Origin: Synechococcus sp. M16.1
GTDB lineage: Bacteria; Cyanobacteriota; Cyanobacteriia; PCC-6307; Cyanobiaceae
DNA length: 64,000 bases
Reading direction: 5' to 3'
Assembly (NCBI RefSeq): GCF_014279895.1
Contig: NZ_CP047954.1
Coordinates: forward strand, 558,001 to 622,000
This document shows, piece after piece, positions 1-64,000 of the stretch (position 1 is the stretch's first letter; every line of letters starts with the position of its first letter). A program made the position numbers and the translations under genes. Below the pieces are notes generated by a model, which ran no database searches, was not told where the DNA came from, and saw only the letters and a program-made list of their open reading frames with translations.

Positions 1-2
1 TG

Positions 3-161
3 CCGCAGGCATCCTTTGCTGTTTGGGTCAGCAAGGTGCGTCCTGATTGGTGGGTGGCAGCCGAGGTTGCCGCGTCGTCGGAATGGCTGGTGTTTCCTTG
101 GGAGAACCTTGAACAGGCCCGTGCCGATGAGCAGGCGTACCGCGCCTCCCGGGGCCTGTGA
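3..161 (+). CDS. C-terminal end of an unidentified protein (5' truncated)
   Basis: An open frame enters from the left edge and ends in TGA at 159-161, giving 52 residues of a longer protein. The fragment is rich in Trp and acidic residues (WVAAEVAASSEWLVFPWENL) and carries no motif I recognise. I take it as a real gene end because its stop overlaps the ATG of the next gene by one base (TGATG), the pattern of translationally coupled genes seen elsewhere in the window. The function cannot be judged from this piece. Confidence 0.6.
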   Translation, partial: PQASFAVWVSKVRPDWWVAAEVAASSEWLVFPWENLEQARADEQAYRASRGL

Positions 162-631
162 TGCACAACAGCGCGCGCACGATTTATCTGGCGTCTCCTT
201 ATGGCTTCTCGGAGCAATGGAAGCGGCTGTTGTTGCCGGAATTCATCGGGGCATTGGAAGCCCTGGGATTGGAGGTCTGGGAGCCCTTTGCTCGCAATGG
301 TCAGGTGAATCTGGCGGAACCGGGATGGGCCTATCGCGTCGCGCAGCGGGATCTGCAGGATGTGCGTGATGCCGATGCGCTGTTCGCCATCGTGAATGGA
401 ACGCCTCCCGATGAGGGGGTCATGGTGGAACTTGGTGCCGCCATTGCCCTGGGTAAACCCACCTTCCTGTTTCGGGATGATTTCCGCAGGTGCACCGATT
501 CCGAGCAATATCCGCTCAACCTGATGGTGTTTGCCGGTCTCCCTGAGCGGGAGTGGCAGAAGTACGTCTACAGCGATGTGTCTGACATCACTGATCCCGA
601 CAAAGCCTTGGCCTGTTGGGCGCGATCCTGA
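161..631 (+). CDS. Nucleoside 2-deoxyribosyltransferase-like protein
   Basis: This 156-residue protein matches the nucleoside 2-deoxyribosyltransferase fold. It has an N-terminal IYLASPYGFSE strand-loop, a central R-DL--V-DADA segment where the family binds substrate, and DEGVMVELGAAIALGKP, which carries the catalytic-type glutamate and the small helix typical of the family. Length fits the usual 140-170 residues. Members move deoxyribose or ribose between bases or hydrolyse damaged nucleotides in the cytoplasm; the substrate here is unknown. The ATG at 161 overlaps the upstream stop; a GTG at 158 is also in frame. The convergent neighbour is cytidine deaminase, so nucleoside salvage is a reasonable context. 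Confidence 0.8.
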   Translation: MHNSARTIYLASPYGFSEQWKRLLLPEFIGALEALGLEVWEPFARNGQVNLAEPGWAYRVAQRDLQDVRDADALFAIVNGTPPDEGVMVELGAAIALGKPTFLFRDDFRRCTDSEQYPLNLMVFAGLPEREWQKYVYSDVSDITDPDKALACWARS

Positions 632-663
632 TGTTCGGTTGAATCGTGGTCTTTTGATGCTGC

Positions 664-681
664 GCGCTCTTGGATGAGCGC
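664..681. terminator. Weak hairpin between convergent genes
   Basis: A perfect 6-bp GC-rich inverted repeat (GCGCTC, 6-base loop, GAGCGC) lies in the 72-base gap between the deoxyribosyltransferase-like gene and cdd, which converge. There is no T-run on either side, so an intrinsic terminator role is only possible. Confidence 0.3.
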
Positions 682-703
682 TTCAGGGCTGTGATGGTGT
701 TGA

Positions 704-1123
704 TCAGTTGATGTTTGCTTGCCTCAGTTCAAAGGGAGCAGGAAGAAGTTGTTCGAGTTGCCTTGTGCCCACACCATCGATGCTCACCTTGGCCTTGCTT
801 GGCAGCAGTTCCTGCATCACCTGACGGCAGGCGCCGCATGGCATCCGGGACCCTGGGGCTGCATCGCTCTGGGCATCGATGCAGCTCACGGCCAGTTCAA
901 TCGGTTGTTTGCCTTGGCTGATCGCCGTGAAAAGGGCGACCCGCTCTGCGCAGATGCTCAGGCCATAACTAGCATTTTCCACATTGCAGCCGTCGATCAC
1001 ACTGCCGTCATCACACCGCACTGCGGCCCCCACGTGGAAGTTCGAGTAGGGGCAATGGGCACGTTCGGCGGCCCGACGCGCTCGCGCCAGTAAACACTCA
1101 GCGTTGTTCTCGGCAGGAGCCAT
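704..1123 (-). CDS. cdd: Cytidine deaminase
   Basis: The 139-residue product is a homotetrameric-type cytidine deaminase that converts cytidine and deoxycytidine to uridine and deoxyuridine. It shows the CAE zinc/catalytic motif (Cys58, Glu60) and PCGAC (Cys96 and Cys99), giving the three zinc cysteines and the proton-shuttling glutamate, plus the N-terminal CPYSNFHVGAA substrate loop. Length is normal. ATG at 1123. Its first 26 bases overlap the end of the upstream minus-strand gene, which itself follows hemL, so the three may be co-transcribed. Confidence 0.95.
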   Translation of the reverse strand: MAPAENNAECLLARARRAAERAHCPYSNFHVGAAVRCDDGSVIDGCNVENASYGLSICAERVALFTAISQGKQPIELAVSCIDAQSDAAPGSRMPCGACRQVMQELLPSKAKVSIDGVGTRQLEQLLPAPFELRQANIN

Positions 1124-1562
1124 GGGCCGTTTCCAAAAGGCTGCTCAGGGTTTTCGTCCCAGCTGATTGGGTCAGCCGGGACTGCTGGCTGAGTTCGAAT
1201 CCCTTTTGATCATCAATGACCAGATCTCCGCTCACAGCGACACGACTCTCCTGGGCAGGACCGCTGGAGGCGCCGGAGTCATTGAATGTGAGCGCTCCTA
1301 ACGAGGCTTCGTAGGACCAGTGATAGGTCATGCGAGAGCCCGCGATCTGTTCCACACCGGAACTGTTGAAGCGCTCCACCAGGGGGGTGAGTCTGCTGTC
1401 GATCACCGTCCGAGGTTCAATCGCAGGGTTCTCAGCCCGCTCAACCCGAAATTGCTGCTGCTTGAGCTGTCGGATGCCTGCAATCGGGCGGCCAGACCAC
1501 CTGGCCTCCACGGTCTGAATGGTGCAGACCAGTGGAGGTGGAGGTGGTGCTGAGGCCAGCAC
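1098..1562 (-). CDS. Conserved hypothetical protein, probably exported
   Basis: This 154-residue frame lies between hemL and cdd on the same strand. I start it at GTG 1562, eight bases after the hemL stop. The N-terminus is short and proline-rich (a run of five prolines) and is followed by one cysteine, so export is possible but no classical signal peptide is clear. The rest is polar and beta-rich, with stretches such as TYHWSYEASLGALTFND and GDLVIDDQKGF. The C-terminus overlaps cdd by 26 bases. I recognise no family. Its place in a tight hemL-hypothetical-cdd string argues that it is translated. Confidence 0.65.
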   Translation of the reverse strand: MLASAPPPPPLVCTIQTVEARWSGRPIAGIRQLKQQQFRVERAENPAIEPRTVIDSRLTPLVERFNSSGVEQIAGSRMTYHWSYEASLGALTFNDSGASSGPAQESRVAVSGDLVIDDQKGFELSQQSRLTQSAGTKTLSSLLETAHGSCREQR

Positions 1563-1569
1563 GGAATGA

Positions 1570-2871
1570 TCAGGCCACAGCCGCGAAGCTTTCGCGGAAG
1601 GCGTTAATCGTCGCTTCGATGTCGGCGTCGGAGTGAGCCAGGGACGTGAAACCGGCTTCGAAGGCTGACGGTGCGAGGTAGATGCCCCGCTCGAGCATGG
1701 CGCGATGCAGTTTGCCGAAGCGTTCGGAATCCGTGCTCTTGGCTTCTTCGAAGTTGCGCACGGGTCCCTCGCAGAGGAAGAAGCCGAACATGGCGCTGAC
1801 GCTGGCCGCTGTGATCGGCATGCCAGCGGATTGGGCGGCGTCCTTGATGCCCGCCACAAGCTTCTGGGTTGTGGCCGTCAGCTTCTCGTAGGTGCCGGGC
1901 TGCTTGAGCAGTTCCAGGGTCTTGATGCCGGCGGTCATCGCCAGGGGGTTTCCACTGAGGGTTCCGGCCTGATACATGGGTCCAGCCGGGGCCACCATTC
2001 CCATGATGTCGGCGCGGCCGCCGTAGGCGCCCACAGGAAGGCCGCCACCGATCACCTTGCCCATGGTCGTGAGATCTGGGGTGACGCCGAAATGTGCCTG
2101 GGCACCGCCGTAGCTGATCCGGAAGCCGGTCATCACCTCGTCAAAAACCAGCAGAGCGCCGTGCTCTTTGGTGAGTTCCCGCAAACCTTCAAGGAAGCCG
2201 GGTTCCGGTTGAATGAAGCCGGCGTTGCCGACGATCGGCTCGAGGATCACGCCCGCGATGGCGTCGGGGTTCTCGGCGAACAGGGCCTTAACGGCTTCGA
2301 GGTCGTTGTAAGGCGCCGTGAGGGTGTTGGCCGTGGTGCTGCGCGGGACACCGGGGGAGTCGGGCAGGCCGAGTGTGGCCACACCGGAACCGGCTTTCAC
2401 CAGGAACATGTCCGCATGGCCGTGGTAGCAGCCCTCGAACTTGATCACCTTGTCGCGGCCGGTGTAGGCACGGATCAGGCGCAACACAGCCATGCAGGCC
2501 TCGGTGCCGCTGTTGACGAAACGCACCATCTCAACGCTGGGTACAGCGTCGATCACCATTTCGGCCAGGGTGTTTTCCAGGGCACAAGGTGCTCCGAAGC
2601 TGGTGCCCTTCTCGATCGCTTCCTGCAGTGCTGCGATCACCTCGGGGTGGGCGTGGCCGCAGATGGCCGGTCCCCAGCTGCCGATGTAGTCGATGTACTT
2701 ATTGCCATCCACGTCCCAGGCATAGGGACCCTTCACCCGATCGAACACGATCGGCTGACCGCCAACCGACTTGAACGCCCGCACAGGGGAGCTGACACCT
2801 CCGGGCATCAGGGCCTGTGCTGCGCCGAAGATGGCCTGGGAGTGGCTGGTGTTCAACGCGGGAGCTGTCAC
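1570..2871 (-). CDS. hemL: Glutamate-1-semialdehyde 2,1-aminomutase
   Basis: This PLP enzyme makes 5-aminolevulinate from glutamate-1-semialdehyde, the committed C5-pathway step feeding heme, chlorophyll, bilins and cobalamin. The 433 residues show the class-III aminotransferase layout: SGTEA near residue 121, GCYHGHAD near 147, the DEVMTGFR cofactor segment near 244, and [10 protein letters not shown] with the Schiff-base lysine at about 272. I start at GTG 2871, giving a TAPALN-type N-terminus typical of cyanobacterial HemL; an in-frame TTG at 2886 would add five residues. It is divergent from glcD. Two further tetrapyrrole genes, hemC and hemH, occur in the window. Confidence 0.97.
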
Positions 2872-2966
2872 TGGAACCGACGCCAAAGGGCTGATGCAAA
2901 CCGTGCAACATCCTGACTCAGGAACGACCGGTTCCGTTTGCTGTGTTTCTTAATTGCCCACTTCGA

Positions 2967-2982
2967 ACGCATTTTGATGCGT
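2967..2982. promoter_or_regulatory. Inverted repeat in the hemL-glcD divergent region
   Basis: ACGCAT and ATGCGT arms separated by TTTG lie 25 bases before the glcD start, in the only non-coding DNA between the divergent hemL and glcD genes. It could be an operator or a short RNA hairpin. No known regulator motif is recognised. Confidence 0.25.
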
Positions 2983-3007
2983 AGTCTTTGATCAGATCGA
3001 GATCGAT

Positions 3008-4459
3008 GTGGCCCACGACTGGTCAGTGCTGGAGAGGGATCTGCGCCGATGTCTGCCCCCTCGGGCCATCGTGGCGAAGCGTCAGGAACTGCTTAGTTAC
3101 GACTGTGACGGACTGACGCTTGAGCGCCACTGTCCGCCCCTGGCGGTGCTGCCGGAGACCACCGAACAGGTCGCTGCGGTGTTGCAGTGCTGCCATCAAC
3201 ACGGTGTGCCGTTTGTGGCTCGCGGAAGCGGCACCGGCCTCTCGGGGGGAGCGTTGGTGGATCAGCAGGCGCTTCTGGTGGTGACCAGTCGCATGCGTCG
3301 GGTGCTCGACCTTGATCTGGCCAATCAGCGCGTCACGGTGCAGCCCGGGGTCATCAACAGCTGGGTGACGCGCGCCGTTGCAGGAGACGGGTTCTATTAC
3401 GCCCCGGATCCCTCCAGCCAGGTGGTTTGCAGCATCGGCGGCAATGTGGCGGAAAATTCGGGCGGGGTGCACTGCCTCAAATACGGCGTGACCAGCAATC
3501 ACGTTCTGGGGCTTGAGGTGGTCCTGCCCGACGGAACCATCACGCAGTTGGGCAACGGGCTGGCCGAATCCTGTGAACTTGATCTGCGCGGTGCGTTCAT
3601 CGGCAGCGAAGGAACGCTGGGCATCGCGACGGCCATCACCCTTCGCCTGCTTCGGGCTCCGGAGTGCGTGAACGTGCTGTTGGCGGATTTCGCCACGATG
3701 GAAGCGGCAGGGGAAGCGGTGCGATCGGTCACCGCGAGCGGCCTTCTGCCGGCGGGGATGGAAATCATGGACAACGTCACCATCAACGCCGTCAATGATT
3801 TCTTCGGCTACGACGAGTACCCCCGTGATGCAGCGGCCGTTCTGCTGATTGAGCTTGATGGGCAGGACGCTGAGGTTCAGGCCTCTTCTGAGCGGGCCGA
3901 GGTGCTTTGTCGCGCGGCAGGAGCCCGTGGGCTGCGCCGGGCCCAAGACCCCACGGAATGCGCGGTGCTCTGGAAAGGCCGCAAATCTGCGTTTTCAGCG
4001 GTGGGAAAAATCACGCCGACCTATTACGTGCAAGACGGTGTCGTTCCCCGCAGCAGCCTTCCGTCGGTGCTTGCGGCGATTGAACGGCTCAGCCAGGAGC
4101 ACGGCCTACCGGTGGCCAATGTTTTCCATGCCGGCGATGGAAACCTTCATCCACTGATCCTGTATTCACTGGACCAGCCCAATGTGGAGCGGAGTGTGAA
4201 GGAGCTCGGTGCCGCCATCCTGCGGGTGTGTCTTGATGCCGGTGGCAGCATCAGTGGAGAGCACGGCGTCGGCGCCGACAAGCGCTGCTACCTCGACTGG
4301 ATGTTCAGCTCGGACGACCTGGAAACGATGGGGCTGTTGCGGTCTGCCTTTGATCCAGACAACCGTGCGAATCCCGGCAAGGTGCTGCCCACGCCGCGCA
4401 CCTGCGGTGAATCGGCCAAAAGAATGGTGACGCTCCCCGCCGGCGTCGAGGTCTACTGA
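3008..4459 (+). CDS. glcD: Glycolate dehydrogenase FAD-binding subunit
   Basis: The 483-residue protein is a GlcD-type FAD-linked oxidase, which oxidises photorespiratory glycolate to glyoxylate in cyanobacteria. The PCMH FAD-binding domain occupies roughly residues 40-220, with the diphosphate loop ARGSGTGLSGGA and SIGGNVAENSGGVHCLKYG. The C-terminal cap domain contains VFHAGDGNLHP and ISGEHGVGADK, the conserved histidine motifs of the family. Start is GTG 3008. GlcE and GlcF are not nearby. The stop lies six bases from the convergent xth stop. Confidence 0.93.
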   Translation: MAHDWSVLERDLRRCLPPRAIVAKRQELLSYDCDGLTLERHCPPLAVLPETTEQVAAVLQCCHQHGVPFVARGSGTGLSGGALVDQQALLVVTSRMRRVLDLDLANQRVTVQPGVINSWVTRAVAGDGFYYAPDPSSQVVCSIGGNVAENSGGVHCLKYGVTSNHVLGLEVVLPDGTITQLGNGLAESCELDLRGAFIGSEGTLGIATAITLRLLRAPECVNVLLADFATMEAAGEAVRSVTASGLLPAGMEIMDNVTINAVNDFFGYDEYPRDAAAVLLIELDGQDAEVQASSERAEVLCRAAGARGLRRAQDPTECAVLWKGRKSAFSAVGKITPTYYVQDGVVPRSSLPSVLAAIERLSQEHGLPVANVFHAGDGNLHPLILYSLDQPNVERSVKELGAAILRVCLDAGGSISGEHGVGADKRCYLDWMFSSDDLETMGLLRSAFDPDNRANPGKVLPTPRTCGESAKRMVTLPAGVEVY

Positions 4460-4465
4460 ACAGGG

Positions 4466-5296
4466 TCAGAAGAACGGTTCATCCCCGTCGTCGTCGGTTG
4501 GAGGCCAGTCCAGGTCGACGCTGACAGGGGCGTGGTCGCTGGGTTGTTGGTTGCCGCGCATGCCTTTGTGGATGACGCAGCTGCGGGCGAGTCCCAGCAG
4601 CTCGTCACATAGATAGATGTGGTCGATGCGCCAACCGCGGTCCCGATCCCAGGCACCGCTCCGGTAATCCCACCAGCTCCAGTGACCGGAATCCGGTTCG
4701 AACACGCGGAACACGTCCTGAAGCCGTTCACCGAGTGCGTCACGAAGGGCCTGGCGTTCGGCATCGCTCGCCATGATTCCGCCGGTCTGGCGGTCGGGGT
4801 CAGGAAGATCGCGTGCTTCGAGGCCGATGTTGAAGTCGCCGACCATGCAGAGCGGCTCGCCGCGTTGCTCCTGAGCATCGAGATAACGCTTCAGGCAGCC
4901 GAGCCAGGCCAATTTGTAGGGGTATTTCTCCGACTTCAGGCTTGATCCATTCGGGACATAAAGGTTGAGCACGCGAACGCCATTCAGCAGTGCGCTGATC
5001 ACGCGCTTCTGTGCGCCGAGCTCGTTCGCTTCCGCATCATCCGGGAGCTCCCCAACAAAACCGCAGCGCACATCCTCCAAGGGCTCGCGGCTGATCAGGG
5101 CGACGCCGTTGTAGGCCTTCTGGCCATGGATGTGCACCTGCCAACCAGCAGATTTGAAGGCTTCCAGCGGGAACAGGGGGTCATCCACCTTGGTTTCCTG
5201 AAGACAGAGCAGATCCGGTTGCTCGCTCTCCAGCCAGCTGAGCACCTGATCCAATCGCGTGCGGACCGAGTTCACGTTCCAGGTGGCGATCTGCAC
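4466..5296 (-). CDS. xth: Exodeoxyribonuclease III (AP endonuclease)
   Basis: This 276-residue protein of the exonuclease III/APE1 family cleaves DNA at abasic sites and removes 3' blocks in base-excision repair. Motifs in order are IATWNVNSVR at the N-terminus, LQETKVDD (metal glutamate), LYVPNGS, VGDFNIG and the C-terminal SDHAPVSVDL with its catalytic Asp-His pair. GTG 5296 gives the usual VQIATWNVNS beginning; an in-frame start at 5329 would add eleven residues. It ends six bases from glcD, with no space for a separate terminator. Confidence 0.95.
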   Translation of the reverse strand: MQIATWNVNSVRTRLDQVLSWLESEQPDLLCLQETKVDDPLFPLEAFKSAGWQVHIHGQKAYNGVALISREPLEDVRCGFVGELPDDAEANELGAQKRVISALLNGVRVLNLYVPNGSSLKSEKYPYKLAWLGCLKRYLDAQEQRGEPLCMVGDFNIGLEARDLPDPDRQTGGIMASDAERQALRDALGERLQDVFRVFEPDSGHWSWWDYRSGAWDRDRGWRIDHIYLCDELLGLARSCVIHKGMRGNQQPSDHAPVSVDLDWPPTDDDGDEPFF

Positions 5297-5351
5297 GGCT
5301 GATCCAGTGGCGTCAAAGACCCTTAGCATCAGCCAACTCTGGATTCCGCTG

Positions 5352-5636
5352 ATGTCTCGCCGTCTTGCGGCTGTCGCTCAGGCTCTGCTGTCTTCCTTGG
5401 TGGTGACGACGCTTCCGATGGGTGCAGGGGCCCAGGTTGAAGCTCCCTTTCAGAACCGCGAGGAACGCGAGATCTACGGCGACACCAACGGCAGCGGCTC
5501 AATTCTGGATGCCGCCAACCCCATGGATTTGTTGAACCAGATCCGACGGGCGACGGCCATGGACGACGCCACGCCTCCCTCCGATGCCATTGATGCTGCC
5601 CTCAAGGCCTATCAGAACCCTCCAGCGACGCCGTAG
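5352..5636 (+). CDS. Small secreted protein of unknown function
   Basis: A 94-residue protein starting at ATG 5352. The first 28 residues form a plausible Sec signal (arginines, then a hydrophobic run, then AGA-Q), so the mature part of about 66 residues would be periplasmic or thylakoid-lumenal. It is acidic and polar, with EREIYGDTNGSGSILDAANPMDLLNQIRRAT, and has no cysteines or recognised domain. Its 3' end overlaps the convergent gene by 35 bases, and the shared segment encodes a strong hairpin. It diverges from xth. Confidence 0.7.
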   Translation: MSRRLAAVAQALLSSLVVTTLPMGAGAQVEAPFQNREEREIYGDTNGSGSILDAANPMDLLNQIRRATAMDDATPPSDAIDAALKAYQNPPATP

Positions 5637-6414
5637 CGTTGGAGGGTTCTGATCCGATGCTGCGGGCTGCGCTCAATCCCAGCTGTGCTGCCACAACATC
5701 GATCAAAGGATCGATCCTTCCGTTGGCGTTCCGCCTTTCTCGGGCTTGCTTGAGCAGGGTTTGAACCGCCTCCGAATTGCCTTGCTCTTGCCGCAATAGG
5801 GCCAAGGCCAGCAGGGGCCTTGCATCTGTCTTGTTCTCCGTGGCCAGCTGGCCGTACAACCCCATCGCGGTCTGATCTGATCCGCTTTGTCGCAGCAGAT
5901 CTGCCAAAAGCAAACCGATCTCCAAACGCTGGCCAGGCTCCAGGCCCTTGAACCGGGCCGTGAGCTCTGCTGTTACCTGATGCTGACGTCCCTGCTCTTG
6001 GTCCAGGAGCACCAGCAGCTGCAGAACCTGCAGATCATTCGGATGCAGCCGCAGCAGATGTTTGAGGCTGCGTCGGGCGGCCTCGGACTGGCCATTGCGA
6101 CGTTGCAGATCGGCTTTGAACAGGGTGAGTTCGCGCGGCGTCGAGCGGCCAGACAGCCACGGTTGCAGCACCACTTCGGCCTCTTGCAGGCGCTCCAGTG
6201 TCACCAAGCGTTCCAGCAGTAGGCCCCGTTCTGCTTCGCTGAGTACCTCCTGGTTCTGGAGCTGTTGCATCAGCAGCTCAACCTGCAGATCTTCAGCCTG
6301 GCGAGTGCTGCGCGCTCGCGTTTCCGGGGCCATCGATGCCGTGGCGACCCAACCGACCAGTGCAGCCCCCACCATGGACGCCAGCAGCAACAGAATCCGG
6401 CGCGGGCTGGGCAT
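5602..6414 (-). CDS. Membrane-anchored TPR-like protein
   Basis: The 270-residue protein begins with one N-terminal membrane segment (about residues 6-30, ILLLLASMVGAALVGWVATA). A soluble helical repeat region of about 60-230 follows, with the alternating Leu/Ala pattern of tetratricopeptide repeats (for example RSLKHLLRLHPNDLQVLQLL). Such proteins usually scaffold complexes on the outer face of the membrane; no partner is indicated. It overlaps the convergent small secreted protein gene by 35 bases, so its last residues are encoded through the shared hairpin. It is divergent from the gene at 6508. Confidence 0.75.
   Translation of the reverse strand: MPSPRRILLLLASMVGAALVGWVATASMAPETRARSTRQAEDLQVELLMQQLQNQEVLSEAERGLLLERLVTLERLQEAEVVLQPWLSGRSTPRELTLFKADLQRRNGQSEAARRSLKHLLRLHPNDLQVLQLLVLLDQEQGRQHQVTAELTARFKGLEPGQRLEIGLLLADLLRQSGSDQTAMGLYGQLATENKTDARPLLALALLRQEQGNSEAVQTLLKQARERRNANGRIDPLIDVVAAQLGLSAARSIGSEPSNATASLEGSDRP
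5611..5653. terminator. Bidirectional hairpin inside two overlapping 3' coding ends
   Basis: ATCAGAACCCTCCA at 5611-5624 and its exact complement at 5640-5653 form a 14-bp perfect stem that can extend by three pairs around a small loop. It covers the last codons and stop of the plus-strand gene and coding sequence near the end of the minus-strand gene. There is no long T-run, so it may act as an RNA 3'-end or stability element for both transcripts, not a textbook terminator. Confidence 0.6.
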
Positions 6415-6507
6415 CCGATCTCGAATCAGCCACTTCAGTCTGAGGAGATTGCAGTGGGCTGGCTACAGTCTTCACAAGGGCTTTTGACTCCGCCCGGTTC
6501 AGCATCA

Positions 6508-7128
6508 ATGCGCGCCCATCCGATTCCCCCGGTCACAGAGCCGTTGCAGTACCGGGCCATCGGTCTTGTGCGCGGCACTTACGCCCCAACCGACCCCGAG
6601 CAACTCACCCGTGGCACCTTGACCGATGCCCAGGGGGTCCCCCTGGAAACCGTCGTGCTCGGTCGGGTGCTCACTCTGATGCGGCGGCATCTGCCCCTGG
6701 ATCAACCCCACCTCTGGGTCGTGTATCCCAGAAGCTGTGAAAGTGATCATCTGCATCTGCAGATCGCTGGGGTCTGGGAACCCAGCACCCTGGCTCCAGA
6801 CCAAGCCGATGCCTCCGACACCCTGCCGGAAGGGGACGACTTCTTTTCCGTTCGAGGCGAGTTGATCTTCACCAAGCCTGAAACCGGCGAAATGGTGGTG
6901 AAGGTGCGGCAGCAGGCCCGTGCCGACGGCCACCGTCCGCTTCCCTTCAAGCTCCAGATCAAGGGAGAGCTTCCCCTCGAAAACCTGCGTCACTTCGTCA
7001 GCCTTGACCTGCGCCGCCAGGGCCAGGAACTGCACCTCGAAAATCACGACGTGATTGCTCCGATGCCGACGCGTGGCGGCAAATCCAAGGGAGGTCGTGG
7101 ACGTGCCACCTCCCGCGCTCGCAGCTGA
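6508..7128 (+). CDS. Conserved cyanobacterial hypothetical protein
   Basis: A 206-residue soluble protein starting at ATG 6508. The N-terminal half (about 15-150) looks like a compact beta-rich domain (YRAIGLVRGTYAP, VLGRVLTLMRRHLP, LWVVYPRS, FSVRGELIF). The last 25 residues form a highly basic Gly/Arg/Lys/Ser tail (GGKSKGGRGRATSRARS) that could bind nucleic acid. No enzyme motif is visible. The stop TGA shares a base with the next ATG, so it is probably co-translated with the metalloprotease-like gene. Confidence 0.75.
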   Translation: MRAHPIPPVTEPLQYRAIGLVRGTYAPTDPEQLTRGTLTDAQGVPLETVVLGRVLTLMRRHLPLDQPHLWVVYPRSCESDHLHLQIAGVWEPSTLAPDQADASDTLPEGDDFFSVRGELIFTKPETGEMVVKVRQQARADGHRPLPFKLQIKGELPLENLRHFVSLDLRRQGQELHLENHDVIAPMPTRGGKSKGGRGRATSRARS

Positions 7129-7775
7129 TGGCCGAGGGGGGGCAGGGCTCCACGGGGGCACTTCGGGCCGGCATTGCCGTTGCCGGCATCACTGCCCTCG
7201 GCGCTTTTGGTCCTGCCCTGGGTCTGTCTGCTGCCTGGATCGTGGTGGCGGTTGGGGGTGCCCTGGTCACCCTCAGCGTTGATGCCGCCACCTGGGAAGG
7301 CATGGGCGGACACATCCTTGCCGAAGCTTTGCCCGGTGGGCAGGAGCGTCTGCGTCGGATTGCGGTGCATGAGGCGGGCCATGTTCTGATCGCGGAAGCG
7401 GAGCAACTTCCGGTTCAGCAGGTGCTGGTGGGAACCCTGGCCTGTGTGCGTGCAGGACTGCGCAGCAGCGGCGCCACGGAGTTCGCCGTGCCGGACAGCG
7501 TCCGCATGCCGCTGGAGGATCTACGCCGTTGGAGCCGGGTGCTTCAGGCCGGCATCGCTGCTGAGACCGTGGTTTTTGGCAAGGCCCGTGGTGGGGCCGA
7601 TGACCGCGCTTTGCTGGGACGGCTTTGGGGCCTTTCGGGCCATGACGTGGCCACCGCCCAGCGGGAGCAGCGCCGCGCCCGGAGGGAGATTGAGCAGCAG
7701 TTGCGTCAGCAGCGGGAGGTGCTTGATCAGCAGGCCGTTGTTCTGTTGGAGGCGGCTCCGCGTCTAGGGCGATGA
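7128..7775 (+). CDS. FtsH-peptidase-like (M41) membrane protein without AAA domain
   Basis: The 215-residue protein has one or two N-terminal hydrophobic segments (about 12-52), then a zinc metallopeptidase signature HEAGH (81-85) in the context IAVHEAGHVLIAE, as in FtsH. A downstream GGADD (156-160) resembles the third metal-ligand region of M41 peptidases. The C-terminus is a charged helix (about 170-205). The AAA+ ATPase domain that normally precedes the protease domain in FtsH is absent, so it must be ATP-independent, a partner subunit or a non-proteolytic homologue. Its ends overlap both neighbours by 1-4 bases. Confidence 0.8.
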   Translation: MAEGGQGSTGALRAGIAVAGITALGAFGPALGLSAAWIVVAVGGALVTLSVDAATWEGMGGHILAEALPGGQERLRRIAVHEAGHVLIAEAEQLPVQQVLVGTLACVRAGLRSSGATEFAVPDSVRMPLEDLRRWSRVLQAGIAAETVVFGKARGGADDRALLGRLWGLSGHDVATAQREQRRARREIEQQLRQQREVLDQQAVVLLEAAPRLGR

Positions 7776-8980
7776 GCGCGCTTTGGATTGATGCACCAAC
7801 AGGGTTGGCAGGGGACATGCTCCTGGCCGCACTGTTGGATCTGGGTGTGGACCAGGCCGTGGTGGAGTCGCCTCTGGCGGCCCTCGGTTTGACGGGGCGC
7901 TATCGCCTCACCCAGCAGGAGGCGCGCAGTGCTGGTCTCCGAGGCATCCGCGTTGATGTGGAGGGTCTTGAGGATCAGCCGCCCCACCGCCATTGGTCGG
8001 GGATCCGTGATCAGATCAATGCAGCTGCTCTAGCGCCATCGCTGAAGCAACGGGTGCTCGCCGTGTTCACCCGTCTGGCGGAAGCCGAAGCCACCGTGCA
8101 TGGAACTCCGGTGGAGGCCGTTCACTTCCATGAGGTTGGAGCCATCGATGCCCTCGTGGATGTGGTGGGTGTCTGTGCGGCGATTGACGACCTCAATCCA
8201 GCCAGGATCGTCTGTTCTCCGTTGCCTGCGGGGAGCGGAACGGTGGCAACCGCCCATGGCCTGTTGCCCGTGCCCGTGCCCGCCGTGCTTGAACTGGCAC
8301 GACGTCACCGCATTCCTCTGCTTCAGGGCGGAGATCTGCCCACAGGTGAGTTGGTGACGCCCACGGGCCTCGCCCTGGTGTCGGTTCTGGCGGATCAGTT
8401 TGTCGCTCCTGAACGTTTGGTGGCTGACAAGGTTGGTGTTGGCCTCGGCCACCGCCAACTGGATCGCCCCAACCTGGTGCGCCTTGTGCTGCACACCCCA
8501 GCCGTTACGGCGGAGGAAGGTCCCCGTTGGGAGTCGTTGGTGGTGCAGGAAGCCTGGATCGATGACGCCACTCCAGAGGAGATTGCGGTGTTGATGAATC
8601 GCTTGCGTGATGCGGGAGCGATTGATGTGGCGGTGCAGCCGTTGCTGATGAAAAAGGGCCGCAGTGGTCAGTTGCTCACGTCGCTGGTGCGGGATGGGGA
8701 TGCCGACCAGCTCCGCAGCCTCTGGCTCAGTGCTGGCAGCAGCATCGGCCTGCGGGAGCGGCGCCAGGGACGCTGGGTGTTGCCGAGGCGGCAGGGTGTG
8801 CTCGAAACGCCCTGGGGTCCCGTCGCTGCCAAACAGGTGCGTCGCCCCGATGGCCGTTGCACCGTCAAAGCCGAGGCGGATGCCCTTGAGGCTCTTCAGG
8901 CCAGCACTGGGTGTTCCTTTGATGAGCTGCGGGCTGCTGTTGCAGTAGCGCCGTTCGTCAGCACGGACGATTGGGCCTGA
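7772..8980 (+). CDS. larC: LarC-family nickel-pincer cofactor protein
   Basis: The 402-residue protein belongs to the LarC (formerly DUF111) family. Its N-terminus is LWIDAPTGLAGDMLLAALLDLG, followed by EAVHFHEVGAIDALVDVVG and the SPLPAGSGTVATAHGLLPVP segment typical of the family. LarC inserts nickel into the pyridinium dithiocarboxylate cofactor of lactate racemase-type enzymes in a CTP-dependent reaction. LarB, LarE and a LarA-like racemase are not in this window. ATG 7772 overlaps the previous stop by four bases (ATGA). Confidence 0.9.
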   Translation: MSALWIDAPTGLAGDMLLAALLDLGVDQAVVESPLAALGLTGRYRLTQQEARSAGLRGIRVDVEGLEDQPPHRHWSGIRDQINAAALAPSLKQRVLAVFTRLAEAEATVHGTPVEAVHFHEVGAIDALVDVVGVCAAIDDLNPARIVCSPLPAGSGTVATAHGLLPVPVPAVLELARRHRIPLLQGGDLPTGELVTPTGLALVSVLADQFVAPERLVADKVGVGLGHRQLDRPNLVRLVLHTPAVTAEEGPRWESLVVQEAWIDDATPEEIAVLMNRLRDAGAIDVAVQPLLMKKGRSGQLLTSLVRDGDADQLRSLWLSAGSSIGLRERRQGRWVLPRRQGVLETPWGPVAAKQVRRPDGRCTVKAEADALEALQASTGCSFDELRAAVAVAPFVSTDDWA

Positions 8981-9894
8981 TGGGCAAGGTTCTCCGGCAA
9001 CCCAAGCTCTGGATCACGCTGGCCAGCCTGATCTTCATCGCTGTGGCTTTGGCCCAGCAGGCGGGCCAACTTCGCCAGCTGAGCTTGGTGGCCAACGGTT
9101 GGTGGTGGCTGGTGCTGGGGCTGGGTCTCACCTGGCTCAGCATCCTGATCAATGGTTTGGCCTGGCGCGACCTTCTGATCTGGTTGAGACATCCTCCCCA
9201 GGGTGTTGCGGTGGTGCCGCTGTTTGTGCGGAGCAACCTTCTCAAGTACCTGCCGGGAGGGATCTGGCATCTGGTGGAGCGGGTCCGCGTGCTGCGTCCG
9301 GCGATTGGCGGCGGCCCTGCCCTGGCTGGGGTGATCCTTGATCCACTCCTGATCGTGGCGGCGTCCGTTCTTGTTGTGGTTGCTGGTGGATGGCAGCAGG
9401 GCCTTGCCCTGCTGGCTCCATGGCCCGCGCTGTTGATGATGTCCCGCTGGCGCGAGCCCCTTCTGCGTCGACTGGAGCGTTCCAAGGCAGTGCAATTGCA
9501 GTCGCTTGGCAGTGGGGCACTGGAAAGTGAGGGAAGCGGCCGCGGCGGCTATCCCTGGCGGCCCCTCAGCCTTCAGCTGCTGTTTGTGCTCTGCCGCTTT
9601 GCCGGGTTCTGGTGCAGCGTGCAGGCCTTCGGTATTCAAAGTCCGGCACCGTTCACCTGGCTTGCGGCCTTTGGTCTGGCCTATGCCGTTGGGCTGGTGG
9701 TGCCTGGTGCCCCCGGGGGGCTCGGGGTTTTTGAGGCCACCCTGCTGCTGCGTTTGGGTGCTGCCGTGCCAGAGGCGCAGTTGCTCGCGGTGGTTCTCAG
9801 CTACCGACTCCTCTCCACCTTGGCCGATGTTGTTGCCAGCGGGGCCCTGGTGGCCGATCGGATGCTGGGCCAACGTTTGAAACGCCACCGCTGA
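8980..9894 (+). CDS. Polytopic membrane protein, UPF0104/flippase-domain type
   Basis: A 304-residue integral membrane protein with about seven to eight hydrophobic segments. It matches the lysylphosphatidylglycerol-synthase transmembrane/UPF0104 layout: an early membrane hairpin, a central KYLPGGIWHLVERV motif (the conserved K-P-G-W segment of the family), and a late GLVVPGAPGGLGVFEATLLL segment with the typical PGGLGVFE. The family includes lipid flippases and many uncharacterised proteins, so the substrate is open. ATG 8980 shares a base with the larC stop. Confidence 0.8.
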   Translation: MGKVLRQPKLWITLASLIFIAVALAQQAGQLRQLSLVANGWWWLVLGLGLTWLSILINGLAWRDLLIWLRHPPQGVAVVPLFVRSNLLKYLPGGIWHLVERVRVLRPAIGGGPALAGVILDPLLIVAASVLVVVAGGWQQGLALLAPWPALLMMSRWREPLLRRLERSKAVQLQSLGSGALESEGSGRGGYPWRPLSLQLLFVLCRFAGFWCSVQAFGIQSPAPFTWLAAFGLAYAVGLVVPGAPGGLGVFEATLLLRLGAAVPEAQLLAVVLSYRLLSTLADVVASGALVADRMLGQRLKRHR

Positions 9895-9907
9895 CCCCCG
9901 TGCTGTT

Positions 9908-10900
9908 GTGTTGCTGAGTCGTCGCCGGATGCTGCAGTTGGTGCTTGGCACCGGTCTTACGGCAGCGGCCCTGCCCTTGAGCGCCGCAAGGGGAGCTGTT
10001 CAACGGGTTGGGCTGATCAGCGATCTCAACAGCAGCTATGGCTCCACCCGCTACATCCCTGCCGTGGATCAAGGGCTGGATCAGCTCATTGGCCTGCAGC
10101 CGGATCTGGTGGTGTGTGCTGGCGACATGGTCGCGGGTCAGATGCGAGGCCTCACTGGTCAGCAGCTGGATGCCATGTGGCGGGGCTTTGAGACGTCGGT
10201 TCTGCAGCGGCTTCAGGCGGCGAACATTCCACTGCTGCCAGCGATCGGGAACCATGACGGTTCACCGGGTTTCCCCATGGATCGTGCTGCTGTGGGTCGG
10301 TTCTGGACCCCGATCCGTTCACGAATGGGATTGGTGTTTGTGGATGCCTCGCAGTTCCCGTTTCGCTACTCGGTGCTGCAGGACGGGATCTTCTGGCTGG
10401 TCTGGGATGCCAGCTCAGCCCGTGTTCCTGAGGATCAGCTGATCTGGGCACAACAGCAGTTGGCCAGCACCGAGGCACAAAAAGCTCGTGCTCGGTTTGT
10501 GGTGGGTCATCTCCCCCTGGCTGGGGTTGGTCTGGGCAAGGATCGCCCCGGTGAGGTGTTGGAGCGGGGAGGTTCACTTCAGGCCTTGATGGATGCCGCC
10601 GGCGTGCAGGCCTACATCAGTGGTCATCACCACACCTGGTTCTCCAGCCGTCGTGGACAGCTCGATCTGATCCAGCTCGGCGCCTTGGGCAGCGGCCCCC
10701 GGCGCCTGTTGCGTGGTGAAGCGCCAGCACAGCAGAGCTTCACCTTGTTGGAGATCGATGGGGGCAGGGGCACCCTGCGGGAGACCACCTACGCGGTGTC
10801 CACGGGACGGCCGATCTCCTGGTCAACACTCCCGCTCCATCTCAACACCCGTGCTGGCTTGCTCCAGCGCAACGCATCAGAGCGTTTGCTGCGGGGGTGA
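9908..10900 (+). CDS. Exported calcineurin-like metallophosphoesterase
   Basis: The 330-residue protein starts with SRRRMLQLVLGTGLTAAALPLSA, a signal with an Arg-rich n-region that is Tat-like though not a perfect twin-arginine match. The phosphoesterase motifs follow in order: GLISDLN (39-41), CAGDMV, PAIGNHDGSPG, VVGHLPL and SGHHHTWF, giving nearly all dimetal ligands. The first motif is D-x-N where D-x-H is usual. The substrate is unknown. Fourteen bases separate it from the flippase-like gene. The stop overlaps the convergent iron permease by 24 bases. Confidence 0.85.
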   Translation: MLLSRRRMLQLVLGTGLTAAALPLSAARGAVQRVGLISDLNSSYGSTRYIPAVDQGLDQLIGLQPDLVVCAGDMVAGQMRGLTGQQLDAMWRGFETSVLQRLQAANIPLLPAIGNHDGSPGFPMDRAAVGRFWTPIRSRMGLVFVDASQFPFRYSVLQDGIFWLVWDASSARVPEDQLIWAQQQLASTEAQKARARFVVGHLPLAGVGLGKDRPGEVLERGGSLQALMDAAGVQAYISGHHHTWFSSRRGQLDLIQLGALGSGPRRLLRGEAPAQQSFTLLEIDGGRGTLRETTYAVSTGRPISWSTLPLHLNTRAGLLQRNASERLLRG

Positions 10901-12466
10901 CGAGCCCTCTCGTCTGGAGGCGTGATCCAGGGTTGGCACCAAGGCCATGGCGGCGACCAGCCCCAGAACGAGGATCATCAGGGCCGGCAACATCGCTTCG
11001 GCCAGCCGTTCATCGCCGGCGTACTGGAACACGCGCACCGAGAGCGTGTCGAAGTCAAAAGGCCGCAGGGCAAAGGTGAGGGGAAGCTCTTTCACCGTGT
11101 CCACGAACACCAGCAGCAGTCCGACGGTGATCGGTCCGCGCAAGAGAGGCAGATGCACCCGTTGGAGCACGCGCTGCCAAGGTGATCCCATCCCCGTCGC
11201 CGCCTCATCGAGGCTCGGGCTGATCCGTTCCAGGGCTGCATCCAGGCCTCCTTTCGCCACCGCCAGAAATCGATCGCTGTAGCCCCACAGCAGCAGGAGC
11301 AAGGGGGCGACCTGCCAGGGGGCGCCCGTGAGCAAAAGGGCCAGAGCCAGGACGGTGCCGGGGATGGCGTAGCCCGTTCCGGCCAGGAAGGTGAGGCTTT
11401 TCAGCCATGGGGCGCTGGACCAGCGTTTGGCGATGGCCAGCACCAGCGCTGCCGTTACCGCCAAAACAGCAGCGACCAGAGCCAGCAAAAGACTGCGGCC
11501 GCTCAGACTGATCAGATCGTCGTTCCAGCTGGTTTGGAGCTGGTCCAAGTTGCTGGCGGCCCACAGCAGTGGGGTGCCCAGGCTCACGATCGGAGGGATC
11601 ACGGCGAGCAGTTGCGCCACCCCAGCGCGGAATCCATGCAGGTGCCAAGCGGTTGCATCCCCGCCGGCCACGCCATCGCTCCAGCGCCGACTGCGCCTGC
11701 GCAGGCTGCGTTCACACACCACCAACGTCAACACGATCACCAGCGTGATTAAGGCCAAGCTGATGGCGCCTGCAGGATCGCCGTTGGACTGCCAGGTTTC
11801 CAGGATGCCCGCGGAGAGACTCGGGATGCCGAGCAGCTGCACGGCACCCAGCTCATTGACCACTTCCATGCCCATGAGAGCGACGCCGGCTCCGATCGCG
11901 GGCAGTGCAATGGGCAAGGCCACACGCCGGAAGGCTGACCAGGGACCAACCCCCAGGCTCCGGCATGCCTCCAGCTGACGCTGACCGCTGACGGAGAAAC
12001 TTTCCGTGCTCAGCAGGAACACATAGGGGTAGGTCGTCAGGGCCATCACAGCAATGCCCCACCCCATTCCGTGAATGGTCCAGCTGTGGCGACTGCCCAG
12101 ATCAACGAGGATCGCCGAGAGGAGATAGGCCGGCGTTGCCAGGGGAATCAGCTGGGCGATGCGCAGCCATGCCCGACCGGGAAAACGGCAGTTGCACAGC
12201 AGCCAACCGTTCGCAGTGCCAAGCAAGGTGCCCAGCGTTGCTGTTCCGAGCAGCAGCTGGATGGTGCCAACGATCTGGCGCATGCCATCGGGGCCAAGAT
12301 CGCTGAAGCCGCTGTGCAAAGACGTCAGGGCCTCCCTCACCAGCGTCAACACCGGCCAGATCGCAACCAGGCCAGTGATGGAGGCGATCAGGATCAGGGC
12401 CAGCCGGGTTGGGCTTGGAACAACACTCCGGTTGGGCAGCAACTTCACTTCAGCGATGGGCCGGAC
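10877..12466 (-). CDS. futB: Iron(III) ABC transporter permease
   Basis: The protein is a fused double permease of the ferric iron (FutB/FbpB) type, about 529 residues if GTG 12466 is used, with about twelve membrane helices in two BPD-transport halves. Each half carries an EAA-type loop for the ATPase: EACRSLGVGPWSAFRRVALP in the first and DEAATGMGSPWQRVLQRVHLP in the second. The frame stays open to 12583 (568 residues), but that extension is polar and would leave little divergent promoter space. The ATPase gene is divergent. No substrate-binding FutA gene is in the window. Confidence 0.9.
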   Translation of the reverse strand, partial: VRPIAEVKLLPNRSVVPSPTRLALILIASITGLVAIWPVLTLVREALTSLHSGFSDLGPDGMRQIVGTIQLLLGTATLGTLLGTANGWLLCNCRFPGRAWLRIAQLIPLATPAYLLSAILVDLGSRHSWTIHGMGWGIAVMALTTYPYVFLLSTESFSVSGQRQLEACRSLGVGPWSAFRRVALPIALPAIGAGVALMGMEVVNELGAVQLLGIPSLSAGILETWQSNGDPAGAISLALITLVIVLTLVVCERSLRRRSRRWSDGVAGGDATAWHLHGFRAGVAQLLAVIPPIVSLGTPLLWAASNLDQLQTSWNDDLISLSGRSLLLALVAAVLAVTAALVLAIAKRWSSAPWLKSLTFLAGTGYAIPGTVLALALLLTGAPWQVAPLLLLLWGYSDRFLAVAKGGLDAALERISPSLDEAATGMGSPWQRVLQRVHLPLLRGPITVGLLLVFVDTVKELPLTFALRPFDFDTLSVRVFQYAGDERLAEAMLPALMILVLGLVAAMALVPTLDHASRREGSSPPQQTL

Positions 12467-12471
12467 ACCGT

Positions 12472-12494
12472 TGTCGCGACGTGGTGTTGCGACA
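12472..12494. promoter_or_regulatory. Inverted repeat between divergent iron-transporter genes
   Basis: TGTCGC and GCGACA arms lie 11 bases apart in the futB-futC divergent region, if futB starts at 12466. The sequence does not look like a standard Fur box, so only a generic operator-like repeat can be claimed. Confidence 0.2.
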
Positions 12495-12634
12495 TTGCCA
12501 TGGAACGAGTCTGGCGATGAACGATGGGGATTGATCGAGGGCGTGCAAACCGCACACCGGCTTCGATCATTTGTCACACTCATAAGCTCGGTCGGTTCCC
12601 AAGCTTCATCTGATCTGTGGAACAGCTGCTCCCG

Positions 12635-13705
12635 ATGGAGCCAACGGTTGCTTTAAACGGGGTCTGGCACAGCTACGGCGATGCCTCTGACGGCTGGACC
12701 CTGAAGGGGGTGGATCTTCAGGTGGCGCCAGGGGAGCTGCTGGGCCTGCTGGGCCCCTCCGGCTGTGGCAAGACCACCCTGCTCCGCTTGATTGCCGGCT
12801 TCGAACGCCCCCGGCGCGGCACGGTGCAGCTGGATCAGCGCATGGTGGCTGGAGATGGGATCTGGATGGAACCGGAACGTCGGGGTGTTGGCATGGTGTT
12901 CCAGGATTACGCCCTCTTCCCTCACCTGAACGATTGGCAGAACGCCAGTTTCGGTTTGCCCCGGCGGAATCCCAACCGTGAGCGCGTGGCCTGGTTGTTT
13001 GCGTTGCTGGGGCTGAAGGGGCTCGAGCAGCGCTACCCGCACCAGCTCTCCGGTGGCCAGCGGCAGCGGCTGGCGTTAGCACGCGCTCTGGCCCCAGCGC
13101 CCAGGGTAGTTCTGCTTGATGAGCCTTTTTCAAGCCTGGATGTGGAGGTGAGGCTCCGCCTGCGCAGTGAGCTCTCCTCCGTACTGGACGCCTGCGGTGC
13201 GAGCGGCGTGATCGTCACCCATGACCCCGGAGAAGCTCTGGCGATCTGCGATCGCGTTGCCGTCATGCGGGACGGCGTGCTGCATCAATGTGCATCGCCC
13301 CCCGAGATCGTGAGGTCACCGGCGACGCCTTTTGTTGGATCCTTTGTGCTTCAACGCAATTTGATTCCAGTGCAGGCCCATGGCCAAGGCCAGTTGTCTT
13401 GTCTCCTGGGAGATCTGGATGCGTCGGCCCCATGGGTCCAGGCGGACCGCGAAGCCTCCGGTGACTGTTGTGTGCTCGTGGATCCGCACGACATCACTGT
13501 CGTCGCCGATGCCGAAGGAGAGGCCAGCGTCCTGGGCCGTGAATTTCTGGGGGATGCATGGGAGTATCGAATCCGTGTCGCGGATGTGCTGGTGCGGGCC
13601 CACTGTCCGATCGAACAGGAGCATCCTCCCCACACCCGTTGTCGCCTCAGCTTCAGGGATGGGGCCAGAGTCACGCTGCTTCCGCTTGGCCAGGCGTTGG
13701 CATAA
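12635..13705 (+). CDS. futC: Iron(III) ABC transporter ATP-binding protein
   Basis: The 356-residue ABC ATPase has Walker A GPSGCGKTTLLRL (about residues 46-58), the Q-loop VFQDYALFPH, signature LSGGQRQRLALARAL, Walker B VVLLDEPFSSLD and switch histidine in VTHDP. The C-terminal third (about 235-350) resembles the TOBE regulatory domain of FbpC/PotA-type transporters. With the divergent double permease it forms a ferric or related metal importer. ATG 12635 is preferred over GTG 12617 because MEPTVALNGV begins the domain directly. Confidence 0.92.
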   Translation: MEPTVALNGVWHSYGDASDGWTLKGVDLQVAPGELLGLLGPSGCGKTTLLRLIAGFERPRRGTVQLDQRMVAGDGIWMEPERRGVGMVFQDYALFPHLNDWQNASFGLPRRNPNRERVAWLFALLGLKGLEQRYPHQLSGGQRQRLALARALAPAPRVVLLDEPFSSLDVEVRLRLRSELSSVLDACGASGVIVTHDPGEALAICDRVAVMRDGVLHQCASPPEIVRSPATPFVGSFVLQRNLIPVQAHGQGQLSCLLGDLDASAPWVQADREASGDCCVLVDPHDITVVADAEGEASVLGREFLGDAWEYRIRVADVLVRAHCPIEQEHPPHTRCRLSFRDGARVTLLPLGQALA

Positions 13706-13731
13706 AAAATCCTCCGCCGCAGCGGAGGATT
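13704..13731 (-). terminator. Intrinsic terminator for the small minus-strand gene
   Basis: A 10-bp perfect stem (AATCCTCCGC at 13708-13717, loop CGCA, GCGGAGGATT at 13722-13731) is followed on the minus strand by six Ts. That fits rho-independent termination of the small gene ending at 13753. On the plus strand there is no T-run, although the stem also sits just after futC. Confidence 0.75.
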
Positions 13732-13752
13732 GGGGAAAGAGAATTGATGGTT

Positions 13753-13899
13753 TCAGCGTTGGTGATGACGCACCGGGATGGGCACGAGCACCGGCTGGCG
13801 TAAGCCGCCACCGCCGTTGTCATCATCGGAATCAGCCAGAAGCCACAGCAGCAGGCTGGCAAGAACAAAAACCGTTCCAAGCAGCAGTGGTTCGACCAT
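13753..13899 (-). CDS. Small single-pass membrane protein
   Basis: A 48-residue protein with one hydrophobic helix (about residues 4-21, PLLLGTVFVLASLLLWLLAD), an acidic-to-glycine linker (SDDDNGGGG) and a proline-rich tail ending in HHQR. I start it at ATG 13899 because GGAGAA lies six bases upstream, a good ribosome-binding site; ATG 13914 would add five residues. A proper intrinsic terminator follows its stop, which supports it as an independent transcript. Its size resembles small photosystem or NDH subunits, but it matches none that I know. Confidence 0.6.
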   Translation of the reverse strand: MVEPLLLGTVFVLASLLLWLLADSDDDNGGGGLRQPVLVPIPVRHHQR

Positions 13900-13952
13900 T
13901 GAGGTTTCTCCCATGGCACGCACAATAAACACCATTCCTGGGTTCTGCTGAA

Positions 13953-15068
13953 TCAGCTGAAACCTTTTCCTGCATCCGGTGCCACACAGGCCTTGAGTTG
14001 CTTCCGCAGTTTGTTGTGGTCGATGTTGCGGCCGATCAGCACCAATTGATTTTTGCGATCACCGGTCCAGTCGGTGTCGTCGATGGAAAAGCGTTTGCCT
14101 GCCAGATGGAACACATGGCGGCGTTCGCTTTCGTTGAACCAGAGGATTCCCTTGGCCCGGAACACCTCCTGGGGCATCTGGTTGTCGAGGAAGTTCTGGA
14201 ACTTGCGCAATGCGAAGGGCCCATCACTCTGGAACGACAGGGAGGTGAAGCCCTCGATGTCCTGATGGTCACCGTGCTCATGGCTGTGGTGATGATGTCC
14301 GTGGTCATGACCGTCCCCATGGCTGTGGCCGTGACCGTGGTCATGCCCATGGCTGTGATCTTGTCCATGGTCATGGCTGCAGTGGCCATGGTCGTGGTCG
14401 CAGTCGCTGTGATCCAGGCTCGGATCGTCGGCGGGAGAACTCACCTTGTCGGATTCGAACAGTCCGACACTGAGCAACAGGGCAAGAGGCACCTCCCCTT
14501 TCACCGACCGCAAGATCCGCGCATCGTTCTTGACGGCTCTGAGTTGCTGTTCGACGGTCTCAAGCCGCTCCTCGGAGACGAGGTCGCACTTGTTCAGCAG
14601 CAGGATGTCGCCATAAATCACCTGGGCCCGGCCAACTTCCGTGTCCAGAACGACGTCGTCGAAGTTTTCTGCATCGATCAAGGTGATGATCGAATCCAGG
14701 CGGGTTTGGTCCCGCAGCTCACTGCCAAGGAAGGTCATGGCCACCGGCAGGGGATCGGCCAGACCGGTGGTTTCGACGACGATGTAATCGAGCGGTTCTG
14801 GGCGTTCAATCACCCGTTCCACCGCCTCCATCAGCTCGCCGTTGATCGAGCAGCAGATGCAACCGTTGCTCAGCTCCACCATGTCTTCACCGGTGGTGAC
14901 GACCAGATCGTTGTCGATCCCGATTTCACCGAACTCATTCACCAGCACCGCGGTCTTCACCCCCTGCTGATTGCTCAGGATGTGATTCAGCAGGGTGGTT
15001 TTCCCAGCTCCGAGGAAGCCGCTGAGGATGGTGACCGGGACGCCGGGACTGGCTGGTGCGGTGGTCAT
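13953..15068 (-). CDS. CobW/COG0523 GTPase with histidine-rich metal loop
   Basis: The 371-residue G3E-family GTPase shows Walker A SGFLGAGKTTLL (16-27), the metal motif CICC (70-73), ETTGLADP (99-106) and NKCD (159-162). A C-terminal CobW domain spans about 275-360. Residues 220-268 are an Asp/Gly/His tract with 22 histidines, as in zinc or nickel metallochaperones. The likely role is GTP-driven metal delivery, most often zinc in this family. ATG 15068 is used; the frame extends upstream but without family similarity. It lies 19 bases after phhB. Confidence 0.9.
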   Translation of the reverse strand: MTTAPASPGVPVTILSGFLGAGKTTLLNHILSNQQGVKTAVLVNEFGEIGIDNDLVVTTGEDMVELSNGCICCSINGELMEAVERVIERPEPLDYIVVETTGLADPLPVAMTFLGSELRDQTRLDSIITLIDAENFDDVVLDTEVGRAQVIYGDILLLNKCDLVSEERLETVEQQLRAVKNDARILRSVKGEVPLALLLSVGLFESDKVSSPADDPSLDHSDCDHDHGHCSHDHGQDHSHGHDHGHGHSHGDGHDHGHHHHSHEHGDHQDIEGFTSLSFQSDGPFALRKFQNFLDNQMPQEVFRAKGILWFNESERRHVFHLAGKRFSIDDTDWTGDRKNQLVLIGRNIDHNKLRKQLKACVAPDAGKGFS

Positions 15069-15087
15069 GCGCAAGGACCCACTCGAC

Positions 15088-15378
15088 TCATGCTGGCAGC
15101 AGAGCGTCAATGGCGCTGGCCAGCTCCACATCCAGGCTGCTGAGGCCGCCGAGATCATGGGTGGTCAGGTCGATTGAAACGCGGTTGTAGACGTTGCTCC
15201 AGTTCGGATGGTGATTTTTGGATTCGGCCAGCAAGGCCACCTGTGCCATGAATCCAAAGGCCTCCACGAAGCTGTTGAACTGCAGATCGCGGTGCAGCCT
15301 GTCTCCGTTCACAACCCAATTGGGCAGGGTTGTGCTGAGTGCCGACTTCTGGGCGGCATCGAGAGGTTCAACTGGCAT
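15088..15378 (-). CDS. phhB: Pterin-4a-carbinolamine dehydratase
   Basis: The 96-residue protein matches PhhB/DCoH in size and motif: [16 protein letters not shown] contains the catalytic histidine pair, and [13 protein letters not shown] gives the third conserved histidine. The enzyme dehydrates 4a-hydroxytetrahydropterin. No aromatic amino-acid hydroxylase is visible, so here it may serve another pterin-related role, as suggested for stand-alone bacterial copies. It is directly upstream of the CobW-type gene on the same strand, and the two may be one transcript. Confidence 0.92.
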
Positions 15379-15420
15379 GGAAGCCCTGAATCACCTCTCC
15401 ATCGTGGCTGGAGCCGGTTA

Positions 15421-16038
15421 TCAGTCGCTCAGGTCATGCAATCGATCAATCATCAGATCGGTGTCGGTATCGATGCCGTCGTCGGTTTCCCAGGCGTTGG
15501 GGTTGTGGCGGGCCTGAATGGCTTGATTGATCCGTTCGCCATTGCGCAGGCTCAGCAGGGTTTGCGGCGTGGCTGAAGTGGTCTGCGTGGTGCTTTCAGG
15601 GGTGGGGCGGCTGGAGGATTCACCGAATAAGTGGCAGGCGATCGTTCTGGTGTGTGCAGCGCTGCGGTGCTCCCAGAGGTAAACGGCTTGCCAGGTGCCC
15701 AGCAGCAGTTGCCCCCTGCTGACGCTCAGGTTCAGGGTTTGGCTGGTGAGCGCGGTTCGGATGTGGGCCGGCATGTCATCAGCTCCTTCGTCGTCATGGA
15801 GATAACGGCGGTGTTCTGGGACGGCATCGGCCATCCATGCATCCAGGTCCTGCAGCACCCGTGGATCGGCGTTCTCGTTGATGGTGAGGCTGGCGCTGGT
15901 GTGCAGGCAGGTGAGATGCAGAGCGCCCTGGTCCAGACCCGTGCTGCGGATCCAGGTGTTCAACCGCCCGTCCAGTCGGGTGAATCCTCTTCCCGGGGTT
16001 GCCACTGTCATCTGATGCAGGATCTGCTGCACGCCCAC
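15421..16038 (-). CDS. YjbQ/UPF0047-family protein with C-terminal extension
   Basis: The first 140 residues match the YjbQ/UPF0047 family: ALHLTCLHTSASLTINENADP, DDEGADDMPAHI, LLLGTWQAVYLWEHR with the conserved histidines and glutamates. Members have been assigned secondary thiamine-phosphate synthase activity. Typical proteins end there. This one continues about 60 residues in a Ser/Thr/Pro-rich linker and a short acidic helix (IDTDTDLMIDRLHDLSD). GTG 16038 gives a VQQ-type start; ATG 16011 is the other candidate. Confidence 0.85.
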   Translation of the reverse strand: MGVQQILHQMTVATPGRGFTRLDGRLNTWIRSTGLDQGALHLTCLHTSASLTINENADPRVLQDLDAWMADAVPEHRRYLHDDEGADDMPAHIRTALTSQTLNLSVSRGQLLLGTWQAVYLWEHRSAAHTRTIACHLFGESSSRPTPESTTQTTSATPQTLLSLRNGERINQAIQARHNPNAWETDDGIDTDTDLMIDRLHDLSD

Positions 16039-16090
16039 CGCTCTCCAGCGTTCTTTCCTTACTTTGCGTGCTGCAGCACCGTCTGAGTCC

Positions 16091-16498
16091 ATGGCCAGCC
16101 CATCTGCCCCCGATTTGACCCTGCTGTTTGACGGAGGTTGTCCGTTGTGTGTGCGCGAAGTTCGCTTTCTGCAGCAGCGTGACCGTCAGGCCCGGCTGGC
16201 TTTTGTCGACATTGATGCCTCTGATTACGACGCAGCGGCCCATGCCGGCATCAGTTACCGGGTGGCCATGGGCCGCATTCATGCCATCACAGGCTCCGGG
16301 GAGGTGCTGCGGGATGTGGCCGTCTTCCGTGAGGCGTATCGCCTGATTGGTCTGGGGTGGCTTTACGCACCGACCCGCTGGCCTTTGATCGGCAGCGTGG
16401 TCGATTGGGTCTATGGGATTTGGGCCGCCCGGCGGCTTCAGATCACCGGGCGTGCCGACCTTGAGACCCTGTGCCAAGGCCGCTGTGAGCTGAACTGA
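16091..16498 (+). CDS. DCC-family thiol-disulfide oxidoreductase-like protein
   Basis: The 135-residue protein shows the DUF393 signature LLFDGGCPLCVREVRFL, with a Cys-x-x-Cys near residues 21-24, and the downstream GRIHAITGSGEVLRD segment where these proteins place their conserved D-G-Y motif. DCC proteins are predicted redox or membrane-linked oxidoreductases. A hydrophobic C-terminal helix (WPLIGSVVDWVYGIWAA) could touch the membrane. It is divergent from the YjbQ-family gene and ends seven bases before the stop of a small minus-strand gene. Confidence 0.8.
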   Translation: MASPSAPDLTLLFDGGCPLCVREVRFLQQRDRQARLAFVDIDASDYDAAAHAGISYRVAMGRIHAITGSGEVLRDVAVFREAYRLIGLGWLYAPTRWPLIGSVVDWVYGIWAARRLQITGRADLETLCQGRCELN

Positions 16499-16505
16499 CC
16501 CGTTC

Positions 16506-16643
16506 CTATCGAACGGTCTGCGGTTGTCGGTAGATCAGCTTGAGCGGCCAGAGAGCCATGGGCAGGGCGATCCCCAGGGCCAGCTGCAGCATCAATCGGC
16601 GCATGGGTCCAGAACGTCTGAACCGCTTCACCATGGCCTGCAT
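16506..16643 (-). CDS. Possible small membrane protein
   Basis: A 45-residue reading frame starting at ATG 16643 (or ATG 16634): basic N-terminus (KRFRRSGPMRR), one hydrophobic helix (LMLQLALGIALPMALWPL) and a short tail. It fills the space between the convergent DCC gene and the divergent carboxypeptidase gene. I keep it because its charge and hydrophobicity pattern fit a single-pass protein and the gap is otherwise unexplained. No family is recognised, and it could be chance. Confidence 0.4.
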   Translation of the reverse strand: MQAMVKRFRRSGPMRRLMLQLALGIALPMALWPLKLIYRQPQTVR

Positions 16644-16696
16644 CGCTGCTTCGATGCCACTCCAGGTGTCGTTAGGGTGATGGAAAAGGGGGCGAG

Positions 16697-18205
16697 ATGG
16701 CTTCTGCCGCAACGGCTTGGGGGCAGCTGGGCGCCCATCTGAGAGAGACGCAGCTGCTCGGCTCGATTCAGAGCACCCTGTATTGGGACCAGAACACCCG
16801 CATGCCTTCTGCCGGGGCGTCCTGGCGAGGTGAGCAGCTCACGCTGCTGGCGACCCAGCTTCATGCTCGTCAGAGCTCTGCGGCCTATGCGGAACTGCTG
16901 GCCGCAGCGCGTCAGCATTGGAATTCCGCTGAGCGATGCCCTGAGCAGGGCCGCAATCTGGATCTGCTGGAACAGGACCTGCAGCGGCAGCAGTCCCTCG
17001 ATCCAGCCCTCGTCGCCGCCTTGGCCAAGGCCAAGGCCGAGGGTTACAACCGGTGGCAGCAGGCTCGATCGGCCTCTGATTTCAGCCTCTTCGCACCGGC
17101 GCTTCAGACCCTGATTGATTTGCGTCAGGAGCAGGCCAAACAGCTGGATGAGCCGCGCTCCTGTTGGGAGACCCTGGCGCAACCCTTCGAACCGGATCTG
17201 CGTCTGGAGCGTCTCGAGGCCTTGTTTGCTCCGTTACGACAACGGTTGCCGCAATTGGTTGCTCAGGCATCCACCCGGCCACGTCCACGATCAGCGGACT
17301 GGGATCTCGAGGAGTCCAGCCAGCAAGATCTCTGTGATGAGCTGCTCGGTGCCTGGGGCCGCAATCCCGCCATCACCTGCATGGCACGTTCGCCTCACCC
17401 CTTCTCGATCACGTTGGGACCGGCGGATTACCGCATCACCACGCGTGTGGTGCCTGGCCAGCCCTTGTCGTGCTTCCTGGCTACGGCCCATGAGTGGGGC
17501 CACTCCCTCTATGAACAGGGGTTGCCGGACCAGAGCCACCAATGGTTCGCCTGGCCTCTGGGACAGGCCACCTCGATGGCGGTGCATGAAAGTCAGTCGC
17601 TGTTCTGGGAGAACCGTGTTGCCCGGAGCCGTCCGTTCGCAGAGCAGTGGTGGAAGCGTTTTGCGCAGGTGGGGGCTCCCTTCAGCGGAACCCAGGACAT
17701 GTGGCAGGCGATGAATCCGATGGCGCCTGGTTTGAACCGGGTGGAGGCTGATGAACTCAGCTATGGCTTGCACATCCTGATCCGCACGGATCTTGAGATT
17801 GCTCTGCTGGAGCAGGGTTTGGCGGTGAACGATCTCCCAGACGAATGGAACCGGCGCTATCAGGAACTCCTGGGGGTGCGGCCGATGAACGATGCCGAGG
17901 GATGCCTTCAAGATGTGCACTGGAGTGAAGGCCTGTTTGGCTATTTCCCCTCGTATCTGTTGGGGCACTTGATCAGTGCACAGTTGAGCGAAGCGATGGC
18001 GGAGGCCATCGGGTCTCCGGAGGAGCATGTGGAGCGCGGCGATGTCACGCCCTTGCTGGCTTGGCTGCGTGAGCACGTTCACCCGCTCGGACGCAGTGTG
18101 AATGCCGATCAACTGGTGGAAAGGGTCACCGGTCGGCCCCTGAGCACCGATGCCTTCCTCGACTATCTGGAGAACAAGCTTGATCGGCTGCAACCGGCCC
18201 CCTAG
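16697..18205 (+). CDS. M32-family metallocarboxypeptidase (Taq type)
   Basis: The 502-residue protein is a carboxypeptidase Taq homologue. It has the zinc motif in ATAHEWGHSLYEQGL, the M32-typical HESQSLFWEN (third zinc ligand glutamate), the upstream DYRITTRVVPG and the late IRTDLEIALL segment. It is almost entirely helical and of normal length for the family. The enzyme removes C-terminal residues from peptides in the cytoplasm. ATG 16697 follows a purine-rich stretch (AAAAGGGGGCGAG). It is followed after 62 bases by the inorganic pyrophosphatase gene. Confidence 0.95.
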   Translation: MASAATAWGQLGAHLRETQLLGSIQSTLYWDQNTRMPSAGASWRGEQLTLLATQLHARQSSAAYAELLAAARQHWNSAERCPEQGRNLDLLEQDLQRQQSLDPALVAALAKAKAEGYNRWQQARSASDFSLFAPALQTLIDLRQEQAKQLDEPRSCWETLAQPFEPDLRLERLEALFAPLRQRLPQLVAQASTRPRPRSADWDLEESSQQDLCDELLGAWGRNPAITCMARSPHPFSITLGPADYRITTRVVPGQPLSCFLATAHEWGHSLYEQGLPDQSHQWFAWPLGQATSMAVHESQSLFWENRVARSRPFAEQWWKRFAQVGAPFSGTQDMWQAMNPMAPGLNRVEADELSYGLHILIRTDLEIALLEQGLAVNDLPDEWNRRYQELLGVRPMNDAEGCLQDVHWSEGLFGYFPSYLLGHLISAQLSEAMAEAIGSPEEHVERGDVTPLLAWLREHVHPLGRSVNADQLVERVTGRPLSTDAFLDYLENKLDRLQPAP

Positions 18206-18267
18206 CCGCGTGCAACTCGACGGGCTGAGGCGGCCCGTAGGATGCGCCGCGCTGTCCATCGCCGTTT

Positions 18268-18855
18268 ATGGCCAACCTCGATCAGGCACCCAGCCGCAGC
18301 ATGCCCAACCTGCTGCACGTGCTGCCGGCCTTCGCTGATGAAGCCGAACTTCGTCTCAACACGATCGTGGAGCTCAACTCCAACACGATCAACAAGTACG
18401 AGCTGATCACCGAAACCGGCCATCTCAAGCTGGACCGCGTTGGTTACTCCTCGCTGGCTTACCCCTTCGCCTACGGATGCATTCCCCGCACCTGGGATGA
18501 AGATGGCGATCCCCTCGACATCGAAATCGTTGGTGTCACCGAGCCCCTGATTCCCGGTTCGATTGTGGAAGCCCGCATCATCGGCGTGATGACCTTCGAC
18601 GACGGTGGTGAAGTCGACGACAAGGTGATCGCTGTGCTTGCCGATGACAAGCGCATGGATCACATCAAGAGCTGGGAAGATCTCGGTGAGCACTGGAAGA
18701 AAGAGACCACCTACTACTGGGAGCACTACAAGGATCTGAAGAAGCCTGGCACCTGCTCGGTGAACGGTTTCTTCGGCACTGAAAAGGCCGTTGAGATCAT
18801 CAAGAGCTGCGAGGCTCGCTACATGGCTGAGATTGATCCCAAGTTGGTCGACTGA
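18268..18855 (+). CDS. ppa: Inorganic pyrophosphatase (all catalytic residues present)
   Basis: The 195-residue family I pyrophosphatase hydrolyses PPi from biosynthesis. Active-site residues are present: Lys43 in NKYE, Tyr65-Tyr69 around YPFAYG, Asp79/Asp81/Asp84 in DGDPLD, Asp112/Asp117/Lys119 in DDGGEVDDK, and Tyr154-Lys155 in HYKDLKK. The second YPF-YG residue is Ala where many bacteria have Asp or Asn, and the C-terminus is slightly longer than usual. A strong intrinsic terminator follows. A second, altered pyrophosphatase lies at 35263. Confidence 0.95.
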   Translation: MANLDQAPSRSMPNLLHVLPAFADEAELRLNTIVELNSNTINKYELITETGHLKLDRVGYSSLAYPFAYGCIPRTWDEDGDPLDIEIVGVTEPLIPGSIVEARIIGVMTFDDGGEVDDKVIAVLADDKRMDHIKSWEDLGEHWKKETTYYWEHYKDLKKPGTCSVNGFFGTEKAVEIIKSCEARYMAEIDPKLVD

Positions 18856-18881
18856 ACGCGTCGGCGATCGACTGCTGATCA

Positions 18882-18907
18882 GGCGGGGGACACTCCCCCG
18901 CCTTTTT
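18882..18907 (+). terminator. Intrinsic terminator of ppa
   Basis: GGCGGGGGA at 18882-18890 pairs perfectly with TCCCCCGCC at 18894-18902 across a CAC loop. The stem is followed directly by TTTTT, 26 bases after the ppa stop codon. This is a textbook rho-independent terminator. Confidence 0.9.
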
Positions 18908-19002
18908 CATGGCTCAGCGTCCGGCTCAACAGCATCGAAGATCCTTCGATTGGGATGTACACCTCTCGTGAGACAACAGAGCTGAAGGAGGACGAAGTCG
19001 GG

Positions 19003-19030
19003 TCTTTGGTCTCGACCATGAGACCAAAGA
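19003..19030. promoter_or_regulatory. Long perfect hairpin upstream of the L,D-transpeptidase gene
   Basis: An 11-bp perfect inverted repeat (TCTTTGGTCTC, six-base loop, GAGACCAAAGA) sits 51 bases before the transpeptidase ATG. Neither strand has a following T-run, so termination is unlikely. It may be a 5'-UTR structure or an operator. Confidence 0.45.
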
Positions 19031-19081
19031 GATTCTCAAGAGTTCAGCTCCAAGGCTGCTGCTGCTGTTTTTCTCGCAGCA

Positions 19082-19609
19082 ATGAATACGTTGAGACCAG
19101 TGGGTCTTGCGCATCTCATGAAGTGGTCATTGATGCCGGCGCTGTTGGCTGGGTCTGTTGCTCCATGCCTTGCTGCTGAACCTGTTGAGCTGGCCTTGCG
19201 GCAACCCGCTCATGCGTCGCGCATCGTGCTTGACCTCAGCAAGCGACAGATCACACTCATGCGGGGCGAGCAGCAGCTTGGGGCCTGGCCTTTGGCGATC
19301 GGAGATCCCAAAACCCCCACCCCAAAAGGGGAATTCGCCATCCTCAACAAGAAGGTCAATCCGATCTATGTGACCCATAAGTCGGGTCAGCGGCGGGAGC
19401 TGGGCGGACCCAGCAGTCCGATTGGTGATCGCTACATGGCTTTTCACCGCAATGGCCGCGGCGAGTTTGGGATCCATGGAACGGCGTGGCCGCACTGGGT
19501 TCAGATTCGCGCGGCCGTCAGCCTGGGCTGCGTTCGCATGCTCAACAGCCACATCCGGCAGCTGTTTGATGCTGTGGATGTGGGAACGCGTCTGGAAATT
19601 CGCAGTTGA
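19082..19609 (+). CDS. L,D-transpeptidase (YkuD family)
   Basis: The 175-residue protein has an N-terminal signal (MKWSLMPALLAGSVAPCLA; ATG 19118 would place it exactly at the start) and a YkuD domain from about residue 45. The catalytic region IHGTAWPHWVQIRAAVSLGC ends in the nucleophilic cysteine of SLGCVRM. It would make 3-3 peptidoglycan cross-links or attach proteins to the wall in the periplasm. It ends immediately beside hemC: the two stop codons together read TGATCA. Confidence 0.92.
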   Translation: MNTLRPVGLAHLMKWSLMPALLAGSVAPCLAAEPVELALRQPAHASRIVLDLSKRQITLMRGEQQLGAWPLAIGDPKTPTPKGEFAILNKKVNPIYVTHKSGQRRELGGPSSPIGDRYMAFHRNGRGEFGIHGTAWPHWVQIRAAVSLGCVRMLNSHIRQLFDAVDVGTRLEIRS

Positions 19610-20563
19610 TCAGGCTTCCGGGCGGACGGTGTCGAAGATCTCTTTGAGGATCTCGCCAGCACCCTGACCTTTGAGGGTGTTGGCCAGAGCGATGCCGATG
19701 GCTTCGGCGTCGCTTGCTGCGCCACTGGCCTGGTCGCGGATCAGACGTTTGCCATCAAGGCTGGCCACCATCCCGGTGAGGATCAGTTGATCACCTTCGA
19801 AGCGGGTGTTCACGCCGATGGGCACCTGGCAGCCACCTTCCAGTTCCCGCAGGAAAGCGCGTTCGGCCAGGCAGCGCTGGGAGGTGGGGGTGTGCTCCAG
19901 CACTTTGATCGCCTCAAGCACTTCGGGCTTGCCCTCCACGCATTCAATCCCCAGGGCGCCCTGACCAACGGCGTGCAGAGAGATCTCGCCGGGGATCAGC
20001 TGGTGGATCCGATCGCCGAAGCCAAGCCGGCCCAGGCCTGCCGCAGCCAGGATCAGACAGTCGTAATCGCCGCTGTCCAATTTTTCCAGGCGGGTGATCA
20101 CGTTCCCCCGGACGTCCTTGAAGATCAGGTGGGGGTAGTGGTGACGCAGCTGAGCCAGACGGCGCAGGGAACTCGTGCCCACCACAGAGCCTTCGGGAAG
20201 GGTGTCGAGTTTGTAGGCCTGGTTCTTGGTGTTCACCACCAGGGCATCGGCCGGGTCTTCCCGTTCGGTGATGCAGCCGAGCATCAGCCCCTCAGGAAGG
20301 TTGGTGGGCAGGTCTTTCAGCGAGTGGACGGCGATGTCCGCACGGTCCACCAGCATCTGTGCTTCCAGTTCCTTGGTGAACAGGCCTTTGTCGCCGATCT
20401 TCGCCAGGGCGACGTCCAGGATCTTGTCGCCCTGGGTGGCCATGGCTTCCACCGTGATCTTCAGGCCGGGATGGGCCTTCTCCAGTTCCGCTTTCACCCA
20501 GTTGGTTTGCACCATGGCCAGCTGGCTGCGTCGTGAGGCGATGCGCAGTTCGGTGAGGGCCAT
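19610..20563 (-). CDS. hemC: Hydroxymethylbilane synthase (porphobilinogen deaminase)
   Basis: The 317-residue enzyme joins four porphobilinogens into hydroxymethylbilane. It begins with [14 protein letters not shown] and has HSLKDLPT, the arginine-rich [12 protein letters not shown], the catalytic-aspartate segment [16 protein letters not shown] and [11 protein letters not shown], whose cysteine holds the dipyrromethane cofactor. Length is normal. It supplies both heme and chlorophyll branches downstream of hemL. No non-coding base separates it from the convergent transpeptidase gene. Confidence 0.97.
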
Positions 20564-20620
20564 GGAAAGGGCGAATCAGCCGCCCAGCCTACGCTTTTGG
20601 CCTTGGATTCTTTGGTTCGC

Positions 20621-20638
20621 CTTCACGAGGTTGTGAAG
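20621..20638. promoter_or_regulatory. Small inverted repeat upstream of the gene at 20701
   Basis: CTTCAC and GTGAAG arms separated by six bases lie in the hemC-20701 divergent region, directly followed by a second overlapping palindrome (GAAGCTTC). This may be an operator; no known site is recognised. Confidence 0.25.
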
Positions 20639-20700
20639 CTTCGAAAGGGAAGATCTCTTTATGAAGAACGCTTAACATTTGCGGGCGTTGCAGCACAGTC

Positions 20701-21168
20701 ATGCCCGGACCCGTCGTCAATGGCGTTCGTCAGGCCGGAGCAATTGGCTCTGTTGCCCCCGACTCGCAAGAGCAGGAGGCCATGCTCCCCTTGGTGGCTG
20801 AGGGTTCCATCCGTCTGATCCTGTTGTGCAGTGGCGATGTGCTGATGGCGCGGCTGCGCCACACCACCGATCGCGATGGAGATCACGCGTATCAACTGCT
20901 GCGGCCCCGTCTGGTGCGTTCAGCCGCAGATGCCTCACACGATGCTCAGCCCAGTTGGCTGCTTCAGCCTTACCTGGAGGGGCTGACGTCGCAGCACAAT
21001 CTGGTGCTGTTCAAGGGGGCGGTTGCTTCCGTGCTTGAACCGGATGCTCGCCTGCTCCAGGCCTATGCACTTGAAACTCGCCAGGAGTGTCCCTTGGAGG
21101 AAACTCCGGTGGAGCGCCTGAAGCGTGCTTTTCAGGAATTCACGGAGACCTTCGATGCAAACACGTGA
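20701..21168 (+). CDS. Conserved hypothetical protein
   Basis: A 155-residue soluble protein starting at ATG 20701. The middle is beta-rich and hydrophobic (GSIRLILLCSGDVLMARLRH, LLQPYLEGLTSQHNLVLFKGAVASVLEP), and the C-terminus is a charged helix (VERLKRAFQEFTETF). No cysteine or metal motif stands out and I recognise no domain. It stands alone, divergent from hemC and convergent with rpoD, with a hairpin terminator 36 bases after its stop, so it appears to be a monocistronic gene. Confidence 0.7.
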   Translation: MPGPVVNGVRQAGAIGSVAPDSQEQEAMLPLVAEGSIRLILLCSGDVLMARLRHTTDRDGDHAYQLLRPRLVRSAADASHDAQPSWLLQPYLEGLTSQHNLVLFKGAVASVLEPDARLLQAYALETRQECPLEETPVERLKRAFQEFTETFDANT

Positions 21169-21203
21169 ACCTGTCGCACGGTCTCTTTCTATTTACCAAA
21201 GGA

Positions 21204-21228
21204 AAACCCCAGTCATGGACTGGGGTTT
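21204..21228. terminator. Hairpin terminator after the gene at 20701
   Basis: AAACCCCAGTC at 21204-21214 pairs perfectly with GACTGGGGTTT at 21218-21228 around an ATG loop. Short T-runs occur on both strands (GGGGTTT on plus, GGGGTTTT on minus), so it may stop transcripts from both the 20701 gene and the convergent rpoD. Confidence 0.65.
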
Positions 21229-21326
21229 GATCTCTTCCGTGTGAGGAGGGCGTCTCAATTCCCTCAAGCACTCTTATAGGAGCCCTCTGCTCCATTCAGC
21301 TAGGGGGAATGTACTTATGTATTACT

Positions 21327-21348
21327 CCCGTGACCGTTTGGTCACGGG
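21327..21348. terminator. Second hairpin at the rpoD 3' end
   Basis: CCCGTGACC and GGTCACGGG form a 9-bp stem with a GTTT loop, 13 bases beyond the rpoD stop on the minus strand. No clear T-run follows. It may act as a terminator or a 3'-end stabiliser together with the hairpin at 21204. Confidence 0.45.
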
Positions 21349-21360
21349 CCCAGTGCTGGC

Positions 21361-22752
21361 TTACTTGATGTATTCCTTGAGCACCCCGTTGCGGTTGGGG
21401 TGGCGCAATTTGCGCAGGGCCTTGGCTTCGATCTGACGGATCCGTTCACGGGTCACATCAAAAATCTGACCAATTTCCTCGAGGGTCTTCATCCGCCCGT
21501 CGTCCAGGCCATAGCGCAGGCGCAGCACATCGCGCTCGCGGGGGCTGAGGGTGGCCAACACACCTTCCAGGTCTTCACGAAGCAGGTTCTTGGCAACGTC
21601 CTGCTCGGGATTTTCGATGTCGGCTTCGATGAAATCACCCAGGCGGGAATCCTCTTCCTTGCCGATGGGGGTCTCCAGTGAGATCGGCAGCTGGGCGCTC
21701 TTGGCGATGAAGCGCAGTTTTTCGATGGTCATTTCCATCGATTCCGCGATTTCCTCTTCCGTTGGCTTGCGGCCGAATTCCTGGGAGAGAACCTTGGTGG
21801 TCTTCTTGATCCTGGAGATCGTTTCGTAGAGGTGCACCGGCAGGCGGATGGTGCGGCTCTGGTCGGCGATGGCGCGTGTGATGGCCTGGCGAATCCACCA
21901 GGTGGCGTAGGTGGAGAACTTGTAGCCCTTTTCGTGGTCGAATTTCTCGGCTGCACGAATCAGGCCAAGGCTTCCTTCCTGAATCAGGTCTTGGAAGCTC
22001 AGGCCCCGATTCATGTACTTCTTGGCAATCGAGACCACAAGGCGCAAGTTGGATTGCACCATCTTTTCCTTGGCCCGTCGGCCCAGCATCAAGCGCCGGC
22101 GGAAGCGGATGAGCGGCATTTCCACCAAGGCCGCCCACTCTTTGTTGTCGGGTTCCCGGCCGTTGTCGCTTTCAAATTGAGCGGCCAGTTCCTCGAGATA
22201 GAGAAGATCGGCAATTTTGCGGGCCAGTTCGATCTCTTCGTCGGGACGCAGCAGGCGGATCCGACCAATTTCCTGGAGATAAACCCGGATGGAGTCTTCG
22301 GTGTAGACGCCTTTGGGGCCGATCTTGATGCTGGCCAGGGCTTTGGCCTTGGCTTCCTTCTCAGCAGCTGCGGTTTTGGCTTTCTCCTCGGCGGTTGGCT
22401 TCGCTGCCGCTGCTTTGGCTGTTGATACCTTGGCTGTTGAAGATTTAGTCGTGGTCTTCTTGGCGGTGGCTGCCTTCTTAGTTGTGGTTGCCTTTTTCGT
22501 TGTGGTTTTGGCCTTGGTGGTTTTCGCTGCAGCCTTTTTGGTGGTTCCCGAGGCCTTGGCTTGATCTGCAGCGGCGAGCAGTTCGTCGGCTGCGGCGTTC
22601 AGGTCCTTGGCGCTCGCCTTGGTGGTTCGTCGGCGTGCAGGGGTTTTCTTGGCCTCTTTGTCGGAACTCTTGGCGACTTCCTTCACCTTGCCGTCAGCAT
22701 TGGCCAGAAGAACGATGTCCGGCTTGGCAGCTTTGGTGGCAGCAGGGGTCAT
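21361..22752 (-). CDS. rpoD: Principal RNA polymerase sigma factor (RpoD/SigA)
   Basis: The 463-residue sigma-70 has region 1.2 ([16 protein letters not shown]), region 2 ([26 protein letters not shown] and [20 protein letters not shown], the -10 recognition helix), region 3 and region 4.2 ([29 protein letters not shown], the -35 helix). Instead of a normal region 1.1, residues about 35-145 are a Lys/Ala/Thr-rich low-complexity tract (repeated TTKKA and AAAK units) like histone H1 tails. It is divergent from priA and ends near two hairpins. Confidence 0.97.
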
Positions 22753-23036
22753 GGTGTTAGTCGAAGTCGGATAGAGGGGAGATGCAACAGCGGCAACATC
22801 GCGCCAACGGCAATGGCCGGAACCTGGAACTTCCGTTCAAACGAAAGAGAACGACACAGCTGACGCTGAGACGGAGTTCATGGGCTGATGGTGGTGTCCG
22901 CGAGTCGACGAAACGCTTGGACTGATTGTGTCTGTGCTGTCCGGGGTGGTCTCAGACCGGTCAAAGTGGCAAGGAACAAGACCTTGACTTCAGACTCTGT
23001 GTCTTCCCTCTGGATCGAGCGCAGGGTTGGCAGAAA
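22753..23036. other. Divergent intergenic region rpoD-priA
   Basis: The longest gene-free stretch of the window (284 bases). It must hold the rpoD and priA promoters. I see a small palindrome at 22948-22958 (GGTCT-C-AGACC) and no convincing consensus promoter, tRNA or small RNA. Confidence 0.5.
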
Positions 23037-25307
23037 ATGTCCAACCTGTCCACGTTAATGAAGTCTTCCGAAGTTTGCAAGGTCCTGTCGCATTCGCGGC
23101 GATGCGTTGAGGTCTGGCTGGAGGCTGGGCGGGAAGGACGCTCCTTCAGTTACGCCGCAGATCCCAGCATGGGATTGATGCCGGGAGATCTGGTGCGGGT
23201 GCGCCTCCGGGGTCGAGCCATGCATGGATTGGTGGTGGCGGAGCGGGAGTGGGCTGAGCAGGATCCTCAGGAGCTGCAACCGGTGGAATCGCTCCTGCAG
23301 CGAGCTGCTGTCGATTCGGATTGGTACAGCTGGCTGGAGCGGGTGGCGGACCGTTGCCATCTCAGTGTCTTCCGCACCTTGAAGGCGGCTTTGCCGTCGG
23401 GCTGGATTGGTCAGGCCGGCCAGCGTTCCCTGGCCGGCGGGCGTCAGATGTGGTGGATTCAGGCCCGGGTCCCCCCTGATGCAGCGAACCCACCCACCCC
23501 TCGCCAGCGGGAGCTTCTGGCTTGGTTGGAGGGCCAGGGCGATGGTGCTTGGCAACGGGACCTGCTGGCCAGTGGGTTTGGCGCGCAATTGCTGCCGCCG
23601 CTGATCCAGCAGGGCTACCTGGTGCGTGAGCAGCGTCGTTGTGAGGACAAGGGCTCATCAGCTGGTTCTGGCCCCCAGGAGCTTCCCCAGGCCTTGACGG
23701 CTGAGCAGCAGGACGTGGTGAAGGCCTACCAACAGCTGTCTCCGGGGAGAGGGCTGCTGCTCTGGGGAATCACCGGCTCCGGCAAGACCGAGGTGTACCT
23801 CCAGCTGGCTGCCCAGGAGCTGGAGCGGGGCCGGCACGTGCTGCTGCTCACCCCCGAGATCGGATTGATTCCCCAACTCGTTGACCGTTGCCGCAAACGC
23901 TTCGGCTCGCGCGTTGTGGAGTACCACAGCGGTTGTGGTGACGCCGAACGGGTTCGAACCTGGCGCCGCTGTCTTGCTGCCGAACAGCCGTTGGTGGTGG
24001 TGGGAACCCGCTCCGCGGTGTTCGTGCCGTTGAAGCCGCTGGGGCTGGTCGTTCTGGATGAGGAGCACGACAGCTCTTACAAGCAAGACGCACCCATGCC
24101 TTGCTATCACGCCCGGGACCTGGCTTTGGACCGGGTTGTGATGCAACAGGCACGGCTTGTGCTGGGCAGCGCCACGCCGTCGCTCGAGAGCTGGATTCAA
24201 TCGGGCTCGGATGGTGCCTTGACCTTGGTGCGCCTGACCCAGCGGATTTCCCGGCAGTCCCTACCGCCTGTGCATGTGATCGACATGCGCCATGAGTTGG
24301 CCGAAGGACACAAGCGTCTGGTCAGTCGCGCCTTGATGGATCGTCTTGCGGCGCTGCCGGAGCAGGGCGAACAGGCCGTGGTTTTGGTGCCTCGTCGGGG
24401 ATATAGCCCCTTTTTGAGCTGTCGCAGTTGCGGCGAGGTGGTGATGTGCCCCCACTGCGATGTGGCGCTCACCGTTCACCGCAGCAAGGCCGGGCGTCAG
24501 TGGCTGCGTTGCCACTGGTGTGACCATCGTGAAGACCTGGAGAACCGTTGCAGTCACTGTGGTTCCACGGCCTTCAAGCCGTTTGGGGCCGGGACGCAGA
24601 AGGTTTTGGAACTGCTCTCTCAGGAGCTCGAAGGCCTTCGTTTGCTCCGCTTTGACCGCGATTCCACCGGGGGGCGGGATGGCCATCGACGCCTGTTGGA
24701 CCGTTTCGCTGCTGGAGAAGCCGACGTCTTGATCGGTACGCAGATGCTGGCCAAGGGCATGGATCTGCCGCGGGTCACCCTGGCGGCGGTGCTCGCGGCG
24801 GATGGGCTTCTGCACCGCCCCGATCTCCGCGCAGCAGAGCAGGCCCTGCAGTTGCTGTTGCAGTTGGCGGGCCGTGCCGGGCGAGGTGAGCGACCGGGGC
24901 ATGTGTTGGTGCAGACCTACACCCCAGAGCACCCGGTGATTCAACACCTGGTGGATGGTCGCTATGAAGCGTTCCTCTCCCAGGAGGTGGCCCTCCGCAA
25001 GGAAGCGGGTCTGGTGCCCTTCAGTCGCGCTTGTCTGCTGCGACTGTCTGGAGATTCCCCCAGCAAAACAGCAACGGCGGCAGCGGTGCTGGCGGAGCGG
25101 ATCCGGCCGATTTGTCAGCTCCAGAATTGGTGGTTGTTGGGTCCTGCTCCGGCACCTGTGGCCCGGGTTGCTGGCCGAAGCCGATGGCAGCTGTTGCTGC
25201 ACGGTCCGGCGGGCTCCCCGCTTCCGCTGCCTCCGGGACAGGCCCTCTGGGATGGCTTGCCCAAGGGTGTGGCGCTCACTGTGGATCCCGACCCGCAGCA
25301 GCTTTGA
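23037..25307 (+). CDS. priA: Primosomal protein N' (PriA helicase)
   Basis: The 756-residue superfamily 2 helicase restarts stalled replication forks. An N-terminal DNA-binding region (1-230) precedes Walker A GITGSGKTEVY, the DEEH Walker B box, the GSATPSLES motif III and the C-terminal motifs LIGTQMLAKGMD and QLAGRAGR. Between them, eight cysteines in four CxxC pairs (CRSCG, CPHCD, CHWCD, CSHCG) form the PriA zinc module. ATG 23037 is chosen; the frame is open further upstream without similarity. Its stop abuts the convergent DUF3153 gene. Confidence 0.95.
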   Translation: MSNLSTLMKSSEVCKVLSHSRRCVEVWLEAGREGRSFSYAADPSMGLMPGDLVRVRLRGRAMHGLVVAEREWAEQDPQELQPVESLLQRAAVDSDWYSWLERVADRCHLSVFRTLKAALPSGWIGQAGQRSLAGGRQMWWIQARVPPDAANPPTPRQRELLAWLEGQGDGAWQRDLLASGFGAQLLPPLIQQGYLVREQRRCEDKGSSAGSGPQELPQALTAEQQDVVKAYQQLSPGRGLLLWGITGSGKTEVYLQLAAQELERGRHVLLLTPEIGLIPQLVDRCRKRFGSRVVEYHSGCGDAERVRTWRRCLAAEQPLVVVGTRSAVFVPLKPLGLVVLDEEHDSSYKQDAPMPCYHARDLALDRVVMQQARLVLGSATPSLESWIQSGSDGALTLVRLTQRISRQSLPPVHVIDMRHELAEGHKRLVSRALMDRLAALPEQGEQAVVLVPRRGYSPFLSCRSCGEVVMCPHCDVALTVHRSKAGRQWLRCHWCDHREDLENRCSHCGSTAFKPFGAGTQKVLELLSQELEGLRLLRFDRDSTGGRDGHRRLLDRFAAGEADVLIGTQMLAKGMDLPRVTLAAVLAADGLLHRPDLRAAEQALQLLLQLAGRAGRGERPGHVLVQTYTPEHPVIQHLVDGRYEAFLSQEVALRKEAGLVPFSRACLLRLSGDSPSKTATAAAVLAERIRPICQLQNWWLLGPAPAPVARVAGRSRWQLLLHGPAGSPLPLPPGQALWDGLPKGVALTVDPDPQQL

Positions 25308-26366
25308 TCAGGAGGGCAGTTCAGGGAAGCCAAAGCCCAGCTTCCGACGCACCACCTGCAGCACCATGCTGCTGATCAGCAGCATCAGGATCACCACTCC
25401 CCCCAGGCCAAGCGGATTCCAGCGCCAGCCCTGCCAGCTGACTTCGGTGGTGGTGCCGGTAACAGCCGTGCGCTCTACCTGCCCGTGGTTCAGGCTCAGA
25501 TGAACGTCGAGCCCGGGGATCTCGGGCAGATCGCTGAGGTCCACCATCAGCTGCACGTGCTGCTGCACCCCCAGCAGCCAGTTGCGTTCTTCGAGCTTGA
25601 GCGTCGGTGGCGGGAGTGAGACTCCAGCCGCGCGACCAGCCACGGCAACCACGGCCGCCATCTGTTGCGCCAGCTCGTGCGACGAGGCAACACGACTGCT
25701 GATCTGTTGGCGTCCTGGGCCTGTTTGTTCGATCTTCAGCCCGGGCACTTCCTGTTGCAGGTCTCGCTCGAATTGCTCCTGCCAGGGCAGCGGGCGTTGC
25801 TGGGTGCTCCGCACGTCCCAGGTAAGGGCCAGTCGATCCGGGCCGCGAAGGTCGAGATCAGCCTCGATTCGGACGCAACCACTCAGCAACAGCGTGATCC
25901 CCAGCAGAACCGCCATCACCAGCACGGCGAAACCCGCCGCCGGTGAACGCGTCGGCCCCGTCGGTGGTGGTGGCGGGGGTTCGGGACGCCGCGACCGCCG
26001 CCGCCGCATGGTCGAGGTCTGCCCGCTGCCGGAGCCATTCAGCTCCAGTTGCGGCATGCGCATCGACCAGCGTTCCGGACGATCCAGGCTTGGGGCTTCA
26101 AGAACCCCGAGCAGTTGTTTGGCCTGCTGGCGCAACTTGGGATCGCGGCAGCGACTCAGCAGCCTGCAGGTGGCGATGGCTTTCTCGTCCTGCCCCTGGC
26201 CCATCCAGGCGGTGATCATCAGGAGCCGAAGGCCCGGCCCCTCCGGGCTGTTGAGCGGGTGTTGCTCCGCCAGGGGCAGAAGCAGCTCCAGGCCCTGGCC
26301 GTAGTCCCCGCGCTCCAGGGCTGCCTCCGCTTCAGAGAGGTCCAGTGCTGCGTCCTGCTCGCTCAC
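25308..26366 (-). CDS. DUF3153 membrane protein with N-terminal helical repeat
   Basis: The 352-residue protein has three parts. Residues 1-95 form a TPR-like helical segment (EAEAALERGDYGQGLELLLPLAEQHP). A basic proline-rich linker and a membrane segment follow (about 145-165). The DUF3153 domain then begins at GCVRIEADLDLRGPDRLALTWDV and ends in a second membrane helix (GGVVILMLLISSMVLQVV). DUF3153 is a cyanobacterial family of unknown role. GTG start. argB lies two bases upstream on the same strand, so the pair is probably one transcript. Confidence 0.82.
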   Translation of the reverse strand: MSEQDAALDLSEAEAALERGDYGQGLELLLPLAEQHPLNSPEGPGLRLLMITAWMGQGQDEKAIATCRLLSRCRDPKLRQQAKQLLGVLEAPSLDRPERWSMRMPQLELNGSGSGQTSTMRRRRSRRPEPPPPPPTGPTRSPAAGFAVLVMAVLLGITLLLSGCVRIEADLDLRGPDRLALTWDVRSTQQRPLPWQEQFERDLQQEVPGLKIEQTGPGRQQISSRVASSHELAQQMAAVVAVAGRAAGVSLPPPTLKLEERNWLLGVQQHVQLMVDLSDLPEIPGLDVHLSLNHGQVERTAVTGTTTEVSWQGWRWNPLGLGGVVILMLLISSMVLQVVRRKLGFGFPELPS

Positions 26367-26368
26367 CC

Positions 26369-27250
26369 CTAGCCGCGTCCCACCACCATGGTGCCGATGC
26401 CGGCGTCGGTGAAGACTTCGAGCAGGAGGGCATGGGGAACCCGGCCATCAATGATGTGGGCGGCTGACACGCCCTGAGCCAGGGCGCGGATGCAACATTC
26501 CGTTTTGGGCGTCATGCCACCTGCGACCACGCCGTCCTCGATCAGCTGTCGCGCCTCTGAGAGACGCAGTTTGCGGATCAGCGAGTCGGGGTCATCGCGA
26601 TCTTCAAGGATGCCGGGGGTGTCGGTCAGCAGGATCAGTTTTTCGGCTTCCAGGGCCGCCGCCAGCTCTCCCGCCACCGTGTCGGCATTGATGTTGTGGG
26701 CTCGCCCGTCATCGGGGGTTGCGGCAACGCTGGAAATGACGGGTACATAACCCTTCTCCAGCAGCGGTTCGAGCACATCGGGATTGACGCGGGCAACATC
26801 CCCCACCAGCCCATGGCTGCCATTCCCCCAGGGGCGTGCCTCCACAAGACTTCCGTCACTTCCGCTCAGACCAACAGCACGGGTGCCGAGCTGATTGAGG
26901 CCATTCACGATCTGCTTGTTGACGCGGCCCACCAGCACCATCTCCACCACGTCCATGGTGTCGGCGTCGGTGACGCGCAGTCCGTCGCGGAATTCTGCGG
27001 GAATTTCCAGACGCTGAAGCCACTGGTTGATTTCGGGCCCGCCGCCGTGAACCACCACGGGTTGGACGCCGACGCAGGCCAGCAGAGCCAGGTCGCGGAA
27101 GACGGCAGCCCGCAGCTCGGCATGGGCCATGGCGGCCCCGCCGTACTTGATCACGATGCGCCGACCGGCGAAGCGCTGGATGTAGGGGAGGGCTTCGCTG
27201 AGCACCGACACCCTGAGGGCGTCATCGTTGTTCTGGGTGGATTGGGCCAT
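26369..27250 (-). CDS. argB: Acetylglutamate kinase
   Basis: The 293-residue amino-acid kinase phosphorylates N-acetylglutamate, the controlled step of arginine synthesis and the target of PII in cyanobacteria. It has VIKYGGAAM (ATP lysine), [23 protein letters not shown] and the aspartate of [21 protein letters not shown] closes the nucleotide site. Length fits PII-responsive enzymes. ATG 27250, three bases after the DUF2854 stop. The DUF2854-argB-DUF3153 string is compact enough to be an operon. Confidence 0.96.
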
Positions 27251-27253
27251 GGC

Positions 27254-27796
27254 TTAGGCCTCACCTGCCGGAAGCAGAACAACGTCCAGCCGTTGTTCAT
27301 CCAGTTCCTTGAGTTCCGCTCGCATCCCTTTAGCGAAGAAACGCCCCAGCCGCTCCTGTCGCTCTTTCCAGCGTTCGAGGGGAACGGCTCCCAGCAGGAA
27401 ACGCATCCGCAAGCCATAGCCGCTGTCGGAATGCAGCTCTTCGATCTCCTCCAACTGCGGGGGGGTGTCTTCATCCCAGAGTTTGAGCGCTTCCAGCGAC
27501 GACTCCAGGTGGGCCTTCTGGCCGTAGCGCCAGCGCGTCACATCGCCGAGCAATTTGCCCAGTTCTGGGGCTGCAGCTTCGCGTTCCTTTTGAAACGTCT
27601 TGACCGGTGTCACCCGGATGGCGGGTGGGAGCTCCGACGATTTCAGGGCCAGCCCCCCCAACAAGATCGGGATTCCGTAGAAAATCGTGGGCAGGCTGAG
27701 GTTGGCGCTTCCGGTGGCGTAAGCGGTGGCACCGACCACGGTCAGCACGCCTCCGGCGATGGTGACGAGGCTGCCGGGGGAGAAGAAATCCTTCAT
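27254..27796 (-). CDS. DUF2854 membrane protein
   Basis: A 180-residue protein of the DUF2854 family found in cyanobacteria and plastids. Two hydrophobic segments lie at the N-terminus (about 8-28 VTIAGGVLTVVGATAYATG and 33-52 LPTIFYGIPILLGGLALKSS), and a long soluble charged part follows (EIEELHSDSGYGLRMRFLLG). Function unknown; the phylogenetic spread suggests a thylakoid or envelope role. It leads the string argB-DUF3153 and diverges from the small gene at 27866. Confidence 0.85.
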   Translation of the reverse strand: MKDFFSPGSLVTIAGGVLTVVGATAYATGSANLSLPTIFYGIPILLGGLALKSSELPPAIRVTPVKTFQKEREAAAPELGKLLGDVTRWRYGQKAHLESSLEALKLWDEDTPPQLEEIEELHSDSGYGLRMRFLLGAVPLERWKERQERLGRFFAKGMRAELKELDEQRLDVVLLPAGEA

Positions 27797-27865
27797 GAAG
27801 GCCTTGGCTTGATCGTCATTTTGACCTCTAGGCCATCAGGATGGAGATCCATTGCCTCGAGCCAG

Positions 27866-28054
27866 ATGCCAGATCCATCGTCGACCGGCATCGATGATCT
27901 GCTCCAGCAGCTCGACCGTGATCGCAGCTGGTTGCTGCAGCAGATCGATGGGGGCCGCTGGCCCGAGCTGCGGCTGGATCTTGCTGCCCTTGAACGGGAG
28001 CTCGGGCAACTGATCACCCGAGCTTCAGAGCTGCAGGACGAAGCGGGCTGTTAA
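27866..28054 (+). CDS. Small coiled-coil protein
   Basis: A 62-residue acidic protein starting at ATG 27866. It is nearly all helix with heptad-like leucines (IDDLLQQLDRDRSWLLQQID, LDLAALERELGQLITRASEL) and no hydrophobic membrane segment. It fits the gap between divergent DUF2854 and convergent ssb, and its stop lies 29 bases from the ssb stop. Function unknown; a small oligomeric partner protein is a guess. Confidence 0.6.
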   Translation: MPDPSSTGIDDLLQQLDRDRSWLLQQIDGGRWPELRLDLAALERELGQLITRASELQDEAGC

Positions 28055-28083
28055 GCGGCGACGCCCCGCGATTGTCCTCTGAT

Positions 28084-28542
28084 TCAGAAGGGGATGTCGT
28101 CGGTGTCGGGCACCAGGGGCGCCGCATTCCAGCTGGCCGGTTCGGGCTCTTTTGCCACCTTGGTCGGTGCAGCAGCGGGGGCCTGGCGGCTGGGGGCCGG
28201 GGCTGAGGGGTTGCCCGAAGGAGCTGCACCCGTGGCTGCCGCGCCGATCGGATGAAGCCGAGCCAAGGTGAATTCAGCCCGTTTTTCCTTCATGCCATCG
28301 CCCCGGGGCATGGTGTTCATCCGCAGCCGGCCTTCGATCAGCAGCCGCTGCCCGGTCTGCACACGGTTCTGCAGCTCCTGGGCCAGGTTGCCCCAGCCCA
28401 CCACTTTCAATTCACCTGGCGGATCACCCTCCCGAAGGGGGTCAAAGCGCACGGCCATCTCCGCAATGGGAGTCTGGTTGTCCTGGGTGTATCGAACCGT
28501 CGGTGCGTCGATCACCTCCACTTCGAGCACGCAATGGTTCAT
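28084..28542 (-). CDS. ssb: Single-stranded DNA-binding protein
   Basis: The 152-residue protein has an OB-fold region (about 1-100: VLEVEVIDAPTVRYTQDNQTP, VVGWGNLAQEL, LLIEGRLRMN), a disordered Ala/Pro/Ser linker and the acidic C-terminal tip DDIPF used by SSB to recruit partners such as PriA. The OB part differs from E. coli SSB, as in the short cyanobacterial type. ATG 28542 lies 30 bases from the divergent cobK start. Confidence 0.88.
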   Translation of the reverse strand: MNHCVLEVEVIDAPTVRYTQDNQTPIAEMAVRFDPLREGDPPGELKVVGWGNLAQELQNRVQTGQRLLIEGRLRMNTMPRGDGMKEKRAEFTLARLHPIGAAATGAAPSGNPSAPAPSRQAPAAAPTKVAKEPEPASWNAAPLVPDTDDIPF

Positions 28543-28571
28543 GGCTTGAGCTGGTGTCGGCGCACATCCTG

Positions 28572-29363
28572 ATGCAAGGCCCCGCGAATGACCAGCGTCG
28601 TGTCCTGCTGCTGGCTGGAACCGGTGATGGGCCGCGCTTGGTGAAGGAGCTCTCCCGCCGCCATTGGCGTGTGAGCGTGAGCGTGGTGACGGCAACTGCA
28701 GCCAAGGCCTACGCGGGATTGCCTGTGGAGCGCATCTCAATTGGTGCCCTGCAGGGCGTTGGCGGAATCAAGGCAGCTCTGCATCAGGCCGGTCCTTTCC
28801 GTTGGGTGGTGGATGCCACGCATCCCTTTGCAGCTCGAATCAGCCATGACCTGGTCACGGCCTGTGCGGATCTCGGCCAACCGCTGCTGCGTTATGAGCG
28901 TCGCCTTGAACCGCTGGGGGCGGCCTCTCTCCTGGTTGATGTCGATGCATTGGCGGCCCAACCGCTCCAGGGCCAACGCCTGCTGCTGGCCATTGGAGGC
29001 CGTCATCTTCCGGCCTTGACTGCTGCTGTGCGCCGCGCTGGAGCCATCCCCTATGGCCGTGCGCTTCCATCCCCCGATGGAGTGCGCGCAGCCTTGCGGG
29101 CAGGTTTGCCCCCGGATCACCTGGCCGTGGTGCGCCCTCTGCAAGGGGAGGTGCCGGGGGCGATCGAGCGGTCTCTTTGCCGTCGCTGGGACATTCGGGT
29201 GGTGCTCTGCCGTCAGTCCGGTGGTGTGACGGAACAGCTCTGGCATCAACTCACCACAGATCTGGGGCTGAGCTTGCTGCTGTTGCGGCGTCCCTGCCCC
29301 CCCGACGGAATGGAATGCGTCGAGGATGTCAGCAGCCTGATGGATCGGCTTGAGCGTGATTGA
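28572..29363 (+). CDS. cobK: Precorrin-6A reductase
   Basis: The 263-residue CobK/CbiJ-family enzyme reduces precorrin-6A in corrin-ring synthesis. It shows the N-terminal nucleotide-binding start VLLLAGTGDGPRLVKEL, VVDATHPFAARIS and the late VVLCRQSGGVTEQ segment of the family. I start at ATG 28572, which places the Rossmann strand at residue 10; the open frame extends further upstream into ssb. cutA begins inside its last codons. cobO of the same pathway lies at 51777. Confidence 0.9.
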   Translation: MQGPANDQRRVLLLAGTGDGPRLVKELSRRHWRVSVSVVTATAAKAYAGLPVERISIGALQGVGGIKAALHQAGPFRWVVDATHPFAARISHDLVTACADLGQPLLRYERRLEPLGAASLLVDVDALAAQPLQGQRLLLAIGGRHLPALTAAVRRAGAIPYGRALPSPDGVRAALRAGLPPDHLAVVRPLQGEVPGAIERSLCRRWDIRVVLCRQSGGVTEQLWHQLTTDLGLSLLLLRRPCPPDGMECVEDVSSLMDRLERD

Positions 29364-29700
29364 AGCGAGTGGGCTCGTGCTGGCCCTCACCACGGAAGCG
29401 AATGCTGAGCGCGCCCAACAGCTGGCAGAGGCCTTGCTGGAGCGCCATCTCGTGGCCTGTGTGTCCATCCACCCCGTTCAGTCGTTCTATCGCTGGGAGG
29501 GAGCGTTGCAGGCGTCCCATGAGGTCCAGCTGCTGATGAAGACCTCAGCTCAGCATGTGGCCGCTCTGCGCTCGGCCGTCTCCGAGTTGCACAGCTACGA
29601 CACCCCCGAGTGGTTGTGCTGGCCGGTGACGGCATCACCGGCCTATGGGGCCTGGGCCATTGCTGAGCTCAGTTCAGATGCGTCTCCGCCAGCTGCTTGA
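29356..29700 (+). CDS. cutA: CutA1 divalent-ion tolerance protein
   Basis: The 114-residue protein matches the CutA1 trimer family: LALTTEANAERAQQLAEALLERHLVACVSI, FYRWEGALQ, LLMKTS and the C-terminal HSYDTPEWLCWPVTASPAYGAW. CutA1 is a small, very stable cytoplasmic trimer with PII-like fold and a disputed role in metal tolerance. GTG 29356 (or TTG 29350) overlaps the cobK end, indicating coupling. Its 3' end overlaps the convergent kinase gene by 32 bases. Confidence 0.92.
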   Translation: MIEASGLVLALTTEANAERAQQLAEALLERHLVACVSIHPVQSFYRWEGALQASHEVQLLMKTSAQHVAALRSAVSELHSYDTPEWLCWPVTASPAYGAWAIAELSSDASPPAA

Positions 29701-30682
29701 GGGAGACCTGGGAGCGAGCCCCCAGTTGGGTCACAATCTGGCCGGCGCAGAGGGCTCCGAGCTCACCACAGCGCTCCAGTGACTCGCCCTGGGTGAAGCC
29801 ATGCAGAAATCCCCCGGCATAGAGGTCTCCTGCTCCCGTGGTGTCCACCAGGTCTCCCAGGCCGAAGATGCCTATATCCCAGCGCTGGTCTCCACTCAGC
29901 ACAACGGACCCCTGGGCGCCACGGGTGATCGCAATCACTGAGCAGCAGCCGCGCACCCGCTCGAGGGCCTGGTCGAAATCGTCGGTCTCGTAGAGCGACT
30001 GAATTTCAACGTCATTGGCGAACAGCACGTCGACGTGGCCATTCACCAGCTCGAGAAAACTCGCTCTGTGCCGATCCACACAGAAGCCGTCTGAGAGAGA
30101 AAGAGCCACCTTGCCGCCTGCTTCACGGCAGGCTTCGGCGGCGGCGATGAAGGCCCGTTTGGCGGCTGGACTGTCCCAGAGGTAGCCCTCCAGGTAAAGC
30201 ACCTTGGCCTGTTTGACCATGGAGAGGTCGAGATCCTCGGGCTCCAGTTGGGTGGACGCCCCCAGGAAGGTGCACATGGTGCGCTCGGCATCAGGCGTGA
30301 CGTAAATCAGGCAGCGCGCTGTTGTGGCTCCACTGGTGGCTGCTGGGGTCTCAAAGCGTGCCCCAACGGCCCGGATGTCATGGCTGAAAATGCTGCCGAG
30401 CTGGTCGTCCCTGACGCGGCCGATGAAACCGGCGCGTCCGCCGAGCTGCGCGATGCCCACCATCGTGTTGGCGACCGATCCACCTGAGGTCTCGAGGCCC
30501 GTTGCACTGGCCTTGTAGAGAGCTTGGGCCTGTTGTTCATCGATCAGCGCCATGCCCCCTTTCTGGAGGCCGTGTTCAGCGATGAAACCGTCGTCCGTCT
30601 GCACCAGAACATCAACGATGGCGTTGCCGATGCCAACGACATCGAGACTGCAATCGCTGGGGAAACGGGTCTCTGATGACAT
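29669..30682 (-). CDS. PfkB-family sugar/nucleoside kinase (adenosine kinase-like)
   Basis: The 337-residue ribokinase-family protein starts with DVVGIGNAIVDVLV, has GGSVANTMVGIAQLGG (substrate lid), GFIGRVRDDQLG and the catalytic DTTGAGDLYAGGFLHG near residue 285. This subgroup is usually annotated as adenosine kinase-like, but the exact substrate is unproven. It lies downstream of purA on the same strand (41 bases), which fits a purine-salvage role. Its last 32 bases overlap cutA on the other strand. Confidence 0.88.
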   Translation of the reverse strand: MSSETRFPSDCSLDVVGIGNAIVDVLVQTDDGFIAEHGLQKGGMALIDEQQAQALYKASATGLETSGGSVANTMVGIAQLGGRAGFIGRVRDDQLGSIFSHDIRAVGARFETPAATSGATTARCLIYVTPDAERTMCTFLGASTQLEPEDLDLSMVKQAKVLYLEGYLWDSPAAKRAFIAAAEACREAGGKVALSLSDGFCVDRHRASFLELVNGHVDVLFANDVEIQSLYETDDFDQALERVRGCCSVIAITRGAQGSVVLSGDQRWDIGIFGLGDLVDTTGAGDLYAGGFLHGFTQGESLERCGELGALCAGQIVTQLGARSQVSLKQLAETHLN

Positions 30683-30723
30683 CGGGGCGTGGAAAGCAGC
30701 CCCGAAGTATGAACGTCAGCGGC

Positions 30724-32037
30724 TCAGGCGCTCAACAGGGCTCGCTTGGGGCCATGGATCGGATCTTCGACAACGATGGTCTGATCACGGCTGGCCCCCA
30801 GGGAGACAATGGCGATCGGCACTTCCATCAGATCAGCGAGGAAGCGCAGGTAATCCATGGCTGGCTTGGGGAGATCCTCAAGGCTGCGGCATTCCTCGGT
30901 GGAGCACTGCCAGCCAGGCAGTGTTTCGAAGATGGGTTTGCACTGGGCGAAGTCATCGGCACTGCTGGGGAAGTGCTCGATTCGCTCGCCGTTGAGTTCA
31001 TAGGCCACGCAGACCTGAATTTCGTCCAGTTCGTCCAGCACATCCAGCTTGGTCACAGCCAGACAGTCCAAGCCGTTGACCTGCACGGCGTAGCGACCGA
31101 TCACGCCATCAAACCAGCCACAGCGCCTCTGGCGGCCCGTGGTGGTACCGAATTCGCCACCCCGTTCCGTGAGCTGGTCATTCAGGCTTCCGCTCAGCTC
31201 AGTGGGGAAGGGGCCTTCACCCACGCGGGTGGTGTAGGCCTTGGCAACGCCGATGACGCGATCAATCAGGGTTGGGCCCACGCCTGCACCGATGCAGGCC
31301 CCGCCGGAAACGGGGTTGGAGGACGTGACGTAGGGGTAGGTGCCGTGGTCCAGGTCCAGCAGCGTGCCCTGAGCACCTTCGAACAGGATGTTTTTGCGAT
31401 CTCGCGCTGCCTGATGAATCGTCTGGGTGCACTCCACCACGTGGGGGGCCAGGCGCTTGCCGTATCCCAGATATTCCTGGATGACGTCTTCGGCGTTCAG
31501 GGGTTCAACGCCGTAAATGGTCTGAAGAAGTTCATTCTTCTCCTGCAGTGGGCCTTCAAGGCGATCCCTCAGCCGCTGTTCGTCCAGCAGGTCGATCACA
31601 CGGATGCCACTGCGCTGCGACTTATCGGCGTAGGTGGGGCCGATTCCACGGCCTGTGGTTCCGATCCGTCGTGCTCCCCGCTGCTTCTCCATGGCCTGGT
31701 CGAGCAGGCGGTGGTAGGGCATCGTCACGTGGGCTGTGGATGCCAGGCGAAGCCCTGAAATATCAATGTCGTTGGCGATGAGCATGTCCAGCTCACCGAG
31801 CATCACCTTGGGATCCACCACCGTGCCGGATCCGATCAGACAGATCGTGTCGGGATAGAGGATTCCAGAGGGAATCAGATGCAGCTTGAGCACACGATCG
31901 TCAACAACGATCGTGTGGCCTGCATTCACACCACCCTGATAGCGAACCACCACATCGGCGGAGCGGCTCAGGAGATCGGTGATCTTTCCTTTTCCCTCGT
32001 CACCCCACTGCGCTCCGATGACGACAACGTTGGCCAA
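30724..32037 (-). CDS. purA: Adenylosuccinate synthase
   Basis: The 437-residue enzyme joins IMP and aspartate with GTP, the first AMP-specific step. It opens with [16 protein letters not shown] (GTP loop and catalytic Asp), then [15 protein letters not shown] with the catalytic histidine, [13 protein letters not shown] and the late [13 protein letters not shown] substrate loop. TTG 32037 gives the usual L/M-ANVVVIG start; GTG 32043 would add two residues. It lies between psb27 and the kinase on the same strand. Confidence 0.97.
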
Positions 32038-32128
32038 GAACACGGCGGCCCGAAGCCGCAGATCTGCACAATCCGCGAGTATCTCAGATCTCGGGTGGCC
32101 TCGTCAAAACCGAGCTGGTTTCGGGGGC

Positions 32129-32572
32129 TCAGCTGCCCCGGACCACTGATTTCTCAGCCTTGTTGAGTTCCTTGGCGATGCGGTCATGCAGCGCTTCCGG
32201 CAGGGGGCGATTGGCGTAGGAGGCGTAATGACCAGCCAGCGAATTCAGCGCGGTCTGCATCGTGGTGAAGGAGCTGAGTCCGTTCACACGGGGCTGGGGC
32301 CGATAACGGGACATGTAGTCGTTGATCAGGGCCCGGGCGTCGGCCTCAGCTTCGGCGTGGGTGGGATCGTCCTGAGGCAGGTCGATCACCGTCAGCAGAG
32401 TGCGGGAGACAGCCACGGTGTCTTCCACGTAGTCGCCGCTCAGACGAGCTTCAGCGTCCCCACTGCAGGCCGTCAGGAGGAGGCACAACCCGAGGCCAAG
32501 GGCTACGGCGGCCCGGCTGAGGGGGCGAAGCAGGCGTGTCAGTGCGGAGAGCATGAAACCCTTCAGTGTCAT
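32129..32572 (-). CDS. psb27: Photosystem II assembly lipoprotein Psb27
   Basis: The 147-residue protein has a lipoprotein signal (ALGLGLCLLLTAC, lipobox cysteine near residue 36) and a mature four-helix domain of about 110 residues: YVEDTVAVSRTLLTVIDLPQ, DARALINDYMSRYRP and SSFTTMQTALNSLAGHYASY. Psb27 binds CP43 on the lumenal side during photosystem II assembly and repair. ATG 32572; ATG 32554 would remove six residues. It sits between proS and purA on the minus strand. Confidence 0.95.
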   Translation of the reverse strand: MTLKGFMLSALTRLLRPLSRAAVALGLGLCLLLTACSGDAEARLSGDYVEDTVAVSRTLLTVIDLPQDDPTHAEAEADARALINDYMSRYRPQPRVNGLSSFTTMQTALNSLAGHYASYANRPLPEALHDRIAKELNKAEKSVVRGS

Positions 32573-32578
32573 TCGACT

Positions 32579-34360
32579 TTAGGGGTGGACTGCCTTGATC
32601 AGGCAGGTCACAGCCTCAGCGTGGGGAAGCTTTTGCACCTCGCGGCTGCTGCGGCAAACCAGTTCAACGGTGCCTTCGCTGGCGTCCCGTCCCACCACGA
32701 TCCGCCAAGGGATGCCGATCAGATCCGCGTCTTTGAACTTGACGCCGGCGCGTTCTTTGCGGTCGTCGATCAGCACATCCACCCCAGCGTTCTGAAGCTC
32801 CGAGTACAGCGCTTCCCCCAGCTGGGCCTGGGTCTCGTCCTGGATGTTGGCAACAACCACGATCGCCTCGAAGGGGGCGATGGCCGTCGGCCAGCAGATG
32901 CCGCTGTCATCGTGATGCTGCTCGACGGCAGCCTGCGCCAATCGCGAAACGCCGATGCCGTAGCAACCCATCCAGAACGGTTCGGTCTTGCCGTTCTCGT
33001 TGGTGAAACGGCTCTCCATGGCCTCGGAATATTTCCGGCCCAACTGAAAAATGTGGCCGACTTCGATGCCTCTTTTTTCCGTCAGGCGTGATTCCGGGTT
33101 GTGTTGGCAGACGTCACCGGCCCGTGCATTACGCAGATCCAGGCTGGTTGGCTTCTGCCCGATGGCGGTCCAGCTGGTGTTGAAACGGTGCAGATCGGGC
33201 GTGTTGGCACCACAGATGAAGCTGCCGAGTTCGCTCGCGGTTTCATCCGCCAGACGCAGGAATGTTGGCTCCCAGGTCTTGGCTCCCTTCAGAACGTCAT
33301 CGGAGAGGTCGGGCCCGATCGATCCAAAGGGGAGAGGATCAATCTGCTGACGGTTGTTGTCCTCTGGTGTGATCGGGCGGCAATCGAGAACACCCTTGTT
33401 GATAGTTCGGCTGACCGCGTTCACGACCTTGGTGGGATTGAGCTCCTGGTCACCACGGAGGCTCACCAACAGCGGTTGGAGGGTCTCATCGTCCAGGGTC
33501 GCCACCAACAGCAGCACCTTCACCACCTGGCTCGGATCCCAGCCTTTCGCGTCGCAGAGGCTTTCGATGCTGCCCAAGCCAGGGGTTGGAATCGATTCCT
33601 CCGGGCCGTCGGGAAGAGGAGATGCGGTGGATGGGATCGAAACAGCCTTCTCTTGGTTGGCGGCGTATTGGCCGTCATCGCTGATCAGGATCAGGTCTTC
33701 CCCGGCATCCGCCGTCACCATGAATTCCTGGGAGGCGGCACCGCCGATCGCTCCGCTATCGGCATCGACGGGGACGGCATTCAGGCCACAACGTTCAAAG
33801 ATGCGGCGATAGGCCTGATCCATCACGCCATAGGTCTCGCGAAGATCTGCTTCGCTGGCATGGAAGGAATACGCGTCCTTCATGATGAATTCTCGGCCTC
33901 GCATCAGGCCAAAGCGGGGACGGATCTCGTCGCGAAATTTGGTCTGGATTTGATAGAGGTTCACCGGGAGCTGCCGGTATGACCTCAGCAGCTCACCTGC
34001 CAGGCTGGTGATCACCTCTTCATGGGTCGGACCAAGCCCCAGTTCTCTGCCCTGGCGGTCTTCGAGGTGGAACATGATCCCCTCGCCAGCGGTGTAGCCC
34101 TGCCAACGCCCGCTCTTCTGCCAGAGCTCAGCAGGGTGCAGCTGCGGCAGCAGGGTTTCCTGGGCGCCGGCGCGGTTCATCTCCTCGCGCACCACGGCAG
34201 TGATCTTTTGCAGCACCCTCCACATCAAGGGGAGGTAGGCGTAGATCCCTGATCCCACACGACGGATATACCCGGCCCTGAGAAGCAACTGATGCGAGGT
34301 GATCTCCGCTTCGGCGGGAACATCCCGAAGCGTCACCAGCAGCAGGCGGGAGACGCGCAT
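32579..34360 (-). CDS. proS: Prolyl-tRNA synthetase (bacterial type)
   Basis: The 593-residue class II synthetase has motif 1 near GYIRRVGSGIYAYLP, motif 2 in LYQIQTKFRDEIRPRFGLMRGREF and motif 3 in GCYGIGVSRLAQA. Between motifs 2 and 3 lies the insertion domain (about 220-400) that edits mischarged Ala-tRNA in bacterial-type enzymes. The anticodon-binding domain is C-terminal. ATG 34360 starts the MRVSRLLLVTLRDVP sequence usual for the family. psb27 starts six bases after its stop. Confidence 0.97.
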   Translation of the reverse strand: MRVSRLLLVTLRDVPAEAEITSHQLLLRAGYIRRVGSGIYAYLPLMWRVLQKITAVVREEMNRAGAQETLLPQLHPAELWQKSGRWQGYTAGEGIMFHLEDRQGRELGLGPTHEEVITSLAGELLRSYRQLPVNLYQIQTKFRDEIRPRFGLMRGREFIMKDAYSFHASEADLRETYGVMDQAYRRIFERCGLNAVPVDADSGAIGGAASQEFMVTADAGEDLILISDDGQYAANQEKAVSIPSTASPLPDGPEESIPTPGLGSIESLCDAKGWDPSQVVKVLLLVATLDDETLQPLLVSLRGDQELNPTKVVNAVSRTINKGVLDCRPITPEDNNRQQIDPLPFGSIGPDLSDDVLKGAKTWEPTFLRLADETASELGSFICGANTPDLHRFNTSWTAIGQKPTSLDLRNARAGDVCQHNPESRLTEKRGIEVGHIFQLGRKYSEAMESRFTNENGKTEPFWMGCYGIGVSRLAQAAVEQHHDDSGICWPTAIAPFEAIVVVANIQDETQAQLGEALYSELQNAGVDVLIDDRKERAGVKFKDADLIGIPWRIVVGRDASEGTVELVCRSSREVQKLPHAEAVTCLIKAVHP

Positions 34361-34507
34361 CAATCGCAACAAAATGGGATTTGGAAGTTATCACCGCTTC
34401 GGAGGCATGCCGATCGCGGAAGTGTCTGTTTTGCTGGAATTCCCCTGGGCGCCCTGAGTCTCGACTGCTACCGTCCAACTCAATCCAGCCTGTCCTAGGC
34501 CCGTCTC

Positions 34508-34972
34508 ATGTTTCCTCGGTCCGTTGAATCTGTGGCGACAAGCGTTCAACAAGCGACCGAACTTTCCATGGATCCGGCCAATGCGTCAGCTCAAGCCGAG
34601 GCCCTGGTGGGGATCGACGACGTTCAGAAATCCCTGAACCGCTCCCGCGCTTCGGTGTATCGCTACACCAACACAGACCCACGCAACCTCAACCCTCCGT
34701 TCAACCCCCGCAAGCTGAACCCGGAGTACCGCAGCGATCAAAAAGATCCGCTGATGTTCCACCCCAATGAGGTGGCGCGCTTCGCCAAAGATGTTCTCCG
34801 CATCAAAGAAGTCACTGTTGAGGTGCTGAACTCTCCATCAACGGCGACGCAGCAAATCCTGGGATCGATCCTTGAGGAGCTTCGGCTGATCCGTACCCAT
34901 CTCGAGGCGAGTGGGGCATCCCCTTCTGATCTGAGCGCACGACTCGACCAGCAGGACCGGCCCGCTGCTTAA
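34508..34972 (+). CDS. Predicted DNA-binding protein, family unassigned
   Basis: The 154-residue protein contains a central segment (about 35-95) resembling a MerR- or resolvase-like helix-turn-helix: GIDDVQKSLNRSRASVYRYT, followed by an NPRKLNPEYR-type wing and FHPNEVARFAKDVL. The C-terminus is helical with coiled-coil character (QILGSILEELRLIRTHLEAS). It looks like a small cyanobacterial regulator or nucleoid-associated protein; no target is evident. ATG 34508 in the region divergent from proS. Confidence 0.7.
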   Translation: MFPRSVESVATSVQQATELSMDPANASAQAEALVGIDDVQKSLNRSRASVYRYTNTDPRNLNPPFNPRKLNPEYRSDQKDPLMFHPNEVARFAKDVLRIKEVTVEVLNSPSTATQQILGSILEELRLIRTHLEASGASPSDLSARLDQQDRPAA

Positions 34973-35060
34973 TGATCGGTGCGTCCTGCTTTTTGCAGTG
35001 ACAGAATGGGTTCAACAACGTTGTGATCGAAAGAGGGAGCTTTCTCAAGCCCCCCGTTTT

Positions 35061-35321
35061 ATGGCCTCAGATGTTCCCCACCCGTCTCACGACGACGCCA
35101 TCGCGTCTTCGGAGGCGGATGAGCCGTTCAGTCGTCGCGCCTCGTTGACGGCCATCAAAGGACTGCTGATTGCTGTTGTCAGTTTCAGTGCTCCCCTTGT
35201 GGCTGTGATCACAGATCGAACCTTCCCTTCTCCGCGACTGATCCCCACCGCTTCTGATCGGCATGGATCTCCATCAGCTCCCCCCGTCACCTTCGCCAGG
35301 CTTGGTGAATCTCATCGTTGA
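35061..35321 (+). CDS. Small membrane protein overlapping the second pyrophosphatase
   Basis: An 86-residue frame from ATG 35061 with an acidic N-terminus, one clear membrane helix (about 31-50, AIKGLLIAVVSFSAPLVAVI) and a Pro/Ser-rich tail. Its last 59 bases overlap the start of the pyrophosphatase gene in another frame. The tail has the composition of out-of-frame coding, while the first 55 residues look like a genuine small membrane protein. No family is recognised. Confidence 0.5.
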   Translation: MASDVPHPSHDDAIASSEADEPFSRRASLTAIKGLLIAVVSFSAPLVAVITDRTFPSPRLIPTASDRHGSPSAPPVTFARLGESHR

Positions 35322-35772
35322 GATTCCGGCAGGAAGCAGAAACAAATACGAGTACTCCGCCGAAGCCGGCGTGATGGTTCTGGATCGGGTTATGCACTCC
35401 TCGGTGCGTTACCCCTTTGATTACGGCTTCATCCCCAACACGCTGGCGGAGGATGGATCTCCCCTCGACGCCATGGTGATCATGGCTGAACCCACGTTCG
35501 CTGGTTGCCTGATCAAGGCTCGCCCCATCGGCGTGTTGGACCTCCACGACAAGGATGTTTATGATGGGAAAATTCTCTGTGTCCCGGACGCAGACCCCCG
35601 TCAGGACGAGATCCGCAGCATTCGTCAGATCGCTGCCTCCCAGCTGGAGGATGTCGCGGAATTCTTCAGGACCTACCGCACGTTGCAGGGCAGCGTCGTA
35701 TCGATTGATGGATGGCGCGACCTCGATGCGGTTCAGCCATTGCTTGATTCCTGCATCAATGCAGCCGATTGA
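35263..35772 (+). CDS. ppa: Second inorganic pyrophosphatase with a metal-ligand substitution
   Basis: The 169-residue protein has the layout of the canonical bacterial and cyanobacterial pyrophosphatase: RNKYEYS, VRYPFDYGFIPNTL, and Asp96, Asp101 and Lys103 in HDKDVYDGK, with FFRTYRTLQG replacing HYKDLE-type residues near the C-terminus. The metal motif DGDPLD reads DGSPLD (Asp64, Ser66, Asp69): the residue equal to E. coli Asp67 is Ser (codon TCT at 35458-35460). Activity is probably reduced or altered. The complete paralogue is at 18268. Confidence 0.88.
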   Translation: MDLHQLPPSPSPGLVNLIVEIPAGSRNKYEYSAEAGVMVLDRVMHSSVRYPFDYGFIPNTLAEDGSPLDAMVIMAEPTFAGCLIKARPIGVLDLHDKDVYDGKILCVPDADPRQDEIRSIRQIAASQLEDVAEFFRTYRTLQGSVVSIDGWRDLDAVQPLLDSCINAAD

Positions 35773-35841
35773 TCTCAGGCAAGAGCCCCTTGATCAGGCC
35801 GGATGCTTGTAAGTTGGTTCGCACTGAGATTTGCGGAACCC

Positions 35842-36201
35842 GTGCCCACCATCCGATTCGAGCAGGAAGGCCAGCAGGTTGGCTGCATCGAGGGCGCAAA
35901 TCTGCGTAAGGCTGCACTTGATGCAGGCGTTAATCCCTACAAGAGCCTCAACAACCTCAACAACTGCAGTGGCGTTGGTCAGTGCGGCACCTGCGTGATG
36001 GAGGTGGTTGAAGGGCAAGCGAACCTGTCCCCCCGCAGCGATGTTGAAGAGGTCTATCTGGCCGATCGTCCTGCCAACTTCCGCCTGAGCTGCCGCACCA
36101 CGGTGTTTGGTGATGTCACCGTTCGCACCCGCCCCGCTGAAGGTGTGGGCCGCGGCTCCAACAGCCTCGTTGGTGCGATCAAATCCCTGTTCGGCCGCTG
36201 A
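35842..36201 (+). CDS. Plant-type [2Fe-2S] ferredoxin-like protein
   Basis: The 119-residue protein begins PTIRFEQEGQQVGCIEGANL after GTG 35842. Its cluster ligands are in NCSGVGQCGTC and a final LSC, a C-x5-C-x2-C spacing where PetF-type ferredoxins have C-x4-C-x2-C. A 25-residue C-terminal extension (RPAEGVGRGSNSLVGAIKSL) is unusual for a soluble photosynthetic ferredoxin. It is likely a specialised low-potential carrier, partner unknown. The ArsC/Spx-like gene follows after three bases. Confidence 0.87.
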   Translation: MPTIRFEQEGQQVGCIEGANLRKAALDAGVNPYKSLNNLNNCSGVGQCGTCVMEVVEGQANLSPRSDVEEVYLADRPANFRLSCRTTVFGDVTVRTRPAEGVGRGSNSLVGAIKSLFGR

Positions 36202-36204
36202 GCC

Positions 36205-36567
36205 TTGGCCGGAACCCTTCAGGTTTACAGCTACAACCGCTGCAGCACCTGTCGAAAGGCATTGGCCTGGCTCACTGAGCGAGGCATTGCCCATGAGGTG
36301 CACGACATCACCTTGACTCCACCGTCGAAGGAGATGTTGGTGGCCGCTCACCAATCCCTCGGTGACAGGAAACTGCTGTTCAACACCAGCGGCCAGAGCT
36401 ATCGCGCCATGGGTGCGGCAGCAGTGAAGGCTCTGTCGGATGAAGAGGCTCTCGAGGCTTTGGCTGCTGATGGAAAGTTGATCAAACGACCGTTCGTGGA
36501 GGTGAATTCCTCCACATACCTCACCGGCTTCAAGCCTGATCTTTGGGAGTCGGTCTTCCAGGGTTGA
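36205..36567 (+). CDS. ArsC/Spx-family thioredoxin-fold protein
   Basis: The 120-residue protein matches the Spx/MgsR/arsenate-reductase-like family: VYSYNRCSTCRKALAWL with a CxxC near residues 13-16, a helical middle, and LIKRPFVEVNS, the segment holding the conserved cis-proline of these folds. Start is TTG 36205 just after the ferredoxin stop, so translation is probably coupled. It may be a reductase or a redox regulator; the sequence does not decide. Its end overlaps the convergent membrane-protein gene by 38 bases. Confidence 0.82.
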   Translation: MAGTLQVYSYNRCSTCRKALAWLTERGIAHEVHDITLTPPSKEMLVAAHQSLGDRKLLFNTSGQSYRAMGAAAVKALSDEEALEALAADGKLIKRPFVEVNSSTYLTGFKPDLWESVFQG

Positions 36568-38035
36568 AGTTCAAGCCATCCAATTCGCTGATCAGGGCGT
36601 CCACATCGCCTTGGTCGCGGATCTGACGGAAGCTTGAGCGTTTGATCTCTTCCAGGAGGGCGACCAGCAGATCCTGGCTGCGGCTCAAGACAGGCCCCTG
36701 TTCCAGGGTGTGGGCTAGCTCCTCCCAGAGACGATCCAAGGCCTCGGATCCAAGCGATTCCAGAACAGGGTCCCGCTGACCGATGCGGTTTCCGGCTCCC
36801 TTGGACAGGTCGAGCACGGAGGTCACCATGCTTTCTGCCAGCTGGCGGCTGAATTCCGATTCGGCGTTTTGCAGTCCAGGCAGTCGCCGCAGGGCATCCG
36901 GCACCACGTTCCGGTCCAAGCTCTGCTGCACCAGATGGCTGATCACGGCTTGCAGTTGCGGTCGCATGGCCGGGCCAATGCGGGTGAGCAGAAGGGGAAG
37001 CCACAACCGCAGCAGCTCGATCACCTCCCGCTCATCGTTCAGATCACTGCTCTGGTAGCTGCAGAGTCCGCGAACCCTTTCCGGCAGCTGTGGTGATCGG
37101 ATCAGTTGCTGCAGAGCATCGACCACCCTGACGGCGATCACTTCAAACAGCTCCACAGCCAACAGGGCCACCACGCCGCGGCTGATCACGGCCCGCAGCG
37201 GTTCGAGTTGCAGGAGGCCCGCTCCGCAAAGCCGTTCTGTGACCGGAACCACCCGGAGCCAGCGCGCAAACGGCAGCAGCAGGGGCAGGTCGATCCAGCG
37301 GCGTAACAGGGCATCGCGCCAGCGGATCGCTGGATAGCGCTGTTTCAGGCGCCAGGCACGCAGAAGAATGTCGAGCAGAAACAGCAGTTGAAATGGCGTG
37401 TCGATGCGCCAGCTCAAATCGCTGGGGCGTCCGTTTTCATCGATGCTTCGCCAGTAGTTGCTCTCCACCAGCGGCAGGATTTGCTGGCTCCAGAACTGAC
37501 GCTCCTGGCTCCAGGGGGAGCGTTCCAGATGCTCGGGGCTCAGGAGAAGGTTGGCGGAGTCACGGGCTGATTCCAGGCCGGTGCGGGCGCGCAGTCGGTT
37601 CTTGAATTTTTCAAGCGCGCCGGCTTGGCCTGAACTGATGAACGGGTTGCTGTCCATCAGCGCTGTGGTGAGCACCACCTGCTGCTGCAGCAGATCGGTG
37701 CTTTCCGCCGTGCGCGGGCCGTTCTGCTGCAGGGCCCGATCCAGGGCGGTGTAGGCCTTGAGGTAAGCCTCGGTGTCGCGATGGGGTTCGATGCCCTTGA
37801 GGGGATCCAGCCACGGGGTGATGTCCGGCAGCCAGGGCAGGGGAACCACCAGGGGAAGCGATGGCACCGGATAAAGATTGCGCTGCAGCCAGAAGTTGCG
37901 CAGGGGGATGTAGGTGAGGTCGATGGCGACCCAGGTGAGATTGACTGCGGCGATGACAGCAATGGCTTGGTCCCACCGGCGCCAGCTGAACAGGCCGTGT
38001 TGGGGCTTGAGGGCTTGCCAGCGTGGACGGATCAT
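36530..38035 (-). CDS. Large membrane protein of unknown function
   Basis: The 501-residue protein has an N-terminal hydrophobic segment (about 27-45), an amphipathic middle, and several hydrophobic helices between about 210 and 300 (TPFQLLFLLDILLRAW, LPLLLPFARWLRVVPV, GVVALLAVELFEVIAVRVV). Arrangement around 205-260 resembles a voltage-sensor or ion-channel transmembrane fold, but no selectivity filter is visible. A long soluble C-terminal region follows. Probably a conserved cyanobacterial protein; function unassigned. Divergent from lepB. Confidence 0.78.
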   Translation of the reverse strand: MIRPRWQALKPQHGLFSWRRWDQAIAVIAAVNLTWVAIDLTYIPLRNFWLQRNLYPVPSLPLVVPLPWLPDITPWLDPLKGIEPHRDTEAYLKAYTALDRALQQNGPRTAESTDLLQQQVVLTTALMDSNPFISSGQAGALEKFKNRLRARTGLESARDSANLLLSPEHLERSPWSQERQFWSQQILPLVESNYWRSIDENGRPSDLSWRIDTPFQLLFLLDILLRAWRLKQRYPAIRWRDALLRRWIDLPLLLPFARWLRVVPVTERLCGAGLLQLEPLRAVISRGVVALLAVELFEVIAVRVVDALQQLIRSPQLPERVRGLCSYQSSDLNDEREVIELLRLWLPLLLTRIGPAMRPQLQAVISHLVQQSLDRNVVPDALRRLPGLQNAESEFSRQLAESMVTSVLDLSKGAGNRIGQRDPVLESLGSEALDRLWEELAHTLEQGPVLSRSQDLLVALLEEIKRSSFRQIRDQGDVDALISELDGLNFNPGRPTPKDQA

Positions 38036-38086
38036 GGGGCCTGCAGGCTCCCCCTATCGTGGGTCGAAAGATTGAGCCTGCCCACA

Positions 38087-38779
38087 TTGAACGCGGAGAG
38101 AGAACCTTCCGATGTGAAGGGCAGAGTGAGCGCGATCTGGGAGTTTTGGGCCCCTTTTCTGTTCACGGTTTCGCTGTATCTCCTGTTCCGGCAGTTCGCC
38201 TTTGAAGCCCGCTACATCCCTTCAGGGTCGATGCTGCCAGGGCTTCAGGTTGGCGACAAGTTGATCGTCGAGAAGCTGTCCTACCGCTCCCGACCTCCTC
38301 AGCGGGGGGAGATCGTTGTGTTCAATTCCCCCAGTGCCTTTGATCCCGTTTGGAAATTGGAGGGGGGGCAACCCAATCCACTGAAGTGCGGCTTCGTTAC
38401 CTTCCCGGGCATCAGCTGGGTTGTGGATCGTGTGCTGTTGCAGCGTTATCCCGAATGTGAGGCCTGGATCAAGCGGGTGGTGGGTGTTCCTGGTGATGTC
38501 GTGGAGGTGAACAGCCGTGGTGCCGTGAGCATCAACGGCAGGGCCTTCAACGAGCCCTACGTCACCAACTTCTGCTCCGATCGCGACGGAATGATTGGCT
38601 GCAAGGGCCTCTATGCCGTGGTCCCCGAAGGCAACGTTGTTGTTCTGGGCGACAACCGCCGCAACAGCCAGGACGCCCGTCGTTGGCCAGGCGGCCCATT
38701 TTTGCCAGACGATCAGATCATTGGCCGTGCCGTCTTCCGCTTCTGGCCCCCTTCGCGCATCGGTTCGCTCAGCAATTGA
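38087..38779 (+). CDS. lepB: Signal peptidase I
   Basis: The 230-residue S26 peptidase cleaves Sec signal peptides at the membrane. It has one N-terminal anchor (about 20-38, FWAPFLFTVSLYLLFRQF), the catalytic serine in YIPSGSMLPGL, the lysine of WIKRVVGVPGD and the C-terminal box LGDNRRNSQDARRWPGG. There is no ATG; TTG 38087 or GTG 38114 are the best starts, with a purine-rich stretch (GGAGAGAG) between them. It ends overlapping the dihydroorotase-like gene by 11 bases. Confidence 0.93.
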   Translation: MNAEREPSDVKGRVSAIWEFWAPFLFTVSLYLLFRQFAFEARYIPSGSMLPGLQVGDKLIVEKLSYRSRPPQRGEIVVFNSPSAFDPVWKLEGGQPNPLKCGFVTFPGISWVVDRVLLQRYPECEAWIKRVVGVPGDVVEVNSRGAVSINGRAFNEPYVTNFCSDRDGMIGCKGLYAVVPEGNVVVLGDNRRNSQDARRWPGGPFLPDDQIIGRAVFRFWPPSRIGSLSN

Positions 38780-40034
38780 GGCCACAGGCCACAACGCGTC
38801 CTTGAAGCTCGCGGCCCAGCCAGGGAATGTTGGCGGCACGCGGTGCGCCGGGGGTGTTGCTGCTGATGGTCCAGCGTTGATCGGGATCGAACAGCAGCCA
38901 GCGCCGGCTGCCCTGCTCAAGCTGTTCAGGGGGCTGGTCGATCAGAGCCGAAGGCCCAAAGCTGAGGGCCTGCCAAAGATCTTCCGTGGTCCAGCGGCCC
39001 GGCCGCACCAGGGCATTCCACAGCGCAGCAAGCACCACATGGTGGCCGCTGAGGCCTGCGGGGCGCTGGTCGCCCGGCAACAGCATGTCCTCCGCATCCA
39101 GAGGAACAGCATGCACAGCCACGGCAGTGATCGTTCGCTGCTGAACGGCCTCGATCAACTGCTCGCGATCGTCCGGGCCACCGAGGGAGGGGCAGACGCG
39201 CCAGCCCGGATCGCTGCTGGCCAGCATGCTGCGGTCGGTGAGGAGATGCCACCAGCTCACGCTGCTCAGGGGCGGGAACTCGCAGCCTGAAAGCTGCTGC
39301 ACCGCTGCTGCTGTGGACAGGTTCATCAGCCGCAGCTGTCGTTCCGGATGGCGTTGATGCAGCAGCAGCAACTGGCTGAGGGGAACGGTCTCACTGGTGA
39401 TTGGATCCGCTGGCCACCCGGCCCGCAGCGTCTCCACGCCTTCCCGCACAAGCCCCTCCCCCTGCAGCGCGGGATCCCGGGGTGCCACGAGCACTGGGCA
39501 TCCCCCCATTTCTTCGAGCAGCAGTCCCCGTTCCAGCAACGGGGTTGGAACCACGGCGTCATCATCCGCCAGTCCGATGGCACCGTGTTCGAGAAGATCG
39601 CCGTGGGGGGCGAGTTCATCCGCCTTGCCGCCGCGGCTGAAGCCTCCCCAAAGGTGCAGACGAACCGTTGCTGTTTGATCCTGCTCGAGGCTGAATCCCT
39701 GGAGCCGCTCCGGACAATCGCGCCAGCTGCTGCTGCGGGGAAGCAGGCCAATCTGGCCATAGCCTCCTGCGGCGGCACAGTGGCGCAGGCTTACGGCCGT
39801 TTCTTGATCGCCACTGAAGGGGGTTTCGAGGATGGAATGCGGATCCACCAGGCAGGGGGCGACCAGTTGATCCGGTGCTGGGCTGGCCTTGATGCCCAGG
39901 CCCAGGGCCTGCTGCCGGGCTTCGTCGTCAAAGCCGACGAGCACCCCCTGGTGGATCAGGACTGCACCGAGCTGCACTGAATGTCCGGGGCCACGCAGGA
40001 CGCGCACCGGATCCAGCAGCAAGGTGTCGTTCAT
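38769..40034 (-). CDS. Dihydroorotase-like protein lacking metal ligands
   Basis: The 421-residue protein follows the amidohydrolase/dihydroorotase layout (beta strand then PCLVDPHS, a TIM-barrel middle, GLSGHHVVL, and a final composite beta domain). The metal residues are missing: the HxH motif reads DPHSIL, the HAED position reads APRD, and the usual AHVST strand reads MNLST. It is likely a non-catalytic partner, as pseudo-dihydroorotases that support aspartate transcarbamoylase are. ATG 40034 is used. It partly overlaps lepB and abuts the mutase gene. Confidence 0.82.
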   Translation of the reverse strand: MNDTLLLDPVRVLRGPGHSVQLGAVLIHQGVLVGFDDEARQQALGLGIKASPAPDQLVAPCLVDPHSILETPFSGDQETAVSLRHCAAAGGYGQIGLLPRSSSWRDCPERLQGFSLEQDQTATVRLHLWGGFSRGGKADELAPHGDLLEHGAIGLADDDAVVPTPLLERGLLLEEMGGCPVLVAPRDPALQGEGLVREGVETLRAGWPADPITSETVPLSQLLLLHQRHPERQLRLMNLSTAAAVQQLSGCEFPPLSSVSWWHLLTDRSMLASSDPGWRVCPSLGGPDDREQLIEAVQQRTITAVAVHAVPLDAEDMLLPGDQRPAGLSGHHVVLAALWNALVRPGRWTTEDLWQALSFGPSALIDQPPEQLEQGSRRWLLFDPDQRWTISSNTPGAPRAANIPWLGRELQGRVVACGLNC

Positions 40035-40038
40035 GACG

Positions 40039-41367
40039 TCAGAGAGCGCCTGCTGCCGTGCGGTCAATCACGCTTCCGAAGTGGGAGGTGAGGTTGAGGC
40101 AGGTCACCACTGCAGGCTGGCCTGGATCGGCGGCGATGTCGACCACCGTGACACCACCGTTGCCTTGTTTGACGGCCCAGATGTCGGCCGGGGTTAGCCC
40201 CAACAGGTCGCAGAGGATCGTTTTGTTGACGGCGTCGTGAGCTACCACCAGCACCGTTTCCTCAGGCTTCAGCTCGGCAGCGATCTCTCCCCAGCTCCGG
40301 ACGGAACGGGCCCACACGTCCTGAATGGTTTCCCCTTCAGGCATCTGCACGGTTTCCGGAGCCCGTTTCCAGGTGTCCAGCAGCTCCGACCAGTCCTCTC
40401 GGATTTCGGATTCGAGCTTGCCTTCCCAGACTCCGTGTCCGATCTCCACCAGTCCGTCGATCTGGGTCAGGGGCACATCGGGATGGGCCTCGAGAATGAT
40501 CTGGGCCGTTTCGGTTGGACGCGACAGCGTGCTGCTCCAGGCCCGATCGATGGGTATGTCTTTGAGGAAATCGCGGGCGGCCGCGGCTTGACGGCGACCG
40601 TTCTCATTCAGCGGAATATCGATCTGCCCTTGGAAGCGCCCGGCTTTGTTCCAGTCGGTTTCGCCGTGTCGCACCAAAATCAGCCTGGCGTTTTTGCCCT
40701 TCTCCGGCAGCGGTTGCAGGTGTGTGGTGCTGTTCAGGCATTCGATCTGCACCTGGGGTCCGTTGTCTCCTGGCCGGATGTTGAAGACCGAAAGGGAGGT
40801 GTTGTCGACGCGGAGACGCCGGAAGCCGTGGTCGGGTTCCCCGAGCAGCACCAGCATCAGGCAGCGCAGGATGGCGTTGTGGGCCACCACCAGCACCGTG
40901 TCGTTGCCGTTGGCGGGATGGCGCTCCAACAGCGTGCTAATGAAGCCCCGCGCCTGTTCCATCAGCTCAGGCAGTGGCTTGTAGCTCGAACCATCACGGC
41001 GCTGGAGCTCCAGCTCCATGGGCCGCTGCTTCCAGATCTTGTAGGCCTCCGTTGAGCCTTGCATCAGCTCGTCGATGGTCTGGCCGGACCAGGGCTCAAG
41101 ATCCACTTCCAGCAGTCCGTCATCAAAGACGGGATCTGGGGCCTGGCCGCCTTGGGTCTCCAGCAGGCTCGCCGTCGTCGCAGCCGCCCGCTGCAGGGGG
41201 GAGCTGTAGACGGCCTGGATGCTCACGTCCTGAAGCGAGCGGCCCAGGGCCCGGGCCTGCTCATGCCCTTCCTCGCTGAGGTTCGAGAGATCATCGCGGC
41301 CCTGGATCCGCCGTTCCTTGTTGAAACTGCTGAGACCGTGGCGGACCAGAAGAAGACGAAGGGGCAC
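40039..41367 (-). CDS. Double-domain phosphoglycerate-mutase-family phosphatase
   Basis: The 442-residue protein contains two histidine-phosphatase domains in tandem. Domain 1 (about 1-215) has LVRHGLSSFN, SSPLQRA and VVAHNAILR; domain 2 (about 228-440) has LVRHGETDWN, SSTLSRP and VVAHDAVNK. Each has its own RHG and second histidine, so both look competent. Such cyanobacterial proteins have been given roles as phosphoserine or alpha-ribazole phosphatases; the substrate cannot be settled here. GTG start. The dihydroorotase-like gene begins four bases after its stop. Confidence 0.88.
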   Translation of the reverse strand: MPLRLLLVRHGLSSFNKERRIQGRDDLSNLSEEGHEQARALGRSLQDVSIQAVYSSPLQRAAATTASLLETQGGQAPDPVFDDGLLEVDLEPWSGQTIDELMQGSTEAYKIWKQRPMELELQRRDGSSYKPLPELMEQARGFISTLLERHPANGNDTVLVVAHNAILRCLMLVLLGEPDHGFRRLRVDNTSLSVFNIRPGDNGPQVQIECLNSTTHLQPLPEKGKNARLILVRHGETDWNKAGRFQGQIDIPLNENGRRQAAAARDFLKDIPIDRAWSSTLSRPTETAQIILEAHPDVPLTQIDGLVEIGHGVWEGKLESEIREDWSELLDTWKRAPETVQMPEGETIQDVWARSVRSWGEIAAELKPEETVLVVAHDAVNKTILCDLLGLTPADIWAVKQGNGGVTVVDIAADPGQPAVVTCLNLTSHFGSVIDRTAAGAL

Positions 41368-41443
41368 GGTTCAGCGTCAGGGCGCGGCCATCGTATGGAA
41401 GCGGCCTTTCGGGGGGACAATCGTGGGCAGTTGAAGACCGCTG

Positions 41444-42706
41444 GTGCCCAGTTCCCCACAACCGGTTTCCCCGCGCTGGAAGGGACTTCTGGCGGCCTTG
41501 TCCCTCGCTTTGGCCGGTTTCATCTGGTTGTCGGGCTTGATGGACAGCCTCTCGCGACCTTCGGTGGCACCGGCCCTGAGCCTTCAACAGCAGGAACTGA
41601 CGCTTCTGGCTGAACCAGCGGTGCCGCCCCCGTTGCGGGACGCTCTCCTGGGGGAGTCGCCGCGGGATGCGCTGCTCAAGGCCCTGGAGGGCATCAGCCC
41701 AGACGAGCGCAATGAGCGGCAGCAACAGATGCTCCTGTTGTTGCAAGGCCAAGGTTCCGCATCCACGGAGCTCGATCGTCAAGACGACGACCCATTGCTC
41801 CAGCAGCTGCATTGCGAAGCGGACGCCTCTGATCCGACGCTCTGCATCGATGCTGCAGCCGCGGGGCAAGCGGCGTTCCGTTTGGCCGTCAGCACGGTGC
41901 TGCCCCTGGTGACGGCCCTGCTCGGTGGACTGTTGCTGCTTGGTCAGGCCTGGCGTCTGCTGCGTGGTCGGCTGATGGCTTGGCCCGATGTTCAGGGGCC
42001 GGAGCTGACCCTGGTTGATATGGCCCTGCTGGTGGCTGGTGGCTTTGTGGTGATCAGTGCCGTTGGCGTTCCGCTGGTGGCGTTTCCCTTGGTGGGTGCC
42101 CTGACGGCGGGGCTGGGCAGCCCTCGTCGTGAAGCCATGAGTGTGGTGATCAACTACGGCGTGATGGCCCTGCCGAGCCTGCTGATCCTCTGGCGGCAAC
42201 TGCGTTCTTTGCCCGGGGAGAGGGCACCGCTGGGGGGGTGGATGCAGTGGCGCGTGCGTCCGCTGCTTTCAGCTCTGCGGGATGCCCTGGCGGGCTGGTT
42301 GATGGTGACGCCGGTAGTGATGCTCACGGGGTGGTTGCTCGTGCGCCTGGTCGGTGATCCCGGGGGCAGCAATCCGCTGTTGGAGTTGGTGCTCGGCAGC
42401 CGTGATCCGCTTGCCCTGGCCTTGCTTGCCCTCACTGCGGTTGTGCTGGCCCCGCTGTTTGAGGAGACGATTTTCCGCGGTGCCTTGCTGCCGGTGTTGG
42501 CGATGCGACTCGGTCCCCTCCCGGGGGTCCTGCTCAGTGGCCTGTTGTTTGCCATGGCCCACATCAGTGTTGGCGAGTTGGCGCCGCTCACGGTGTTGGG
42601 GGTTGGGCTTGGTTTGGTGCGACTGCGCAGCGGACGCCTGTGGCCCTCGGTGCTGATGCATGGGCTCTGGAACGCCGTGACGTTCCTGAACCTGCTGCTG
42701 CTCTGA
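41444..42706 (+). CDS. CPBP-family intramembrane metalloprotease
   Basis: The 420-residue protein has an N-terminal anchor (about 13-32), a long extramembrane polar region (40-140) and a C-terminal bundle of about eight helices. The CPBP/Abi motifs are FEETIFRG (about 342-349), FAMAHIS and VLMHGLWN, which provide glutamates and histidines for a zinc site like that of the Rce1 prenyl proteases. Substrate unknown. GTG 41444; divergent from the mutase gene. The extended polar N-terminal part is characteristic of cyanobacterial and plastid members. Confidence 0.88.
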   Translation: MPSSPQPVSPRWKGLLAALSLALAGFIWLSGLMDSLSRPSVAPALSLQQQELTLLAEPAVPPPLRDALLGESPRDALLKALEGISPDERNERQQQMLLLLQGQGSASTELDRQDDDPLLQQLHCEADASDPTLCIDAAAAGQAAFRLAVSTVLPLVTALLGGLLLLGQAWRLLRGRLMAWPDVQGPELTLVDMALLVAGGFVVISAVGVPLVAFPLVGALTAGLGSPRREAMSVVINYGVMALPSLLILWRQLRSLPGERAPLGGWMQWRVRPLLSALRDALAGWLMVTPVVMLTGWLLVRLVGDPGGSNPLLELVLGSRDPLALALLALTAVVLAPLFEETIFRGALLPVLAMRLGPLPGVLLSGLLFAMAHISVGELAPLTVLGVGLGLVRLRSGRLWPSVLMHGLWNAVTFLNLLLL

Positions 42707-42709
42707 ACC

Positions 42710-43198
42710 TTGCCCCGCCTTTCTGCAGGTGGTTCACTGGCCTATTCGCCTGTGATCCCGGTGGTTGCCGCTCCGGAACAGCGTGCATCGACCACAGCTT
42801 TCGAGCTGATTCAAGGGTCACTGTCCTCCGGACGCATTGCACGACGCTCGCCTCTTCTTGGGGGGCTCCATCGCCTGATGGACGGCACGCTGCTGGGGTT
42901 GATTGCGGCGGTTGCCGTTCTGGCTGGTCTCACGCTGCACTGGCAGCATCGCTGGACTGTGGCCTTCCGCCTGCTGGAGGCAACCCGAACCCAGGCGCAC
43001 CGGTTGACGGAATCAACCGCTGTGATGGAGCAGCACCTGTTGCTGCGTTCTCAGCAGCCCAACCGTCTGGTGCCAACGCAGGTGGCCAATCTGGTGCATC
43101 TTGATCGCCCTGATCTGGGCGCGTTGCAAGCGTCCGCCTCCTCGCCCATGGCATCGCTCCAGGCCCTGGGGAATCAGCCCATCCGGGCGGGGTACTGA
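42710..43198 (+). CDS. FtsL-like septum protein (predicted)
   Basis: The 162-residue protein has a cytoplasmic N-terminus, one membrane helix (about 62-80, LLGLIAAVAVLAGLTLHW) and a periplasmic helical region (FRLLEATRTQAHRLTESTAVMEQHLL) with heptad character, then a disordered tail. Sequence match to FtsL is weak, but topology and position directly before ftsI (its stop overlaps the ftsI ATG by one base) fit the FtsL slot of division clusters. Start is TTG 42710. Confidence 0.7.
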   Translation: MPRLSAGGSLAYSPVIPVVAAPEQRASTTAFELIQGSLSSGRIARRSPLLGGLHRLMDGTLLGLIAAVAVLAGLTLHWQHRWTVAFRLLEATRTQAHRLTESTAVMEQHLLLRSQQPNRLVPTQVANLVHLDRPDLGALQASASSPMASLQALGNQPIRAGY

Positions 43199-45003
43199 TG
43201 ACGCGGGCGTCGGGGCGTCGACCCATCCGTTCGCGCCGCTCCCGCGCGCGGGTCGTTCCCCTGACCCAGGTTCCCCCCAAGCGGCTCTGGATCATCTTCT
43301 GGATCCTGGCGGCAGGCTTGCTGGGGCTGGTGGGTCGCATGGCCTGGCTGCAGTTGGTGCAAGCCCCCGACCTGGAGCAGCGTGCCCGTCAGCTGCAAAC
43401 CCAGCGCACCCAACCCTTGGGGCAACGCCGTCCGATCGTCGATCGCACCGGCCGTTTGGTCGCGATGGATGAAAAGCGGTTCCGGCTCTGGGCCCATCCC
43501 CGCTACTTCAACATGCCGGGAGATGCTCCCAACCTTGTCCGCCCTGCCGAAGATGTGGCGGCGGTGTTGGCCGATCCCTTGGCTCGTCCTGCGCCTGCGC
43601 TGCTGAAGGCCATGGGAACCCAGGCCTCGGGGATCAAATTGGCTGAGGAGCTGGATCCGGAAACGGCCGATCGCATCCGGGCCCTTGGAATCAGCGGCCT
43701 GGATCTGGAGGCCTATCCCCAGCGGGTGTACCCCCAGGCGTCGTTGTTCGCCAACGTGGTGGGCTTTCTCAATGCGGAGCGGCAACCTCAAGCGGGTCTT
43801 GAGCAGAGCCGTAATGGGGATCTGGCTCGCCATGAGCAAACCCGATACCTCCGCCGGGGTGCTGATGGCACGCCATTGCCGGCCAACCTCGCCCCGGGAG
43901 CCTTCTATGGCGATGATTTACGCCTGCAGCTGACGCTGGATTCCAGGCTTCAGCAGGTGGCCCTCAAAGCTCTTGCTGAGCAGGTTGCCAAGTGGAAAGC
44001 CCAGAAGGGCGCCGCAATCGTGATGGATGCCACCAACGGTGAGTTGTTGGTGCTGGCATCGACACCCACCTATGACCCCAACCGCTACTGGGACTTCCCC
44101 ACGGGGCGGTTTCGTGAATGGTCCGTTCAGGATCTCTATGAACCAGGCTCAACGTTCAAGCCGATCAACCTGGCTCTGGCCCTCCAGGACGGTGCCATTC
44201 AGGCCACGGATCGGGTGAATGATGTGGGCAAGTTGATGGTTGGTGGTTGGCCGATCAACAACCACGACAAAAAAGCCCATGGTTTGGTGGATTTCGCCAC
44301 CGTGCTGCAGGTGTCAAGCAACGTCGGCATGGTCCAGGCCATGCGCCGTCTCGACGACGACGCCTACTGGAACTGGATGGAGCGTCTTGGCATCAATCAG
44401 CGTCCTGACACCGACCTGCCTGGAGCGGTGGCTGGTCAGCTCAAGAGCAAGAAGCAGTTCACCAGTCAGCCGATCGAGCCGGCGACGACGGCCTTTGGTC
44501 AGGGGTTTTCGCTCACACCGCTCAAGCTGGTGCAGCTCCACGGGATGCTGGCCAACGGTGGCAAGTTGATCAGTCCCCACATCACCCGTGGCTTCCGCTC
44601 GGGTGATGCCTTGGCTCCGGCGGCGGCACCCAGTGGTCAGCAGTTGCTGAACCCGGAGGTCACGCGCACGGTGCTTCAGTGGATGGAATCTGTGGTGGAT
44701 CAGGGCAGTGGCAAGGGTGTGAAAACACCCGGCTACCGAATTGGCGGAAAAACAGGAACGGCGCAGAAGGCCCTCAATGGGATCTATCTCCCAGGAGCCA
44801 AGATCTGCAGCTTTGTGGCGACCTTGCCGATTGAGGACCCCCGTTACGTGGTGTTTGTGGTGGTGGATGAGCCCCAAGGTGAGCACGCCTATGGCTCCAC
44901 CGTGGCCGTTCCTGTCGCCAAACAGATCATTGATGCCTTGCTGGTTGTGGAGCGCATCGCCCCCTCAAAACCTGCTGAATTGAACAAGCTTTTGAACAGC
45001 TGA
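43198..45003 (+). CDS. ftsI: Septal peptidoglycan transpeptidase (penicillin-binding protein)
   Basis: The 601-residue class B penicillin-binding protein has a basic N-terminus, one anchor (about 32-52), a dimerisation domain (70-230) and a transpeptidase domain with SxxK in PGSTFKPIN, SxN in VSSNVGM and KTG in GGKTGTAQK. It cross-links septal peptidoglycan in the periplasm. Spacing to the upstream FtsL-like gene indicates a shared transcript; transaldolase follows after 48 bases, possibly with its own promoter. Confidence 0.95.
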   Translation: MTRASGRRPIRSRRSRARVVPLTQVPPKRLWIIFWILAAGLLGLVGRMAWLQLVQAPDLEQRARQLQTQRTQPLGQRRPIVDRTGRLVAMDEKRFRLWAHPRYFNMPGDAPNLVRPAEDVAAVLADPLARPAPALLKAMGTQASGIKLAEELDPETADRIRALGISGLDLEAYPQRVYPQASLFANVVGFLNAERQPQAGLEQSRNGDLARHEQTRYLRRGADGTPLPANLAPGAFYGDDLRLQLTLDSRLQQVALKALAEQVAKWKAQKGAAIVMDATNGELLVLASTPTYDPNRYWDFPTGRFREWSVQDLYEPGSTFKPINLALALQDGAIQATDRVNDVGKLMVGGWPINNHDKKAHGLVDFATVLQVSSNVGMVQAMRRLDDDAYWNWMERLGINQRPDTDLPGAVAGQLKSKKQFTSQPIEPATTAFGQGFSLTPLKLVQLHGMLANGGKLISPHITRGFRSGDALAPAAAPSGQQLLNPEVTRTVLQWMESVVDQGSGKGVKTPGYRIGGKTGTAQKALNGIYLPGAKICSFVATLPIEDPRYVVFVVVDEPQGEHAYGSTVAVPVAKQIIDALLVVERIAPSKPAELNKLLNS

Positions 45004-45051
45004 CGCATCAAAAAGCGCGGCTACGTTACGGGTATTGAGCCGTCGTACATC

Positions 45052-46224
45052 ATGGCCAGCCTGCTCGATCAGCTTTCACAAATGACCGTGGTCGTTGCCG
45101 ACACGGGTGATCTGGAGGCGATCCGCAACTTTACCCCTCGGGATGCCACCACCAACCCGTCGTTGATCCTGGCTGCTGCACAGATTCCGGCCTATCAGAG
45201 CCTGATTGATGAGGCTTTGCGCTCATCGCGCAAGTTGATGGGTAGCGACGCAGCGGTGGAAGACGTGGTGCGGGAAGCGCTCGATGAGATCAGTGTGATC
45301 TTCGGCAAGGAGATTCTCAAGATTGTTCCCCGTCGTGTGTCAACGGAGGTGGATGCTCGCTTGAGTTTTGACACCGACGCCACGATTGAAAAAGGGCGCA
45401 AGCTGATTCGTCTGTACAACGATGCCGGCATCAGCAACGATCGCGTTCTGATCAAAATTGCTTCCACCTGGGAAGGCATCAAAGCCGCCGAGGTGCTGGA
45501 GAAAGAGGGGATTCACTGCAACCTCACCCTCCTGTTTGGTTTCGGTCAGGCCGTTGCCTGTGCCGAAGCCGGCGTCACTCTGATCTCCCCCTTTGTGGGG
45601 CGCATCCTGGATTGGTACAAGGCCGAAACCGGGCGCGACTCCTACCCCGGCCCTGAGGATCCGGGTGTGATTTCGGTGACAAAGATCTTCAACTACTACA
45701 AGACCCACGGCTACGGCACGGAGGTGATGGGGGCGAGCTTCCGCAACATCGATGAGATCACGGAGTTGGCCGGTTGTGATCTGCTCACGATTTCACCGAA
45801 GTTGTTGGATCAGCTCCGTGAGACTGATGCTGTGCTGACCCAGAAATTGGATGCCACCCATCCCACCGATGGCGAAGCCAAGATCCACGTCGATCGCGCC
45901 ACCTTTGATGCACTGATGCAGGACGATCGGATGGCGAGCGACAAACTCACCGAGGGCATTAAAGGCTTCAGCAAAGCCATTGAAACCCTGGAGCATCAAC
46001 TTGCCCATCGTCTGGCTGAACTGGAGGGTGGATCCGCCTTCCGCCACGCCGTTTCCGAGATCTTCATGCTCAACGACATGAACGGCGATGGCTCGATCAC
46101 CCGCGACGAATGGCTCGGAAGTGATGCCATTTTTGATGCCCTCGATCAGGACCACGACGGCCTGATCTCTCAGGAGGACGTGCGCCAAGGCTTTGGCGCA
46201 GCTCTGACTCTGACCTCTGTCTGA
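45052..46224 (+). CDS. tal: Transaldolase fused to a C-terminal EF-hand pair
   Basis: Residues 1-320 form a TalB-type transaldolase: [28 protein letters not shown], the Schiff-base lysine in [12 protein letters not shown] and [13 protein letters not shown]. The enzyme moves dihydroxyacetone units in the pentose-phosphate pathway. The extra about 65 residues contain two calcium-binding loops, [12 protein letters not shown] (342-353) and [12 protein letters not shown] (365-376). Both have Asp/Asn ligands at positions 1, 3 and 5, with Glu or Asp at 12. A calcium-responsive transaldolase is implied but untested. ATG 45052. Confidence 0.95.
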
Positions 46225-46238
46225 GTCGCGCTGGTTCC

Positions 46239-46619
46239 ATGCATGCCCTCGACACCATGCGTGCTTTGGCCAGCAAGGCCGAAGTGATTCATCTCAATCA
46301 GGGTGACGTGCTGTTTCGTGCCGGCGAAACCGGCACCTGCATGTACGGCCTGCTGGAGGGATCGGTGCGGCTCACCTGGATCGATTCAGCAGGCCATGAG
46401 GGACATGAAGACATCCCTGTGGGTCATGTGTTCGGCGCAGGGGCCTTGGTGATGGAGGACCATCAGCGTCTGAGCACCGCCACGGCTACCAGTGATTGCC
46501 GTTTGATTGCCATGAACCGCGACAAGTTCCTGTTTGCGGTTCAGGAGACGCCGATGTTTGCGGTGCAACTCCTCGCATCGATTGATGCCCGTTTGCGGGA
46601 CATCAAGTTGGCCGATTGA
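46239..46619 (+). CDS. Stand-alone cyclic-nucleotide-binding domain protein
   Basis: The 126-residue protein is one cNMP-binding beta-roll: VIHLNQGDVLFRAGETGTCMYGLLEGSVRLTW, then EDIPVGHVFGAGALVMEDHQRLSTATATSDCRLIAM. It lacks the C-terminal helix-turn-helix of Crp/Fnr regulators and is about half their size. The phosphate-binding cassette does not show the usual G-E-x-R-S/A-A pattern, so nucleotide binding is uncertain. It follows tal by 14 bases on the same strand and precedes the PucC remnant. Confidence 0.8.
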   Translation: MHALDTMRALASKAEVIHLNQGDVLFRAGETGTCMYGLLEGSVRLTWIDSAGHEGHEDIPVGHVFGAGALVMEDHQRLSTATATSDCRLIAMNRDKFLFAVQETPMFAVQLLASIDARLRDIKLAD

Positions 46620-46636
46620 TGATTGATGGGCGGGGC

Positions 46637-46662
46637 GATTTTTAAAGCGAAAACGGCATAAT
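46637..46662 (+). promoter_or_regulatory. Possible promoter of the PucC remnant
   Basis: A T/A-rich stretch with CATAAT resembles a -10 box about 25 bases before the PucC reading frame, in otherwise GC-rich DNA. No good -35 box was identified. Confidence 0.3.
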
Positions 46663-46683
46663 TGCTCAACTTTTGAGTCTGAC

Positions 46684-47503
46684 TTGGTGCACAGCCGTCC
46701 CCTGCGTCTTGCGCTGCAGTTGGGTTTGTTCCAGCTCAGCCTGGGGATCCTCGGCGTCCTGATCCTGGGACTTCTGAATCGTCTGTTGATTCAAGACATT
46801 CAGGTCCCGGCGGTGCTGGCGGCTGTTGCCGTTGGTGGTCACCAGCATGGAGGCCTCCGGCGGTCAGCTGAATGCGCGGCTGATGGTTTTGTTGATCCTG
46901 GTTTTTGTTCGGATCGGCACCGCGATTGCCGCTGGTGGCACGGCGTTTTCAGCCTTGATTGCGGATCGCACCACGGAAGCCGAACGGCCGCGGGTGCTGT
47001 CGGTGGTGTGGGGGATGCGTCTCCTGGGGCTGAGTGGCTTCTGCTTGATTGAGCGTGTCGGCAACATCAGAACGGCCCGGGTGGGTGCGGTGCTGGCTGC
47101 TTTGGCTTTGCTGTTGATGCTTTGGGCCGGTTCTGGCCAGTCCATCCCCCTGTTGCGGACAGCCGTTGGTTTGTTTGGCCTGTCACTGGGGGTGTGCATG
47201 AATGCCTGCCTCACCTTGATGTTCAGCTTTGTGCAGCCCGGACGCACCGGCTTTCTGCTTGGTGTTTGGGGGGCGGGATATGCCTATTCCTGCGGCCTGG
47301 CCACCATCAGTGGAGGCGGGCTGCTCACCTTGCTCAAAGCCGGGAACGGTGGTGATTTGTTTGCTGCCTATAGCGGCGTGTTCGGCCTGCAGATGGTTTG
47401 TTTCCTCGCTGCCGCGTTGATGACGCGCCGTTTGGATGTGGTGGGTTTCCGCAACACGGTGAAAACTCGCTTTGCCGATGTCATGGAAATGGCAGTGGAT
47501 TGA
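46684..47503 (+). pseudogene. Internally deleted PucC-family (chlorophyll-related) transporter
   Basis: PucC/LhaA proteins have about twelve helices and 450 residues. Here the N-terminal helix (LGLFQLSLGILGVLILGLLNRLLIQD, 46684 to about 46845) is in one frame. The sequence then continues in another frame with RIGTAIAAGGTAFSALIADRTTEAERPRVLSVVWGMRLLG, which runs directly into LSGFCLIERVGNIRTARVG and the intact C-terminus (GFRNTVKTRFADVMEMAVD). About 50-60 residues are missing at the first junction, with a frameshift, and about 150 at the second (near 47030). The estimates are from family knowledge. It cannot encode a normal carrier. Confidence 0.8.
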
Positions 47504-47556
47504 AGCTTGGCTGGAGCTCCGGATCCACTAGAACCGGGTTCTTTCCATTGCAGTGA

Positions 47557-49038
47557 ATGGCAGCGCTGCAGATCGTCTGGTTCAAGCGTGATCTGCGCAT
47601 CGTTGATCACCGGCCCTTGGCGGCTGCTGTGGAGCGGGGTGTGGTGCTGCCGCTGTACGTGGTGGAGCCGGAGTTGTGGCGGCAGCCCGATGCCTCCCAG
47701 CGGCAGTGGATGTTTTGCCGGGAGTCGCTGTTGGAGTTGCGCCAGGCCTTAGCGGATCGGGGCCAACCCTTGGTGGTGCGCGCTGGGGATGTGGTGCAGG
47801 TGCTGGAACGGGCCCGGCGTCAGTTCGGCATCGATGGGCTGTGGAGCCATGAGGAAACTGGTAACGGCTGGACGTATCAGCGCGACAAACGCGTTGGCGC
47901 CTGGGCCCGTCGGCACGGCATCGCCTGGACAGAAATCCCGCAGTTCGGGGTGACGCGCCGGATGCGCAGTCGCAATGGCTGGGCCAAGCGCTGGGAAGTT
48001 CAGATGACGGAGCCCATCACACCCGTGCAGGCCGCATTGCAATCGCTGGAGGGCATTGATCCCGGCGTGATCCCGGAGCGCCCCTGTTCAGAACTGCTTT
48101 CGGATGCATGTCCGCAGCGTCAGATCGGAGGGCGTTCGATCGGCCTGGAGGAGCTGAACGACTTTTTGCAGCACCGCGCCCCGCGTTATCAACGGTCGAT
48201 GTCGAGCCCCAACACGGCGTTCACCGGTTGTTCGCGCCTGTCGGCTTATCTCACCTGGGGTTGTCTCTCGATGCGCGAAGTGCTGCAGACCAGCCGCAAC
48301 CACAGCGGCCGCGGCGTCAGCAGCTTTGAATCAAGGCTGCACTGGCATTGCCATTTCATTCAGAAGCTGGAGGATCAGCCGGCGATTGAATTCAGCGATT
48401 TCCATCCGTTCATGCGCGGCATTCGCGCAGCCGATGCCGAGCGCTTGACGGCCTGGAGCGAAGGTCGCACCGGCGTTCCCTTTGTGGATGCCTGCATGCG
48501 CGCCTTGCGGGCCCATGGCTGGATCAACTTCCGCATGCGGGCGATGTTGATGTCTTTTGCCAGCTACAACCTCTGGCTGCCCTGGAGAGACAGTGGTCTG
48601 CATCTGGCTCGTCAGTTTGTGGATTACGAACCGGGTATTCACTGGAGCCAGTGCCAGATGCAGTCGGGCAGCACCTCGATCAACACGATTCGGATCTACA
48701 ACCCGATCAAGCAGGGAATGGATCACGACCCTCAGGGGCTGTTCATCCGTCAGTGGTGCCCTGAACTCAAGGATGTGCCCACGATTCACATCCATGAGCC
48801 CTGGATGCTGGGTGGTGGCATGCCAGCACCAATCGTTGATGTCACCGCATCGATGCAGGATGCCAAAGATCGCATCTGGGAGATTCGCCGATCGGCCGGT
48901 TTTGATCGCCATGCCGATGCGATCCAGCGCAAGCATGGCTCACGTAAGGCGGGATTGAAGCCAACAACGGCTCGACGCCGCCGGCGCAAACCTCAGCAGC
49001 CCGACAACGGCAGCCAGCAGCTCAGTCTTGGTCTTTAG
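47557..49038 (+). CDS. phr: Photolyase/cryptochrome-family flavoprotein
   Basis: The 493-residue protein has an N-terminal photolyase domain ([20 protein letters not shown]) and a C-terminal FAD domain ([78 protein letters not shown]). The flavin loop reads [15 protein letters not shown], where E. coli photolyase has the N378/W382-containing DGDLAANNGGWQW segment, so repair function should not be assumed. The tail is very basic (TTARRRRRK). ATG 47557. The stop overlaps the convergent reductase gene by four bases. Confidence 0.88.
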
Positions 49039-50180
49039 TTGCGCTGCAGCAGCAGCCGCTTGATCACCCTTTGGGCGATGTCGCCATAGCCCATCTCCCC
49101 GGAGAGGATCTGAGCAATTCGCCGTGGTGCGGTGGGCCGCTTGATCCCCAACTGATACCCCACACCGGGGAAGCGATAGAACACCTGGGCAATGCGCCGG
49201 CCCCAGGCCATCGACTCACCCCAGCGCTCCCGCATGCTGCGGCTGTAGCCCCGCAGATCCTTGCTGTCGCCCTTGAGCCATAGGTTCAGATGTCGGGCCG
49301 CCTCGCAGCCACTCATCAGGGCGGGGCGTAGCCCCTCCGCCAGAAAGGGGTCGCAAAGCGATGCAGCATCGCCCACCACCACAATGCCGTCGCCATCAAG
49401 ACGGTGATGGCCGTTCCATACCCGCAGTTGGCCGCGCTGACGGATGCCTGCATCGGCGGCGAAGCCCAGATCCGGCAACAGCTGAGCCAGCACCTGCTCC
49501 GGGTCAGCATCCTGCTTGCCGATGAAGCTGCCCACACCGATGTTCACACCACCGGCGAGGGGAAAGGCCCAGGCGAAGCCCTGTTTCACCAGGCCGAATT
49601 CAAAGCGGGTGCTGCCTTCGTTGAGTTTGCCTTGCCCCTCCAGCCGCACCGACATGGTGGTGGCCATCTGGGGTTGTTTGGGTCCCAGGCCGAGCCGTTG
49701 GGGCCAAGGGGACCCCGAACCATCGGCGATCACCACCGCCTTCCCCTGCCAATGGCGTCCATCGGTTGCCGTGACATGCCAGACGTCGCCATGGCGCCCG
49801 ATGTCATTGACCTCAACGCCTGAAAGGCGTTTTGCCCCAGCCTGAATGGCCTGATCTGAAAGCAGTTGATCGAGCCTTTCGCGGCGCACGATCCAGAACG
49901 GTGCATCGCCGGGCAGCTTGGCGACCACCGGATCCTCCAGGCACCAACTGAAATCCACCTGCCGGATCACCTGCTCCACCGCTGGCTCCAGGGAAAACGG
50001 AAACCACTGCCGCACGGAGGCCGCCATGCCACCGCCGCAGGGTTTGATCCGCAGCTCTGAGTCGCGCTCAAGTATCAAGGCGTCATGGCCCGCTAACGCG
50101 AGATGCACGGCCGCCGCACCGCCAGCGGCCCCGGACCCGACGATCAGGACGTCGTGGGTGCGATCTGCATCGTTGCTCAC
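49035..50180 (-). CDS. Geranylgeranyl-reductase-like FAD oxidoreductase
   Basis: The 381-residue flavoprotein has the FAD Rossmann motif [22 protein letters not shown], the family motif [16 protein letters not shown] and [22 protein letters not shown] near the C-terminus. It belongs to the geranylgeranyl reductase/ChlP superfamily but is shorter than ChlP, so it is likely a paralogue acting on another isoprenoid chain. GTG start at 50180; GTGA overlaps the frr stop, indicating co-translation with frr. Confidence 0.85.
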
Positions 50181-50725
50181 ACCTTGAGGATGTCGGCTTC
50201 CTTGTTGGCCAGGTGCTTCTCGAGTTCAGCAATGAACTTGTCGAGTGTTTTCTGAACGCCGTCTTGTTCGTCGCGACTCTGGTCTTCGGAGAACTCCCCT
50301 TCTTTTTCCTGCTTCTTGATCTTGTCGATCGCGTCGCGGCGCAGGTTGCGCAGGGCCACCTTGCCTTCTTCGGCGTACTTCGAGGCCAGCTTGCAGAACT
50401 CCTTGCGGCGCTCCTCGGTGAGGGGCGGCACGTTGATGCGGATGATCTTGCCGTCGTTGTTGGGGGTGAAGCCGAGCTCACTCATGGCGATGGCCTTCTC
50501 GATCGAGGCCAGGGCGCTGATGTCGAAAGGTTGGATCTGGATGGTCTGGGAGTCCGGGGTCGACAGGGTGGCCAGCGACTTCAGCGGTGTGTCAGCGCCG
50601 TAGTACTCGACGCTGATGCGATCCAGCAGGGAGGAATTGGCCCGGCCGGTACGGATCGTGTTGAAGTTGCGCTGGGTGGCCTCCACCGACTTGCGCATGC
50701 TGGCTTCGAGGTCCTGGGTCGACAT
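50177..50725 (-). CDS. frr: Ribosome recycling factor
   Basis: The 182-residue protein is a standard RRF: the long three-helix bundle arms ([21 protein letters not shown] and [37 protein letters not shown]) enclose domain II ([19 protein letters not shown]). With EF-G it splits the post-termination ribosome. It follows pyrH by 41 bases on the same strand, the usual bacterial order pyrH-frr, and overlaps the downstream reductase gene. Confidence 0.97.
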
Positions 50726-50766
50726 GGTTGCTGAGGGAGGAGGCGTGCGAACTGGGTTGGCGTTGT

Positions 50767-51480
50767 TTAGGAGGGGTCGCCGATGCGGGACCCGATCGGT
50801 TCCCCGGCCACGGCTCTGCCGATGTTGCCAGGTTCAAACAGGTTGAAGACAACAATCGGGATGTTGTTGTCTTTGCAGAGGGCGATGGCGGTGCTGTCCA
50901 TCACGCCCAGCTCTCCGCTGAGTACATCCTGATAGCTGAGCTGCGCGTGCTTCACCGCGTCGGCGTGCTTGGCCGGGTCTTTGTCGTAAACCCCATCCAC
51001 CTTGGTGGCTTTGAACACCACATCGGCATTGATTTCGGCGGCCCTCAGGGCAGCCGTGGTGTCGGTGGTGAAGAACGGGTTGCCGCAACCGGCGCCGAAC
51101 ACCACCACCCGGTTTTTCTCCAGATGCCGGATTGCCTTGCGACGGATATACGGCTCCGCCACTTCCTGCATGGCGATGGCGGTCTGCACCCGGGTGGGAA
51201 CACCAGCCCTCTCGAGCCCGTCCTGGAGGGTGATGGCGTTCATCACCGTGGCCAACATGCCGACGTAGTCAGCTGTGGCTCTCTCCATGCCCGCTGCAGA
51301 CCCCTTCAGCCCGCGGAAGATGTTGCCGCCGCCCACGACGATCGCCAGCTGGGTGCCATTGGCCACCACCTTGGCCACATCGGAAGCAATCGACTGAACA
51401 ATGGCGGGATCGATGCCATAGCCCTGAGATCCCATCAGAGCTTCGCCGCTGAGTTTCAGCAGGACGCGTGTGTAGGTCAT
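50767..51480 (-). CDS. pyrH: UMP kinase
   Basis: The 237-residue hexameric UMP kinase has [12 protein letters not shown] at the N-terminus, [12 protein letters not shown], the [12 protein letters not shown] helix and the [24 protein letters not shown] loop for UMP. ATG 51480. It converts UMP to UDP and precedes frr, as in most bacteria. It is divergent from the small gene at 51564; the 83-base gap contains no clear consensus promoter. Confidence 0.97.
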
Positions 51481-51563
51481 CTACGGTCCAGATCCTTTCG
51501 ACAGTAGCAAGCACTGGCACAAGCCTCTGATCGCCGCTTGGATAGGGAAACCGCGGCTGTTTG

Positions 51564-51758
51564 ATGCCAGAGACCGATGCCACCCAAAGCGGTGTGATGG
51601 CCCGTCTCACGCTTTCAGCTCTGGAGCGGGCCAGTCAGGATCCCGACTGCTGGCGTGAACCGGTGGTGCATCGCGCTCTGTTGGTGAGTGGGCTTTCGGT
51701 GCTTACCGCGGCCACTCGTCATCTTCAGGATGATCTCGATGCGGCTGAAGCGGCCTGA
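51564..51758 (+). CDS. Small hypothetical helical protein
   Basis: A 64-residue frame from ATG 51564 (TTG 51561 just before). It is predicted almost all helical and soluble, with LTLSALERASQDPDCWREPVVHRALLVSGLSVLTAATRHL. It fills the space between divergent pyrH and convergent cobO, ending 18 bases before the cobO stop. No family recognised; I keep it for its position and regular composition. Confidence 0.5.
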   Translation: MPETDATQSGVMARLTLSALERASQDPDCWREPVVHRALLVSGLSVLTAATRHLQDDLDAAEAA

Positions 51759-51776
51759 GGTCGGCTGGTTCAACCT

Positions 51777-52442
51777 TTAAAACTCGATGCCTGCCTGGGC
51801 CTTCACTCCCTGTTCGCGGAAAGGGTGGTGCACCAGGGTCATTTCTGTCACCAGATCGGCCCGCTCCACAAGCTCGGCTGGTGCACCTCGGCCGGTCACC
51901 GCCACGTGGGTGAGCTCCGGTCGCTCGTTCAATCCGGCGATCACCGTATGGGCCTCGATGTAGCCCAGTTTCAAGGCCACGTTCAGTTCGTCGAGTAGCA
52001 CCAATTTCACGCTGGCATCGCGCAGGTAGCCCAGGGCCGTCTGCCAGGCCGCCTCCACCAGTTGCTGATCCCGCTCTCGGTTCTGGGTTTCCCAGGTGAA
52101 GCCTTCCCCCAGGGCATGCCAGCTCACCTGATCACCGAAGGCCTGCAGTGCCCGTGCTTCGCCGGGCTCCCAGCCCCCCTTGATGAATTGAACAATCGCC
52201 ACCCGCTCGCCATGGCCAAGGGTGCGCAGCACCAGCCCAAGCCCGGCGGTGGTTTTTCCCTTGCCCTGGCCGGTGAACACCAGCACCAGCCCCTTCTCCT
52301 TGTTGCGTTCCTCCACCCGTTGCTTCTGCACCTGCTGGCGCCGCTCCATCCGTTTGCGGTAACCGGCATCGTCGGTTTCTGGGGCGAGCTTGCCCCCCAT
52401 GCCCAGTTCCGCGGCGGATTGATCGAGGTCGTTCGTGCTCAT
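51777..52442 (-). CDS. cobO: Cob(I)yrinic acid a,c-diamide adenosyltransferase
   Basis: The 221-residue CobO/BtuR enzyme adds the adenosyl group to the corrin cobalt. It has Walker A VFTGQGKGKTTAGLGL, then VAIVQFIKGGWEPGEARAL, the VLLDELNVALKLGY box and VAVTGRGAPAELVERADLVTEM. An N-terminal charged helix (ERRQQVQKQRVEERNKEKG) is typical. ATG 52442. A methyltransferase gene lies 20 bases upstream on the same strand. Confidence 0.95.
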   Translation of the reverse strand: MSTNDLDQSAAELGMGGKLAPETDDAGYRKRMERRQQVQKQRVEERNKEKGLVLVFTGQGKGKTTAGLGLVLRTLGHGERVAIVQFIKGGWEPGEARALQAFGDQVSWHALGEGFTWETQNRERDQQLVEAAWQTALGYLRDASVKLVLLDELNVALKLGYIEAHTVIAGLNERPELTHVAVTGRGAPAELVERADLVTEMTLVHHPFREQGVKAQAGIEF

Positions 52443-52462
52443 GGGGTGAGGGGGTGTTGGTT

Positions 52463-53095
52463 CTATCGAGGCCGAGTGGCGGTGATGCGTTGCAAGGCTC
52501 GACCCGCCAGCAGCTCCTGGCTCACGCTGCTGAACCCGAGTTGCTCCAGCTCGGTGGGGAGGTCGTCCTCCAGCATGGCGGTGGCGGTGTCGGTTTCAAA
52601 CAGGGCACAAAACAGTTGCTGGGGAAGTTTCAGCCAAGGTCCGGCTGGATGCAGATCCACAAGCACCAACCAGCCGCCCGGTTCCAGCAGCCGTAGGGCA
52701 CTGCGGAGCACCCGTTCCCGATCGCTGCGGGGAAATTCGTGCAGGGCCACGCTCAGCTGGATGGCGCTGAAGCTGGCATCGGCCAGGGGTGGATCTTCGG
52801 CCAGCCCTTCCACCCGCTCCAGGCTGGGGTGGCGTTGGGCGGCCAAATCCAGGGCCCGGGGGGAGACATCGAGCCCCGTCACGGCGTAGCCCGCCGCCAG
52901 CCAGGGGGCCGCTGCTTCGCCACTGCCGCAGCAGAGATCCAGCACCGCCGCGCCTGGCTTGAGATGGGGCTGCACCGCTTCGAGCCCGAGGCCCCGAAGG
53001 CGCTCCACCCCGCCAACACTCAGCGACGACACCGCCGTGACCGTGTCGTAAATCCAGCGGTAGTGGTAGGCCAGCGGCCTCAGAAATGAGGTCAT
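52463..53095 (-). CDS. SAM-dependent methyltransferase, substrate unknown
   Basis: The 210-residue class I methyltransferase has motif I VLDLCCGSGEAAAPWL (SAM glycine loop), motif II VTGLDVSPRAL, FSAIQLSVALHEFP (motif IV region) and LLEPGGWLVLVDLHP. Two helices precede motif I and contain aromatic residues (YHYRWIYDT). Such genes often act on quinones, lipids or tetrapyrroles; proximity to cobO is suggestive only. ATG 53095. Confidence 0.87.
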   Translation of the reverse strand: MTSFLRPLAYHYRWIYDTVTAVSSLSVGGVERLRGLGLEAVQPHLKPGAAVLDLCCGSGEAAAPWLAAGYAVTGLDVSPRALDLAAQRHPSLERVEGLAEDPPLADASFSAIQLSVALHEFPRSDRERVLRSALRLLEPGGWLVLVDLHPAGPWLKLPQQLFCALFETDTATAMLEDDLPTELEQLGFSSVSQELLAGRALQRITATRPR

Positions 53096-53127
53096 CGTTG
53101 AAGTGAAAACAAGCAGACAGGGTGTTG

Positions 53128-54282
53128 TCAGGCCGGTTGCCGGGCCAGGGCTGCATCCACCGCCTGCTGCTGATCACGCCGGGTGATCCAGTGGTGATAG
53201 GTGCGGGTGTGGATCGTCACCGAGTGGCCCATCATCCTGGCGGCGACGGTGTCCGGCAGGCCGACATGGATGGTGCGCACCGCCCAGGCGTGGCGCAGGT
53301 CGTAGGGGGTAATCGGCAGGTCGTAGCGGCGGAACTGCTCACTCACCCGCCGTCCCACCTGCTGCAGGGTGGTGCGCCGCAGATCGGTCTGGATCGCCGG
53401 TAAGGCGGCCGGGTTCTCCGCCAGCTCTTGAAGCCCAAAGCGCTCGACCCAGTCGGGGTGGAACGGCCAGCTCTGGTGTTCACCGGTTTTGGTGGTGGGC
53501 AGCACCCGCAGCACCTGATCCCCGCCCGCTGCCAGGGAGGAGCAATCGCAGAAGAACACCTCGTGGTTGCGCAGGCCGTAGGTGGCCATCAGGGCAAAGG
53601 CCAGGCGCCACTGTGGATTGGGGATGCGGCCTGCGGCCTCGAGGATCTGCGGATCGGTGGGCAGCTGGCGGAAGCGGGCCCGGTGCAGGCCATAGCCGCC
53701 GGCCTCCTGGCGCCAGTCTTCCGGCAAGGGCAGCTCCAGGTGCCGGGCCAGGGCGGCCAGGGCTGTGGCGCATTGCTGCCGGCTGCGGCTGCCGTCCTCG
53801 TAACTGGTCAGCGTCTGCATCAGCAGCGCTGGCTCCAGCGGCTGATCACCGCACTGACGCGCCAGTCGCCGGAGGTAGGGCAAATAGGCACTGGTCCAGG
53901 TGGTGCGACTGCTCGCCGGGGAACGGCGTCGGCGCGGGTCGGCAAAAAAGGCTGCTTCGAAGCCCTCGATGGCGGCCTGGATCCCGATCGAACGCCCTCT
54001 GGCCGTGGCTGCAGAGGAGGAGGCCGACCAGAGCGTCCAATCAAAACTGCGCTGCTCAAGTTGCAACTGCACCAGGGCAGCGGTGCTGAGGGCCTGATTC
54101 AGTCCTGCTGCATCGGCCATTAGCCCCAGGCTGATCCGTTGCAGGCTGTTGCGGCTCGGATCCCCGCGCAACGGCAGAGACCCGCGCAGGTTCAGCCGCC
54201 GACCCCGCTGTTCGATGCGCAGGCGCGACCCCTGTGCCGCCAGCTGCGCATTGGCGGTCTCCAGCGCACTTTTGAGCTCCAT
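53128..54282 (-). CDS. Solitary tyrosine recombinase/integrase-like protein
   Basis: The 384-residue protein has an N-terminal core-binding part and a C-terminal catalytic domain with GLRNHE (first Arg), PTTKTGEH (Lys), [10 protein letters not shown] (second Arg), MMGHS (His) and a terminal TYHHW nucleophile. The usual HxLRH box reads YDLRH, so the first histidine is replaced by Tyr. No phage genes, direct repeats or attachment site are visible near it. Start taken at ATG 54282 ([13 protein letters not shown]). It is divergent from hemH, with 72 bases between starts. Confidence 0.85.
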
Positions 54283-54354
54283 AAATGTGTCGTTGGAACC
54301 AAGGATCGCGTCCGTGGCGGCTACGCTCAACCCCCGAAAACCGTTCTGATCGGT

Positions 54355-55530
54355 ATGTCTCGCGTCGGTGTCGTCCTGCTGAACCTGGGTGGCCCGGAGC
54401 GGATCCAGGACGTTGGCCCGTTTCTCTACAACCTGTTCGCCGATCCGGAGATCATTCGGCTTCCCAGTCCGGCGCTGCAGAAGCCGCTGGCTTGGTTGAT
54501 CAGCACCCTGCGCAGTGGAAAGTCGCAGGAGGCCTATCGCTCCATCGGTGGCGGATCACCGCTGCGGCGCATCACCGAGCAGCAGGCCCGTGAACTCCAG
54601 AGCTTGCTGCGCCAGCGCGGCATCGATGCCACCAGTTATGTGGCCATGCGCTACTGGCATCCGTTCACCGAATCCGCTGTAGCGGACATCAAGGCCGATG
54701 GCATGGATGAGGTGGTGGTGCTCCCCCTCTACCCCCATTTCTCGATCAGCACCAGTGGATCCAGTTTCCGTGAGCTGCAGCGCCTGCGTCAGGCGGATCC
54801 GGCCTTTGAGAAGTTGCCGATTCGCTGCATCCGCAGCTGGTTTGACCACCCGGGCTATGTGAAGGCCATGGCCGAGCTGATCGCGACAGAGGTCCGCAAC
54901 AGCGACGACCCCACGAAGGCTCACGTCTTCTTTAGTGCCCACGGTGTGCCGAAGAGCTACGTCGAAGAGGCGGGCGACCCCTATCAAAAAGAGATCGAAA
55001 CCTGCACCGGTTTGATCATGAAGGAGTTGGCCGTTCAGATGGGCCACGAGAACCCCTTCACCCTGGCCTACCAAAGCCGTGTGGGTCCGGTGGAGTGGCT
55101 CAAGCCCTACACCGAGGAGGCCCTTGAGGAATTGGGGCAAGCCAAGACCAACGATCTGGTGGTGGTGCCGATCAGCTTCGTCAGCGAACACATCGAGACG
55201 CTTGAGGAAATCGACATCGAATACCGGGAGTTGGCCACCGAAGCCGGTGTGGTGAATTTCCGTCGGGTGCGTGCTCTCGACACCTATGCCCCCTTCATCG
55301 AGGGATTGGCGGATCTCGTGGCCACCAGCCTGCAGGGCCCTGAGGTGAGTCTCGATGCGGCGGCGGAGCTGCCCAACAAGGTGAAGCTCTATCCCCAGGA
55401 GAAGTGGGAATGGGGTTGGAACAACAGTTCCGAGGTCTGGAACGGCCGTCTGGCCATGGTTGGTTTTTCAGCCTTTTTGCTCGAGCTGATCAGTGGTCAA
55501 GGGCCGCTGCACGCCCTCGGCTTGCTCTGA
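54355..55530 (+). CDS. hemH: Ferrochelatase with C-terminal CAB-type helix
   Basis: The 391-residue ferrochelatase inserts iron into protoporphyrin IX. The catalytic domain (1-320) has [23 protein letters not shown] and the histidine of [19 protein letters not shown]. After a linker comes a chlorophyll a/b-binding-type helix, [21 protein letters not shown], with the E-x-x-N-G-R-x-A-M motif, typical of cyanobacterial and plant enzymes and implicated in pigment sensing. ATG 54355. Confidence 0.97.
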
Positions 55531-55564
55531 CCAAGCCAGGGGAGCTGCGGGCCCTTAACCTTGG

Positions 55565-55577
55565 GGGTCATTGACCC
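55565..55577. promoter_or_regulatory. Palindrome just before ilvB
   Basis: GGGTCA-T-TGACCC is a 13-base odd palindrome ten bases before the ilvB GTG. It could be an operator or a small hairpin near the ribosome-binding site. No NtcA-type site (GTA-N8-TAC) is visible here. Confidence 0.3.
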
Positions 55578-55586
55578 GTCGCCTCT

Positions 55587-57374
55587 GTGACTCTCACCTC
55601 AGCGTCTTCGGCCGTCACTGGGCAGCAGGCCGGTCACGGTGGCCAGAGAATGTCTGGGGCGACAGCCCTGATGGATGCGTTGCGGCGCCATGGCGTCGAC
55701 ACGATTTTCGGCTACCCCGGCGGCGCGATTCTCCCGATCTACGACGCACTCCATATCGCCGAGAGCGAGGGCTGGGTGAAGCACATCCTGGTGCGGCATG
55801 AGCAGGCCGGCACCCACGCGGCCGATGCCTATGCGCGTGCCACCGGCAAGGTGGGCGTTTGCTTCGGCACGTCGGGGCCGGGTGCCACCAACCTGGTGAC
55901 CGGCATCGCCACCGCCCAGATGGACTCGGTGCCCATGGTGGTGATCACCGGTCAGGTGCCGCGTCCGGCGATTGGCACCGATGCCTTCCAGGAGACTGAC
56001 ATCTTCGGCATCACCCTGCCGATCGTGAAACATTCCTGGGTGGTGCGCGATCCGGCTGATCTCGCCTCCATCGTTGCCCAGGCCTTCCTGATTGCAGCCA
56101 GTGGTCGTCCGGGCCCCGTGCTGATCGACATCCCGAAGGATGTTGGCCAGGAGATGTTCGATTACGTGCCGGTTGAGCCCGGATCGATTGTTCCCAAAGG
56201 CTTCCGCAAGCCTCAGCCCCCCCGGGATGAACCGATCCTGTCGGCGCTTGAGCTGATCGCCGAGGCGGAGCGTCCGCTGCTCTATGTGGGCGGTGGTGCG
56301 ATCTCAGCCGGTGCTCACGACAGCCTGCGGGTGATCGCTGAGCGCTATCAGATCCCTGTCACCACCACCTTGATGGGGAAGGGTGCCTTCGATGAAAACG
56401 ACCCTCTCTCGGTGGGCATGCTCGGCATGCATGGCACGGCCTATGCCAACTTCGCCGTCACCGAATGCGATCTGCTGATTGCTGTTGGCGCCCGTTTTGA
56501 CGATCGGGTGACCGGAAAGCTCGACACCTTCGCCCCCCGGGCCCGGGTGATCCACTTTGAGATTGACCCGGCCGAAATCGGCAAGACTCGCCGCCCCGAT
56601 GTTGCGGTGCTCGGTGATCTGGGCCTGAGCGTGGCGCGCTTGGTGGAGCTGAGCCTGCAGCAGCAGGTGCAACCCCGCACGGCCCCTTGGTTGGCGCGCA
56701 TCGCCGAGTGGAAACAGACCTATCCCCTCACCGTGCCTCCCACCGAAGGCCCCCTCTTCCCCCAGGAGGTGCTGCTGGCCGTTCGCGAGCTGGCACCGAA
56801 TGCCATCGTCACCACGGACGTGGGTCAGCACCAGATGTGGGCGGCCCAGTACCTGCGCAATGGGCCCCGGGGCTGGATCAGCAGTGCCGGTCTTGGAACC
56901 ATGGGCTTCGGCATGCCGGCCGCCATGGGCGCCCAGGTGGCGTGCCCCGATCGTCAGGTGGTGTGCATCGCGGGTGACGCCAGCATCCTGATGAACATCC
57001 AGGAGTTGGGAACCCTGGCGGCCTATGGCCTTCCGGTGAAGGTGGTGATCGTCAACAACCACTGGCAGGGCATGGTGCGTCAGTGGCAGGAGAGCTTCTA
57101 CGAGGAGCGTTATTCCGCCTCCGACATGCTCAATGGCATGCCGGACTTCGTGGCTCTCGCCCGCTCCTTCGGTGTGGACGGCGTGCACATCCGCGAGCGG
57201 GACTCGTTGAAGCGTGATCTCGAGGCGGCGCTCAAGGCCCCCGGCCCGATGTTGATCGACATCCACGTGCGTCGTGGTGAGAACTGCTATCCGATGGTTC
57301 CCCCGGGCAAAAGCAATGCTGAAATGGTGGGCCTTCCGGCTCCCATGCCGGTCCTCAACGCCCCGACCTCTTGA
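55587..57374 (+). CDS. ilvB: Acetolactate synthase, large subunit
   Basis: The 595-residue TPP enzyme makes acetolactate and acetohydroxybutyrate for valine, leucine and isoleucine. It has the catalytic glutamate in LVRHEQAGTHAADAYAR, a FAD-domain middle (FDDRVTGKLDTFAP) and the TPP-binding CIAGDASILMNIQELGTLAAYGLPVKVVIVNN. A conserved WQESFYEERY loop follows. GTG 55587. The small subunit is not adjacent. The next gene begins inside its stop codon. Confidence 0.97.
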   Translation: MTLTSASSAVTGQQAGHGGQRMSGATALMDALRRHGVDTIFGYPGGAILPIYDALHIAESEGWVKHILVRHEQAGTHAADAYARATGKVGVCFGTSGPGATNLVTGIATAQMDSVPMVVITGQVPRPAIGTDAFQETDIFGITLPIVKHSWVVRDPADLASIVAQAFLIAASGRPGPVLIDIPKDVGQEMFDYVPVEPGSIVPKGFRKPQPPRDEPILSALELIAEAERPLLYVGGGAISAGAHDSLRVIAERYQIPVTTTLMGKGAFDENDPLSVGMLGMHGTAYANFAVTECDLLIAVGARFDDRVTGKLDTFAPRARVIHFEIDPAEIGKTRRPDVAVLGDLGLSVARLVELSLQQQVQPRTAPWLARIAEWKQTYPLTVPPTEGPLFPQEVLLAVRELAPNAIVTTDVGQHQMWAAQYLRNGPRGWISSAGLGTMGFGMPAAMGAQVACPDRQVVCIAGDASILMNIQELGTLAAYGLPVKVVIVNNHWQGMVRQWQESFYEERYSASDMLNGMPDFVALARSFGVDGVHIRERDSLKRDLEAALKAPGPMLIDIHVRRGENCYPMVPPGKSNAEMVGLPAPMPVLNAPTS

Positions 57375-57718
57375 TTCGTCTTGTCTTAATCGGCGTTCTG
57401 CTGCTGCTTTGGGCCGTGCCGGTGCAGGCCGCAGAGGTGCTTCAGGTGCGCAGCAGTTCCCTGCTGCAGGTGGGAGACCACAACCGCACTTACACCGTTG
57501 CCCTGGCCTGTTCCGCCGTTGATGCAAGCCAAGAGGCCGAGGCCACTGCATGGTTGCGTCAGGAACTGCCGCGCCGTCGCAAGGTCAATCTGCGGCCGGT
57601 CGGCTCCAGCGAGGGGCAGCTGATGGCCAGAGTGACCCCGATCGGTGCTGAGCGTGACCTCAGCACCGGCTTGATTGCCGCTGGTTTGGCCAGCAACAGC
57701 TGTGGGGTCGATGGCTGA
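57371..57718 (+). CDS. Small secreted staphylococcal-nuclease-fold-like protein
   Basis: The 115-residue protein has a cleavable signal (VLIGVLLLLWAVPVQAAE). Its mature part has strands resembling the SNase OB-fold (VLQVRSSSLLQVG, YTVALACSAV, AEATAWLRQELPRRRKVNLRPVG, GQLMARVTPIG, LSTGLIAAGLAS). The catalytic Arg/Asp pattern of true nucleases is not complete, so it may be a binding protein. TTG 57371 overlaps the ilvB stop; the following gene's ATG lies before its own stop. Confidence 0.7.
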   Translation: MIRLVLIGVLLLLWAVPVQAAEVLQVRSSSLLQVGDHNRTYTVALACSAVDASQEAEATAWLRQELPRRRKVNLRPVGSSEGQLMARVTPIGAERDLSTGLIAAGLASNSCGVDG

Positions 57719-57947
57719 TAACCGCATTGCCCGGGGCATTGTCTTGGTGCCCTGTCTGCTGCTGGGGGGTGCCTTTCTGGCCACAGCGGCCTGGGGGCAG
57801 GGCGCCGCAGCTGAAAACCGCACCCTGGCCATCGGCATCGGTGCTGGCTTGCTGTTGGCAGGTTGGTTGTCCCAGTTGGGTGGCGGCTCAGACGGTGGGC
57901 CTGAATCCTCTGTGACAAAACCGGACGAGTCCGACCCCTCTCCCTAA
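57711..57947 (+). CDS. Small two-helix membrane protein
   Basis: A 78-residue protein with two hydrophobic helices (about 8-28 GIVLVPCLLLGGAFLATAAWG and 38-56 TLAIGIGAGLLLAGWLSQL) and a polar Ser/Pro/Asp tail. ATG 57711 lies inside the end of the previous gene in another frame, an overlap of eight bases. It appears to be the third gene of an ilvB-nuclease-fold-membrane string. Function unknown. Confidence 0.65.
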   Translation: MADNRIARGIVLVPCLLLGGAFLATAAWGQGAAAENRTLAIGIGAGLLLAGWLSQLGGGSDGGPESSVTKPDESDPSP

Positions 57948-57993
57948 TTGCGGGGATCGGGTTGCTTCCCTCCGATCCCATGTCGAAGCCTGA

Positions 57994-58224
57994 GTGGCGA
58001 CCTTGGCCTTTGCCGATGCAGAACCCTTGCCGTTGTCCGCTGACGGGGGCATCGATGCGATGGGTTGGTTGGACCCTGATCAGAAGGAGGTCGTTCCGAT
58101 TTGCCAGGCCTTTGATCAGCGTCGCCCCGGGGAGCGTCTGCGTCTGAAGGCAGTGGCCAGTGATTCCCGCTTTCGTGCTGGCCTGGCACCATCCGGCCAG
58201 GCCATGGCCGGTCTGATCGAATGA
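57994..58224 (+). CDS. Small hypothetical soluble protein
   Basis: A 76-residue frame from GTG 57994, acidic and without a membrane helix (GGIDAMGWLDPDQKEVVPICQAFDQRRPGERLRLKAVASDSRF). It lies between the membrane-protein gene and the FAD dehydrogenase gene, 22 bases upstream of the latter. No family known; its similarity in composition to its neighbours favours a real gene. Confidence 0.5.
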   Translation: MATLAFADAEPLPLSADGGIDAMGWLDPDQKEVVPICQAFDQRRPGERLRLKAVASDSRFRAGLAPSGQAMAGLIE

Positions 58225-58246
58225 GGTCTGGGGACACGACCTTGAG

Positions 58247-59908
58247 ATGCTGCGCCTGAGTGAACTGAAGCTGCCCCTCGACCATGGGGAAGAAGCGCTG
58301 CAGGAGGCGGTGCTCAAGCGTTTGAGGATTCCGCCGGATCGTCTTTTGGGTCAGACCCTGGTGAAGCGCAGTGTTGATGCGCGGCGTCGCGACCGGATTC
58401 AGCTGATTTACAGCGTGGATGTGCAGGTGAAGGGTGAAGCCGCCCTGTTACGGCGCATCGGCAACAAAGGCCGGGTGCGTCTGGCTCCAGACACCCGCTA
58501 CCGGTCTGTGGGTCAGGCCCCCGATGGCTTCCCCTTGGATGCGGCCGATCGGCCTGTGGTGGTGGGGGCAGGCCCCTGCGGTTATTTCGCTGCTCTGCTG
58601 TTGGCACAGATGGGGTTCCGACCGCTGTTGCTGGAACGGGGTCAGGCCGTGAAGCAACGCACCGCTGACACCTTTGGCTTCTGGCGGGGCACCAGCCCCT
58701 TCAACCCGGAATCCAATGCCCAATTCGGTGAGGGCGGAGCCGGCACCTTCTCCGACGGCAAGCTCTACAGCCAGGTGAGCGATCCCGAGCACTACGGCCG
58801 CAAGGTGCTGGAGGAGCTGGTGGCCTGTGGTGCCAGCGAGGAGATCCTCACGTTGCACCGCCCCCACATCGGCACCTTCAAGCTCGCCACCGTGGTGCGT
58901 GGCCTGCGGGCACGGATTGAAGCTCTGGGCGGTGAGGTGCGTTTCAACAGTCGCGTGACACGCCTCCAGCTCAGCGACAGCAGCGCTGGGAAGCCCCATC
59001 AACTCGATGGGGTGGTGCTGGCCGATGGAACGGAGATTCCCTGCCGCCATCTGGTGCTGGCTCCCGGTCATTCCGCGCGCGACTGCTTCGAAATGCTGGA
59101 GCAGATCGGTGTGCAGCTGCAGCGCAAACCGTTTTCCGTGGGTGTGCGGATTGAGCATCCGCAGCATCTGATTGACGCAGCCCGCTGGGGAGAGGCGGCG
59201 GGCCATCCGCGTCTCGGGGCCGCCGAGTACAAGCTGGTTCACCATGCTGAAAACGGCCGCTGCGTCTACAGCTTCTGCATGTGTCCCGGAGGATTTGTGG
59301 TGGGTGCCACCTCGGAGGAAGGCCGGGTGGTGACCAATGGCATGAGCCAGCACTCCCGCAACGAGCGCAACGCCAACAGCGGTTTGGTTGTGGCTCTGGA
59401 CGCCGATGACCTGGCACCGTTTGAACGCTTCCCCGGGGATCCGCTGGCGGGGATTGCTCTGCAGCGGGAGCTGGAGGAGCGCGCCTTCAGGCTTGGAGGG
59501 AGCAGTTACGCCGCACCGGCGCAGCGGTTGGAGGATTTCCTGGCGGCCCGTCCCTCCACCCGTCTGGGTGGCATCGCCGCGTCGTATCAGCCGGGTGTGC
59601 ATCCCGCCGATCTGGATGACCTGCTCCCTGCTGCCATCGTTGAGGCCTTGCGGGAGGCGTTGCCGGCCTTTGCCCGCAAGCTGAAGGGGTATGACCACCC
59701 CGATGCGGTGCTCACCGGCGTGGAAACCCGCACGTCATCGCCCGTGCGGATTCCCAGGGATGAAGCGTTGGAATCGCTCAATGTGAAGGGGCTGGTGCCC
59801 GCGGGTGAAGGGGCGGGCTATGCCGGCGGCATCCTCTCGGCCGGAATCGATGGCATTCGGGCTGCTGAAGCCTTGGCCATTCAGATCCTGAAGACCAAGC
59901 CTGTTTAA
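58247..59908 (+). CDS. FAD-dependent dehydrogenase (COG2509 type)
   Basis: The 553-residue flavoprotein has an N-terminal domain of about 100 residues (LSELKLPLDHGEEALQEAVLKRLRIPPDRL) typical of this family, then the FAD motif VVVGAGPCGYFAALLLAQMG. Next come GEGGAGTFSDGKLYS, the substrate-binding middle, and the final VPAGEGAGYAGGILSAGIDG that closes the flavin site. Members are predicted oxidoreductases without a proven substrate. ATG 58247. The stop lies three bases from the pgeF stop. Confidence 0.87.
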   Translation: MLRLSELKLPLDHGEEALQEAVLKRLRIPPDRLLGQTLVKRSVDARRRDRIQLIYSVDVQVKGEAALLRRIGNKGRVRLAPDTRYRSVGQAPDGFPLDAADRPVVVGAGPCGYFAALLLAQMGFRPLLLERGQAVKQRTADTFGFWRGTSPFNPESNAQFGEGGAGTFSDGKLYSQVSDPEHYGRKVLEELVACGASEEILTLHRPHIGTFKLATVVRGLRARIEALGGEVRFNSRVTRLQLSDSSAGKPHQLDGVVLADGTEIPCRHLVLAPGHSARDCFEMLEQIGVQLQRKPFSVGVRIEHPQHLIDAARWGEAAGHPRLGAAEYKLVHHAENGRCVYSFCMCPGGFVVGATSEEGRVVTNGMSQHSRNERNANSGLVVALDADDLAPFERFPGDPLAGIALQRELEERAFRLGGSSYAAPAQRLEDFLAARPSTRLGGIAASYQPGVHPADLDDLLPAAIVEALREALPAFARKLKGYDHPDAVLTGVETRTSSPVRIPRDEALESLNVKGLVPAGEGAGYAGGILSAGIDGIRAAEALAIQILKTKPV

Positions 59909-59911
59909 GTT

Positions 59912-60706
59912 TCAGCTGCAGACGGGGGCTTGCGCCACGATTCCGCTCCACTGAACGGCTTTCACCTGATCCCGTCGCCAGGAATGGAACAGCTCGGGCT
60001 CACTGACGGTGCACAGCGGGCAGTGGGCGATCCGTCCGCTCGGGATTCCTGCGCCCTGGAGCTGCACTCTGGCGGCGGTTCGAATGTCCAGGCGATGCCG
60101 CCCCGGTTGCTCATCCGGCAGCAGGGCCCCTGCATCGGACAGGGAAGCCTTGTTGGGGACCGCGGCGCTGACGGCCTTCACCACCTCATCGCCCACCTGG
60201 TAGCAGGGGCCGCTGACGGCCGGGCCCAGGGCAACCACCAGATCCTCCCGCCGGGCCCCCCGCTCCACCAACCGATCCAGGGCCGTGATCAGGATTCCAG
60301 CCGCCACCCCCCGCCAACCGGCATGACAGGCCGCGGCATGCCCCGTGCCGGGATCCGCGATCAGAACCGGTGTGCAGTCGGCACCGCACACCCAGAGGCT
60401 CTGGCCCCCGCGATCACTCACCAGGCCATCGGCCTCAGGCCAGGGATCCTGCGGGGCGTCGCTGGCGTTCAGAACGATTCCACTGTGGATCTGCTGGGGC
60501 CTGTGGACGCTGATGCCGGCACTGACGTACCCCGCCAGTTCATCAGGACCACGGCCGTGCCAGAGCCGGGTGAAGAAGCCGTGCTCGAACCCTTGCCCAT
60601 GCAGCAGATCGCTCTGGAGGTAATAGCCCCCGTAACAACCGATCCAGGTCCAGCCCTTCAACGTGTTGAAGCGGCTGTCTGGTCGATCAAACGGCCCGTC
60701 TTTCAT
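59912..60706 (-). CDS. pgeF: Laccase-domain purine nucleoside phosphorylase-like protein
   Basis: The 264-residue YfiH/PgeF protein has the zinc-binding segments VCGADCTPVLIADP and HAAACHAGWRGVAAGIL, giving Cys and His ligands, and a C-terminal CPLCTVSEPELFHSWRRD. Bacterial PgeF removes stray L-Ser-containing peptidoglycan precursors, while close homologues (LACC1 type) act on nucleosides. ATG 60706. Eleven bases separate it from the Tab2 gene on the same strand. Confidence 0.92.
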   Translation of the reverse strand: MKDGPFDRPDSRFNTLKGWTWIGCYGGYYLQSDLLHGQGFEHGFFTRLWHGRGPDELAGYVSAGISVHRPQQIHSGIVLNASDAPQDPWPEADGLVSDRGGQSLWVCGADCTPVLIADPGTGHAAACHAGWRGVAAGILITALDRLVERGARREDLVVALGPAVSGPCYQVGDEVVKAVSAAVPNKASLSDAGALLPDEQPGRHRLDIRTAARVQLQGAGIPSGRIAHCPLCTVSEPELFHSWRRDQVKAVQWSGIVAQAPVCS

Positions 60707-60717
60707 CAGCCCTGCAA

Positions 60718-61602
60718 TCAGGCCATGGGGATGTCCCGCAGCATCCAGAAGCCGCCGAAGGTCTGTTCTTCGGGGCTGGACTGGATGGCGATGAACTGGA
60801 GGCCGCGCACCTGCTGCTGCGAAGTGGCCAGGGCCTCGGAGATTTCAGCGGCGACGTCTGGCTCCAGGTCGCTCACCAACCAACGGTCATCCTGACCAGC
60901 CTCCAGCACCAGCTGGCGGTCTTCAACGATCATCCGCACCGGTTCCAGACCACCCAACCAACCCGCCATGGCGAGGGAGCGGCTCTGGCTGAACAGGCGC
61001 AGACCCGGCACAGAGGCCTCGGGGTTGATGCCATCGGGCACAGGCAGCAGCCCGCTGAAACTCATCGGCCATTCCGATGCCTCCAGCAGCAGGCTCGCCG
61101 GCAGGGTGGCCCAGCTCCAGGCGTCGCCTTGAACTTCCTCCGGCAGGGGCACTGGAGGGGTTGGAACAGGCGCCGGCGGTGGTGCCAGCGGGCCCGCCAT
61201 GAAGCCCTCCTCCTCGGGATACACCTCCCTTTCGCGCTGCTGAAGCCAGTCGAGCAGGGCGAAGGTGCGGCGACTTGGAATCACCTCGAGGTCTTGTTCG
61301 GCTGCGGCGCGCTGCACCATGGTGCGCATCGAACTGCGCCAGCAGCGCAAGCGCACGGGCGAACCCCAGCCCCCGCTTGCGGATGCCTGTTTGGCTTCAG
61401 CCAGGGCTTGGCTCAACCAGAGCGAATTCACCTCACCAGAGGGGCACACCTTGGCGAAGCGAAATGGCTCTGCATCCCCAGTTGCAGCGGGGGTGGAGGT
61501 GATCAGCAGTTCCCAACGCTTGCGGCCATCGGCCTCAAGGATGGGTCGGGAGTAGAAGTCGAGTTCCCAGTCTTCGGCGGCTGTCAGGGCAGCAGTGCTC
61601 AT
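60718..61602 (-). CDS. Tab2/Atab2-family RNA-binding protein
   Basis: The 294-residue protein belongs to the Tab2/Atab2 (DUF1092) family, whose plant and algal members are needed for translation of psaB and other photosystem mRNAs. Visible family parts are WELDFYSRPILEADGRKRWELLIT, the LRCWRSSMRTMVQRAA helix, SRRTFALLDWLQQRE and the C-terminal GLQFIAIQSSPEEQTFGGFWML. A proline-rich linker (PPPAPVPTPPVPLP) separates two domains. ATG 61602 overlaps the S1-domain gene stop by four bases. Confidence 0.9.
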   Translation of the reverse strand: MSTAALTAAEDWELDFYSRPILEADGRKRWELLITSTPAATGDAEPFRFAKVCPSGEVNSLWLSQALAEAKQASASGGWGSPVRLRCWRSSMRTMVQRAAAEQDLEVIPSRRTFALLDWLQQREREVYPEEEGFMAGPLAPPPAPVPTPPVPLPEEVQGDAWSWATLPASLLLEASEWPMSFSGLLPVPDGINPEASVPGLRLFSQSRSLAMAGWLGGLEPVRMIVEDRQLVLEAGQDDRWLVSDLEPDVAAEISEALATSQQQVRGLQFIAIQSSPEEQTFGGFWMLRDIPMA

Positions 61603-62873
61603 CCGGCCGATTGCTCCTGCTGTTTCAGGGTGTTCTGGGCGCGGCTGGCGCGATCGGCGGCTTCAGCCATCACTTTGTCTTTTTCGATCAGCAGCTCTCC
61701 AGGAGGCCCCTCCAGCAGGGCTGTGTTGAGGCCGATCCGTCCGCGGCCCGGGTCCAGTTCCGTGATCAGGGCCGAAACGCGGTCGCCCTGGTCGAACACC
61801 TCACGGATCGAGCGCAGGCTGCCATTGGTGATGGCTGATTGGTGCAGCAGTCCGCTGATGCCACCAAGGTCGATGAACAGTCCGTAGGGCTTCACCGCAG
61901 CAACCTGCCCTTCCACCAATTGGCCCACTTCCAGATCTTGGAAGCGTTCGGCCACGGCGGCTCGTTTTTCGGACAGCACCAGCTTGCGGGTCTCCGAATT
62001 CACCTCGATGAAGGCCACGCCCAGGGTCTTGCCCACGAGCTCCTGGTGGTTTTCACCGTTTTGGAGTTGAGAGCGGGGAACGAAGCCGCGCAGCCCTTCG
62101 AGATCGCAGGTGACACCGCCGCGGTTGAAGCCATTGACGATGACTTGAACCACTTTCCCCTGTTTCTCCAGTTCCTTCACCCGGTCCCAGCTCTTGCGCA
62201 GTTCAAGGGCGCGACAGCTGATCGTGACCATCCCGTCAGCGTTCTGCTCACGGGTCACCAGAACTTCAACCTCCAGGCCCTTGGGGAAGCGCTCCCGGAA
62301 GTTGGTCACCACGCCAAGGCCCGCCTCGCTCTTGGGCATGTAGCCGGGGGCTTTGCCGCCGATATCCACGTAAACGCCATCGCTTTCGATGCCGATCACC
62401 GTGCCCTTGATCACCTCACCGGTGGTGCCCACCGGAGCGTTCTCGTCCAGGGCGGCGAGGAAGGCTTCTTCATCGAAATCGAAGTCGTCCACGCTGCGCG
62501 GCTGATTGCGCTGCTCCTTCTTGGGTTGTTGATCCGGTGCGCCCATCAGGTCGGCCATGGTCATGCCTTCCATGCCGCCCATGTCGAACAGAGTGTCGTC
62601 ATCCGTGCCTGGAGACGAGGTGGAGTCCTGCTGGACCGGTCGCGGCGGGGTGGCGAGACCCGCCCGTTCCTCAAGGATGCGTGCCTTTTCCGCAGCAGCC
62701 TCTGCTGCTGCTCGTGCTTCAGCCGCTTCACAAGCCAGCTTTTCCTGCTCTTCGCGGCGGTTGATCTGCATCACCTGCAGCGGTTTCGTCGCTGCCGGCT
62801 TGGGTGCCTTGGGGCGGTTGGGCTGCGGACTGCCGGCTGCGGGCATGGACCATTGGGCTTGTCGATCGCTCAT
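61599..62873 (-). CDS. S1-domain RNA-binding protein (ribosomal protein S1 paralogue)
   Basis: The 424-residue protein has an N-terminal disordered region (1-150: Lys/Pro/Ala tract, a coiled coil REEQEKLACEAAEARAAAEAAAEKA and an acidic DFDFDEEAFLAALDENAP stretch). Three S1 modules follow: IKGTVIGIESDGVYVDIGGKAPGYMP, VNGFNRGGVTCDLEGLRGFVPRSQL and VEGQVAAVKPYGLFIDLGGISGLLHQS. E. coli S1 has six. Three modules match chloroplast/cyanobacterial Rps1. The gene overlaps tab2 by four bases, so the two RNA-binding proteins are co-expressed. Confidence 0.9.
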   Translation of the reverse strand: MSDRQAQWSMPAAGSPQPNRPKAPKPAATKPLQVMQINRREEQEKLACEAAEARAAAEAAAEKARILEERAGLATPPRPVQQDSTSSPGTDDDTLFDMGGMEGMTMADLMGAPDQQPKKEQRNQPRSVDDFDFDEEAFLAALDENAPVGTTGEVIKGTVIGIESDGVYVDIGGKAPGYMPKSEAGLGVVTNFRERFPKGLEVEVLVTREQNADGMVTISCRALELRKSWDRVKELEKQGKVVQVIVNGFNRGGVTCDLEGLRGFVPRSQLQNGENHQELVGKTLGVAFIEVNSETRKLVLSEKRAAVAERFQDLEVGQLVEGQVAAVKPYGLFIDLGGISGLLHQSAITNGSLRSIREVFDQGDRVSALITELDPGRGRIGLNTALLEGPPGELLIEKDKVMAEAADRASRAQNTLKQQEQSAG

Positions 62874-62920
62874 TTTGACAGGCTGGGTTGGGATCAGCAC
62901 CCCCGTGCCTGTGCAACGCC

Positions 62921-63763
62921 ATGGACCAGCTCCGCAAGCGATTTGATCAGCTGACCTGGCCCGAGGCCAGCTGTGCTGCCAGCCAACCTGGTGCCACGGT
63001 GATCTGGCCCTTCGGAGCCTGTGAGCAACACGGCCCCCAACTGCCGCTTTCGACGGACGCTGTTTTTGCTGAGGGAATCCTCGATTCTGTGTTGCGCGGG
63101 CTTGAGCCAGCTCTGCCGATTTGGCGACTGCCGTGTCAGGCCATCGGCTTTTCGCCTGAGCACCAGAACTTTCCCGGCACCCTCAGCCTTTCAGCTCCTC
63201 TGATTCTGGATCTGGTCGACCAGGTGGGCATGCAGCTGGCGGCGATGGGGGTGCAGCGCCTGGTTCTGTTCAACGCCCATGGCGGCCAGATCGGTTTGCT
63301 GCAGGTGGCAGCCCGACAGCTGCGCGCTCGCTGCCCGTCGTTGGCCGTTCTGCCCTGCTTCCTCTGGAGTGGTGTGGAGGGGCTGGCGGATCTGTTGCCT
63401 GAGCAGGAGTTGGCCCATGGACTTCATGCCGGCCAAGCCGAAACCAGCTTGATGCTGCAGATGGCCCCAGAGCTGGTTGGATCTGCCCGCCCTGTGGATG
63501 GACGTCCAGCACCAGGATCCGCGCAGGATCCTCCAGCGGGCTGGAGTCTCGAGGGGGCGGCGCCCTGCGCTTGGCTCACCGACGACCTCAGCGCGACGGG
63601 AGTGATCGGTGATGCGCGCCAGGCCTCCGCTGATCTGGGACGTTGCCTGCAAGATCGCTTGATCAACCACTGGCAGGAGCGTTTTCAAGCCCTTCTGGCC
63701 AGTGACTGGCCACCCACGCAAAGTCTTCTCTCCCAACCGTCCAACATCACGCCCAAGTCCTGA
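62921..63763 (+). CDS. Creatininase-family amidohydrolase-like protein
   Basis: The 280-residue protein matches the creatininase family: [21 protein letters not shown] gives the first Glu/His/Asp metal ligands, [18 protein letters not shown] the central His, and [11 protein letters not shown] the late Glu. Relatives include creatinine amidohydrolase and enzymes of riboflavin and mycofactocin-type pathways, so the substrate is open. ATG 62921, divergent from the S1 gene. It is followed after 76 bases by the ado start. Confidence 0.87.
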
Positions 63764-63839
63764 ACCTTGGACGCATGTGTCACCAACTCTTGGGGCACTG
63801 GTTATTGTCGGTCCCACTGAACGTGGTGGACAGCGTCCT

Positions 63840-64000
63840 ATGACGACCCTCAATGCACCTGAAACATTCGTGCTGGAGGGCCAGGACGCACTGCCCGATT
63901 TCACAACTGAGGCCTACAAAGACGCCTACAGCCGGATCAACGCCATCGTGATCGAGGGCGAACAGGAAGCTCACGACAACTACATCTCCCTGGGGACGCT
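63840..64000 (+). CDS. ado: Aldehyde-deformylating oxygenase, N-terminal part (3' truncated)
   Basis: The first 53 residues start at ATG 63840 and are cut by the window edge. [29 protein letters not shown] is a recognisable ADO sequence: the helix holding the first di-iron glutamate ([10 protein letters not shown]). The enzyme turns fatty aldehydes into alkanes and formate in cyanobacteria. Its usual partner, acyl-ACP reductase, should lie just beyond the window. A TATTGT-like -10 with upstream TG (GTTATTGT at about 63800) may drive it. Confidence 0.93.

Follow-up and report, generated by a model that had tools for sequence, protein, structure and literature searches.

Rhodobacter LhaA and PucC are described in passages of PMC4949548 as important, but not essential, for assembly of LH1 and LH2, and passages of that paper and of two others (PMC6175206; PMC9066304) report an association of LhaA with bacteriochlorophyll synthase and YidC. 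A literature search conducted mostly at the level of result lists found no report on the function of cyanobacterial PucC-like proteins; relatives of solved structure were sought by sequence and none was found at E ≤ 1, and relatives on viral contigs were looked for and none was confirmed. The locus described here belongs to a genus that we take to be of the marine Synechococcus type, and it holds a damaged PucC-type gene. An intact orthologue from the same genus (genome G010, L006/L034) matches the PUCC profile PF03209 with 226 bits (E = 1.1e-66; cut-off 21) over profile positions 2–396 of 401, while its match to MFS_1, at 30.9 bits, is below that model's cut-off. These scores place the intact protein, of 460 residues and probably some 12 helices, in the bacteriochlorophyll delivery (PUCC) branch of the major facilitator superfamily. 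By analogy with PucC and LhaA, it probably serves as an auxiliary factor in passing chlorophyll to a pigment-protein complex or in assembling one.

A tree of 49 proteins, computed with a long-branch warning, separates group A (genera g1 and g46), whose stem measures 0.88 changes per site with support 100/100, from group C (42–46% identity to the G010 protein) and group B (28–34%). The gene studied here is a member of group A, which in this tree is confined to g1 and g46 and takes in 9/9 proteins from this genus. In the wider family, a group A query matches 152 of the 271 genomes that are at least 90% complete. A group B query matched G231, G233, and Synechococcus WH 5701 (G302), matched 0/10 genomes of the small-genome genus g36, and left Prochlorococcus marinus MIT 9314 (G301) unmatched.

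A pucC remnant with two deletions

The window, by which is meant the whole stretch of 64,000 nucleotides analyzed, covers positions 558001–622000 of the source genome (G000), a single contig of 2,112,236 bp that is 99.99% complete. It was compared with 33 other genomes of the genus, so that the sample comprises 34 genomes, each represented by a single assembly. The order tal, crp, pucC (or its remnant), phr is found in 22 of the 30 genomes fetched at the locus; among the same 30, G007 and G044 have tal, crp, and phr without pucC, crp was not detected at the locus in G006 and G043, and contig ends interrupt the locus in G012, G018, and G011. The geranylgeranyl-reductase-like gene beyond phr was considered as a partner of pucC and set aside, because it adjoins phr in 27 of 29 loci, nine of them with pucC broken or lost, which shows no special link. 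In G015 this reductase-like gene (L088) aligns in two separated pieces only and is possibly damaged too.

Table 1. Features of the locus in window coordinates, and pucC lesions in other genomes of the genus
Feature	Position	Strand	Remarks
tal, transaldolase with C-terminal EF hands	45052..46224	+	PF00923 1.9e-90, EF-hand matches; synteny; conserved neighbor
crp-like, single cyclic-nucleotide-binding domain protein	46239..46619	+	PF00027 4.2e-15; synteny; upstream neighbor
CATAAT, putative -10 of pucC-like gene	46657..46662	+	24 bp before start
N-terminal fragment	46687..46839	+	GTG start; orthologue residues 1 to ~48; translation VHSRPLRLALQLG...; from alignment to relatives
Junction 1	46839..46840	+	152 bp absent, frame shifted
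Middle fragment	46840..47022	+	orthologue residues ~100–163, frame differs from N-terminal fragment; residues 102–174 at 82% identity (tblastn)
Junction 2	47023..47029	+	in-frame loss of 420 bp (140 codons); exact place inside CCTGGGG
C-terminal fragment and original stop codon	47030..47503	+	orthologue residues ~304–460; 92% identity to G010 over 302–460
GGATCCACTAGAA, element upstream of phr	47521..47533	+	conserved core; putative function
phr, photolyase/cryptochrome family protein	47557..49038	+	PF03441 1.4e-58; synteny; conserved downstream neighbor
Geranylgeranyl-reductase-family protein	49035–50180		TIGR02032 above cut-off; ChlP models below cut-offs
G003 pucC			G run lengthened by one G
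G022 pucC			stop and frameshift
G020 pucC			several frameshifts and a stop
G046 pucC			middle mostly gone
G014 pucC			C-terminal stub of ~63 residues
G001 pucC (L206)			C-terminal stub of ~30 residues, next to unrelated genes; phr kept
G007, G044 pucC			gene gone; crp ~20 bp from phr
G008 pucC (L273)			no match

Alignment of DNA and protein, with G010 as the reference, shows that window positions 46687–47503 hold a gene of the pucC family (PF03209) that has suffered two internal deletions. An initial annotation, made from the letters of the window, had proposed a PucC-type gene with two such deletions, one of them shifting the frame, with about 200 residues missing and junctions at about 46845 and 47030; the comparison with full-length homologues that it recommended confirms the deletions, sets the loss at about 191 codons in total, and places the junctions as listed in Table 1. 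In tblastn the remnant aligns to G010 in three collinear pieces (residues 2–58, 102–174, and 302–460), the true homology of the first ending at ~48, and the residues lost are ~49–100 and ~164–303. The deletion at junction 2 comes to 423 bp when G039 is the reference, because that genome carries a private insert of 3 bp. The likely start is the GTG at 46687, which aligns with the starts of the relatives, and not the TTG at 46684; the 225-residue open reading frame at 46826–47503 has as its listed start an out-of-frame TTG within the first fragment, which is not a gene start. The remnant still scores 99.5 bits (2.8e-28) against PF03209, in two stretches at profile positions 71–137 and 260–396.

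Among ten relatives aligned at the DNA level, the sequence missing at junction 1 is present in nine (the exception being G046), and the sequence missing at junction 2, with its flanks, is present in eight (not in G046, nor in G020, where a separate gap lies on the left), indicating deletions in the source genome and not insertions elsewhere. In the closest relatives, G003 and G039, the direct repeat CCTGGG stands at both ends of the segment lost at junction 2. At junction 1 the ends overlap by 2 bp within an imperfect TGG-CA match. The larger deletion may have arisen between the CCTGGG copies by slippage or microhomology-mediated deletion, and both junctions fit such an origin, although in GC-rich DNA a repeat of 6 bp falls short of proving it. 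By hydropathy, the deletions remove or cut stretch 2 (71–106) and stretches 4–7 (151–312) of 11 merged hydrophobic stretches, a loss that would make a complete transporter fold impossible. The single intact frame with about 12 helices that characterizes the family is thus lacking in the window copy.

Dead gene, short protein, or backup copy

The preferred reading, given a probability of about 0.89, is that the remnant is a recent pseudogene of the only pucC-type gene of the genome, inactivated by the 152-bp and 420-bp deletions. Compared with intact orthologues its lesions are disabling, and it is the lesions that indicate a dead gene; the substitutions are silent on loss of constraint. Polarized changes in the source genome number 11 nonsynonymous to 14 synonymous over 267 retained codons (ratio 0.29), against 47:98 (ratio 0.17) pooled from five intact lineages (G048, G045, G010, G009, and G005), and the two do not differ significantly (p = 0.26). 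Pairwise dN/dS of the remnant is 0.17 to G003 and 0.26 to G039, where the neighboring genes provide a yardstick of 0.02–0.04 for pairs of tal and 0.11–0.26 for phr (first 600 bp). The broken gene of G003 likewise has no excess, at 3:8. An earlier count of 9:3 (ratio 1.09), taken as evidence of relaxation, is withdrawn, because it was limited to positions at which all other sequences agree and synonymous changes were lost; this biased count gave p = 0.03 against 39:59 for all codons and 0.11 against 24:29 for the same codons. A substitution pattern so near that of intact genes fits a late loss, and, on the assumption that a dead gene evolves at a ratio of 1, constraint would have been absent for about 14% of the terminal branch, a rough figure. 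The annotation's view that the losses are recent, which it based on conserved ends and retained coding composition, therefore stands: the ends and most of the coding signal are kept, and the substitutions differ little from those of intact genes.

The same observations bear on whether the 225-residue frame encodes a truncated protein that still works and is maintained by selection, a half-size membrane protein for example. The frame stays open, the 26 near-invariant columns left in the remnant are all unchanged, the substitution ratio is indistinguishable from that of intact genes, and the putative -10 element is retained, all of which such a protein would share. However, a low ratio is likewise expected if the deletions are recent, the frame's listed start is spurious as described above, both halves lack some of the hydrophobic stretches, and a form with both deletions occurs in none of the other 33 genomes of the genus. 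The last point also bears on the annotation itself, which would have given way if many strains had carried this same short form. A working short protein is accordingly regarded as very unlikely. Still less credence is given to an error of assembly or sequencing that hides an intact gene: although the species is represented by one assembly only and the substitutions are nearly those of intact genes, the sequence comes from a nearly complete single contig of 2.11 Mb, the deletions are clean and one of them lies on a short repeat, and the same gene is damaged by other lesions in relatives.

Equally remote is the explanation, raised in the initial annotation, that another PucC copy took over. The genome does contain a second PF03209 match, L003, at 33–38 bits, but in a stretch of 331 residues it scores 188 bits with tet_MFS_A_B_C_D (below the equivalog cut-off of 475) and 181 with MFS_1, compared with 38 for PUCC. 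L003 was rejected as a second PucC, since drug-efflux models outscore PUCC and it is a TetA-like MFS transporter; such a match is present also in genomes with an open pucC. A search with the PF03209 profile found no second true PucC in the source genome, and the other PF03209 matches of the genus are below 40 bits. A group B query finds the remnant alone in the source genome and nothing in G007 and G044. Redundancy as the reason for the loss is thus contradicted by a genome search that yields only the TetA-like gene. The case also carries a caution, that a PF03209 match is not the same as a PucC copy and an open frame is not the same as a working gene.

The second half of this caution is illustrated by G039, whose frame (L204) is open and which is possibly a cryptic pseudogene without a frame break. 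Its protein has the change R149W at a position occupied by arginine in 49/49 homologues from the three groups and 12 other families, and it contains an extra residue present in 0/49 homologues. A second near-invariant change, A388S, is common to G039 and the broken gene of G003. Polarized changes in G039 number five nonsynonymous to one synonymous, p = 0.02 against the intact pool, in a comparison that involves few changes and one of several lineages examined. A near-invariant change, Q250E, is found in the open genes of G002, G016, and G047, so that a single change of this kind is not decisive. The -10-like motif of G039 is altered, and the motif is missing also in G041 and G015, which have open genes.

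The motif ATAAT is found near the position of this putative -10 element in 15 of 19 pucC leaders, as judged by eye, and is kept in the source genome. Behind the remnant, ATCCACTAGAA occurs exactly in 17 of 25 phr leaders and with one or two changes in six (including G014), and was not seen in the stretches of G023 and G042 that were compared; it occurs also in the distant G021 and G040, at a different spacing from pucC. The resemblance of positions 47513–47535 (GGAGCTCCGGATCCACTAGAACC) to a cloning polylinker or vector was considered and dismissed, because the core precedes phr in most genomes of the genus; judged by this conservation, the segment is probably a regulatory element of phr, and the GGATCCACTAGAA element may be part of the phr promoter. 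A consensus scan for sigma-70 sites found none for the pucC or phr elements. The 3' end of pucC is retained in the source genome, G001, and G014, with a GGATCCACTAGAA-like element just behind it. If the element does form part of the phr promoter, phr would suffer from any deletion that extends beyond pucC, which might explain why the 3' end survives. In G007 and G044, phr follows crp after ~20 bp, which leaves no room for a GGATCCACTAGAA-like element.

Decay of the gene across the genus

Scored at the locus in the 34 genomes, pucC is open in 17 (G002, G005, G006, G009, G010, G012, G015, G016, G023, G039, G040, G041, G042, G043, G045, G047, and G048, where G012 has uncalled bases and the G043 frame stops ~4 codons short), broken or absent in 10 (the source genome and the nine listed in Table 1), affected by a doubtful lesion in three (frameshifts in G011 and G013, which are drafts 53% and 77% complete, and a stop ~30 codons before the end in G021), and not scorable in four (G004, G017, G018, and G019). 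In G018 a single gene divided between two contigs (residues 6–423 and 424–460, with one TGA in the latter piece) is more likely than a stub. The 19 best genomes comprise nine with an open gene and nine with a broken or lost one, plus G021. The frameshift of G003 is absent from the source genome, and the deletions of the source genome are absent from G003. Two loci show other peculiarities. G008 is 98% complete yet has no match to pucC or to a close photolyase homologue, and a search within 1.5 kb of its tal found no crp; in G001 the stub is fused to unrelated upstream genes and tal lies elsewhere in the genome, indicating that the locus has been rearranged.

On an rpoB tree of 30 genomes, with 15 scored as intact, 13 as broken (including G013, G017, and G021), and two unscored, the broken state requires nine changes, eight of them forced by supported branches; with the 19 best genomes only, six changes are required, or seven with G021 counted as broken. 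These counts are minima and include changes in either direction, loss or gain. The broken state is no more clustered on the rpoB tree than shuffled labels (156 of 500 shuffles were as low). The gene thus seems to be dispensable in this genus and prone to repeated loss. A single pseudogene is ordinary, and the point of interest is the recurrent decay of one gene within a genus, since close relatives with different pucC states lend themselves to comparing how pigment-protein complexes are assembled.

Possible reasons for loss and comparison with known systems

The initial annotation suggested that loss might mark a change in antenna management, a proposal that gains no support from the genes counted. 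Genomes with open pucC carry a third PF00421 (IsiA/Pcb-type) gene in 6/9 cases and those with broken pucC in 6/10, G021 being counted as broken (Fisher p = 1). Phycobilisome genes of PF00502, taken as totals per genome, number 13 in each of 18 good genomes and 14 in the nineteenth, so that their number does not track pucC loss. Genomes with broken pucC are smaller, with a mean of 2.22 versus 2.44 Mb (Mann-Whitney p = 0.02, nine versus nine, sizes partly rounded), although p rises to 0.08 when G021 is counted as broken, and among independent pairs two are for the difference, none against, and four tied. There is thus a weak indication that pucC loss is somewhat commoner in smaller genomes. The simplest account would combine a relaxed need for pucC with some pressure for small genomes.

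A further explanation, compatible with the pseudogene reading, is that the gene is selected against in certain light or nutrient niches and that its losses are convergent. The requirement for at least six to nine changes on the tree, the smaller genomes of strains with a broken gene, and the lack of a match in 10/10 genomes of genus g36 and in Prochlorococcus marinus MIT 9314 would suit such selection. The size difference is nevertheless sensitive to the scoring of G021, the independent pairs stand at two for, none against, and four ties, the broken state is unclustered relative to shuffles, no antenna gene tracked the loss, and an unneeded gene can be lost without selection. Adaptive loss is therefore considered rather unlikely, though by no means negligible. 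Slightly more room, still well short of an even chance, is given to the broader and tentative proposal that group A, a PucC subfamily seen here only in marine Synechococcus genera and probably a chlorophyll-handling assembly factor, is shed in parallel for an ecological reason. If this proposal were true, the strains would form a natural knockout series extending from intact genes through a possible cryptic loss (G039), a frameshift, large deletions, and stubs to clean removal, and comparing strains that differ in pucC could show which complex the cyanobacterial PucC serves.

To our knowledge, marine Synechococcus has neither LH1 nor LH2. Other cyanobacterial PucC-like genes, those of groups B and C and of 12 other families of the class, share near-full-length homology with the intact gene at 28–46% identity. 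The likeness to Rhodobacter PucC and LhaA lies in the near-full-length PF03209 match of the intact cyanobacterial orthologue, a link by family and not by direct alignment, and differs in that the copy in the window is broken. That the Rhodobacter proteins are non-essential, as passages of PMC4949548 describe them, fits a dispensable gene in cyanobacteria. A second comparison is with the reduced genomes of marine picocyanobacteria and their loss of genes. Parts of PMC7522525 describe how genes were gained and lost along branches of these genera; the terms "pucC" and "pseudogen" are absent from the main text of that paper. The likeness is in the setting of loss along branches, whereas the present locus differs in showing a single gene that decays in parallel in several lineages and is seen at many different stages.
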